Source: Synechococcales cyanobacterium GL140_1_metabat_312
GTDB lineage: Bacteria; Cyanobacteriota; Cyanobacteriia; Leptolyngbyales; Leptolyngbyaceae
NCBI GenBank assembly: GCA_025351345.1
Contig: JANXWB010000012.1
Location: 1 to 42,099 of the forward strand
DNA: 42,099 nucleotides
Direction: 5' to 3'
Each line of letters opens with the position of its first letter. Positions within the stretch are counted from its first letter, which is position 1. This document shows positions 1-42,099 of the stretch, in pieces. Both the position numbers and the translations under genes were made by a program. The notes under the pieces are model-generated. The model worked only from the letters and a program-made list of their open reading frames with translations. It made no database searches and had not been told where the DNA came from.

Positions 1-1
1 T

Positions 2-949
2 CGGACCCAAGAATTAACAACAGCTTTAAGTAATTTAAAATTAACCCAAGGACAATTAGTTCAGAGTGAAAAGATGTCGGGACTCGGTCAAATGGTTGCA
101 GGCATTGCTCACGAGATTAATAACCCCGTCAGTTTTATTCATGGCAATCTAAGCCCTGCCACTCAATATATCAAAGACCTTCTCCATCATCTTCATCTCT
201 ATCAACAAAAGGCCAAACAAAATAAGATTGACGACCATGCAGAAGAAATTGACCTAGAGTTTCTAGAAATCGATCTACCCAAGCTTCTAAATTCCATGAA
301 CATCGGCACTGATCGAATTCGGGAAATCATTCTAAGTCTACGGAACTTTTCACGTCTTGACGAAGCAGAACTTAAAACAGTTGATCTTCACGAGGGAATT
401 AATAGTACATTACTTATTCTTAATCATCGATTCAAACAATCCACTTCCGAAATCATTCTCAAAAAAGACTATGGGGCGATCAGGACAATTAATTGCTATC
501 CCAGCCAGCTCAACCAAGTCATTATGAATCTACTCGCTAATAGTATTGACGCACTAGAAACCTATACCAATGAATGTTTGGACCAAGCCCATCATCAGCG
601 ACTTCAGGACAAAAGCGTTGCCCTGTGGAAACCCACAATTTCTATCAAGACAATATCCCATAGCGAATCAGTCGAAATCATCATTCATGATAATGGTCCC
701 GGTATTCCTGAAGAAATTCGCGATCGGATTTTCGATCCATTCTTCACTACAAAAGTAATTGGTAAAGGTACCGGACTGGGACTTTCTATCAGCCATAGCA
801 TTATTGTTGAACGGCACCAAGGGTCTATTAATTGCGAATCTAATTCAGTAGATGGGACTACATTTAGGATTAAACTTCCGCTATATCAAGGGCTGGAATC
901 TAGTCATAAATCCACCAATCTTCAGCAACCGATCGGCGCTCTCAAATGA
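2..949 (+). CDS. Sensor histidine kinase, C-terminal part (5' end outside window)
   Basis: The reading frame is open from the first bases of the window, so the gene begins upstream; the ATG at 74 lies inside the domain and is not the start. What remains is a coiled-coil end followed by the catalytic core. The phospho-acceptor box is GIAHEINNPVSF, the N-box is NQVIMNLLANSIDAL, and the G boxes are DNGPGIPEE and GKGTGLGLSIS. It should autophosphorylate on His and pass phosphate to a response regulator that is not in this window. The core closely resembles those of the kinases at 25-38 kb, at DNA level as well as protein level. After the usual domain end (FRIKLPL) there are 21 further residues that run antisense into the 3' end of the convergent EVE gene. 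The sensory input cannot be known because the N-terminus is missing. Confidence 0.93.
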   Translation, partial: RTQELTTALSNLKLTQGQLVQSEKMSGLGQMVAGIAHEINNPVSFIHGNLSPATQYIKDLLHHLHLYQQKAKQNKIDDHAEEIDLEFLEIDLPKLLNSMNIGTDRIREIILSLRNFSRLDEAELKTVDLHEGINSTLLILNHRFKQSTSEIILKKDYGAIRTINCYPSQLNQVIMNLLANSIDALETYTNECLDQAHHQRLQDKSVALWKPTISIKTISHSESVEIIIHDNGPGIPEEIRDRIFDPFFTTKVIGKGTGLGLSISHSIIVERHQGSINCESNSVDGTTFRIKLPLYQGLESSHKSTNLQQPIGALK

Positions 950-1360
950 TACGGGAATCACCGATAGTCTTGTTCCCCGTTTAACCACAAGTAATTCATC
1001 CTCACCAAAGTGCGATCGAAGTGTTTCCAATGAGATCAATTCCGGCAATGTCTCAACATACTCGCACTTCACCGTATGCCAACGCGGAGCATCCACCGTT
1101 GATTTTGGATCAAAGTAATCACTATTCCTATCAAACTGGCTGGGGTCAACAACCATAGTTTCAACAATTTTTGCCAATCCAGCAATACCCGGCGGTTTAG
1201 CATTAGAGTGGTAAAAAAAGCAATAATCTCCCATTTCCATCGATTTTAAATAATTACGGGCTTGATAATTACGCACTCCATCCCAGATGCCCACTTGTTC
1301 TTTTTTAAGATCATCGATGCCATAGACATCAGGTTCAGATTTAATCAGCCAGTAGGTCAT
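881..1360 (-). CDS. EVE domain-containing protein
   Basis: This 159-residue protein is an almost pure EVE (DUF55, PUA-like) domain, the size normal for stand-alone members. It starts MTYWLIKSEPDVYGIDDL and has the characteristic WDGVRNYQARN and GDYCFFYHSN segments and a RGTRLSVIPV segment near the end. EVE domains bind modified bases in nucleic acids (thymocyte nuclear protein 1 family); the role of bacterial single-domain forms is poorly known. The ATG at 1360 gives the family N-terminus. The gene is convergent with the upstream kinase and overlaps it by 69 bases, its TAG stop lying over the last conserved Leu codon of the kinase domain. Family is confident; substrate is unknown. Confidence 0.9.
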   Translation of the reverse strand: MTYWLIKSEPDVYGIDDLKKEQVGIWDGVRNYQARNYLKSMEMGDYCFFYHSNAKPPGIAGLAKIVETMVVDPSQFDRNSDYFDPKSTVDAPRWHTVKCEYVETLPELISLETLRSHFGEDELLVVKRGTRLSVIPVSFESADRLLKIGGFMTRFQPLI

Positions 1361-1547
1361 AGAATTAGGCAGAATTTACGTTGAAATTTACTTTAAAGAT
1401 GCTATCCGATTGCAGATACAAGTCTCTAGTTATTCTATTAAAAAACCAACTATTAAAAACTAATTATTAAAAAACAGCCATTTCGGACACCAGCACAATC
1501 AGCTTGCGATAAAATTCATTAGTGTATTAGAGGATCGTAGGATTTTT

Positions 1548-2354
1548 ATGCGCCAAGATGCCCTTTCTCTACTCAAAGAGACTAGTCGAACGTTCTACAT
1601 TCCCATTAGTCATCTTCCCCCAGACCTTAGATCAGCCGTGGCTTCTGGCTATCTTTGTATGCGGGCGATCGATGAAGTGGAGGATCATCCAACCATAGAA
1701 AACAAGATCAAATCTGAGGTTCTACGGGAAATTAGCCAAATGATTCAATCAGGGAGGGGACGGTTTGATCATCATCAATTTGACACCATTTTTGGATCTC
1801 ACTCATTTCCAGAAGTCTCTTTACGTTTAGCTGAATGGCTAAATGAAGCCCCTGCCTCCATCGCCCCACGCATCTGGGAAGCAACTGCGGCAATGGCCGA
1901 TCGGATGGCCTATTGGGCCGATCATAACTGGACTATTCATACTGAATTTGATCTCGATCGGTATACCTTTAGTGTGGCGGGTTCGGTCGGACTCTTACTC
2001 TCTGATCTGTGGGCGTGGCACGACGGAACAAATAGCAATCGACAAGATGCGATCGGGTTTGGGAGAGGCTTGCAGGCGGTGAATATCTTGCGAAATCACA
2101 ATGAAGATCTAAGTCGGGGGGTGACGTTTATGCCACAGGGCTGGACGATGACTGAACTCGACCAATATGCAAGACGCAATCTAGAATTAGCCGATCGGTA
2201 TACTAGTGCCCTACCCGCTGGTCCTGCCAAGGATTTTTGTATATTACCCTTGGCACTAGCTCAGGCCACACTAGACACTATTACAAAGGGATTTCCTAAA
2301 CTCTCCCGAGAACAAGTGATGACGATCGTCGCTCACACTGGAATTCATTTTTAA
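1548..2354 (+). CDS. Squalene/phytoene synthase family protein, second Asp motif altered
   Basis: This 268-residue all-alpha trans-isoprenyl diphosphate synthase homologue normally would condense two prenyl diphosphates head to head. The first Asp-rich motif is intact (RAIDEVEDHP, DxxxD). The second region reads VNILRNHNEDLSRG, where the first Asp of the usual RDxxED is Asn. It is shorter than most phytoene synthases. The NHNED form recalls Bacillus YisP, which has been described as a farnesyl diphosphate phosphatase rather than a synthase, so squalene or phytoene production should not be assumed. The gene stands alone, with no carotenoid or hopanoid gene beside it. The upstream 187 bases hold three A-rich near-repeats (about 1435-1476). 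Confidence 0.82.
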   Translation: MRQDALSLLKETSRTFYIPISHLPPDLRSAVASGYLCMRAIDEVEDHPTIENKIKSEVLREISQMIQSGRGRFDHHQFDTIFGSHSFPEVSLRLAEWLNEAPASIAPRIWEATAAMADRMAYWADHNWTIHTEFDLDRYTFSVAGSVGLLLSDLWAWHDGTNSNRQDAIGFGRGLQAVNILRNHNEDLSRGVTFMPQGWTMTELDQYARRNLELADRYTSALPAGPAKDFCILPLALAQATLDTITKGFPKLSREQVMTIVAHTGIHF

Positions 2355-2431
2355 TTAGCTCATTCTGTGGGAAAAACAATCTAATTCAACAATTCCGCCA
2401 ATGGATTCGATCGCAACTCTAATTAGAAGTT

Positions 2432-3232
2432 CTAATCAGAAGTAATTGCAGCTTTTAACGTGCGACAAAATGCCTCTATTGATTTCAAACCTTCCTTTGG
2501 CGATCCTTCAGACAACCGTTTGACAAAAGCACTTCCGACGATCGCCCCATCTGCGCCCCATTCCATCACCTGCCGCGCATGTTCCGGCTGCGAAATCCCA
2601 AACCCCACAGCCACAGGTTTATCACTCACAACTCGCAATTCTTGAATCAAATCTTTTGTTTTCGCACTAATCTGCGTTCGCATTCCCGTCACACCCGTCG
2701 TACTCACCACATAAATAAACCCTTGGGACTGACGAGCGATCGCCACAATCCGAGGGGCAGGACTAGTGGGCGCAACTAGCAATATCACTTCAATGCCATA
2801 GGTCAAGGCAGGTTTCAACAATCCATCCGATTCTTCCAATGGCAAATCTGGCACCACTAATCCCTTCACCCCAATACTCGAAATTTCTTGCAGAAAGCTA
2901 TCAATACCACGGTTTAAAATCGGGTTGTAATAAGTAAAAAGAACGATCGGCGCATTAATAGTTGGAATCACCTCTTTCAACATCGCTAACACATCATTCA
3001 GCTTCACCCCACGCTCCAACGCCCGTGTCGCTGCCGCCTGAATCACAGGACCGTCAGCCAACGGATCAGAATAAGGCACCCCAAGTTCAATAATGTCCGC
3101 ACCCGATCGGTCTAATACCCGCAGGGCTTCCGCTGTCGTGACAAGATCAGGGTCGCCCGCTGTCAGAAAGGGTATCAAAGCACATTGAGCGCGATCGCGA
3201 AGTTGCTGAAAACGTTGGGAAACAGATGTCAT
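2432..3232 (-). CDS. trpA: Tryptophan synthase alpha chain
   Basis: TrpA cleaves indole-3-glycerol phosphate to indole and glyceraldehyde 3-phosphate and channels indole to TrpB in the alpha2beta2 cytosolic complex, the last step of tryptophan synthesis. The 266-residue TIM barrel shows the catalytic pair Glu49 and Asp60 in [16 protein letters not shown], and the phosphate-binding GFGIS and [12 protein letters not shown] segments. The ATG at 3232 gives [11 protein letters not shown], the usual cyanobacterial N-terminus; an in-frame TTG 72 bases upstream would add a non-conserved leader and was not used. No other trp gene is nearby, as is common in cyanobacteria where trp genes are scattered. 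Confidence 0.97.
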
Positions 3233-3364
3233 GATCAATGCTGAAACTCTACAGACATCTAGCGTACAGGAATACGGCGACATGCACTTTGATCTTTGCG
3301 CCAATACTCAATCAATCTACGATCGAATTTTTAAGGTCCGATCGCATTCACCATTCTAAATTTA

Positions 3365-4714
3365 CTATTCCACATTCCCCTCATTCCAAGGCGCAAAAAA
3401 CGGCAATAATAAAATCCCTGGCAAGGCTGCGATCGCTGTCATTGTGAAGAATGGAACCCAGCCCATTTGTCCCGCCCAAACCCCCGCCGGAGCCGTTAAA
3501 ATATCTCGACTAAAAGCCTGCAATGACGAAAACAAAGCATATTGCGTTGCCGATAATCCCACATTGCACAAACTCATCAACAACGCCACAAATGCCGCAG
3601 CCTCAAGGCCAGCACAGAAATTCTCAATATTTAACGCCGCAAACATAATGGGATAACTCTTACCCACGATCGCTAACAACACATAAGCCAAATTCCCAAC
3701 GGCCTGTAAAATTGCAAAAATCCATAGTGACTTATTCACCCCAATCCGCGTCATAATTACGCCACCACACAGGGTCCCGATCGTCGTCGCCCAGAATGCA
3801 ATCAACTTTGGAAATGCAATATCCGCTGTACTAAACCCCAATCCTTTGTCTAATAAAAACGGAGTAGCAACGTTACGTAAAAGTGAATCACCCAACTTAT
3901 AAATCACAATAAAAACAAGAATTAATATCGCCCGCTGCCAACCACTTCGCTGAAAAAATTCCTGAAATGGCAACATAATTGAATTTACCAAACTAGTCGG
4001 CGGCAAACTATCTTGCTCAGGTTCCGGTGCAATCAGGGACGCGACCACCCCCACACTCATCAACAACGCCATCACAAAATATACCCATTTCCAAAGCATC
4101 ACCTGTGCAAATGCCAACGTCAGTGCACCCGCAATTTGGATCGCAATGCGATACCCAAACAAAAATATAGAAGCCCCGGCCCCGCGTTCAGATTCGGTCA
4201 AACTATCCGTTCGATAGGCATCTGCCACAATGTCCTGAGTCGCACTAAAAAAGGCCACGATCATCGCGAACCAAAAAATAGAACTCCCGGCCATCAAGCC
4301 AACCGTATGGCGAATTTCACACAGTCCTTGAAAAAAACCACTTCCTGCACAAGCCGTCGCTGCTGTCATTGCCGTCGGAACCGTCTTCAAGGCTCCGGGA
4401 TCTTGGAATCCCATCAGCGCGATCGTAATAATCAACAAAATCTGCGTTATCAATAGCCAACCCCGACGACGACCAAGAAACGGCGGGACATACCGATCGA
4501 TAAAAGGCGACCACAAAAATTTCAACGAATAGGGCAACGCCACAATGCTAAAGAACCCGATCACTTTCAGATCAACGCCTTCATTAGAAAGCCATGCCTG
4601 CATTGGGTCTTTTCCCGTCAAATATAAGGGCAACCCCGACGAAAACCCTAGCATTAGCAGCGTCGCCATCTTGCGGCTTGCAAACACATCTAAAAGCGAA
4701 TTCTTTGATTTCAC
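3365..4714 (-). CDS. ampG: AmpG-family muropeptide permease (MFS)
   Basis: A 12-segment major facilitator of about 449 residues. The N-terminal stretch LGFSSGLPLYLTGK, then WLSNEGVDLKVIGFF, FLWSPFIDRY and PPFLGRRRGW (around residue 83), is the signature of AmpG, the inner-membrane importer of anhydromuropeptides for cell-wall recycling. A second conserved loop is SATQDIVADAYRTDSL. No ATG lies ahead of the first membrane helix; the GTG at 4714 (VKSKNSLLDVFASRK) fits the family length, a TTG at 4729 is possible, and the ATG at 4669 would trim the conserved lead-in. It follows rpsO-pam68 on the same strand but lies beyond a terminator, so it is probably transcribed separately. Recycling function is inferred from family. 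Confidence 0.88.
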   Translation of the reverse strand: MKSKNSLLDVFASRKMATLLMLGFSSGLPLYLTGKDPMQAWLSNEGVDLKVIGFFSIVALPYSLKFLWSPFIDRYVPPFLGRRRGWLLITQILLIITIALMGFQDPGALKTVPTAMTAATACAGSGFFQGLCEIRHTVGLMAGSSIFWFAMIVAFFSATQDIVADAYRTDSLTESERGAGASIFLFGYRIAIQIAGALTLAFAQVMLWKWVYFVMALLMSVGVVASLIAPEPEQDSLPPTSLVNSIMLPFQEFFQRSGWQRAILILVFIVIYKLGDSLLRNVATPFLLDKGLGFSTADIAFPKLIAFWATTIGTLCGGVIMTRIGVNKSLWIFAILQAVGNLAYVLLAIVGKSYPIMFAALNIENFCAGLEAAAFVALLMSLCNVGLSATQYALFSSLQAFSRDILTAPAGVWAGQMGWVPFFTMTAIAALPGILLLPFFAPWNEGNVE

Positions 4715-4787
4715 GATCGCAATTTCCAACGAAACAAACCGATATTATCTATCAGTTCAAGGGGCGATCGTTATTAGGATGAGAAAT

Positions 4788-4827
4788 TAAAAACCGCACT
4801 AGGAGAAGAGTCCCAATGTGGTTTTTA
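4788..4827 (-). terminator. Rho-independent terminator of rpsO-pam68
   Basis: On the minus strand AAAAACCAC and GTGCGGTTTTT form a stem with a two-base bulge, ending in a T run. It lies just downstream of the pam68 stop codon and upstream of ampG. The A-rich flank makes it possibly bidirectional. Confidence 0.65.
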
Positions 4828-4872
4828 ATATTATGTTTTTTAAAACAGTTCAGAATCAAACGCTTCGATCGT

Positions 4873-5343
4873 TTACTTCTTCTTCTTTGTCTTTTCTGCG
4901 TCCCGAATCGCCACACGACGAGCTTCTTTAAACGCATCACTTGCACGGGCAAAATTAATCCCAAATTGCTCAGTGCCCAAAATCGAACCTTCTTGTTCTG
5001 GCTCCCAGGAGGCGGACAGAATACCATAGGACAACCCTAAGACTCCCAACCCGAAGAACCCGAGACTCACCAGTAACACGGCTGAATTTGGTAAATTGTA
5101 ATGCTGTTGAGACACTAAGTAATAGCTAACGATAAACGTTGCCATGCCCAAAACACTGGGTACGCCAGAGAAAAACGCCATACGTCTTCCCATGCGCTGA
5201 CTCACCACTTGAGGAATTCCTGAAGATGGATCAGTTATAAATCCAGTCGATCGCGGCGCAGCAGTCTTCTTTTTTTTAGAAGTCGGCTCGAAGGGCAACG
5301 ATTCAGGTTTAGAAGCGTCTGGCTCTTTGGATTCAGTTGACAT
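4873..5343 (-). CDS. PAM68-family photosystem II assembly protein (DUF3464)
   Basis: A 156-residue membrane protein with a charged N-terminus (KKKKTAAPRS around residue 25), the RMGRRMAFFSGVPSVLGM segment leading into the first of two transmembrane helices, a second helix VLLVSLGFFGLGVLGLSYGIL, the motif LSASWEPEQEGSILG and a Lys-rich C-terminus. This is the PAM68 family, which helps assemble photosystem II reaction-centre intermediates in thylakoid membranes. Location directly downstream of rpsO on the same strand (85-base gap) is the same arrangement as in Synechocystis (sll0933 with rpsO). The ATG at 5343 was preferred to an in-frame TTG three codons upstream. Confidence 0.93.
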   Translation of the reverse strand: MSTESKEPDASKPESLPFEPTSKKKKTAAPRSTGFITDPSSGIPQVVSQRMGRRMAFFSGVPSVLGMATFIVSYYLVSQQHYNLPNSAVLLVSLGFFGLGVLGLSYGILSASWEPEQEGSILGTEQFGINFARASDAFKEARRVAIRDAEKTKKKK

Positions 5344-5428
5344 AATCGTCAATACTCAACAGCAACAATAAGACATTTGAAAAACAAAAGATCTAAATCG
5401 CGATCGATTCAAACCCAGTGAAAAATTC

Positions 5429-5698
5429 TTAACCCCGAATACCTAACCGACCAATCAAAGTCTTGTATCGCGCGTAATCAAGCTTCTGAACATAAGACAG
5501 CAAACGCTTCCGCAAGCTAATCATTTTCAAAAGACCAATGCGAGAACCGTGATCCTTTTTGTTAGTTTTGAGGTGACCGCTCAAACGATTGATGCGCTCG
5601 GTCAACATTGCAACCTGCACTTCAACGGACCCGGTGTCGGTCTCGTGTTTTTGGAAGTCAGTAATAATTTTTTGTTTGTCTTCTTGGACCAGTGACAT
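5429..5698 (-). CDS. rpsO: 30S ribosomal protein S15
   Basis: An 89-residue protein of standard S15 length, with [19 protein letters not shown], the [18 protein letters not shown] segment, and [21 protein letters not shown]15 binds 16S rRNA early in assembly of the 30S platform. The ATG at 5698 gives the expected [12 protein letters not shown]. It is the first gene of an rpsO-pam68 unit. In other bacteria S15 represses its own mRNA; the 64-base upstream spacer is too short to judge this here. Confidence 0.98.
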
Positions 5699-5762
5699 GA
5701 TTCGGTTTCCTTAAAATAAAGAGGTCGGCTATCCATAGTACCACTGAAAGTCACCCCTCAGG

Positions 5763-6479
5763 TTACTCAAAGCGAGCGTACTTTGCCGTTATCTTCGGCT
5801 GGTCCGTCATCGATTGATATGCCCTCGATCGCATCACAGTCCAAGCCCAAAGCTGATCGCCCCAAGAAAAATGCCACCATTCGTGATAATGCCGCGCAAA
5901 ACCTGCCCCAGTCATAACAAAGTTTAAGAGCTGCCGATTTCGGTCAAACTGGTCGCCTGCCATAGTCCCGACAAAATGATCCGGGAACGATCGCGCTGAA
6001 ATCTCATCAATCTCCGAACCCATATCTACGGTAGTGCCCAATTCATCCACCAGCGTCACATCCACCGCCGCGCCCGTACTGTGAGGTGGTGGCATTAATG
6101 GATCCAAATTAGGAACCGCCCAAAACTGATACACCTCTTGCAATGCCTGCGATCGTTCTACTTCCGTGGCACCATTACCCAACCCCTTCGCCGTCAAAAC
6201 TTCCTGCAACGTATGGTCCACCATAAATTGCTGCACCGCCACCGGACGATAGGCATCAAAAATCTGAATTCGCCAGCCCGGTTTAATCGATCGTAATTTA
6301 GACTGCGCTGCCCTCAGTTTTTCTAAGACGCCCGATCGCACATAAAACGGCGACTTTTCACCATAGGGCGCACCAAGTTTTTTATAGGGATGGGGCGTAA
6401 TTAGATCAAATTCTGGACTGGGAATAGGGACGATCGGCTCTGAACTAGGGACGATCGGAACCAACTGATAAGGCTTCAT
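5763..6479 (-). CDS. VanX/DdpX-like D-alanyl-D-alanine dipeptidase (peptidase M15D)
   Basis: A 238-residue zinc dipeptidase of the VanX family, which hydrolyses D-Ala-D-Ala. The zinc and catalytic residues are all visible: His133 and Asp140 in PHSTGAAVDVTL, Glu200 and His203 in HEWWHF, and the substrate Arg78 in DAYRP. No signal peptide is evident, so it should be cytoplasmic as for VanX and DdpX. It starts 22 bases after the stop of the class A PBP gene and is probably co-transcribed with it. No vanH or vanA partner is present, so a role in D-Ala-D-Ala turnover or cell-wall recycling is more likely than glycopeptide resistance. Confidence 0.9.
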   Translation of the reverse strand: MKPYQLVPIVPSSEPIVPIPSPEFDLITPHPYKKLGAPYGEKSPFYVRSGVLEKLRAAQSKLRSIKPGWRIQIFDAYRPVAVQQFMVDHTLQEVLTAKGLGNGATEVERSQALQEVYQFWAVPNLDPLMPPPHSTGAAVDVTLVDELGTTVDMGSEIDEISARSFPDHFVGTMAGDQFDRNRQLLNFVMTGAGFARHYHEWWHFSWGDQLWAWTVMRSRAYQSMTDQPKITAKYARFE

Positions 6480-6501
6480 TAAATTCTCAATTCGTCAATC
6501 T

Positions 6502-8391
6502 CTACGGTTTTTGAAAATCACTCGGCGGCCTAAAGCTTTCGACAGGCAGATCACGCACAGCCTGCGACATAAAATTACGCCAAATCGGAGCCGCCACCAT
6601 TCCACCTGTCGCCCCAGACCCGAGAGGAGTATTGTCATCATTCCCGATCCATACCGCCGTCGAAAGCTGGGGCACCGATCCCACAAACCAAATATCTTTC
6701 TCGGACGACGTGGTTCCCGTTTTCCCGGCCACTGGACGACCCAGCTGAGCCGCAGTTGCCGTCCCGCGATTGACCACACCCTGCATCAATTCATTCGTCG
6801 CCGCCGCAGACCAAGGATCTAACACAAGTCTAAGCTTGGGACGATTGTCCAACACTAGGCCGCCCTTGCTATCTGTCACTTGGACAATCAATGTTGGGTC
6901 GCTGTGCCAGCCGTTGTTCGCTAAAGTTGCATAGGCCGTCACCATTTCTAGCGGAGTCACATCCACCGCACCCAACGGCAATGATATTACAGGCTCGATC
7001 GGACTTTTAATTCCCAAACTACGACAAATTTCAATCACTTTATTCAGACCCACTTCTTGCCCCAATTTCACCGCCGGAACATTTCGCGACATCTCCAGCG
7101 CCCGCCGCAACGTCATGGCTCCCCCAAAACTCCGATCGTAATTCTGGGGATAATACATCTCATCACCATCAGGGTAGCCCACCGGACTATCCATAATGGT
7201 GGAATCTGGCCCATACTTTCCACTGGCAAACGCCGAATAATAGACGAATGGCTTAAATGCAGAACCTGGTTGGCGATGGGCTTGGGTCGCTCGATTGTAC
7301 TGGCTCTTTTTATAATCAATTCCCCCCACTATTGCCTTTACATAGTGTGTCCGGGGATCAACGGCCACCAACGCCATTTGATCCGCACCCGCTCGGTAAC
7401 TCTGACGGACGGTTTCCTCTGCAATGCGTTGTAACTTCGTATCGATCGAACTCTGAATCCGTAGTCCACCTTTGAGAACGGTATCGCGGCCAAATTTTTT
7501 CTCGACTTCCTTAACGATCGCCTCCGTCACATAGGGCATTTCACTACCTTGGAATGATGTAATTTTACCAAGCTTTATTTTGTAATCTCGCGCCTGTTTC
7601 TCTTCTTTTTCCGTAATCCATTGCAGATCTCTCATTCGTTGCAAGACCACATGCTGACGGGCAGTCGCAGCCTTCATATTTCGAAATGGACTGAGATCTT
7701 CAGGCGCTTGAATGATGCCGGCCATCATCGCTGACTCAGCTAGATTCAAATCGCGTACAGATTTACTAAAGTAGCTCTGAGAAGCGGTTTCTGCGCCGTA
7801 GTTGTTGTGTCCCCAGTAAATTTGATTGAGATAAAGCTCTAAAATTTCATTCTTTTTAAAGACCTGCTCGACTCGCAAGGCTAGAACCGCTTCAGCGAGT
7901 TTTCGGGTAAACGCGCGTTCAGGCGATAAGAATAAATTTTTAACCAACTGCATGGTCAGCGTAGACCCGCCTTCACTGGTTTCACCTCGGCTAAAATTGG
8001 CTTTCAAAGCACGACCTGCCGAAGTTACGTTGACCCCTTTATGGGAATAAAAGTAGCTGTCTTCAATGGCCATCACCGCTCGTTTCAAATGCGGCGAAAT
8101 TTCATCCAATGGCACTACTTCCCGATTCGCTTCCCCATGTAAACTCGTCAGGTGCTTTCCCTTCACATCATAGATATAGGTCGTCTCGCTGGGGGTGTAA
8201 TTGCGTAAAATTCGGACATCGGGCAAATTCTGAAAGCTAATCGCCAAGCCCACCAACCCCCCCGCCACTAGCGAGCTGCTCAACATCAACACTCCAATTA
8301 GCGTTGCGCCCGCTACTTTACCCGCCCCGCCGACAAATTGAGCGGTCGATTCGTTTTCGTTGTTTTTATGGGATAACGTATTCGACGACAC
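6502..8391 (-). CDS. Class A penicillin-binding protein (PBP1A family)
   Basis: A bifunctional peptidoglycan glycosyltransferase/transpeptidase of 629 residues. One N-terminal membrane anchor lies at about 27-52. The GT51 domain follows, with catalytic Glu110 in AIEDSYFYSHKGV, GGSTLTMQLVKN and RKLAEAVLALRVEQ. The transpeptidase has Ser377-x-x-Lys380 (PGSAFK), Ser435-Arg-Asn437 (SRN) and Lys557-Thr-Gly (KTGTT), so both activities look intact. The start is a GTG at 8391 (VSSNTLSHK); no ATG lies ahead of the anchor. It polymerises and cross-links murein in the periplasm. The downstream dipeptidase gene is 22 bases away. Confidence 0.95.
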   Translation of the reverse strand: MSSNTLSHKNNENESTAQFVGGAGKVAGATLIGVLMLSSSLVAGGLVGLAISFQNLPDVRILRNYTPSETTYIYDVKGKHLTSLHGEANREVVPLDEISPHLKRAVMAIEDSYFYSHKGVNVTSAGRALKANFSRGETSEGGSTLTMQLVKNLFLSPERAFTRKLAEAVLALRVEQVFKKNEILELYLNQIYWGHNNYGAETASQSYFSKSVRDLNLAESAMMAGIIQAPEDLSPFRNMKAATARQHVVLQRMRDLQWITEKEEKQARDYKIKLGKITSFQGSEMPYVTEAIVKEVEKKFGRDTVLKGGLRIQSSIDTKLQRIAEETVRQSYRAGADQMALVAVDPRTHYVKAIVGGIDYKKSQYNRATQAHRQPGSAFKPFVYYSAFASGKYGPDSTIMDSPVGYPDGDEMYYPQNYDRSFGGAMTLRRALEMSRNVPAVKLGQEVGLNKVIEICRSLGIKSPIEPVISLPLGAVDVTPLEMVTAYATLANNGWHSDPTLIVQVTDSKGGLVLDNRPKLRLVLDPWSAAATNELMQGVVNRGTATAAQLGRPVAGKTGTTSSEKDIWFVGSVPQLSTAVWIGNDDNTPLGSGATGGMVAAPIWRNFMSQAVRDLPVESFRPPSDFQKP

Positions 8392-8482
8392 GGCGACTCT
8401 CTCTGGATGAAAAGGTGGGTTGAAGCTTGAGATATGATCGACACAACCGATTTAACACAACCGATGACAACCACAATCTATG

Positions 8483-8509
8483 GTAGACGCAACGATCGTT
8501 GTACGCTAC
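8483..8509. promoter_or_regulatory. Imperfect palindrome, candidate operator
   Basis: The core CAACGATCGTTG (8490-8501) is a perfect 12-base palindrome. GTAG-CG on the left and CG-CTAC on the right extend it, with one and two unpaired bases. It contains a CGATCG core, the most common hexamer in this genome, so it could be chance; its length and its place between divergent genes make an operator possible. Confidence 0.25.
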
Positions 8510-8513
8510 ATAT

Positions 8514-8539
8514 ATTGCCTAGAATTATTGCCTAGAATT
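8514..8539. repeat. Perfect 13-base tandem duplication
   Basis: ATTGCCTAGAATT occurs twice head to tail (8514-8526, 8527-8539) in the PBP1A/tyrS spacer. It looks like a recent slippage duplication. Confidence 0.85.
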
Positions 8540-8714
8540 CTCCAAAGTGTTAACTTACACAAGCTTAGAGTAGTCGAACATTTATCCCTTGACAAAATTT
8601 TTATTGGCCATAGTCACCCTTAATTTATAGTAATCTGATCTAAGAAAAGACGGGCAATGCACGCCTGGTTTTTAGGCTAATACTTATCCCATTTTCGGAG
8701 CCACCTGCATTCCC

Positions 8715-9917
8715 ATGACTTTTTCCTTTGGCTGGCTATATCGAGGCACCCATGAAATTTTCCCGTCCGGCGATGGGAAAAATGCCAATGAAAATTTAGA
8801 GCAGCGTATTCTGCAAAGCGATCGACCTCTACGAATCAAAATGGGCATCGACCCAACCGGATCCGATATTCATTTGGGCCACAGCATTCCCGTACGAAAG
8901 ATGCGATCGTTTCAGGATGCAGGTCACACGGCGGTGCTAATTATTGGCGACTTTACGGCTCGAATTGGTGATCCTACAGGCAAATCTGAGGTCCGCAAGC
9001 AGCTTACAGAAGAACAAGTCAAACTCAATGCTCAAACCTATTTAGAGCAAGTTCGTCCGATTCTGGATTTTGATACGCCCGGACGCTTAGAAATTCGTTA
9101 CAACTCTGAGTGGTTGGCGGGAATGGATTTAACTAAAATCCTAGAACTCTTGGGCACTATGACCGTCGGGCAAATGATCGCAAAAGAAGGGTTCAACGAT
9201 CGCTACGACAAAGGAAACCCAATTTTCCTTCATGAATTTCTCTATCCATTAATGCAGGGCTACGATTCAGTCGCCATAGAATCGGACGTAGAACTTGGCG
9301 GCACAGATCAAAAATTCAACATTGCAGTCGGTCGAGATTTACAGCGACACTTTGGAATGCGTCCTCAGTTCGGGTTATTGATGCCTATTTTGATTGGAAC
9401 CGATGGATCTCAAAAAATGTCGAAATCGCTGGACAACTATGTCGGGCTGAATGAAGACGCACTCACTATGTATTCCAAACTAGAAAAAACACCTGACGCA
9501 CTTCTAGAAAACTACATCACCCTACTTACCCAACTGGATTACACGCAACTTTCGGACAATCCCCGCGAACAACAAAAAATATTGGCGCTAGACGTAGTGA
9601 GTCAATATCACGGCATGGCGGCAGCTCACCAAGCACAAGCAGATGCGGCAAATTTGATTAGTGGCTCAACTGAAGCGGATTCAGTGCCAGAATTTTCGGT
9701 GAGTACAATCGAGTTTCCAGCCAAAATCTTCTTTGTGACGAGTGCATCAGGTCTTTGTAAAACGAGTTCTGACGCGAGACGACAGATTCAAGGCGGGGGC
9801 GTAAAATTGAATGGTGAAAAGGTAGCCGACCCGAATTTTCTATTTGAAAAATCATCTGATTTAATCGGTCAGGTGTTGCAATTTGGGAAGAATAAATTCG
9901 TGAGATTTGTACCCTAA
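8715..9917 (+). CDS. tyrS: Tyrosine-tRNA ligase
   Basis: A class I aminoacyl-tRNA synthetase of 400 residues that charges tRNA-Tyr with tyrosine. The HIGH-type signature is His53-Leu-Gly-His56 (DIHLGHS), the tyrosine/ATP pocket includes GGTDQKFN (around 195-202), and KMSKS is at 234-238. The last 60 residues form an S4-like RNA-binding domain ([19 protein letters not shown]). Length and motifs fit the TyrZ-type enzyme with its C-terminal S4 domain. The ATG at 8715 gives a complete N-terminus. It is transcribed alone, divergent from the PBP1A operon. Confidence 0.97.
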
Positions 9918-10392
9918 GTGCGGGCTAACGATAGAGATCAATTTGCTCAGAGAATCATAGTTATTAGATTGATCAATACCGATCGATCCTTGCGTAACCT
10001 CCCGATCGCAGGCGCTAGGACAGCCTATTACTCTAGAATGACTAAGCGTTATCACCACGAAACCCTGTTCTATTCTCTATGCGTCCCTGATCTCGATCGC
10101 ATCTCTTATAGCAACCGTTCCCGTTCGCGCAGATACAGTAAAAGCGACTCAGGAAAAATAGCTTATCTTTATTTTTAAATATTGTTCTAGGAAATCTATT
10201 TTATTTCTTGTGTATGTGACATGATCAGGCTGGATCGTTAAATGTTTTCAGTCTGAATCCACGCACTATGGTGTTTTTAGAACCTCAGTGTTTTTAGCAC
10301 TTCAGGTCCCGTAATTTACGGTCACACTGGCGTAATTCGCTGAATTCTCGTACGATCGTCATCCTCACTACTTTTGCATCCTGTAATTTTCT
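9918..10392. other. 475-base spacer between tyrS and the DHH gene
   Basis: No gene or clear terminator was recognised. It holds a 17-base imperfect tandem repeat with 15 of 17 bases matching (10271-10287, 10288-10304) and a 13-base palindrome CCGTAATTTACGG (10309-10321), both within 125 bases of the next start codon, so the downstream promoter and an operator may lie there. Confidence 0.4.
10309..10321. promoter_or_regulatory. Palindrome upstream of the DHH gene
   Basis: CCGTAA and TTACGG flank a single T, making a perfect inverted repeat 72 bases before the start codon. It could be a repressor site; no known regulator motif was recognised. Confidence 0.25.
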
Positions 10393-11727
10393 ATGCAATC
10401 TGACAGCACCAGTTCGGCGGACCCCCTGCAAGAAGAGTATTCGTCTGAAGCCCTCTCACTAGAAGCCAACTCATTCGCCTTAGATCGTCCGATCCTTGAC
10501 TTTCCACCGAATCCAAATGGGGTTGCCTTTGGTGGGAAAAATGGCAATGGAAATAATAACTATGTTCAGGAATATCGGGTTCGATCGCCCTACGACACAT
10601 TACGATCGCCTGAACAAGAACAAAAAATTGACCAATTTCGTAAGACTCTAGAACGGCACCGAGGTGAACGTCAAGTCATCGTGTTGCAGGATTTCCCTGA
10701 CCCTGATGCGCTGTCTTCGGCTTGGACCTATAAACTAATCGCTCAGAAATTCGATATTCCCACAGACATAGTGTATGCAGGAACCCTGAGCCATCAGGAA
10801 AACATTGCCCTCGTCAAGCTAACGGGGATTCCCCTTCAGCGCTGGACCGTCCAAGCAGTCAAAACCAAAGACCTTTCTAGTTATCGTGGGGTCGTTCTAA
10901 TCGACAATCAAGGCACGACTAGTCAACTCATGGGCGCACTGCGAGAGGCGGATATTCCCATTACGGTCATCATCGATCACCACAGTTTGCAGGATGATTT
11001 AACCGCAGAATTTGTGGATATTCGGACCCATGCGCGAGCAACAGCGACTATTCTGACCCAATATATTCAAGCGGGACTAATCAAACTCGACAGCAACATC
11101 TCCGAGCATGTCAAATGTGCCACGGCCTTGATGCATGGATTACGATCGGATACCAACCGTTTGATGCAGGCGCAAGAAGAAGATTTCTTGGCAGCAGCTT
11201 ACATCAGTCGTTTTTATGATACCCAACTTCTGAATGCCGTCCTACAATCCGCCCGATCGCGTCCAGTGATGGATGTAATTGAACGATCGCTGAAAAATCG
11301 CACGGTCCAAAATAGCTTCTCTATTGCAGGCGTAGGGTTCTTGCGGTACGACGATCGCGATGCTATTCCGCAGGCTGCTGATTTTTTGGTTACAGAAGAC
11401 AATGTGCATACAGCTGTGGTCTACGGGATTGTCCATGATGAAGACGAAGAAGTTGAAATTGTCGTGGGATCCCTGCGAACCAACAAAATCACTCTGGATC
11501 CTGATGAATTTCTCAAGGAAGCCTTTGGTCAGGATGCTCAAGGCAGGTTCTTTGGCGGAGGACGATCGCAGGCGGGCGGGTTTGAAATTCCCATCCGTTT
11601 CCTATCTGGCTTTGCCGAAAATAATGAATATGCCAAATTAAAATGGAGCATTTATGATACCCAAGTCAAACAGAAACTGCTGCGTTTAATTAACCCCGAA
11701 CAGAACTATCCGAAAGGAGTGAATTAA
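10393..11727 (+). CDS. DHH/DHHA1 family phosphoesterase (NrnA-like)
   Basis: A 444-residue DHH-superfamily phosphoesterase. After about 90 poorly conserved, Asn/Gly-containing residues the catalytic domain begins, with IVLQDFPDPDALSSA (Asp103 and Asp105 as metal ligands), GVVLIDNQ, the signature IDHHS, and a RSDTNRLMQ segment. The DHHA1 domain ends in a Gly-rich RFFGGGRSQAGGFEIP substrate loop. Relatives degrade oligoribonucleotides or 3',5'-phosphoadenosine phosphate (NrnA) or cyclic dinucleotides; the sequence does not decide which. There is no transmembrane or sensory domain, so this is not GdpP. It is followed 114 bases later by sixA on the same strand. Confidence 0.88.
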   Translation: MQSDSTSSADPLQEEYSSEALSLEANSFALDRPILDFPPNPNGVAFGGKNGNGNNNYVQEYRVRSPYDTLRSPEQEQKIDQFRKTLERHRGERQVIVLQDFPDPDALSSAWTYKLIAQKFDIPTDIVYAGTLSHQENIALVKLTGIPLQRWTVQAVKTKDLSSYRGVVLIDNQGTTSQLMGALREADIPITVIIDHHSLQDDLTAEFVDIRTHARATATILTQYIQAGLIKLDSNISEHVKCATALMHGLRSDTNRLMQAQEEDFLAAAYISRFYDTQLLNAVLQSARSRPVMDVIERSLKNRTVQNSFSIAGVGFLRYDDRDAIPQAADFLVTEDNVHTAVVYGIVHDEDEEVEIVVGSLRTNKITLDPDEFLKEAFGQDAQGRFFGGGRSQAGGFEIPIRFLSGFAENNEYAKLKWSIYDTQVKQKLLRLINPEQNYPKGVN

Positions 11728-11841
11728 AATTGGGGAATTGAGAATTGAGATAAGGCTATCGGATTTTAGATTCATTCAAATCTCTCCCCCCCGTTTTTAA
11801 TTTTACCTGGTAAACAGATTTAGGATGGTGTTTTAAAATTT

Positions 11842-12336
11842 ATGATTGAAATCTATTTGATCCGCCATGGATTAGCAGGACAATTTGGAGATTTTGCAGA
11901 TGATTCTTTGCGTCCACTTTCTGAAATTGGCGTAAAGAAAACCACTAAAATTGCCCAACGCCTCAAGGAATTGGGATTACAGTTTGATGTGATTTTGACG
12001 AGTCCCTATGCCCGATCGATGGAAACAGCCATCATTCTCCAATCGATCGGACTATCTGAAACGCTTGAGACCCTTGATGACTTGAAGCCAGCGGGCGATA
12101 TTGAATTTCTGATTGAACAATTACAAAATATTCGCGAACGAATTCAAAGCGTTGCGATCGTCGGTCACGAGCCAGACTTAAGTCGATTAGCCGCACAGTT
12201 AACATTTGGGCAGAATTGTGAAAATTTAGTCCTAAAAAAAGCAGGGGTGGTTGGACTAAGTGCTCCTGTTGATGGGGATTTGACAGGGCAATGTCAATTA
12301 TTTTGGCTCACCCCTCCCCGTTTATTGCTAGATTAA
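11842..12336 (+). CDS. sixA: Phosphohistidine phosphatase SixA
   Basis: A 164-residue histidine phosphatase of the SixA branch, with the catalytic RHG at residues 8-10 (LIRHG), a LTSPYARSMETA loop and the second active-site His in VGHEPDLS. SixA removes phosphate from His residues of Hpt-domain and phosphotransfer proteins. That is of interest here because an Hpt protein is encoded 1.9 kb downstream and several histidine kinases lie in the window, but any functional link is inference. Its stop is one base from the stop of the convergent PBP2 gene. Confidence 0.93.
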   Translation: MIEIYLIRHGLAGQFGDFADDSLRPLSEIGVKKTTKIAQRLKELGLQFDVILTSPYARSMETAIILQSIGLSETLETLDDLKPAGDIEFLIEQLQNIRERIQSVAIVGHEPDLSRLAAQLTFGQNCENLVLKKAGVVGLSAPVDGDLTGQCQLFWLTPPRLLLD

Positions 12337-12337
12337 T

Positions 12338-14113
12338 CTACTTTTTAATCTTAGACAGACCAAAGAACGCTTTATAAATCTCATGGGCGATCGGCACCGC
12401 TGAGGTTGCACCAAACCCACCATTTTCGACCACCACCGCGACCCCAATTTGCGGATTCTCCACGGGACCATAGCCAACATACACCGCATTGTCGGCCCCA
12501 CTAGAGACCTCTGCGGTTCCAGTTTTACCCGCTGTCGGGGGAATTGACCCATCATTTAGACTCTGGCCCGTACCTTCATTCACCACGGCAACCAGTCCTT
12601 CTTTCAAGATCTTGAGGGTACTTGGATAGATGCCAGTATCCTCCGGCTGCATCTGGGGAAGGTTGGTTTGGCTCGCCAGAAGATGGGGTTTGACCCGTTT
12701 ACCTCCGTTTGCAATGGTGCTAATCATAACGGCCATTTCCAAGGGCGTAACCTGCACTAATCCCTGACCGATCGCTGTCGTCACCGCATCGCCAGCATAC
12801 CAAGGCTCTTTGTAATCCTTTTCCTTGGAAGCAGGAGTCGGTAAATAGCCACCAGGGCCGCCGCCATCAAGATCCAGTAAACTTCGGGTAATACCAAGAT
12901 TTTGACCCCATTTTTTAATTACTTCTGGCCCGATCTTCAAACCCACTTGATAGAAAAATGTATTACTACTCACCGCCAGCGCATATTTAAATCCAATGGT
13001 TCCATAACTACTGCCATGCTCATGGAATATAGTCCCACCAACATTGATTGAGTCGAACGTAGGGATGGTAGAATTCGGTTCATATTGACCAGATTGTAAA
13101 GCAGCTACAGTGGAGACAATTTTAAAGGTGCTGGCGGGTGGATAGGCTTGCAATGCCCGATTGATCAATGGTTTGTCGTCAGATTGTAAGTTGTCCCAAT
13201 CTCGCTGAGAAATTCTTCGGGTAAATAGATTTGGATCAAAGGTTGGAGCACTCGCGATCGCAAGAATGGCCCCAGTTTTGATATCCATAACGACGGCTGC
13301 ACCACGGCGACCAGCCAGAGCCAATTCTGCTGCTTTTTGTAATTTGAGATCTAGGGTCAATTGCAACGGTTGACCTTGAACAGGCTGCTGTATTCCGAGC
13401 ACATGTAATTCTTTACCTGTCGCATCTACTTCAATTAAACGATTGCCCCAGGTGCCGCGTAGTTCATCATCTGCCGATCGTTCAATCCCCATTTGTCCGA
13501 CAATCATTCCCGCTGGAAAATCAGGATGCTTTTTCACATCTTCTGCTGTTGCTTCGCTAATGTATCCCAGCAAATGAGCCGCCATTGCCCCATTGGGATA
13601 TACACGACTAGCATCGGATTGAATTTCTAAGCCGGGAATACGTGCCCCTTCGGCCAACGCGACAAAGGCTTCGGGTTTTAAATTACGATAAACTCTTACA
13701 GGCACAGCCGATTGATAGCCTGCTTTTTCTAATTCATCTAAAATCTTCTTGGGTTCAATGGCCAAGGTTTTCCCAAGAGACTCAGCACTTTTTTCCCAGT
13801 CTGCTTTAGATTGATCACGGGGATAAAGATAAAGCGATCGGGTAATTTGGTTCGCCGCAAGCACTTGTCCATAACGATCCACGATTTTGCCCCGATCGGA
13901 CACGATGGGAATGGGGCGAATGCGATTATTTTGAGCGCGATCGTGATAGTAGTCGCCCTGAACAAGTTGAAGCTGGACCAGCCGCAAGATAATAAAACTG
14001 AGGGAAACAGTCGCCACTCCTAGCAAAATCGGGGCACGATTTCCTCGTGATAACTTTGACTTAACCCGAAATCGACTGGGATTTACCCCCAAACTAAACT
14101 GTCCACTTGCCAT
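12338..14113 (-). CDS. mrdA: Penicillin-binding protein 2 (class B transpeptidase)
   Basis: A 591-residue class B PBP. It has one N-terminal membrane segment at about 28-50, a dimerisation/pedestal domain to about 240 (with IVSDRGKIVDRYG and HLLGYISEA), and a transpeptidase domain with Ser328-x-x-Lys331 (ASTFK), Ser382-Ser-Asn384 and Lys530-Thr-Gly (GKTGTAEV). It has no glycosyltransferase domain. PBP2 cross-links murein for elongation with RodA and MreB; FtsI-type division function is less likely from the domain order and N-terminus, but the two are close. The ATG at 14113 is clear. Confidence 0.92.
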   Translation of the reverse strand: MASGQFSLGVNPSRFRVKSKLSRGNRAPILLGVATVSLSFIILRLVQLQLVQGDYYHDRAQNNRIRPIPIVSDRGKIVDRYGQVLAANQITRSLYLYPRDQSKADWEKSAESLGKTLAIEPKKILDELEKAGYQSAVPVRVYRNLKPEAFVALAEGARIPGLEIQSDASRVYPNGAMAAHLLGYISEATAEDVKKHPDFPAGMIVGQMGIERSADDELRGTWGNRLIEVDATGKELHVLGIQQPVQGQPLQLTLDLKLQKAAELALAGRRGAAVVMDIKTGAILAIASAPTFDPNLFTRRISQRDWDNLQSDDKPLINRALQAYPPASTFKIVSTVAALQSGQYEPNSTIPTFDSINVGGTIFHEHGSSYGTIGFKYALAVSSNTFFYQVGLKIGPEVIKKWGQNLGITRSLLDLDGGGPGGYLPTPASKEKDYKEPWYAGDAVTTAIGQGLVQVTPLEMAVMISTIANGGKRVKPHLLASQTNLPQMQPEDTGIYPSTLKILKEGLVAVVNEGTGQSLNDGSIPPTAGKTGTAEVSSGADNAVYVGYGPVENPQIGVAVVVENGGFGATSAVPIAHEIYKAFFGLSKIKK

Positions 14114-14278
14114 GGTAAAACGCCGCTTTCAAAGGTGTGATATTAGATATCCTTAATTTGTTATAGCGCAGATTCCAGACGCTTATTATTACAAAGATTT
14201 TTTGACCACAGGATTAATTTTAAAACGGAATCACAAAATTTTGATTTTTTGAGCATAAATTACCGTTTTGGACTCAAT

Positions 14279-14662
14279 TCACCATTCTATGAAGTTCTGA
14301 ATTTCTAGTATCCAGTGGGTTAGTTCTTGGAGGAGTGATGAGGCCAGATTAAGATTTTGTTGTCGTGCTTGCTGTTCAAGTTGACTGGCTATTTGGGACA
14401 TGGCTCGAAATCCCAGGTTGCCACTAGAGCCTTTGAGTTGATGACCAATATATTCAACCTGGCGTATGTCTTCAAGAGCGATCGCATCCGCCAACAAGGT
14501 TAAGAGAGTCTTTGTTTCTACAAAAAACAGCTTCATTAGCTCCACCTCAAACTCTCGATTCCCTTCCGATAGCTGAGTGAGTTGATTCCAGTCGATCGCA
14601 AGCATAGCCTTAGATACTGTGGACGGTTTAACTCTGGTCTGATTCAGGGATTTTATAAGCAT
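14279..14662 (-). CDS. Stand-alone Hpt-domain phosphotransfer protein
   Basis: A 127-residue four-helix Hpt protein. The phospho-accepting His74 lies in GHQLKGSSGNLG, an exact HxxKGxxxxxG motif. The first about 20 residues are not conserved, so translation may instead start at the second ATG (MLAIDWNQL). Hpt proteins relay phosphate between receivers of hybrid kinases and response regulators. No hybrid kinase or receiver is adjacent; the nearest partner candidates are the SixA phosphatase upstream and the KGK protein divergent 220 bases away. Confidence 0.92.
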   Translation of the reverse strand: MLIKSLNQTRVKPSTVSKAMLAIDWNQLTQLSEGNREFEVELMKLFFVETKTLLTLLADAIALEDIRQVEYIGHQLKGSSGNLGFRAMSQIASQLEQQARQQNLNLASSLLQELTHWILEIQNFIEW

Positions 14663-14882
14663 TGAAAAACATTCTCACAGGGAGGTATTACCCTCAAGAT
14701 CCCCAAATCTTAGGATAATGATGCCATTAATTTTCCTGAGATTCGGGGATGAACTCTAAGAAAAATTAGTAGATCTATCCGAGAATTTACTGATTTTTTA
14801 AATAGAACACTGGTCTTTGGTAGTTCGTAGATCTCCCGTGGGCATCTTGAAGCCAAACCAATTCTATGGAGATCACCTCAGT

Positions 14883-15827
14883 ATGAGCCAGCATTCGACA
14901 TTATCGCTCTCTACTAAAGATGTCATTCACATTGAAGGCTTTCAGGAGAATGCATCTCTATTTAAAAACGAATCGACTCTTCGGATCCAGACGATTTTAC
15001 AGCAGCTCCAGATTGCTTGCACCGAGTCTGGTATGAGTCTTTCCGAAGTTAGTGCGCTGATGCAACAAGGAATTCCTTGTGAAGTCTTGCAACCCGGTGC
15101 TGCTGATTGGCAGGTGGGACGTATTCGTTTGAGCTTGGAGTTTGAACTCGGTACAGCAGTTACTACAGCAGCTCCGATCGCAGGCACTGTACCATTACAG
15201 TCCAATCCTGTCGTAGCAGCTCCGATGATCTATGCTCGACCAGAGATCGTCGCGGCGGTCAGTACTGTGGTTCCAGCGATCGAGCCTGACAATCTCGAAA
15301 TGCCTGAAGCCGTTGAAATGCCTGAAATGGCTGATGATTTTGCCTTCGACTCGACAGATTTAGGGAACACTGACTTAGATTTAGGACTAGATGCAACTAA
15401 TTTCGGGATCACCAATTTAGATGCTGATTTGATGGATGACTTCATGGAGTCTGATCTTGATGATGGCTTAAGAGCAGATCTGAATACAAACTTCAAGTCC
15501 GATCTCGGCATAGACCAAAACTTAGAAATCGGCATGATGGATGATCTCAATGCTGCGTTTGGTGAAGACCTAGACTTAGGCGAGTTAGACGAATTCGATG
15601 GACTGTCTGAAATGATGCCAAATTCAAGTCTAGAAGAAAGTGTCAATACGGATTTAGATCTCTCGGATCTATCTGACATGGATGAATTAGGCGATGGCCT
15701 AACTGACGATTTATCGTTTGATCTAGATAGTCAAACAGTGGGTTCAACAGATCTCAATGCATTGGATAATCCTTGGGATTTGAACAATGATTTAGACGAA
15801 ATGCTTTTGAAGAATGGAGTACTTTAG
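14883..15827 (+). CDS. KGK-domain protein with long acidic tail
   Basis: This is a 314-residue protein. The N-terminal about 90 residues match the cyanobacterial KGK family (TKDVIHIEG at the start, CEVLQPGAADWQVGRIRLSLEFE at the end), although the naming K-G-K is Q-V-G-R here. The rest, from about residue 140, is dominated by Asp, Glu, Leu, Asn and Ser with repeated DL/DLD units (for example DLDLGLDATN and DDLNAAFGEDLDLG) and almost no basic residue, so it is probably disordered or a calcium/protein-binding tail. GGAG at 14868-14871 lies 11 bases before the ATG chosen; a TTG at 14817 would add 22 unconserved residues. No function is known for KGK proteins. Transcription ends at a clear terminator. 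Confidence 0.8.
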   Translation: MSQHSTLSLSTKDVIHIEGFQENASLFKNESTLRIQTILQQLQIACTESGMSLSEVSALMQQGIPCEVLQPGAADWQVGRIRLSLEFELGTAVTTAAPIAGTVPLQSNPVVAAPMIYARPEIVAAVSTVVPAIEPDNLEMPEAVEMPEMADDFAFDSTDLGNTDLDLGLDATNFGITNLDADLMDDFMESDLDDGLRADLNTNFKSDLGIDQNLEIGMMDDLNAAFGEDLDLGELDEFDGLSEMMPNSSLEESVNTDLDLSDLSDMDELGDGLTDDLSFDLDSQTVGSTDLNALDNPWDLNNDLDEMLLKNGVL

Positions 15828-15857
15828 ATACAGACCTCAACAGATACAGACCTAAAC
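15826..15857. repeat. 16-base tandem duplication (15/16)
   Basis: AGATACAGACCTCAAC at 15826-15841 is followed directly by AGATACAGACCTAAAC. It begins at the stop codon of the KGK gene and looks like slippage. Confidence 0.85.
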
Positions 15858-15927
15858 CTGATTTTAAGCTTAATCGTTAATTATTCTTACTCTGACCAAT
15901 AATTACATTTTCCAATCACAACTTTCG

Positions 15928-15955
15928 AGCCAGTTAAAATCACTGGCTTTTTTAT
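15928..15955 (+). terminator. Rho-independent terminator after the KGK gene
   Basis: AGCCAGT and ACTGGCT form a perfect 7-base stem with a 7-base loop, followed by a run of T. It lies about 100 bases downstream of the KGK stop and just before the convergent fabH stop. Confidence 0.85.
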
Positions 15956-15975
15956 TATAGATTTTACCTGTAATC

Positions 15976-16968
15976 TCATTTACCCCAAGCGACAATAGCA
16001 CTGCCCCAAGTTAAGCCTGCACCAAAGCCTGCCAGTGCCAAGACATGACCGGGCTGAATCCTGCCATCACGTACCGCTTCATTGAGAGCGATCGGAATAG
16101 AAGCAGCGGAGGTGTTGCCGTAAGTTGCTAAGTTACTGAGGACTTTTTCCGGAGCAATCTTCAGACGAGTGGCAACGGCATCAAGGATCCTTTGGTTGGC
16201 TTGATGCAACACCAACCAATCTACATTGGATTGCGTTAGACCCGCCTCAAAGAGTGACTTTTCAATAATTTCTGGGACTTTTCGCACCGCAAATTTATAG
16301 ACTTCTTGACCATTCATCGTAATAGGACTGAATCCACCTTTAGTCACAACGACATCTTCAGATAGTTTCTGGGAATCTTCGATATTTTTTAGATTGAGAC
16401 AAGCATTCTGGCTGCCATCGGTACGAAGCTGAAATCCCAACAGTCCATCAACAGTATGAGCTTGAATTACAACGGCCCCAGCCCCATCACCGAATAAAAC
16501 ACAAGTACGCCGATCATCCCAATTGACCCAACGGGATAAAATGTCGCCGCCAATTAAAACAATATTTTTAAAGGTGCCTGTGCGAATATACTGCGCTGCC
16601 GTCACCAAGCCAAACACAAACCCGGAACAAGCGGCGGTCAAATCAAACGCGATCGCCTGCTTTGCTCCGATCGATGCCTGAATCACGCCCGCCGTCCCAA
16701 ACAAATCATCCGGCGTAGAGGTTGCTAACAAAATTAAATCCACTTCATCAGCAGCCAATCCCGCCATTTCAAGCGCCTGCAATGCTGCTACTGCCCCCAG
16801 TGACGCAAGAGAGTCTCCCGGCATGGCCAATCGACGGCTCCGAATGCCCGTTCGACTAGCGATCCATTCGTCAGAGGTCTCAACAAAATCACTCAATTCA
16901 TCATTTGAGACTGATTGCGTGGGGGATGCAGCGCCGCATCCAGTAATGGCAAGTCCAACCTGTTCCAA
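15976..16968 (-). CDS. fabH: Beta-ketoacyl-ACP synthase III
   Basis: FabH condenses acetyl-CoA with malonyl-ACP to start type II fatty acid synthesis. The 330-residue thiolase-fold protein has the triad Cys114 (TAACSGFVFG), His255 (VLHQANQRI) and Asn285 (YGNTSAAS). The start is a TTG at 16968 (LEQVGLAITGCG); a strong AAGGAG lies nine bases upstream and no ATG precedes the conserved N-terminus. It follows plsX on the same strand, the usual arrangement, with a 153-base spacer that includes a 10-base tandem repeat (17074-17093). Confidence 0.96.
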   Translation of the reverse strand: MEQVGLAITGCGAASPTQSVSNDELSDFVETSDEWIASRTGIRSRRLAMPGDSLASLGAVAALQALEMAGLAADEVDLILLATSTPDDLFGTAGVIQASIGAKQAIAFDLTAACSGFVFGLVTAAQYIRTGTFKNIVLIGGDILSRWVNWDDRRTCVLFGDGAGAVVIQAHTVDGLLGFQLRTDGSQNACLNLKNIEDSQKLSEDVVVTKGGFSPITMNGQEVYKFAVRKVPEIIEKSLFEAGLTQSNVDWLVLHQANQRILDAVATRLKIAPEKVLSNLATYGNTSAASIPIALNEAVRDGRIQPGHVLALAGFGAGLTWGSAIVAWGK

Positions 16969-16977
16969 GATGCGGTT

Positions 16978-16983
16978 CTCCTT
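16978..16983 (-). promoter_or_regulatory. Shine-Dalgarno site deciding the TTG start of fabH
   Basis: AAGGAG on the minus strand lies nine bases before the TTG codon at 16968. It is one of the strongest such sites in the window and supports the non-ATG start. Confidence 0.7.
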
Positions 16984-17073
16984 TGTTAACTAGACAAAAC
17001 AACTCGTCAAACGTTGACGAAACGAACAATAACTAAAAATGAACGTGAGGTGAGTATACGATCGTAACCCTAC

Positions 17074-17093
17074 AGTACTATTCAGTACTATTC
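17074..17093. repeat. Perfect 10-base tandem duplication
   Basis: AGTACTATTC occurs twice head to tail in the spacer between plsX and fabH. Confidence 0.8.
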
Positions 17094-17121
17094 GGTCGCT
17101 GCACTCCTTTCAAAACTGGCT

Positions 17122-18165
17122 TCAACATTCACTTTCAACATTCAATAACGAGGGCGTTGTAGCGATATAACTGGACTGAATCCGCTCTAAAACGCGGTTA
17201 TCCACAGCTTCTTTAGCGAGTCTAATTCCACTGAACACGGTTCCCGCCTTCGAGCTACCATGGCCAATAATGCAAATTCCTGCCACCCCCAGCAGCAGTC
17301 CACCGCCATGTTCAGCATGATCAATCCGGCTCTTAATGCGTTTTAAGTTATGCCGCAAAACAACGGTCCCCAGCTTACCACGCTTCCCTCGGGGCAATTC
17401 TTCCTTGAGAATTTGAAGCACTATATCACCGACTGCTTCTGCAAATTTAAGCAATACATTGCCCACAAAGCCATCGCATACCACTACATCGAATTGCCCA
17501 GACAAAACATCACGGCCCTCAGCATTGCCCGCAAATGGGATGTTTGGGTTAGCTCTTAGAAGTTGATTGACTGCTAATGCGAGTTCGTTACCTTTAGAGT
17601 CCTCTTCGCCAATATTCAACAGGCCCACACGGGGTGCAGGATTTCCCAGGACATATTGAGCATAAATAGTCCCCATGAGGGCAAACTGCTCTAAATACTT
17701 GGGCCGACAGTCAACATTCGCGCCGACATCTAAGACCAGTACGGATTTCCCTGGAATCATAGTCGGAAGAACAGCCCCGATCGCTGGCCGATCGATTCCT
17801 TTCAACCGCCCTAGACGCAACAGCGCCGCCGCCATTGCCGCCCCAGAGTGTCCGGCGGAAAACACAGCATCTGCCTGTCCCGATTTGACTAGGTTCATGG
17901 ACACATTAATGGAAGCATTCGGCTTGCGACGTAAGGCCCGACCGGGTTCTTCGTCCATTTCGATGACGCTATCTGCCGCCACAATTTTGGGTTTCCGGTC
18001 GCCCCCGTAATCCACTAAGCAGGCTTGAAGTGCTTGCGGATCTCCAACTAATAATATGTCTACATTGAGTTCATCTTGTGCCCTCAATGCCCCCGCCACA
18101 ATTTCTGCTGGGGCATGGTCGCCACCCATCGCGTCGATTGCGATTCGTACCCGCGTTGATGCCAT
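17122..18165 (-). CDS. plsX: Phosphate acyltransferase PlsX
   Basis: PlsX converts acyl-ACP to acyl-phosphate for PlsY, the first committed step of bacterial phospholipid synthesis, at the inner face of the membrane. The 347-residue protein starts with IAIDAMGGDHAPAEIVAGA and has the conserved SAGHSGAAMAAALLRLGRLKG, VLDVGANVDC and GFVGNVLLKFAE segments. The ATG at 18165 is clear. It is the upstream gene of a plsX-fabH pair, a widespread lipid-synthesis unit. Confidence 0.97.
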   Translation of the reverse strand: MASTRVRIAIDAMGGDHAPAEIVAGALRAQDELNVDILLVGDPQALQACLVDYGGDRKPKIVAADSVIEMDEEPGRALRRKPNASINVSMNLVKSGQADAVFSAGHSGAAMAAALLRLGRLKGIDRPAIGAVLPTMIPGKSVLVLDVGANVDCRPKYLEQFALMGTIYAQYVLGNPAPRVGLLNIGEEDSKGNELALAVNQLLRANPNIPFAGNAEGRDVLSGQFDVVVCDGFVGNVLLKFAEAVGDIVLQILKEELPRGKRGKLGTVVLRHNLKRIKSRIDHAEHGGGLLLGVAGICIIGHGSSKAGTVFSGIRLAKEAVDNRVLERIQSSYIATTPSLLNVESEC

Positions 18166-18239
18166 TGGCTGATAATGCTAAAAACCTAGTGGATTTTACC
18201 AGATGAAGGTAGGGGTCGCATGAATCTTCTGAAAAACCC

Positions 18240-18272
18240 GAAAAATAACCGATCGGAAGAGGTTTCGATCGG
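18240..18272 (-). terminator. Probable terminator of the bacterioferritin-like gene
   Basis: On the minus strand CCGATCG and CGATCGG make a 7-base stem, followed by TTATTTTT. It lies 20 bases beyond the stop at 18294. The stem includes a CGATCG hexamer, so part of the symmetry is expected. Confidence 0.6.
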
Positions 18273-18293
18273 CTGCAAGTTTACGGGCTGAAT

Positions 18294-18773
18294 CTACAAG
18301 TACTGATCTTGATCTCTAGGTTTGAAGTCTCGGAGCATTTTCTGCAACTCCATGCTGTGTAATTCTTCTTGGCCAATCATTCCACGAGCGTATTCTTCGA
18401 GATAAATACTGCGATCTTTGACCACATTTAAAAACTGTTTATACAAGTCTAGTGCTGCTGACTCATGAGTGCTGCTCTCAACAAGAATGTCATAAATTGA
18501 ATGCTTGTGACTTTCTTCAATTGACGCAATTTTCAAACTAGGATGTCCACCCAACCCAGTAAGAATCTCACCAGCTTGTTGCGCATGAAGTAAGGATTCT
18601 GTGGCTTGATCTTTGAGAAACTGAACAATAGGAATTCGGTTTGGCCCTGTGACCATAAGCGAATAATGGGTGTAGCGGACGACTCCAGCAAGCTCGTATT
18701 CCATAATAGAATTTAGGAGCGGGGTTGCTTTTTCGAGGTTTAGTTCTTTCATAGCGTCAAGTTTCGTTGTCAT
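18294..18773 (-). CDS. Bacterioferritin-like ferritin-family protein
   Basis: A 159-residue four-helix protein of normal bacterioferritin length. Residues matching the E. coli Bfr di-iron ligands are Glu27 and Tyr34 (EYELAGVVRYTHY), His63, Glu104, Glu136 and His139 (EELH). The position matching Glu51 appears to be Ser60, with a Glu one residue earlier, and the haem-ligand Met52 is Leu61. Iron oxidation and haem binding may therefore differ from the classic enzyme, as cyanobacteria often use mixed subunits. The ATG at 18773 fits the family; the open frame extends to a TTG at 18827 but that leader is unconserved. It lies between plsX and a 2Fe-2S protein on the same strand. Confidence 0.85.
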   Translation of the reverse strand: MTTKLDAMKELNLEKATPLLNSIMEYELAGVVRYTHYSLMVTGPNRIPIVQFLKDQATESLLHAQQAGEILTGLGGHPSLKIASIEESHKHSIYDILVESSTHESAALDLYKQFLNVVKDRSIYLEEYARGMIGQEELHSMELQKMLRDFKPRDQDQYL

Positions 18774-18915
18774 TGATATTGATGATGAGGTGTATGGATT
18801 TGTAGAGCCAACTCTTGGACCATACAATAACGGTGATAATACGCTTCACTATACTTCTATATGAGAATTTAATTGCGATCGGCTCGACATAACAGTAGCC
18901 ATATAGTCGTTCACA

Positions 18916-19518
18916 CTAACATCGTGCTGTTTTAGTGGCGCCAAAGTGTTGATTAAGCACTTGGGGAACATCTTGTGCGGTCACATTGCTGTAGCGTTTT
19001 TTGTCTGGCATAACGACCAAGTTTGGTCCCTGACTGCATTTCCCCATACATCCGGTCAATTGAACTTGGATGGATGGATCCCAGTCTCCGCTGCTGAGGG
19101 CTTTATCCAACGTTTTGCACAGGGCTTTCCCGCCTTGCTTCATACAGTCAGGTTTCCCGCATACTTTGATAATTGCGCGTTTTGGGTTCGATGCCCTTGG
19201 GACGATCGATTCACTAACGGGAATCTCCCGGATGGGAATGACTGGAGGAGTGGCCGATCGCAACGATATACGATGAGCATTGAATTTCATCCGGGTCTTT
19301 TTTCTAGAAAATTGCTGTGTGCCCCAGACTTCGACCTGCATTCCCGGAATCCAGCCATCATAGCGATCGTCACGCAAGTATTTTGCCACTTTAATCATGA
19401 CTTCTTGACCTAACCACATGAGCCTAAGGCTGCGAGGTTGGTCTTGTTTGTTTAAAATAAATCCTAAAAATTCACCGACTAGTCCAAATGGAACCCGTTC
19501 GACCGTAGCTTGACTCAT
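18916..19518 (-). CDS. Thioredoxin-like 2Fe-2S ferredoxin-domain protein
   Basis: A 200-residue two-part protein. The first about 90 residues form a probable OB-like beta domain with no cysteine (LGFILNKQDQPRSLRLMW). From about 113 there is a thioredoxin-fold 2Fe-2S domain like NuoE and shethna-type ferredoxins, with ligands Cys120 and Cys125 (CGKPDC) and Cys157 and Cys161 (TGCMGKCSQGPN). It probably carries electrons or senses iron or redox state; the partner is unknown. It is divergent from a Fur-family regulator with a 333-base spacer, and upstream of the bacterioferritin-like gene on the same strand, a context that fits iron or redox control. Confidence 0.85.
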   Translation of the reverse strand: MSQATVERVPFGLVGEFLGFILNKQDQPRSLRLMWLGQEVMIKVAKYLRDDRYDGWIPGMQVEVWGTQQFSRKKTRMKFNAHRISLRSATPPVIPIREIPVSESIVPRASNPKRAIIKVCGKPDCMKQGGKALCKTLDKALSSGDWDPSIQVQLTGCMGKCSQGPNLVVMPDKKRYSNVTAQDVPQVLNQHFGATKTARC

Positions 19519-19851
19519 GAAACACCTTGCTGTGAAAAGGAGCGGAGCGTTCTGGAAGGATTGATAAGAAGATTTATCTGATGATTCTTACCGTAGGCTT
19601 TATTGACTTATAATGTCAAGTAGAATTTAATTTTTTTTAGAGAGATTGATAGAAAAAATCTAAGCTTTTCGAGCTTAAACTCTTCAAAGCCTATCCATAT
19701 GAGGTTTTCAGGATTTTCCACGATCGGATACCTGCGAGTTATTTGCAATTAATACAACAAGTCTTGTATTCTAATTTCAATAGCCATTAGGGCAGTTAGA
19801 GCGGGATATTCCCAATCAGTTTTTAGATGTTCTATTCAAGAGTGATTCGGC
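19519..19851. promoter_or_regulatory. Divergent AT-rich region between 2Fe-2S protein and Fur-family gene
   Basis: This 333-base region holds no recognisable gene. An inverted repeat TTGAC-N7-GTCAA (19603-19619) has TATAAT in its centre (19609-19614). On the minus strand it supplies TTGACA as a possible -35 for the 2Fe-2S gene. It is the best candidate site for autoregulation by the adjacent repressor, but no strict Fur or Zur box was found. Confidence 0.35.
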
Positions 19852-20307
19852 ATGATGATGGAGAATCCGCATCAAACTAATGCTGTTAAAGGAGCGCTCC
19901 ACGATCGTGGATTACGCATGACTCCGCAGCGAATTTTAATTTTGAGTCTCTTTCATAGTTCATCGTCAGGCGACCATTTGAGTGCGGATGATGTTCACCA
20001 ACGACTGACCCAGAACGAAACACCAATGAGCCTGTCTACGGTATACCGAACCTTGCATCTAATGTCTCAGATGGGGATTTTGCGCGAGTTAGAACTGGCG
20101 GAAGATCACAAACACTATGAGCTTAATCCGAGAAGTGATGAGAGCCACCATCATCTAGTCTGCATTCGCTGTACTAAAACTATTGAGTTTAAAAGTGAGG
20201 TCATGCAAAAAGTCGGAGAGAAAGTAGCCAAAGGATCAGGATTTGCGTTGCTTGATTGTCAACTTGTAATCCATGCCCTTTGCCCGACTTGTCAACGATC
20301 TATGTGA
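19852..20307 (+). CDS. Fur-family transcriptional repressor, probably Zur (FurB) type
   Basis: A 151-residue metalloregulator. The N-terminal winged helix includes LHDRGLRMTPQR and the recognition helix SLSTVYRTLHLM (60-71). The C-terminal half has the metal site HHHLVCIRC with Cys104 and Cys107, and a second CPTC pair at Cys144 and Cys147 for structural zinc. The ILRELELAEDHKHYEL and KTIEFKSE segments look closest to cyanobacterial FurB/Zur rather than FurA or PerR, but this is by eye. Three ATG codons start the gene (MMMENP). It ends at a bidirectional terminator shared with ndhD. Confidence 0.88.
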   Translation: MMMENPHQTNAVKGALHDRGLRMTPQRILILSLFHSSSSGDHLSADDVHQRLTQNETPMSLSTVYRTLHLMSQMGILRELELAEDHKHYELNPRSDESHHHLVCIRCTKTIEFKSEVMQKVGEKVAKGSGFALLDCQLVIHALCPTCQRSM

Positions 20308-20353
20308 TTATTTGTGCAATCGATCGAGTGTTATGTAAGTCTAAAAGATACAA

Positions 20354-20392
20354 AAAAGTCGGATTAGAAAACTTGTTTCCAACCCGACTTTT
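20354..20392. terminator. Bidirectional terminator between fur-type gene and ndhD
   Basis: AAAAGTCGG (20354-20362) and CCGACTTTT (20384-20392) form a perfect 9-base stem with A runs on one side and T runs on the other, between two convergent genes. Confidence 0.85.
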
Positions 20393-20417
20393 AACTGAAC
20401 TCTATTGATTAATCGTC

Positions 20418-22004
20418 TTACTTCACAATTACAGTGTCATTTATATTAGGAGCCATCGAAACCCGAATCAAAGGACTATTATTAGATGCGATCGTTGGTA
20501 AAACCATCCTTGCATTTTGTGCAATCTGAACCGCAGTTGCGTCATAAGTCTGCGTGATTAGCTTTGGATAGAACCCAATACCAATAATCGGCAACATCAA
20601 CGAGGCTGCAATAAACAATTCGCGTGGCTTCATATCTAAGAATACTTGCCCTTCAACGGCTTTCCCTTCTTTACCGTAAAACATTTCCCGCAGCATCGAC
20701 AGTAAATACATGGGTGTGATAATTAATCCCACTGCCGCCAAAAACACAATAATAGTTTTAAAACTTGTCGAATAGATTTCGCTATTTGCAAAGCCTAAGA
20801 ACACCATCAGCTCACCGACAAACCCACTCATTCCGGGCAATGCCAATGAGGCCATGGATGCGATCGTGAATAGTGCAAAGGTAGACGGCATTTTCTTGCC
20901 CAATCCACCCATTTCATCCATGTTCAACGTGTGGATCCGATCGTACGTAACCCCTGCTAAGAAGAACATTACCGATGCAATTAGGCCATGGGAAACCATC
21001 TGTAGCATCGCGCCACTCATGCCCAAGTCAGTAAACGAAGCAATGCCCAGTAGCACGAATCCCATGTGAGAAATTGACGAATAGGCCATACGGCGTTTTA
21101 GATTGCGCTGTGCAAAGGATGCCAATGCGCCGTAGACAATGTTGACCACACCCAAAACAGCCAAAACAGGCGCGAAATAAGCGTGAGCATTAGGAAGCAT
21201 TTCTACGTTCATCCGAATCAAGGCATATCCGCCCATCTTCAACAGAACTCCAGCCAGAATCATCGACACTGGGGCCGAAGCTTCACCATGGGCATCGGGG
21301 AGCCAAGTGTGTAATGGAAATACCGAAAGCTTGACGCCATAGGCAATCAACAACCCGGCATACATCAGCAATTCAAAGCCTAGGCTGTAGTCCTTCAGGC
21401 CCAACTGCGTCAAATCAAACGTCAACGCCCCGCCGCCATAAAAGGCCATCGCCAAGGCTGCAATCAGAATAAAGATAGAAGCGCCTGCGGTGTATAGAAT
21501 GAACTTAGTTGCCGCGTATCGTCGCTTTGGACCGCCCCAAATTGCAATAAGCAAGTAAACCGGAACGAGTTCTAGTTCCCAAATCAGAAAAAATTGAATT
21601 AAGTCTTGCGCACAAAATACTCCAATCTGAGCGCTGTACATCACCAGCATTAGAAAATAGAACAACCGAGGTTTTTCCTTGACCTGCCAACCTGCCAAAA
21701 TCGACAGCGTAGTCACAAGTCCCGTCAACACCACTAGGGGCATCGACAATCCATCGATCGCCAAGGACCAATTGACCCCTAACTGTGGCAACCAAGTGAC
21801 GCTCTCGCTCAACTGATAGCCTGCTTCCGAGAAATCATAATGCTTCCAGAGCGCATAGAGTGACAGCGCGAAATCAGCTAGTCCAACCCCTAACGCATAC
21901 CAGCGGACAGTTCGCCCATCTTTATCAGGGATTACAGGAATGAAGAGCGCGGCTGCGAGAGGCAGCATGATAATGGTCGAAAGCCAAGGAAACGTTGTCG
22001 TCAC
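20418..22004 (-). CDS. ndhD: NAD(P)H-quinone oxidoreductase chain 4 (NdhD)
   Basis: A 528-residue proton-pumping membrane subunit of the NDH-1 complex, homologous to NuoM, with about 14 transmembrane helices. Landmarks are [37 protein letters not shown], the [15 protein letters not shown] loop and [18 protein letters not shown]. It resembles NdhD1/D2 of the respiratory and cyclic-electron-flow complex rather than the CO2-uptake D3/D4 forms; this assignment is by eye. The start is a GTG at 22004 ([10 protein letters not shown]). No ndhF lies next to it, and a 738-base spacer precedes it. Confidence 0.95.
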
Positions 22005-22742
22005 GGATGTAACCTACTCAAATTGATTTAGACGCCAAGTGATGTGAAATGTGATGAGCGGATTGACATAACGTATCTAGTGAGTCACAGCCCCTAGTAA
22101 TTTGCCATGTCAGAACTCTCGTCTAGGCTATCCATATCGGCTTTATCCATAAAGTCAGGTAGGAATAATTACCTATTGTCATATATTACTCGACTATGAA
22201 CTTAAGTAAACCTTAAGAATCACACTATTGGCAATTGTTCCCATAGAGCGATCTCAACCCAACCAGACAGCCCGCATAAAGAGGGTTATCGTTAGATACA
22301 GGCTTTGACACAGGAAAAGTCCTTCAGTCTCTGGCCTCCTCGTTTCTATAGAAATAATAACGATTTCATATAATTTTAACACAAGTTAACAAAATGACTT
22401 TAATGGAGATAGCATAAAAATACTCTTTTGTCTTAAAATCTTCACTAGATCAGAATTTCGTCTGGGGAGTCTTTGCCGTCAAGTTTCGATCGGCTGAAGT
22501 TGCGGGTGCTATTTTGGTGATGTAGCCTAGGTTTCGGGGTAAGAGAGGCGCAGTAAAGACTTTATTGAGACTTATTGTCCCCATTTCAACAAGATCAAAA
22601 ATGCCTGATTAAGAGTTTGGGTACAGTCTTGGCATAATGTTTCAAGACTTAGTTGTGAGTCTAATCGGCATGACCAACATCTCTCAAGACATCTCTCAAG
22701 AGTGACCAGAAAGAAATTCATCATTTCTGATCAGATTTGACA
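22005..22742. other. 738-base gene-free spacer upstream of ndhD
   Basis: No protein gene or tRNA was recognised on either strand. Features visible are inverted repeats AGGTA-N8-TACCT (22157-22174) and CTTAAG-N5-CTTAAG (22201-22217), about 150-215 bases before ndhD, an AT-rich stretch (22345-22440), and a perfect 12-base tandem repeat (22678-22701) near the stop of the glycosyltransferase gene. It should hold the ndhD promoter and possibly a long 5' leader or small RNA. Confidence 0.45.
22678..22701. repeat. Perfect 12-base tandem duplication
   Basis: ACATCTCTCAAG occurs twice head to tail, 40 bases beyond the 3' end of the glycosyltransferase gene. Confidence 0.8.
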
Positions 22743-23735
22743 CTAATTCTCCAACTTAATTTTCTTCGCAGATCTACCTAAGGGTAATAATCCTTGACAA
22801 ACCTTCAGCAGATAACCGATTTGGCCGTAACTATAAACTAAATTTTCAAAGACTAGCCCGTCGGCAGGTGCGTTGGCTCTGGGGATAAATTTACCTTGAA
22901 TGGTTAGTTTTACTGATTTATAAAGTCCACGAAACAGACGCTCACCGCCCCTCCCGAGTTGACCGATCCCGGCCTCCCCAGCAATTTCTTCTCGGTAACA
23001 TTCACTAATGCCTTGCCACCAGCCGCGCTCTAAAAACCAACTTCGTTTGACCCGTTCTGGAGCAACATGATGACCTGCGATCGCGTTGGGCAAGTAACTC
23101 ACATTCCAGCCAGACTGAAGGGCGAGATTGGTCATATGGAGTTCTTCATTTGACAAAAGATTTTTGCCGACGCGTCCGAGGTTGAGATCGAAGCCACCTA
23201 CTTGATCTAGAAAAGTTCGACGAATGGCGTAGTTTAGTCCCCGTGGGGTCAAGCCAGGTTGGTTTATTTGAACAGGTTGATCGCCAAGATCATAGAAACC
23301 GAGATTTCCAGAAAGATTTTCTGAGAGCCATTTTGGTTGGGCACAATCCCAGATTAGGGTAACTTTACCACCGGATATGGCAAGTTTTGGGTCTTGAGCA
23401 TAGGCATCAATGAACGTTTGGAGCCATTGGGGTGATGCGATCGCGTCGTCGTCGAGATAGGCAATCAAGGGCGCTGTTGCAAGCTGTGCTCCAGTGTTGC
23501 GGGCAACAGATAAACCCAATTTGGCTTCGTAATGATACCGAACACGAGGATTATCTAGATAGGTCTGAGCAACTTCAGCGGTCCGATCAGTGGATGCATT
23601 GTCAATGATCAATATTTCGTAACTTTCGCAGGTTTGAATCAGTAAGCTGTCGATCGCTTTAGCTAGATAACGATCGCGGTTGTGAGTGCAGATAATGGCA
23701 GAGATCTGAGGTTGGGTTTGAAACATTGCTGACAT
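22743..23735 (-). CDS. Family 2 glycosyltransferase
   Basis: A 330-residue GT-A fold glycosyltransferase. The nucleotide-sugar site is visible as SAIICTHNRDRYL (12-24), ILIIDNASTDRT (41-52) and the metal-binding Asp95-Asp-Asp97 (YLDDDAIASPQW). The C-terminal half has paired Trp motifs (WFLERGWWQGISECY). No transmembrane helix is evident. It probably adds a sugar to an exopolysaccharide or cell-surface glycan; similar enzymes occur in cyanobacterial hormogonium polysaccharide clusters, but no such cluster is present here. The ATG at 23735 was used; a second ATG three codons later is equally possible. Confidence 0.88.
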   Translation of the reverse strand: MSAMFQTQPQISAIICTHNRDRYLAKAIDSLLIQTCESYEILIIDNASTDRTAEVAQTYLDNPRVRYHYEAKLGLSVARNTGAQLATAPLIAYLDDDAIASPQWLQTFIDAYAQDPKLAISGGKVTLIWDCAQPKWLSENLSGNLGFYDLGDQPVQINQPGLTPRGLNYAIRRTFLDQVGGFDLNLGRVGKNLLSNEELHMTNLALQSGWNVSYLPNAIAGHHVAPERVKRSWFLERGWWQGISECYREEIAGEAGIGQLGRGGERLFRGLYKSVKLTIQGKFIPRANAPADGLVFENLVYSYGQIGYLLKVCQGLLPLGRSAKKIKLEN

Positions 23736-23782
23736 AGTGAAATCCGATTCTGTGGGGGTGACTAGGGCAAATTTCTCCCATC

Positions 23783-24610
23783 CTAGTCTTTCAATTGACT
23801 ATGAAGCCTCACGAGATCTTCGGAGAAATGGGTCAGACGGGTTTCTAAATCGACCTGTCGGATCCGTAGTTGACGCAATTTGTGATGACGTGCGATCGCC
23901 ATGCTGACGGCGGGGACTTGATCGGGAGGGCAGGGATAGCTCCAAAGTTGACCATCAGGATTAATTCCACACAGACGATAGTTGGATGGGACTGCATGAA
24001 TATCTTGGGGCTGAATTTTCCCAGTTTGGAGTTTCTCGACAAAACTGACCAATTGACTGATGTCGGCATGACGAAAGGCTTGGGTTTTATCGTCTGGTTG
24101 GGAGGGTGTGCCGAGAGATTCGAGCCAGCCGTCGAGAATGGCACCTTCTGAGTAAAGAGTTTGGATAGTTTCAACAATAGTCGAGAGTTCTTGTTGCCAG
24201 GTGGTAGCGATCGTTAGCAGGTCTTGCAATAGCGAAGTCGCAAGACCTGGATTTGGGGCATTTCGGTGAGGACTGAGGGGGACGCTTTTAGGTTTGGGTA
24301 GATGGATGTCTTGGAGTTCGAGTTTGGGAAATTGTGGAAATTGTGGAACCCGATCGTTGGTTTCTTCAGGAGCGAGATCTACTTTTTCGACGACTGAATT
24401 TGGAGCTTTGCTGGATGAGAGGATGTCGAACGACAGAGAGGGAGCGGTTCGATAGTCTGCGGTAACGATCGATTTTGATAAGAGAGACGACGAACTAGGC
24501 AACGATGGAACAGCAGTTGAGTCTAGTCGCTTGGAGATCGATTTAGTGTCGGAAATGGGATGTTCCAGAGTTCTTAGAGTTTGTTCAATGCGTTTGATGC
24601 CAGTTTTCAT
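23783..24610 (-). CDS. Conserved-looking protein of unknown function
   Basis: A 275-residue protein not recognised. Residues about 30-145 are rich in Ser, Pro and Thr with low complexity (PSLPSSSSLLSK, PQFPQFPKLELQ), probably disordered. The C-terminal about 130 residues look folded, with a helical segment (LLTIATTWQQELSTIVETIQ), then YRLCGINPDGQLWSYPCPPDQ, and a final charged helix likely to form a coiled coil (HKLRQLRIRQVDLETRL). The two Cys flanking the NPDGQLW turn could matter. It is 47 bases upstream of the glycosyltransferase on the same strand and may be co-transcribed with it. It is divergent from cobU. No function is proposed. Confidence 0.7.
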   Translation of the reverse strand: MKTGIKRIEQTLRTLEHPISDTKSISKRLDSTAVPSLPSSSSLLSKSIVTADYRTAPSLSFDILSSSKAPNSVVEKVDLAPEETNDRVPQFPQFPKLELQDIHLPKPKSVPLSPHRNAPNPGLATSLLQDLLTIATTWQQELSTIVETIQTLYSEGAILDGWLESLGTPSQPDDKTQAFRHADISQLVSFVEKLQTGKIQPQDIHAVPSNYRLCGINPDGQLWSYPCPPDQVPAVSMAIARHHKLRQLRIRQVDLETRLTHFSEDLVRLHSQLKD

Positions 24611-24698
24611 AGGAATTGGATGGGTCAGAATGCCCTATTCTATACGCTGCTTGAAAATTTGCACGTCTTGAGAGAATGTTGAGATAAAGGGTGAGGAG

Positions 24699-25256
24699 AT
24701 GATGCGTCAAGTGATTTTGGTGACGGGGGCAGCGCGATCGGGTAAGAGTGAATGGGCGGAACGGGTAGCATCGGAGTCAGGAAAGCAAATTGTATATGTG
24801 GCGACAGCCCAACGATATGAGAATGATGCGGAGTGGGATGCGCGAATTGATCTACACATTGCACGTCGTTCACAGAGTTGGCGATCGGTGGAAGTTCCGT
24901 TTGAGTTGGCGGGGGCGATCGATTTGGGAATTGAGAATGAATGTTTTTTAATTGATTCTCTGGGAAGTTGGGTGGGAAATTGCTTGGAAATGAATGAAGA
25001 GGATTGGCGATCGGGTTGTGATTGTTTAATTTCTAGTATTAAGTCTAGTATTGCGAGTTTGATTTTTGTTTCTGAGGAGACGGGCTGGGGCGTGATTCCA
25101 GCTTATTCAATGGGGCGATTGTTTCGCGATCGGTTAGGGGGATTGATTCGGGAGTTAGGCCAAATGGCCGATCAAACATTTTTGGTAGTGGCCGGTTTTG
25201 CTGTTGATGTACAAAAGATTGGGGTGGCGATCGATCGGCCTAAATTCCCCTTATGA
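24699..25256 (+). CDS. cobU: Adenosylcobinamide kinase / adenosylcobinamide-phosphate guanylyltransferase
   Basis: CobU (CobP) phosphorylates adenosylcobinamide and transfers GMP to it in cobalamin nucleotide-loop assembly. The 185-residue protein has a P-loop GAARSGKS (10-17), the guanylylated His53 in LHIARRSQSW, a VEVPFEL segment and the IDSLGSWVGN metal site. The VSEETGWGVIPAYSMGRLFRD stretch is typical. Tandem ATG codons start the gene; the second (24702) is better spaced from the GAGGAG just upstream. No other cob gene is in the window. Confidence 0.95.
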   Translation: MMRQVILVTGAARSGKSEWAERVASESGKQIVYVATAQRYENDAEWDARIDLHIARRSQSWRSVEVPFELAGAIDLGIENECFLIDSLGSWVGNCLEMNEEDWRSGCDCLISSIKSSIASLIFVSEETGWGVIPAYSMGRLFRDRLGGLIRELGQMADQTFLVVAGFAVDVQKIGVAIDRPKFPL

Positions 25257-25383
25257 ATGGGGATTATGAATTTCCAGTGTGATTACTCGACCAATGGTTT
25301 TATGCGGCGTAACAGGTATGTTATTGGACTAGTAACAATGACGAAATCTCTATCATCTTAACAACTAAATATTTATTGATTTT

Positions 25384-25492
25384 ATGAATCCTCCCTTAAT
25401 CACGGGTTACAATCCCCAGCTTGTCATTGTACTCTGTCGCGATCGCTATCCTAGCCTCCTACACGGCTTTAGACCTGGCTGGACGAGTGAAT
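25384..25492 (+). pseudogene. Remnant of the 5' end of an MHYT-domain histidine kinase gene
   Basis: These 109 bases align with the first 108 bases of the intact MHYT kinase gene at 33693. By hand there are about 12 substitutions and a single inserted A (near 25431). The start reads MNPPLITGYNPQLVIV, then the frame shifts; the shifted frame continues SVAIAILASYTALDLAGRVN as in the parent. Homology ends abruptly where the antisense gene for the 1957-residue kinase reaches its last conserved residues. Some upstream bases (ACTAAAT before the ATG) also match. It is a dead fragment left by duplication and recombination. Confidence 0.85.
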
Positions 25493-28400
25493 CGGTAAGC
25501 GGATGCAGAATTCGGTGCCTTGCCCCAGCTCAGACTGAACCTCTAAGCTTCCCTTATGTTTTTCGACCACAATTTGACGAGCGATCGCTAACCCCAACCC
25601 CGTACCTTTACCGACAGCCTTGGTAGTAAATAAATGGTCAAAGATTTTTTGTTTGACTGATTCACTCATCCCTTTACCATTATCCAGAATGGCAATTTTT
25701 ACCATTTCATTTTCGATCGATGTTTGAATGGTGATCCAGTTAGGATTCACTTTAATTTCTGCAAAACTCTGACCATTATTTGATTCATCCAAAGCATCGA
25801 TCGCATTTGCCAAGATATTCATAAATACCTGATTCAACTGTCCGGGAAAGCATTTAATTTGAGGTAAATTGCCATAATTAGTAATCACTTCAATAGCGGG
25901 ACGTTGGTCGTTAGCTTTGAGGCGATGTTTGAGAATGAGAATGGTGCTATCGATACCTTCGTGAATATTAAATGGCACTTTGTAATCTCGATCGGCACGG
26001 GAAAAAGTGCGTAAACTGGTGCTGATATTTTTCAGCCTCTCGCACGCCATCGTCATCGAACTAAGCATTTTGGGCAAGTCTTCTAGGCTATATTCTAAGT
26101 CAATTGATTCGGCATGGTCGAGGATTTCTTCACTCTTGTTTGAAAAAGTCTCTTGATAGAGTTTGAGGTGTTCAAAAATCTCAGTAAACGTTGGTTTAGC
26201 TTGCTCGAGACTGGCAGCAATAAAACCTAAAGGATTATTCATTTCGTGAGCAACACCAGCTACTAAGTTGCCAAGTGCAGACATTTTCTCACTTTGGATG
26301 ACTTGTAATTGGGCTTGTTGCAAGCCAAGTTCAGCGATTTTGCGTTCGGCTTCAAGCCGCGCCCTTTCGCTAATATCAAAAAACAATCCATCCCAAACTA
26401 GCGTTCCATCAGCACGTTGTTCAATTCTGGATTCGCCGTGAATCCACTTGACGATTCCTGACGGAGTAATGATTCGCCCTTCCCAGCACCAGGGAGATAG
26501 AGTTTGAACTGTGTCAGTGCTTGATTTCTGGTAACAAACTCTATCATCAGGATGTATTATTTTGTCAAAAAAAGTTGGTTCAGTAGCGGCTTGCTCTGGC
26601 GTAATTTCGTACAAGCTGTAACAGTCAGCACTGATGTAATTTAATGAGAGGATTCCATCAGTACTCATCTGGTATTGATAAACCACCCCAGGCACGTTGT
26701 TTACAAGTTTTTCAAAACGAGACTGTGCAGCACTCAATTCGGCAAGCGATCGCTCAATTTGTTGGCTATATTCCTGAGACTGTTGATATAGTCGAGAATT
26801 TTCTAAGGAAATGGCGGCTTGAGTGCAGAGGAAATTGAGGATGAGAATACGATCGCCCGTAAAGACAGCTCTTGTGGTTCGGTTCTCTAAATATAGAATC
26901 CCAATAAGATGTCCTTGGTTAAGAATGGGCAAACACAATACACTCTGTGGCTGTTGGCGATTGAAATATTCACCAATCACAGGTAATTCGGTTTTGAGGT
27001 CGTCAATAACAACAATTTCTTGCGTATTTTTAACGTACTGAATTAACTTCAAGGGGCAGTTAATGTTGCCCTCGATCGGTTGGGTGCATAGTTCTGTTGC
27101 TTCGGGTGTGGCGATCGCCCGTACTTGCCAGATTCCATCATTGTCCGGCAAAATCAACGCACAGCGATCGCCTCCAGAGTTTTGCAGAATAACTTGAGTC
27201 AGTTGTTGCAACAATTCATCGAGTTGAATCGTACTCGATAGCGCTTGAGAAGCTTTGATAATGGTGGCAAAATCGAGGGCAGTATTGATGCTGCTACTAG
27301 ACGAGTGGTTGGTTTTGGTGGAGGAGTGGAGCGATAAGGCGGGATTAGCCAGCGTTGCTAAGGTTTCTAGAGGATTCAAAGTCAATGCTGCTTGTTGGAG
27401 AATGGGTTGCAGCAATTGGGGATAGCGTTGTTCTAAATCGGCGACTTTGGCTTTGGCTCCCCATCGGGCATAGCAATAATAGGCTTCTTGCATATAACCC
27501 GCCGCAACTTTTTCTTTGCCCCAATCAAGATAGAATTTAGCAGCAAGTTCGTTGGCTAAGGCTTCTTCTTGGATGTATTCGTTCGCTTTTGCCCCAGCTA
27601 TGGCGCGATCGTACATTTCTATAGCTTTAGTCAATTGTTTCAGCACGCGATACCGTTCTGCTTCCACCAGATGAAACTTATGTAAGAAATTCATGGGCGC
27701 AAAACTTGCCCACTTTTTCAATCTTTTCTGATTTTGGGTGATGTGGCGTAAGATTTGCGATCGCTCTCTTTTGCTTGCGGTGGGATACAGCGCCAGCCGT
27801 GCTAAGGAATCGTAGAGGCAGAAGGGCACATTCAGCGCTAAGGATATTCCAGCATCCTCGTATTTTTTGGCAACGATGGCTTGTTTGACAGCATTTGAAA
27901 AGTCACCAAATAAATAACTCAAACCAGTCTGGATAATATAGTAAGAAAATAGTCCGTTGCGATTGCCTGATGCTTCTTGGATCGCATTCTGGGCTTGTGA
28001 ATAAACTGAACCGTCAAGCATAGTAGGGTCAGAAGATTCACCTATTAAATTCAGGACAGCTTGGTGATAAATATTGATATAAACCAAAGAAAGATGTTGC
28101 TTCGATTGTTCCACAGCTTCGCCATAGTAGTGGAGAGTTTTCTCTAAGTTAGAGAGTTCGCCTCCGGCAAAGTACAAATGGCTGATCTGGATAATGGCTG
28201 CCCAGGCTGAGTTCTCCAAGTCGCCAGTTTCCAAGCCAACCTGGTATGCCTCTTGAAGAGGCGATAAAGTGGATCGGAGATGCTGTTTCCAGTGCAGTAT
28301 AAAACCGTCTACTACCACTAGAACTTTGGATCGCATATCTTTGGCATTAAATTTCTCTAAAATTTGCAACGCCAATTGACCAAACTCATAGCCGCGATCG

Positions 28401-31342
28401 ATATCGAACAACACTCCACAAAAAAATGTGCCATGACAGCTATAGGCATAGGCAGATAGGGGCAGATTGCCGTACTGCACTGATAAATTCACTTGCTGGA
28501 ATCCCAATAGGGAGGCTAGTTTCGGTGTGGTAATCAGAGCGACACCTATCGCACTGGCAAGAATCCGCATCGTCGCCAATTTTTCTGGGTTGGACATGGT
28601 AGGCAGATTCAGTAAGTCAGACATTTTTTTCCTGCCTAAGATGAGTGTTGTTTTGGCTAATCCCAGTAAAAGCTCTACTGTAGTTGGGTTTTGGGGTAAC
28701 TTGATGCCAAGTTGCTTCAGGATATTCAGTGCAGTCTGGAGCGCTTCGGTGAGCCGATTCTGCGCCAGATATGCCTGAATTTGAGTCTCGTAGGTGGGGA
28801 TTTTATCTAACAGGGTTTCAGCAGACTTGAGGGTGAGGTTGACGATCGCATCCATTTGTGCAAACTGCCCGCTTAAGTAGGCAACCTGCGCTGTGGCTTC
28901 ATGGAGGGCAAGGGTTAATTCATAGTGCGATCGCCAGCAATCTTGTTCTAGCAATTCTATACCTGTCGTGAAATAGGCGATCGCCGCACTATAAGCAGTC
29001 GCTGATTTTGCTTTACGTCCAGCAGCCAAATTTAATTGAGCTAATTCAGTGCGTTTTGACGGCACAGTAATTAAGGATTTCCCGATATTCAGATGGTTAG
29101 CGATATCAAACAGTTTTTCCTCAAGCTCTATCTGGGACGAATTTTGCTGAAGTAATTGTCCTATTTTGAGATGAGTTGCTGTTTTTCGCTCTTCAGGAAT
29201 CAGAGAATAGGCGGCCTGCTGGACGCGATCGTGTAAAAATTTATAGGGAACTGCAATGTCTTGATGATTATTTCTCTGGTCTGATTCTTCCTGCGATTGG
29301 AAAAATTTGTAAGTTTCAGTTTGGGGCAAAATCAACCCTTCTTGCAGGCTTTTCCACAAAGCCGTCCCCGCTTCTGTTTGAGATTGTTCTGAAACCATCG
29401 CCAAAGTGCTTAAATCAAACAGATTACCAATACAAGCAGCCAGTTTGAGGATATCTTGGCTAGAGGGAGGCAACTTCTGTAACTGCAACGCCATAAACTC
29501 CACCACATCATCCGTCAGTGCTGCATCCCGAACTCGCACAATATCGCATTGCCAATGCCCCGACTCCATGTCAAATTCAATCAATCCATCTTGATGTAAT
29601 GCCTTGAGAAACTGCGTCGCAAAAAACGGATTTCCTCTAGTTTTTTGCCCGATCGCATCCGTTAACGGTGTCGCCAAATCTGGAGTGCAATTGAGCGTAT
29701 CAGCAACCAAGTGATTGAGACTGGATTGGCTTAAGGGTTGCAGCGTGATGCTATTCACGGTTGCACCTGCTTTCACTACTGCATCTATTGTCAACATCAA
29801 TGGATGTACTGGTGATACCTCATTATCCCGGTAGGCTCCAATTAGCAACAAATAGCCAGTTTCCAACCCGGACATTAACAGTTGCATCAGATTTAATGAT
29901 GCAGAATCTGCCCACTGCAAGTCATCCAAAAACATCACTAACGGATGTTCTTTTGTCGTGAAGACTTTAATAAAGTTTTGAAATAGCAGGTTAAATCGAT
30001 TCTGTGCCGCTGTTCCTGATAATTCAGTTGCCGTTGGTTGCTGCCCAATAATTCTTTCTAATTCGGGAATTACTTCAATAATTACTTGCCCATTTTCCCC
30101 CACTGCATTCAAAATCTGAGTTTTCCATGTTTGCAATTGCCGATCGCTTTCACTGAGCAATTGTCCCATTAAATCTCGGAAAGCTTGCACAAAAGCACTG
30201 AAGGGGATATTGCGATTAAATTGATCAAATTTACCTTTGACAAAATAGCCTCTTTGTTTAACAATCGGCTTATGCACTTCGTTAACTACAACGGTTTTAC
30301 CAATCCCAGAGAAACCCGCTACTAGCATCATTTCTGATGTGGTGTTACTGACACGCTCAAAGGCTTCTAGTAGTGTTTCAACTTCGATTTCTCGTCCGTA
30401 AAGTTTTTCGGGGATGATGAAGCGATCGCACACATCCCTTGTTCCAATCTCGAAACTCCGAATTTCACCAGTTTCTTGAATTTGAGTTAAACAATTTTCT
30501 AAATCAAATTTCAATCCCAAAGCACTTTGATATCTGTCTTCAGCATTCTTCGATATCAATTTGCTGACGATTTTTGAGAGTACAGGCGGGATTTCCGGGT
30601 TAATTTTATGTACTAATGGTGCTGTTTTGGCAATGTGACAATGAACCAACTCCATTGGATCATTTGATTGAAATGGTAACTCACCAGTGAGTAATTCATA
30701 GAAAGTTACACCGATTGAATAAAAGTCAGTGCGGTAGTCAATTCCTCTATTCATTCTGCCTGTTTGTTCGGGAGAAATATAAGCAAGTGTCCCTTCTAAG
30801 ACATTAGGATTGATGAGTGTTTGCGTTTCTCGTGGTAATAAAGATGCAATACTAAAGTCGATTAATTTAACTTCTTTAGTTTCGGGATTAATTAAAATAT
30901 TAGCGGGTTTAATATCTTTGTGAATAATCCGCTCTCGGTAGAGAATATCTAAGATGTTGCAGAGGGCGATCGCTAGAACTAAAAATTCTTGTAGAAACGT
31001 TACATCTAGAGTCTCTACAGCAGCAAAATATTCTTTTAGAGAAATCCCACTAAAATCTTCCATCACCAGCGCATAGCCATTTTGATAGGGTTCTAGCCTG
31101 TAGGTGGAGATAATTAAGGGTGAGTTGAGATTTTTGGCGATGGTGTACTGATTGCGAAACTGTACCAATTCGCCAAAGCTGGGATAATCGCGCCGCAGTA
31201 CCTTAATCACTACCGGACGCTGCTGAGCTGTCTGTATGGCTCGATACACTGCTGTGCGAGACCCCAGATACAGTTGCTCAACGATGGTATAGCCACCAAT
31301 TTCAGGAAATGCTTTGAAGAAGGTACTTTGTGGAAGGTTCAT
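25469..31342 (-). CDS. Ser/Thr kinase - AAA ATPase - GAF - PAS - histidine kinase fusion
   Basis: A 1957-residue cytoplasmic signalling protein. The Ser/Thr kinase (about 14-290) has Lys47, the catalytic HKDIKPAN (141-148) and DFS (162-164) in place of DFG, which is usual for this family. A STAND/AAA-16 type ATPase follows, with Walker A GFSGIGKT (343-350) and Walker B FLDDLQW. TPR-like helical repeats run to about 1300, then a GAF domain (about 1370-1515), a PAS domain (about 1540-1650), and the histidine kinase with His1699 (GVAHEMNNPLGF), N-box NQVFMNILANAIDAL and G-box GKGTGLGLAIA. The last six residues after IRLPI and the stop codon come from antisense of the MHYT remnant. It has no receiver. 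It lies 136 bases downstream of the split kinase on the same strand. Confidence 0.95.
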   Translation of the reverse strand: MNLPQSTFFKAFPEIGGYTIVEQLYLGSRTAVYRAIQTAQQRPVVIKVLRRDYPSFGELVQFRNQYTIAKNLNSPLIISTYRLEPYQNGYALVMEDFSGISLKEYFAAVETLDVTFLQEFLVLAIALCNILDILYRERIIHKDIKPANILINPETKEVKLIDFSIASLLPRETQTLINPNVLEGTLAYISPEQTGRMNRGIDYRTDFYSIGVTFYELLTGELPFQSNDPMELVHCHIAKTAPLVHKINPEIPPVLSKIVSKLISKNAEDRYQSALGLKFDLENCLTQIQETGEIRSFEIGTRDVCDRFIIPEKLYGREIEVETLLEAFERVSNTTSEMMLVAGFSGIGKTVVVNEVHKPIVKQRGYFVKGKFDQFNRNIPFSAFVQAFRDLMGQLLSESDRQLQTWKTQILNAVGENGQVIIEVIPELERIIGQQPTATELSGTAAQNRFNLLFQNFIKVFTTKEHPLVMFLDDLQWADSASLNLMQLLMSGLETGYLLLIGAYRDNEVSPVHPLMLTIDAVVKAGATVNSITLQPLSQSSLNHLVADTLNCTPDLATPLTDAIGQKTRGNPFFATQFLKALHQDGLIEFDMESGHWQCDIVRVRDAALTDDVVEFMALQLQKLPPSSQDILKLAACIGNLFDLSTLAMVSEQSQTEAGTALWKSLQEGLILPQTETYKFFQSQEESDQRNNHQDIAVPYKFLHDRVQQAAYSLIPEERKTATHLKIGQLLQQNSSQIELEEKLFDIANHLNIGKSLITVPSKRTELAQLNLAAGRKAKSATAYSAAIAYFTTGIELLEQDCWRSHYELTLALHEATAQVAYLSGQFAQMDAIVNLTLKSAETLLDKIPTYETQIQAYLAQNRLTEALQTALNILKQLGIKLPQNPTTVELLLGLAKTTLILGRKKMSDLLNLPTMSNPEKLATMRILASAIGVALITTPKLASLLGFQQVNLSVQYGNLPLSAYAYSCHGTFFCGVLFDIDRGYEFGQLALQILEKFNAKDMRSKVLVVVDGFILHWKQHLRSTLSPLQEAYQVGLETGDLENSAWAAIIQISHLYFAGGELSNLEKTLHYYGEAVEQSKQHLSLVYINIYHQAVLNLIGESSDPTMLDGSVYSQAQNAIQEASGNRNGLFSYYIIQTGLSYLFGDFSNAVKQAIVAKKYEDAGISLALNVPFCLYDSLARLALYPTASKRERSQILRHITQNQKRLKKWASFAPMNFLHKFHLVEAERYRVLKQLTKAIEMYDRAIAGAKANEYIQEEALANELAAKFYLDWGKEKVAAGYMQEAYYCYARWGAKAKVADLEQRYPQLLQPILQQAALTLNPLETLATLANPALSLHSSTKTNHSSSSSINTALDFATIIKASQALSSTIQLDELLQQLTQVILQNSGGDRCALILPDNDGIWQVRAIATPEATELCTQPIEGNINCPLKLIQYVKNTQEIVVIDDLKTELPVIGEYFNRQQPQSVLCLPILNQGHLIGILYLENRTTRAVFTGDRILILNFLCTQAAISLENSRLYQQSQEYSQQIERSLAELSAAQSRFEKLVNNVPGVVYQYQMSTDGILSLNYISADCYSLYEITPEQAATEPTFFDKIIHPDDRVCYQKSSTDTVQTLSPWCWEGRIITPSGIVKWIHGESRIEQRADGTLVWDGLFFDISERARLEAERKIAELGLQQAQLQVIQSEKMSALGNLVAGVAHEMNNPLGFIAASLEQAKPTFTEIFEHLKLYQETFSNKSEEILDHAESIDLEYSLEDLPKMLSSMTMACERLKNISTSLRTFSRADRDYKVPFNIHEGIDSTILILKHRLKANDQRPAIEVITNYGNLPQIKCFPGQLNQVFMNILANAIDALDESNNGQSFAEIKVNPNWITIQTSIENEMVKIAILDNGKGMSESVKQKIFDHLFTTKAVGKGTGLGLAIARQIVVEKHKGSLEVQSELGQGTEFCIRLPIHSSSQV

Positions 31343-31478
31343 AGGTCTGGATTTTCTGAGGGAGACTTTGCGATCGCATCTGTATCTCTACTATTCCCCC
31401 AGAGCTTGGCAATCTAACCTTAAATTGTTTCTACTTATATGATGCAATTAGGACAATTTTTGCCTTAGTCGATTCACA

Positions 31479-32513
31479 TTACAGCTTGACTGATAACCGA
31501 ATAATAAATTCTGTGCCCTGCCCTGGAGATGAATTCAAACTTAGAGTTCCGGCATGTTTCTCATTAATAATTTGCCGGGAAATTGCTAGTCCTAAACCTG
31601 TGCCTTTACCCACTAGCTTTGTCGTAAAGAAGTGATCAAAGATTTTGGTTTTGATTTCCTCCTTTATTCCACAGCCATTGTCACGAATCCGGATTTCAAT
31701 TTGATCTGGTTCATGCATCTGTGTGCTGATCCAAATTTTGGGCATTGAATAGTCTGCATCGTTAACTATACTGAGTTTTCCAGAATCAGTGGCTTCTTCC
31801 AGCGCATCCAGCGAATTTGCTAAAAGATTCATAAACACCTGGTTGAGTTGGGCGGGATAGCATTCTACGGGTGAAATATTGCCATAGTCTTTGATGATTT
31901 CAACCTTGCATTGATCGCTGTAGGCTTTGAGCCGATGTCCCAATATCAATAGAGTGCTATCAATTCCTTCATGGATATCTGCGGTCTTGAACGAAGCTTC
32001 GTCTAAGCGAGAGAAATTGCGCAGAGATAAAACAATTTGTCGAATTCGATCGGTTCCTACTTTCATTGATAAAAGTGTCTTGGGTAAATCTTTTAAGATA
32101 AAGTCAATATCCCAATCCTCGGCTTGTTCCTGAAATGCCTGTATATCTTGGGTGCATTTAGGATCAATCTGCTGGTAGAACAGAGCCATGGTCACTAAAG
32201 TATTGACATATTCATTCACATGGGTCAGATTCCCATGAATAAAGTTAATCGGGTTGTTGATTTCGTGAGCGACTCCAGCAACTAGGTTTCCTAGGCTTGC
32301 CATTTTTTCATTTTGAATCAGTTGCATTTGAGACGTCTGAAGTTGATTTAAAGTTTGTTGAAGTTCTTCAGAACGTTGCTCTTTTTCATTCAGCAGGATT
32401 TTGACCTGTTTAATCAAACCATTCAGTTGCGTTGCTAAGATGCCTATTTCATCAGTGGTTGTGACCGAAGCTTGCAGATCAAAGTTAGAGGTTTGTGTGA
32501 CTTGCTGCGCCAC
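31479..32513 (-). CDS. HAMP-histidine kinase fragment (second half of a split gene)
   Basis: This 344-residue piece begins within a HAMP linker (GTG at 32513, then AQQVTQTSNFDLQASVTTTDEIG) and runs through a coiled coil into a histidine kinase core, with His83 in GVAHEINNPINFIHGNL, N-box NQVFMNLLANSLDAL and GKGTGLGLAIS. It is in the same reading frame as the upstream fragment (32559-33215); only a TAA within a 72-base insertion separates them. If translated alone from the GTG it would be a soluble kinase without its membrane sensor and with a truncated HAMP. The gene reads towards the giant kinase. Confidence 0.85.
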   Translation of the reverse strand: MAQQVTQTSNFDLQASVTTTDEIGILATQLNGLIKQVKILLNEKEQRSEELQQTLNQLQTSQMQLIQNEKMASLGNLVAGVAHEINNPINFIHGNLTHVNEYVNTLVTMALFYQQIDPKCTQDIQAFQEQAEDWDIDFILKDLPKTLLSMKVGTDRIRQIVLSLRNFSRLDEASFKTADIHEGIDSTLLILGHRLKAYSDQCKVEIIKDYGNISPVECYPAQLNQVFMNLLANSLDALEEATDSGKLSIVNDADYSMPKIWISTQMHEPDQIEIRIRDNGCGIKEEIKTKIFDHFFTTKLVGKGTGLGLAISRQIINEKHAGTLSLNSSPGQGTEFIIRLSVKL

Positions 32514-32623
32514 AGTTGTGACGGCTTGGAGTGGCTTAGTAATGCTGTTAGGATCGGCTTACTGCATTTCGGCTACTCCACAACAAGTTGTGACGGCTTG
32601 GAGTGGCTTAGTAATGCTGTTAG
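32514..32623. repeat. 38-base direct repeats flanking a 34-base filler inside a kinase gene
   Basis: The 38 bases at 32514-32551 recur exactly at 32586-32623; offset 72. They encode NSITKPLQAVTT of the HAMP helix twice. The 34-base filler between them carries an in-frame TAA (32559-32561). Removing one repeat unit plus filler (72 bases) restores MANSITKPLQAVTTVAQQV and an uninterrupted gene. Confidence 0.92.
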
Positions 32624-33215
32624 CCATTCGCAACCCGACAAGCAATGCGAGCACAAGACCACCCAGACTAGTGAGACCAATCACAATCAGGAGGGGTCTG
32701 GCTTGGGCGATCGCTTCGTCATATAGCGATGACCACTCTAAAACGACAGCACCCCCGATCGTGTCTGACGAGGCTTTCAACGGCACAACAATCAGCTTAA
32801 TGCCTTGAGGATAATCGACACTTTTTTCTAAAAAGATTCTGGGTTTTTTATCCTGCATTGTCTGCCGAATCTCATTGCCCTGATCGTGGTCAAAAATAGT
32901 GCCAACATTTTCAGGGACAGCATCCGCCAAGATCAGCTTTTGGCGATCGACCACCACAATGTCGCGCTTTAGCAAGTCATGCAGAATATTTGTGTAATGT
33001 TGCAGTTCGCCGAACTTTTCGGTGGAAATGACCTTTTGATCATAAAAGGTGCTGTGGGAAATCGAGGCTGCCATCACCTCGGCAACGTGTTCGGCTTCGG
33101 TAATCGCTGAGGTTTCAGTAATTTTTTGAGCTTGGGTGACTGCCACTGCGCCGACCACTCCCGTTAATAGGGAAATACCAACAAAGCTTCCAACCAATTT
33201 ATGAGAAATCTTCAT
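32559..33215 (-). CDS. Membrane sensor fragment of a split histidine kinase (first half)
   Basis: This 218-residue piece is the sensory half of a membrane histidine kinase. It has an N-terminal transmembrane helix (about 8-27), a periplasmic domain of about 130 residues (QHYTNILHDLLKRDIVVVDR; IFLEKSVDYPQGIKLIVVPLK), and a second helix (LLIVIGLTSLGGLVLALLVGL). It ends in the start of HAMP and the aberrant tail CCGVAEMQ before a TAA. The ATG at 33215 (MKISHKLVG) starts just ahead of the first helix; an upstream ATG at 33275 would add 20 residues. The kinase part continues in the same frame after the stop. The whole gene is best read as one disrupted kinase. Confidence 0.82.
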   Translation of the reverse strand: MKISHKLVGSFVGISLLTGVVGAVAVTQAQKITETSAITEAEHVAEVMAASISHSTFYDQKVISTEKFGELQHYTNILHDLLKRDIVVVDRQKLILADAVPENVGTIFDHDQGNEIRQTMQDKKPRIFLEKSVDYPQGIKLIVVPLKASSDTIGGAVVLEWSSLYDEAIAQARPLLIVIGLTSLGGLVLALLVGLRMANSITKPLQAVTTCCGVAEMQ

Positions 33216-33275
33216 AGCGATCGAAACTCTTCGGGGCTGTTTTAAGAATACTTCCTGACAAAAGAGTTTAGACAT

Positions 33276-33692
33276 TACTCCATCAGAATAGTGCTAACGT
33301 TCCCAATCACCCGCCGCAGATAGCCTTCTACACTATATAATAGACGATGTGCAACTTTTTCTGAGGCAGTCGTATCAGCTATTCTACAATTATAGAATAT
33401 AGTCAGCCTGATTTCGAGGTTCTCAAAAGCCCATGAATTCAAGCTTTACAAAAATAAAGTTGCACATCGCCCACATAATCACATCCCGTAGATCGCGCGT
33501 TACCCCAACGAATTTTAGTGGGTTGCTTAATCTTAGACCTTGGAATCTATCCTGCAGTGCATCCTCGTCTCTTTATGGGCATCCTTTAAGTTAAGGAACC
33601 ATTTATCCTTTTCCCAAAGAGATGAACGGCTAGAACGTCAGAATTAGCGAATCTCTACAACGCATATCATTAACTAAATCTCTCTCCATTCT
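33276..33692. other. 417-base spacer with a foldback element
   Basis: This lies between the divergent split kinase and MHYT kinase genes and should hold both promoters. About 33345-33469 is a foldback element, listed separately. Bases 33470-33692 contain no gene that was recognised. Confidence 0.45.
33345..33469. mobile_element. MITE-like foldback element
   Basis: CGATGTGCAACTTT (33345-33358) and its exact reverse complement (33456-33469) bound a 125-base segment. A second perfect hairpin TATTCTA-N6-TAGAATA (33380-33399) lies within. It encodes nothing. The structure is that of a non-autonomous miniature element. No convincing target-site duplication was found, and no second copy was seen in this window. 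Confidence 0.5.
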
Positions 33693-36383
33693 ATGACTCA
33701 TTCCTTCATCACGGGTTACAATCCTCAACTTGTCATTGTCTCCGTCGCGATCGCCATCCTAGCCTCCTACACTGCTTTAGACCTGGCCGGACGCGTGAAC
33801 GCAACCCAGAACCGTACTCAAGTGGGTTGGCTGATCAGTGGAGCGGCTGCCATGGGCACTGGGATCTGGTCGATGCACTTCATTGGCATGTTGGCATTTC
33901 GACTGCCTGTTCGCGTTTATTACGACTTTCCGACAGTACTCCTTTCTGTTTTGCCCGCCATGAGTGCCTCGGGACTAGCTCTATTTTTGGTCAGTCGCCC
34001 GACCTTGGGTTGGCCCCGGCTATTGGGGGGAAGTCTCTTCATGGGATTGGGGATTGCCTCAATGCACTATATCGGCATGGCATCAATGCATACGTCAGCA
34101 CTGATGCATTATAATTCCCAGATCGTTACGCTCTCGGTTCTAGTGGCGATCGTAGTCTCTTTTATAGGGCTATTTTTAGTATTCCAGTTGCGAGAAGAAA
34201 CAACGCCGCATCAAACCTGGAAGAAACTCCTAGCTGCCATCATTATGGGAACAGCGATTCCAACGATGCACTATACAGGTATGGCTGCCGCCTCTTTCGT
34301 ACCCACGTCCCATACAGTACTGGAGTTGGATTTACAGCCTCCCGAAAACATAATCCTCCTAGCTGCTGCTGTCGTCATCGGCACCCTAATTATTTTAGGA
34401 CTAGCCTCGTTGGCTGCCTTTTTTGATCGCCGACTGTCTGCTCAGGTCATCTATGCTCAGGCACTCCAGGAAAGTCAGAAATCTCTCAAAGCAATTCTAG
34501 AAGGGATTCAGGTCGGGGTGTTGGTAATCGGAGATGATGCTCAAGTTCAGGCCGCAAACCATGCCGTTCTTGACCTGTTAAATCTTTCTAACACCGCAGA
34601 ATTACAACAATTGTGGGACAAAACCGTCGCAACCAACCTGGATTCATCCTCACCCGACCCTTCAGAGGACCAGCTTATCCAGTCCCTTCAACCCGTATTG
34701 CAGCAAATTATCGCCAGACAGTCTGTGCAGAATGCCGTTGTTTACATCGCATCCACCAAGAACCAAGAACCAACTGCACTCTTGGTCAATGCGGTTCCTT
34801 TGCATTTACCCGATACCTCTTTAACTCAGATGATCTGTACATTTAGCGAGATTACAGACCTGAAGCAAATTGAAAACCGTCTCAAAGAATCTGAGGCTAA
34901 ATTTAGAGACTTAGCGATACAAGAAGAACTCTTAAATCGTCTCTCAAATCAGATTCGAGAATCTCTGGATCTGCCTACGATTCTGCAAACCGCAGTCTGT
35001 GAAGTCCGTAATCTTTTCGCAACCGATCGAGCCGTGATCTATCAGTTCGATGCGAATTGGCGCGGAGAGGTGATTCTTGAAGATGTGGTTGAACCCTGGC
35101 TCCCTACCTTAGGTGAAGCGTCAGATGATTGCTTTCCGACAGAGTGTCTCGAAGGCTACCGAAATGGCAGGGTCAAGGCAATTAACAGCGTCTTGGAAGC
35201 AGGGTTAGACTCTAGTCATCTTGAGTTTCTGCAACGCCTGCAGGTGCAAGCTAACATAATTGTGCCGATTATGGTGTGCGATCAGCTTTGGGGGATGCTG
35301 ATTGTCCATCAATGTAGTCACCCAAGAGTTTGGAAAGAGGAGGAAGGTAATTTACTATATCGGCTAGCCATTCAGTTAGGCATTGCCATTCAACAATCAG
35401 ATCTTTATAACGAGTCTGAGCAGAGTGCACTGCAAGCCCATGTGCAAGCTCAACAATTGCGTGAATCTGAAGCTCTACTCCAGCAGCAAACCCAAAACCT
35501 CCAACAAGCTTTTCAAGAACTACAAAGTGTTCAACTACAGCTTGTTCAAAGTGAAAAGATGTCTAGTCTAGGCCAATTGGTGGCTGGCGTTGCCCATGAA
35601 ATCAATAATCCGGTCAATTTCATTCACGGCAACCTGAGGCATGTGAATACCCATAGTCAGGATTTGTTGAGTCTGGTGGAACTTTATCAGAAACACTACC
35701 CAAATCCGATCGCTGAAATACAAGCAAAGGCAGAAGAAATCGACCTACCATTTTTACAGCAGGATTTTGATAAAATTCTTGTCTCAATGAAAGTAGGCAC
35801 CGATCGCATTCGCCAGATCGTTCTGTCTCTGCGCAACTTCTCACGGATGGATGAGGCTGACTTTAAGGAAGTGGAGGTTCATGAGGGAATTGATAGCACC
35901 TTAATGATTTTGCAACATCGCCTGAAAACGCGCGCTAAATATCCAGCCATTAAGGTGATTCAGGATTATGCTAAGTTGCCGTTGGTGGAGTGCTACCCTG
36001 GACAACTCAATCAAGTATTAATGAATATTCTGTCGAACGCCATTGATGCGCTAGAAGAGGCCGACATAACACGAACTGTTCAGGACATCCAAGATAATCC
36101 AAATCAGATCATCATTCGGACCAGCAGGGTCGATCGGCAGTGGGTAGAAATTAGGGTCCTTGATAATGGTCCCGGTATGCCTGAAAAAGTGAAGGAACGG
36201 ATTTTTGATCCCTTCTTTACCACCAAGTCGATTGGTAAAGGAACTGGTATAGGACTCTCCATCAGCTACAAAATTATTGTTGAAAAACATGGCGGTAAAC
36301 TACAGTGCTTTTCCAATCCCAATCAAGGAACAGAATTTGTGATTCAGATTCCCATCCAGCAACAAGCTTTTAGATCTGTCTAA
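33693..36383 (+). CDS. MHYT - PAS - GAF sensor histidine kinase
   Basis: An 896-residue membrane kinase. The N-terminal MHYT domain has seven predicted helices with the three signature repeats MHFIGM (61), MHYIGM (124) and MHYTGM (192); MHYT domains are proposed to bind copper and sense diatomic gases. A PAS domain (about 255-385) and a GAF domain (about 405-565) follow. The GAF resembles bilin-binding domains but has Ser-His (DSSHLEFLQRL) where the chromophore Cys-His is expected, so it probably binds no bilin. The kinase core has His635 (GVAHEINNPVNFIHGNL), N-box NQVLMNILSNAIDAL and GKGTGIGLSIS. No receiver is attached. A 9-base tandem repeat overlaps its stop codon (36378-36395). Confidence 0.94.
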   Translation: MTHSFITGYNPQLVIVSVAIAILASYTALDLAGRVNATQNRTQVGWLISGAAAMGTGIWSMHFIGMLAFRLPVRVYYDFPTVLLSVLPAMSASGLALFLVSRPTLGWPRLLGGSLFMGLGIASMHYIGMASMHTSALMHYNSQIVTLSVLVAIVVSFIGLFLVFQLREETTPHQTWKKLLAAIIMGTAIPTMHYTGMAAASFVPTSHTVLELDLQPPENIILLAAAVVIGTLIILGLASLAAFFDRRLSAQVIYAQALQESQKSLKAILEGIQVGVLVIGDDAQVQAANHAVLDLLNLSNTAELQQLWDKTVATNLDSSSPDPSEDQLIQSLQPVLQQIIARQSVQNAVVYIASTKNQEPTALLVNAVPLHLPDTSLTQMICTFSEITDLKQIENRLKESEAKFRDLAIQEELLNRLSNQIRESLDLPTILQTAVCEVRNLFATDRAVIYQFDANWRGEVILEDVVEPWLPTLGEASDDCFPTECLEGYRNGRVKAINSVLEAGLDSSHLEFLQRLQVQANIIVPIMVCDQLWGMLIVHQCSHPRVWKEEEGNLLYRLAIQLGIAIQQSDLYNESEQSALQAHVQAQQLRESEALLQQQTQNLQQAFQELQSVQLQLVQSEKMSSLGQLVAGVAHEINNPVNFIHGNLRHVNTHSQDLLSLVELYQKHYPNPIAEIQAKAEEIDLPFLQQDFDKILVSMKVGTDRIRQIVLSLRNFSRMDEADFKEVEVHEGIDSTLMILQHRLKTRAKYPAIKVIQDYAKLPLVECYPGQLNQVLMNILSNAIDALEEADITRTVQDIQDNPNQIIIRTSRVDRQWVEIRVLDNGPGMPEKVKERIFDPFFTTKSIGKGTGIGLSISYKIIVEKHGGKLQCFSNPNQGTEFVIQIPIQQQAFRSV

Positions 36384-36395
36384 TAGGTCTAATAG
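36378..36395. repeat. 9-base tandem duplication at the MHYT kinase stop
   Basis: GTCTAATAG occurs twice head to tail; the first copy contains the TAA stop codon of the MHYT kinase. Confidence 0.75.
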
Positions 36396-36466
36396 TTTAA
36401 ATCGCCCACCTCAGATAATCTCGAATGAATCGATAAACTTTTGACGATCGACCTGTATGGGCGTGG

Positions 36467-37915
36467 CTAGACCATTTCTACAGGAATCTTCAGGATAAAT
36501 TCCGTCCCTTCTCCTAGTACAGAATTCACTTCAATGGTCCCGTTGTGTTTCTCAACAATAATTTGACGGGCGATCGCCAATCCTAAACCAGTTCCCTTAC
36601 CGACTTCTTTGGTTGTAAATAAGTTTTCAAAAATCCTTTGCTTAGTTTCCTCATTCATTCCCATCCCATCATCTTGAGTCTTAATCACCGCCCACTGTTG
36701 ACAAGTGGATAATTGAGTTGTGACGGTGATGTGGTTAGGTCGTAACTTGATTTCTGCGAAGCTTTTACCCTGATTAGATTCGTCGATCGCATCGATCGCA
36801 TTTGCGAGTAAATTCATAAAAACCTGATTGAGCTGTCCCGGAAAGCACTGGATAAGTGGCATCTCATGATAGTTTGTGACAACCTCAATAGCTGGGCGAT
36901 GCTCATTTGCCTTCAGACGATGCTTCAGAATAAGCAACGTACTGTTCAGACCTTCATGAAGATTGAAGGGGACTGGCGATTCTGTATCGGCCCTAGAAAA
37001 TGTTCTAAGACTAGTGCTGATGCTCCCAACACGCTTGATCCCTTCACGCATGGAATGGAATGTTTTTGGTAAATCTTCCCGAAGATAGGCTAAATCGATT
37101 CTCTCCATCTCAGCCTCAATTTCCGGCCCTGGATTGGGAAAGATATTCTGATATAAATCAAGCACCCCGAATAGATCGCGTACATAGTCTTGCGCTGGTT
37201 GCAAGTTGCCTGACAGAAAACCAACCGGATTATTGATCTCATGCGCTACACCAGCAACCAGACTCCCCAGGGCTGACATTTTTTCCCGTTGGATGAGTTG
37301 CAGTTGAGATTGTTGCAATTGATCTAATGCTGATTGCAGTTCAGAAGTTTGAAGTTCAAGCTTCTGATTCAATTCTTGTAGGGCAATATCTGCTTGCTTC
37401 CGCTCAGTAATGTCTTGATAGGTGCCAAGAATCCCGATAACTTTACCACTTGCATCGTGGAGAGGTGCTTTATTAGTTTCTAGCCAAGCCTTTGTCCCAT
37501 CCCCTTGATGTTGCGGTTGTACGATTCCCTGTTCAGCGCGATTGGCTAACATGACGCGACGATCGCATTCTTGAAAGAAGTCTGATTCTTCTGTCTTCCA
37601 CACCAAATCATAATCAGTTTTGCCAATAATATTTTTGGGAGAGCCGACCCCTGCATCTTCTGCAAAATTTTGGTTGCAGCCTAAATAAACTGAATTGCGA
37701 TCTTTCCAGAAAATCGCCTCGGGCAATGTATCCATGACCAATTGCAAAAGATGCTGAGAGGCTTTCAGTTCACGCTCTACTTGTTCACGATAGATCCGTT
37801 CTTGCTCACCAACTTGCTTGAATACCTTGATCTCTTGTTGGGACTGGTTGAGCGCTTGCTCTAAGTGTGCAATCACTTCATGGAGCTGACTCACGGATTC
37901 ATCTAACTTATCCAT
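36467..37915 (-). CDS. Soluble PAS-domain sensor histidine kinase
   Basis: A kinase of about 482 residues without membrane segments. An N-terminal coiled coil (about 1-55) leads to a PAS domain (about 58-175) of the PAS_4 type (LPEAIFWKDRNSVYLGCN, then GILGTYQDITERKQAD). A second coiled coil joins it to the kinase core, with His225 (GVAHEINNPVGFLSGNL), N-box NQVFMNLLANAIDAI and GKGTGLGLAIA. Two GTG codons precede the ATG chosen here. The PAS ligand is unknown. It is convergent with the MHYT kinase (51-base-scale spacer with no clear terminator), and its catalytic core is closest by eye to that of the giant kinase. Confidence 0.93.
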   Translation of the reverse strand: MDKLDESVSQLHEVIAHLEQALNQSQQEIKVFKQVGEQERIYREQVERELKASQHLLQLVMDTLPEAIFWKDRNSVYLGCNQNFAEDAGVGSPKNIIGKTDYDLVWKTEESDFFQECDRRVMLANRAEQGIVQPQHQGDGTKAWLETNKAPLHDASGKVIGILGTYQDITERKQADIALQELNQKLELQTSELQSALDQLQQSQLQLIQREKMSALGSLVAGVAHEINNPVGFLSGNLQPAQDYVRDLFGVLDLYQNIFPNPGPEIEAEMERIDLAYLREDLPKTFHSMREGIKRVGSISTSLRTFSRADTESPVPFNLHEGLNSTLLILKHRLKANEHRPAIEVVTNYHEMPLIQCFPGQLNQVFMNLLANAIDAIDESNQGKSFAEIKLRPNHITVTTQLSTCQQWAVIKTQDDGMGMNEETKQRIFENLFTTKEVGKGTGLGLAIARQIIVEKHNGTIEVNSVLGEGTEFILKIPVEMV

Positions 37916-37921
37916 CACCAC

Positions 37922-38347
37922 ACCACACTACGCCTTCAAATGAGAGCATAAATTTTCTATTAAAATTCCTAGCTGTAGCTAGCGGTCTAACGAGTATATA
38001 AACTATAGACTGAAAGTTCTCTAACAAGTACCCTAATTTAGAGTCTTAGACCAGCTCATTCCAGGCTTCTGGAGTCCGATTGCGGAGAATGGCGAAAATT
38101 AAAATGTTGGATCAATGACAACTCGCATTTTCAGTAAGTTCATCAAATTAATCTTGTAAGTCATTTGAGAATTTAAAAGATAGCGATCGCAAACTTTACT
38201 CAGGATAGTCCCATAATTTGTAGTTGCCGATACACTGACAAAATGAATATATGCTTAGTCAGCGTATTGGAAAAGTGATGTTAAGCCTCTGATTGAGGTT
38301 TTGAAGGGGTTCCATACCCCTAAAAAGTGATATTGAAGAAGAGATTA
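37922..38347. other. About 426-base spacer with PIN remnant and hairpin
   Basis: No intact gene. It contains the decayed PIN-toxin start (38046-38128) and a hairpin AGGGGT-TCCAT-ACCCCT (38305-38321) that is not followed by a T run on either strand, so it is not an obvious terminator for the gene ending at 38348. Confidence 0.45.
38046..38128 (-). pseudogene. Decayed start of a PIN-domain (VapC-like) toxin gene
   Basis: On the minus strand the ATG at 38128 reads MRVVID, the classic start of PIN ribonucleases with its first catalytic Asp. After GATCC one base appears to be missing; the next frame then reads NILIFAILRNRTPEAWNELV and stops at 38046-38048. This matches the beta1-alpha1 region of PIN toxins (MRVVIDxNxLxSAIL). 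The rest of the roughly 130-residue protein is absent. The identification rests on a short stretch and is tentative. Confidence 0.45.
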
Positions 38348-38878
38348 TTAGTCTAGACTTTGATCTTGCTTAGTCAGACGTTTAACTGGACCAGCCGGAC
38401 GATCGAACTCTCGAGATTTCGCTTTTGCGGCTTCGTAAGCATCTTGGTAAGGCTTATCACCCAACATCACATCGCCATAGTATTCATAGGGCATCTTTCC
38501 ATAGATCGGCAATGGATCGTCTTCCGGATAATCTTCTTTAGCTTCCTCAACCGTTTCCTTGAGATCTTCTACGGTCAAATGATGGGCCGAAAAATAGAAT
38601 AATTCTTCAGCCGTCTTTTTCAAAAAACGCAAATTAGGATCAATCCGACAAGAATCCAGTTCGACCCAAGCATGTTCAACGGGTGGACTGCCCGCGAATA
38701 CTACAAATCCCTGAACATACTGAACGTCTGGATGCTCGGCTTCTAATGCGATCGCCGCTGCCATTGCGTATTCAAAGGGTCCTTTTGATTTTTTGATTTT
38801 TTTAGCAACTTGATTCGATCGGACCTCATCCAAGCGCAAATCATTGAATTGAATTTTATCCACCTCTGACTTATCCAT
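38348..38878 (-). CDS. Uncharacterised protein with EHAW...DP motif
   Basis: A 176-residue soluble protein not assigned to a named family. The central part, VQYVQGFVVFAGSPPVEHAWVELDSCRIDPNL (about 53-84), alternates strand-like segments around an invariant-looking His-Ala-Trp and an Asp-Pro. This recalls transglutaminase/NlpC-type folds, where His and Asp of such motifs are catalytic, but the needed Cys before them is not seen, so activity is doubtful. The C-terminal half is acidic and Tyr/Pro rich (KEDYPEDDPLPIYGKMPYEYYGDV). It is downstream of rsfS on the same strand, beyond a terminator, so it is probably its own unit. Confidence 0.75.
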   Translation of the reverse strand: MDKSEVDKIQFNDLRLDEVRSNQVAKKIKKSKGPFEYAMAAAIALEAEHPDVQYVQGFVVFAGSPPVEHAWVELDSCRIDPNLRFLKKTAEELFYFSAHHLTVEDLKETVEEAKEDYPEDDPLPIYGKMPYEYYGDVMLGDKPYQDAYEAAKAKSREFDRPAGPVKRLTKQDQSLD

Positions 38879-39021
38879 AGCAGCTCGACCTCTTAAAACA
38901 GACTACTTGAAACAGACTCTTAGTCTAGCAAGCTCACGCCATTCCGGTTGCAGCGGATCTCCACTAAGGACGAAGCTAAGAAATTTACTCCGCTGAAGTA
39001 AAACAGAAAATTAAATCTTGT

Positions 39022-39059
39022 TGTAAAAATGCGGTGACATCCATACCAGATTTCACCGC
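39022..39059 (-). terminator. Rho-independent terminator of yqeK-rsfS
   Basis: On the minus strand TGCGGTGA and TCACCGCA form a perfect 8-base stem with a 15-base loop, followed by TTTTTAC. It lies 24 bases beyond the rsfS stop. Confidence 0.85.
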
Positions 39060-39082
39060 AAAGAATTAGGATGAACCCAGAT

Positions 39083-39538
39083 TTAATCCGTCGGAATTTC
39101 CGATTCAAACACCGCCCGAGGTGAGTGGCCCCAGAATGCTTCTAATCCGTAAAATTCACGGGTGTCTGGCATCTGGATATGGACAACAACATCACCATAG
39201 TCGAGACAAGACCAGATCCCTTCTGCTGTTCCTGCACTGCGAATGGGATCACGGCCCAAAACTTCTTTAATTTCGTCATCAACGGCATTCGTAATAGCGC
39301 GGACTTGAACGCGGGAATATCCCGTTACAATCACAAAATATTCAGCAATTGACGAAACGGCACCCACTTGCAGCAACAAAATATCGCCGCCTTTGCGATC
39401 GTCCGCCGCTTCGGCTGCTAACCAAGCCATCTTAAAAAGCGGATCGTCGCGATCGATGACGGCCTCAGGTGCGGTTGTAACTTCGTCTTGCGTTGCAGTG
39501 AGATCAGCGTCAAGGTCGGTCGAGATGAGTTCTGTCAT
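39083..39538 (-). CDS. rsfS: Ribosomal silencing factor RsfS (Iojap family)
   Basis: RsfS binds L14 on the 50S subunit and blocks joining with 30S when nutrients are short. The 151-residue protein has an acidic N-terminal extension of about 38 residues and then the family core: AAEAADDRKGGDILLLQVG, EYFVIVTGYSRVQVRAI, GTAEGIWSCLDYGDVVVHI and FYGLEAFWGHSPR. Its ATG overlaps the yqeK stop by four bases (ATGA), so the two are translationally coupled, an order conserved in many bacteria. A good terminator follows. Confidence 0.96.
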   Translation of the reverse strand: MTELISTDLDADLTATQDEVTTAPEAVIDRDDPLFKMAWLAAEAADDRKGGDILLLQVGAVSSIAEYFVIVTGYSRVQVRAITNAVDDEIKEVLGRDPIRSAGTAEGIWSCLDYGDVVVHIQMPDTREFYGLEAFWGHSPRAVFESEIPTD

Positions 39539-40122
39539 GTGGAAGCGAATACCTCTTGTAAAAACCAGTTTCGGGTCATCACCGTTCTTGGGTGAATCAG
39601 ATTCTGAAATCTTAGCAAATACTGCAAACTAAAATCCGCCGATCGCCAAACTGCCTCATTTAAATTTGTCAGACAAAGCGATCGTAAGTGCTCAAGTTCT
39701 TCGCTTTGGCCTCGTCCCGGCTCTAAACTATCCGCTAAAAAAATAATGCAAGACAGGTCGTCCATGGCGGGTTTTCCCAAGGTATGATTGGCGATCGCGT
39801 CCAAAATCTGCGGGTCTGTCACGCCAAACGTCTCCCGTGCAACAATCGCCCCTACCTCTGCATGGAGTAAGTGAGGAGCCGACCGAGAGATAGGATCAAT
39901 GTCTAAATTATGATGCTCAGCGATAGCTAACAATTTTTCCGGCTTAAAAAATTTTGCCAGATCATGCATCAACCCCGCTTGTCCGGCCTTCACGCAATCA
40001 AGGTCATGATAGTTTGCAAGTTCGATCGCCATCGTCTCTACGCGCAAAATATGGCGAATTCGAGATTCGGGGACTTCGTTCTGGAGCCAACTTAAAATCT
40101 GCGATCGAGTAGAGGGGTTCAT
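39535..40122 (-). CDS. yqeK: YqeK-type HD phosphohydrolase (symmetrical Ap4A hydrolase)
   Basis: A 195-residue HD-domain metal hydrolase. The HD motif is visible as His24 (RIRHILRVE), His53-Asp54 (GLMHDLAKF), and later LLHAEVGAIVARE and ANHTLGKPAMDDL, the last a YqeK hallmark. YqeK enzymes split diadenosine tetraphosphate into two ADP. The gene is the first of a yqeK-rsfS operon with a 4-base overlap. A nadD gene often precedes this pair in other bacteria but is not present here. Confidence 0.95.
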   Translation of the reverse strand: MNPSTRSQILSWLQNEVPESRIRHILRVETMAIELANYHDLDCVKAGQAGLMHDLAKFFKPEKLLAIAEHHNLDIDPISRSAPHLLHAEVGAIVARETFGVTDPQILDAIANHTLGKPAMDDLSCIIFLADSLEPGRGQSEELEHLRSLCLTNLNEAVWRSADFSLQYLLRFQNLIHPRTVMTRNWFLQEVFAST

Positions 40123-40275
40123 TGACTTAAGAATATTTGATCTATTGCAATACTAGATTTATTTGAATACTGAGTTCACCTACCCACCCAAACTTAGGCA
40201 GGGTAACCGATGTATTTCACGAAGAGTACTGATGTTAACATAGTTACTACAATTACTCAGTCAACGGGTTAAGCA

Positions 40276-40986
40276 ATGTTTTATCCTATGTTTCATCCTT
40301 CTATGTTAATGCTTCTTCCGGGCATGGCCCTTGTGTGGTGGGCACAGCAGCGGGTGCAGGGCACCTATGACAAGTATTCCCAAATTCAATCTAGTATGGG
40401 AATGACGGGGGCAGAAGTCGCGGAAAGCATTCTTAAACGTATGGGAGTCAATCATGTCACGGTTGAACCTGTGGCAGGTATGCTGAGCGATCACTATGAT
40501 CCAAGTACAAAAGTCGTTCGGCTTTCGGAGGGGGTGTATGGATCTAGATCGTTGGCGGCGGCAGCGGTAGCAGCCCATGAGTGTGGGCATGTGTTGCAAG
40601 ATGTAGATGGATATCAGGCGATGAACCTACGATCGGCCTTAGTTCCAGCGGTGAATATTGGCGCTCAATTTGGTCCGATGCTGATCTTCGGCGGCATAAT
40701 GCTGAGCGGTTTGGGCAGCGTGAGTATGCTGTTTATTTATATTGGATTACTACTATTTGCATCCAGTTTGGTATTTCATTTAGTCACACTTCCAGTAGAA
40801 TTTGATGCCTCAGCGCGGGCACTAAAAATGATCGATGAGTTTGGTATTCTTCAAGGCGAAGAAAACAAAGGTGCAAGGAAAGTATTAAATGCCGCAGCCT
40901 TTACCTATGTTGCGACGGCATTGTATTCACTATTACAAATAATGCAATACGTGATTATGATTTTCTTCGGTAACGATCGTCGGTAA
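40276..40986 (+). CDS. Membrane zinc metallopeptidase, YugP family
   Basis: A 236-residue membrane protein of the YugP (neutral zinc metallopeptidase) family. It has an N-terminal helix, then MTGAEVAESILKRMGV, the DHYDPSTKVVRLSEGVY segment, and the catalytic HECGH (His101, Glu102, His105). Two hydrophobic stretches follow (about 135-175), then LPVEFDASARAL, whose Glu is the likely third zinc ligand, and a C-terminal helix. Substrates are unknown in this family. The gene is monocistronic, divergent from yqeK and convergent with the hydrolase gene 17 bases away. Confidence 0.94.
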   Translation: MFYPMFHPSMLMLLPGMALVWWAQQRVQGTYDKYSQIQSSMGMTGAEVAESILKRMGVNHVTVEPVAGMLSDHYDPSTKVVRLSEGVYGSRSLAAAAVAAHECGHVLQDVDGYQAMNLRSALVPAVNIGAQFGPMLIFGGIMLSGLGSVSMLFIYIGLLLFASSLVFHLVTLPVEFDASARALKMIDEFGILQGEENKGARKVLNAAAFTYVATALYSLLQIMQYVIMIFFGNDRR

Positions 40987-41003
40987 TTAAGCCTTAATTC
41001 ATT

Positions 41004-41912
41004 CTAAACAAGCTCTAGCGATCGTATCCAATCATTCAAAATTGGGTTTACGATTTCTGGAGCTTCGTCTTGTGGACAATGCCCAAGTCCTGGCAATTCA
41101 ACAAAGGCTGTGACCATAGGATAATGGGCAAATTCACGGCCAAGCTCGATTGGTTCCCAAGGATCTTCCGTTCCCCAAAGTACGATCGCAGGGCATTGCA
41201 ATTGCGGGAATAAGTCTTCTGGTAATGGGCCTTGCGAGTAGGCGGTGAAGGCTAAAAATACATCGGCTGCTTTTGGATCTTGAGCCGGTTCAAGCAAATA
41301 ATTGACAAGTTCATCGGTGACGGATTCCGATCGTTTATACGCCTGCAACAATACTTTCTTCACGGTTTTCGGTTGAGCAATTTGATTGAAAAACCAATTA
41401 CCGATCGGTTTGTATTGCAATACATTTTGCAAGAGTGGCGCAAATTGTTTATAAAATGGCTGAGTGGCGCGTTTACGATCGTGTAACAGTCGTAATGAAC
41501 AATTCAACAATGCAACCCCTTTGATCCATTCCGGCCCATCTACAGCCGCCTGCATCGCTACAATACAACCGATCGAATTCCCCACGAGTAATGCGGGTCC
41601 GCCAATAACGTCCCGACAGAAATCTAGAATTTGTTGTCCCCAAGTTTCAAACGTGTAATTAGCTTCAATGGTTGGTGAGGGTTTATCAGATTTGCCGAAG
41701 CCAAGAAGATCGATTGCATAAACTTGAGCATTGGCAGCAAGGTCAGGAATGTTCTTTCGCCAATGGAATGTCCCTGCGCCAAACCCATGAATTAAAATAA
41801 CTGGAATCCCGTGGTCACCTTGTTTTTGATAGGCGATCGTAAAGGCTTGACTGTCAGGGTTCAGTTTCCATGTCCAAAATTGATCGGCGATCGGATGAGT
41901 TGTAGCAGTCAT
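41004..41912 (-). CDS. Alpha/beta hydrolase
   Basis: A 302-residue alpha/beta-fold hydrolase. The oxyanion loop is HGFGAGTFHW (42-51), the nucleophile Ser113 is in GNSIG, the acid is probably the Asp of LWGTEDPWEP, and the catalytic His is in GLGHCPQDEAP. There is no signal peptide. This subgroup is common in cyanobacteria and plant plastids, some members acting on chlorophyll derivatives, but the substrate cannot be told from sequence. The ATG at 41912 (MTATTHPIADQ) was chosen over an in-frame TTG four codons upstream. It is divergent from holA. Confidence 0.9.
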   Translation of the reverse strand: MTATTHPIADQFWTWKLNPDSQAFTIAYQKQGDHGIPVILIHGFGAGTFHWRKNIPDLAANAQVYAIDLLGFGKSDKPSPTIEANYTFETWGQQILDFCRDVIGGPALLVGNSIGCIVAMQAAVDGPEWIKGVALLNCSLRLLHDRKRATQPFYKQFAPLLQNVLQYKPIGNWFFNQIAQPKTVKKVLLQAYKRSESVTDELVNYLLEPAQDPKAADVFLAFTAYSQGPLPEDLFPQLQCPAIVLWGTEDPWEPIELGREFAHYPMVTAFVELPGLGHCPQDEAPEIVNPILNDWIRSLELV

Positions 41913-42024
41913 AAATTCACCCAATCGGAATTATTACAAGTTAAAAGTACATATTTAGAGATTGTAACAGAATGGTTTACGATCGTTACTCGATATCATT
42001 GGTACATTGAGAGCAGGCGAAATC

Positions 42025-42029
42025 AGGAG
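42025..42029 (+). promoter_or_regulatory. Ribosome-binding site of holA
   Basis: AGGAG lies five bases before the ATG at 42035 and supports that start for a gene visible only over its first 65 bases. Confidence 0.65.
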
Positions 42030-42034
42030 ACGGT

Positions 42035-42099
42035 ATGGCAGTTTATTTTTATTGGGGGGAAGACACGTTTGCCCGCGATCGTGCAGTCCAAATGTTGCA
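42035..42099 (+). CDS. holA: DNA polymerase III subunit delta, N-terminal fragment (3' end outside window)
   Basis: Only 21 codons are visible, reading MAVYFYWGEDTFARDRAVQML. The YFYWGEDxF...AV pattern is the start of cyanobacterial HolA, the clamp-loader delta subunit that opens the beta sliding clamp. A ribosome-binding site lies upstream. Because so little is present the call rests on this short motif. Confidence 0.72.
   Translation, partial: MAVYFYWGEDTFARDRAVQML

Follow-up and report, generated by a model that had tools for sequence, protein, structure and literature searches.

Deletion is known to leave truncated gene remnants (pseudogenes) in bacterial genomes. For convergent genes, PMC4161906 outlines overlap by movement of the stop codon, in which a gene without its stop runs antisense into its neighbor up to the next stop, and PMC11347149 mentions MHYT fused to HK. 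The locus described here resembles deletion pseudogenes in comprising a short 5′ gene fragment, frameshifted by one base, that lies beside an unrelated gene and has an intact paralogue elsewhere, but differs from them in that the neighboring gene also owes its stop codon to the join. As in the convergent overlaps of PMC4161906, one gene, here that of a giant kinase, appears to have lost its stop and runs antisense to the next one; unlike the overlaps outlined there, the neighbor is no live gene but a dead remnant, and the change seems to have come with the joining of two genes. A convergent overlapping pair of live genes was ruled out, since the remnant is frameshifted and only 36 codons long. 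The intact paralogue resembles MHYT-domain sensor kinases in its MHYT stretches, GAF and HATPase_c; the remnant, unlike these kinases, keeps the first 36 codons only. A literature search found nothing on this locus.

Genomic setting

The window (the whole stretch of DNA analyzed, 42,099 nucleotides) is one entire contig (C83) of a genome of 3.85 Mb in 100 contigs, and its nearest matches are cyanobacterial. The features on which the analysis rests are the following.

24699..25256, + strand: cobU (CobU by Pfam); nucleotide similarity to congeneric genomes ends about 15-19 bases before the gene end
25345..25383, + strand: short leader piece of the remnant, alignable with MHYT kinase gene leaders; the homology stops inside the piece
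25384..25492, + strand: 5′ remnant of a likely second MHYT kinase gene, from the start codon through codon 36, a single base being inserted near 25431
25487..25492, no strand: six-base overlap GTGAAT at the join, present in the MHYT parent (as G001, G278) and in the kinase parent (as G050, G309)
25469..31342, − strand: giant kinase (Ser/Thr kinase, AAA_16, GAF, PAS, HATPase_c), whose final residues and stop run antisense through the remnant
33693..36383, + strand: intact MHYT-GAF-HATPase_c kinase gene, of the genes compared the one closest to the remnant

The product of the intact gene is a kinase of 896 residues, with MHYT stretches (Pfam PF03707), GAF and HATPase_c. Other histidine kinase genes or fragments with related kinase domains lie in the same 42 kb (74-949, 31479-32513 and 36467-37921). 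Promoter and terminator scans of 25200-25700 gave signals at background level.

The remnant is a fragment cut at both ends

According to the original prediction, the first 108 bases of the MHYT kinase gene at 33693 recur beside the giant kinase, and nucleotide alignment of the two regions confirmed this far above chance. In a blastn comparison of 25200-25600 against the window, positions 25363-25492 matched 33672-33799 at 111 of 129 bases (86%) with one gap and an E value of 2e-38, the coding part of the remnant, its first 108 bases, carrying 12 substitutions relative to the copy in its own genome and the one inserted base. The match stops at 25492, in codon 36, and the rest of the MHYT gene is missing at this place; the retained codons lie before residues 55-113, the stretch where the intact protein matches MHYT best. 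No third place for 33500-34100 was found in the own genome at E 0.001, only the remnant and the intact gene, and with the intact gene masked the window held no further MHYT-specific piece besides the remnant and general similarity of kinase domains.

On its 5′ side the remnant aligns for 21 bases before the ATG with its own genome's copy and for 39 bases with the copies of two other genomes, G001 and G278. Past the nearest 21 bases, upstream homology of the remnant with the own copy scored 10, a value reached by 45 of 200 shuffles, and with G001 again 10 (51 of 200 shuffles); the same comparison between the own copy and G001 scored 60, reached by none of 200 shuffles, and these two are alike for about 200 bases upstream. 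Homology being limited on both the 5′ and the 3′ side, the remnant is a fragment cut at both ends, about 130-150 bases long, and the early end of its upstream homology indicates that at least one further event cut its left side. In the gap between cobU and the remnant (25236-25365), a search of 58 genomes at E 0.01 recovered, besides the gap itself, only a recurring piece of 31-34 bases. This piece, at the end of cobU (25239-25272), recurs once in G001 (contig C74) and once elsewhere in G000 (contig C70) and is hairpin-like by eye.

The cobU locus in congeneric genomes

Nucleotide similarity of the window to the congeneric genomes G001, G002 and, more weakly, G003 extends with gaps from 20327-20419 to 25237-25241 and ends in the last bases of cobU, behind which all three carry other genes or reading frames. 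An intact MHYT kinase beside cobU, which the original prediction proposed to look for in related genomes, was not found: an MHYT kinase is the next gene downstream of cobU in none of G001, G002 (69% complete) and G003. The contigs of G001 and G002 end about 2.0 and 1.4 kb past cobU, so that only the nearest neighbor is visible there. Likewise, the unjoined ancestral arrangement was not found behind cobU in these three genomes. The MHYT kinase of G001 is located at another locus, adjoining a trypsin-like/PDZ protease gene, and the MHYT gene had no match in G002 and G003. A close relative of the giant kinase is also absent from the three congeneric genomes (best long match 54%, in G002), and the kinase block behind cobU is therefore peculiar to this genome among the four compared; within the own genome the best long match of the giant kinase reaches 57%, on contig C44.

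A separate observation concerns the Cache-type histidine kinase gene at 31479-33275 (− strand), which contains a perfect direct repeat of 38 bases at 32514-32623, the copies lying 72 bases apart, likely in the HAMP region. An in-frame TAA within the 24 extra codons makes one gene read as two ORFs; the relative in G006 has an uninterrupted open frame of 588 residues. No other copy of the repeat was found in the own genome. Since dropping one repeat copy would restore a single frame, the repeat might serve as a reversible switch, or else be a recent accident.

Was the remnant once translated?

Changes were counted by branch, with the copies of the own genome, G001 and G278 as references. On the remnant branch, codons 6-36 showed no change at 57 first and second positions and three changes at 18 third positions (Fisher p 0.012), counts that are small and for which the limit at codon 6 was picked after the alignment had been seen; with codons 2-5 added, the figures are 2/63 and 3/21 (p 0.10). 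The other branches have the same pattern in codons 6-36, with 0/57, 1/58 and 0/57 changes at first and second positions and 5/20, 4/19 and 3/18 at third positions in the own copy, G001 and G278, respectively. Among the 24 upstream columns, 5 of 18 changed on the remnant branch, which is more than at first and second positions of codons 6-36 (p 0.0005), also when codons 2-5 are included in the latter (2/63; p 0.005), although these upstream changes may in part reflect the edge of homology rather than a plain neutral rate; the corresponding upstream figures are 0/13 for the own copy and 1/14 each for G001 and G278. These comparisons suggest, with moderate confidence, that for much of the time since it separated the remnant copy was translated.

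In coding distance the remnant is 12/108 from the own copy, 16/108 from G001 and 14/108 from G278, and the own copy is 16/108 from G001. A FastTree phylogeny of ten sequences (181 columns, including 60 upstream bases) placed the remnant on a long branch as sister to the own gene (local support 0.84), both standing apart from G001 and G278, a sister grouping that is tentative given the short alignment. The proposal that a second MHYT kinase gene once lay here is supported in part as far as its existence goes, by moderate evidence of coding constraint; its other part, an intact copy at this very spot, is not, given that no MHYT kinase is found next downstream of cobU in the three congeners and that the upstream side of the remnant is cut. 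We regard a lost second MHYT kinase gene as likely.

Occurrence of the MHYT kinase at unrelated loci

The MHYT kinase gene together with about 200 upstream bases occurs at three unrelated loci in two genera (window 33491-36383; L063, 4815-7703; L204, 8162-11054). The three copies, from the own genome, G001 and G278, have ends that agree within a few bases and are 86.6-89.1% identical, which points to horizontal transfer. We see only a slim prospect that MHYT kinases of this group move about as units of some 2.89 kb with sharp boundaries and that the remnant is the leftover of a second arrival at this spot. The left limit of the remnant, 21-39 bases upstream of the start codon, differs from the left end of the unit. 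The unit was rejected as a mobile element, since no clear terminal repeats or target duplications were seen at its ends by eye and no second copy of its left end was found in the own genome. Matches to plasmids came from seven records (six Nostoc and one Kovacikia), each with its best place in the kinase part only, and the MHYT gene had no match in these seven records in megablast mode. Viral contigs gave one distant MHYT match (36%).

The join with the giant kinase

The MHYT match ends at 25492, the HATPase_c match of the giant kinase ends at residue 1951, corresponding to base 25490, and the G050 kinase is homologous at the nucleotide level from 25487 onward. The MHYT homology was predicted to stop exactly where the giant kinase finishes its conserved domain, and it does so with a six-base overlap of the two matches; the accompanying claim that the terminal HSSSQV and TAA of the kinase are antisense of the remnant proved equally correct. 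The overlap consists of the bases GTGAAT, as judged from the relatives G001/G278 and G050/G309, which are stand-ins for the true parents; the own MHYT copy has five of the six. On the MHYT side, the window and G001 agree at every printed base through GTGAAT and diverge after it, and on the kinase side (+ strand) no base differs from G050 over GTGAATCGGTAAGCGGATGC, 20 bases counted from GTGAAT. By formula, assuming equal base use, a random join would show at least six common bases with a chance of about 0.13% and at least five with 0.46%. Six common bases at the breakpoint and nothing longer are the mark expected of a microhomology join and suggest such an origin here, and a join at MHYT codon 36 between parents that have six bases in common and lie on opposite strands looks illegitimate.

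The join was searched for in 388 genomes of the class, 71 of which matched part of 25340-25700 at E ≤ 1e-20; with up to two places per genome scored, only the own one of the places listed spans both the MHYT and the kinase part. A genome carrying both genes, intact and facing each other, was not found.

The C-terminal tail of the giant kinase

The new C-terminus that had been predicted for the giant kinase is real but small. Relatives with other endings, which were to be looked for, exist: the kinases of G050 and G309, whose genes finish with ATTCACGCTGAGTAG, end in LPIHAE and LSIHAE before the stop, the own-genome paralogue on contig C44 ends in LPIPAE, and the window kinase ends in LPIHSSSQV. 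Over the 60 printed bases G050 and G309 hardly differ and therefore count as one lineage; the contigs carrying these two kinase relatives have no MHYT match. The tail change was likely one from AE-stop to SSSQV-stop, about two residues becoming five, with the pre-join tail taken from relatives whose protein identity there is about 68-69%.

The HSSSQV ending occurs at none of 28 other kinase loci in a first set and none of 16 in a second, one locus being common to both. The first set comprised 30 loci, namely the window (L001), L011, which lacks a kinase match, and the 28 others, among which L009 aligned only in part and L013 runs through a stop. Past the last conserved motif (LPI or alike), tails at the 28 loci range from zero to about 20 residues, and the 16 loci show an equal variety of endings. 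Since kinase tails vary so freely after this motif, the new tail is probably neutral and no effect would be expected from it.

The C-terminal part of the giant kinase (25490-26329) is possibly a mosaic, being G133-like down to about 25630 and more like G050 and G309 in its final 70 bases. Per 70 bases, identity from 26329 to 25630 is 0.67-0.93 with G133 and 0.44-0.79 with G050, G309, G273 and C44; at 25629-25560 all five compared genes lie at 0.79-0.84; and in the final 70 bases the values are 0.60 for G133, 0.87 for G050, 0.83 for G309, 0.79 for G273 and 0.73 for C44. These figures may reflect a past exchange of kinase ends or a divergence of the G133 end, in either case separate from the join.

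Origin of the locus

From the comparisons above we favor, with moderate confidence, an origin by deletion between two genes that converged. Facing the giant kinase gene, the + strand would have carried a second gene for an MHYT sensor kinase, closely paralogous to the one at 33693; this second gene was probably translated and under selection while it diverged. A deletion with its ends in the GTGAAT microhomology would have fused MHYT codon 36 with the final codons of the giant kinase gene, taking with it the remaining MHYT kinase gene (about 2.6 kb, if of the same length as its sister) and the original stop of the giant kinase, which would then read five extra antisense codons (SSSQV) to a chance TAA. 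The remnant, also bearing the one-base insertion, would now be non-functional. That there was a single deletion, that both genes converged here, and in what order insertion and deletion occurred is what we infer from this arrangement, and the locus as a whole looks like a case of ordinary gene loss and decay.

Alternatively, the join might have arisen when a kinase cluster (the giant kinase and the split Cache kinase) was acquired or was inserted into a second MHYT gene, or it might already have existed in a donor genome. The giant kinase and its neighbors are indeed absent from this place in the three congeneric genomes, and MHYT kinases do move between genera (86.6% nucleotide identity between the own copy and that of G278 at unrelated loci), but insertion of a cluster should leave the 3′ part of the MHYT gene on its far side, and with the intact gene masked there is none in the window; such an origin is conceivable but unlikely. 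We consider it rather improbable that a full second gene never existed here and that the remnant is filler DNA, 130-150 bases that a repair event copied from an MHYT gene. The restriction of changes in codons 6-36 to third positions (3/18 against 0/57, p 0.012) requires time spent as a translated gene, and 12 differences in 108 coding bases argue against a recent copy of the own gene. These points have to be set against the homology cut on both sides, upstream too, the weaker outcome of the constraint test with codons 2-5 (p 0.10), and a nearby gene in the window that bears another insertion with filler-like DNA.

The mechanism put forward in the original prediction, a recombination between paralogous kinases that replaced the body of the MHYT gene, was not borne out. 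The join offers only six common bases between unrelated protein segments, and with parents that are unlike around it and on opposite strands an exchange between homologous kinase domains is no explanation; the possible mosaic of G133-like and G050-like ends in the giant kinase could be taken in its favor, but G133 may merely have diverged in its final 70 bases, and we judge homologous recombination of this kind very improbable. Equally little probability is attached to an assembly error, either in the form of a chimeric join or at a single base. The assembly comprises 100 contigs, and the locus was judged from the assembled sequence, but the remnant departs from the one other copy detected at 12 of 108 coding bases and so is no misplaced copy of it, and the point of joining coincides with matching ends of two genes.

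If a deletion between convergent genes is indeed its origin, the locus would be a readable case of a bacterial protein gaining a new tail, in which a neighboring gene was reduced to a stump and the antisense of the stump provides the stop. The lesson is a modest one, since the tails of these kinases vary freely past the last conserved motif. For annotators it carries a warning against taking the final residues of the giant kinase for conserved protein.
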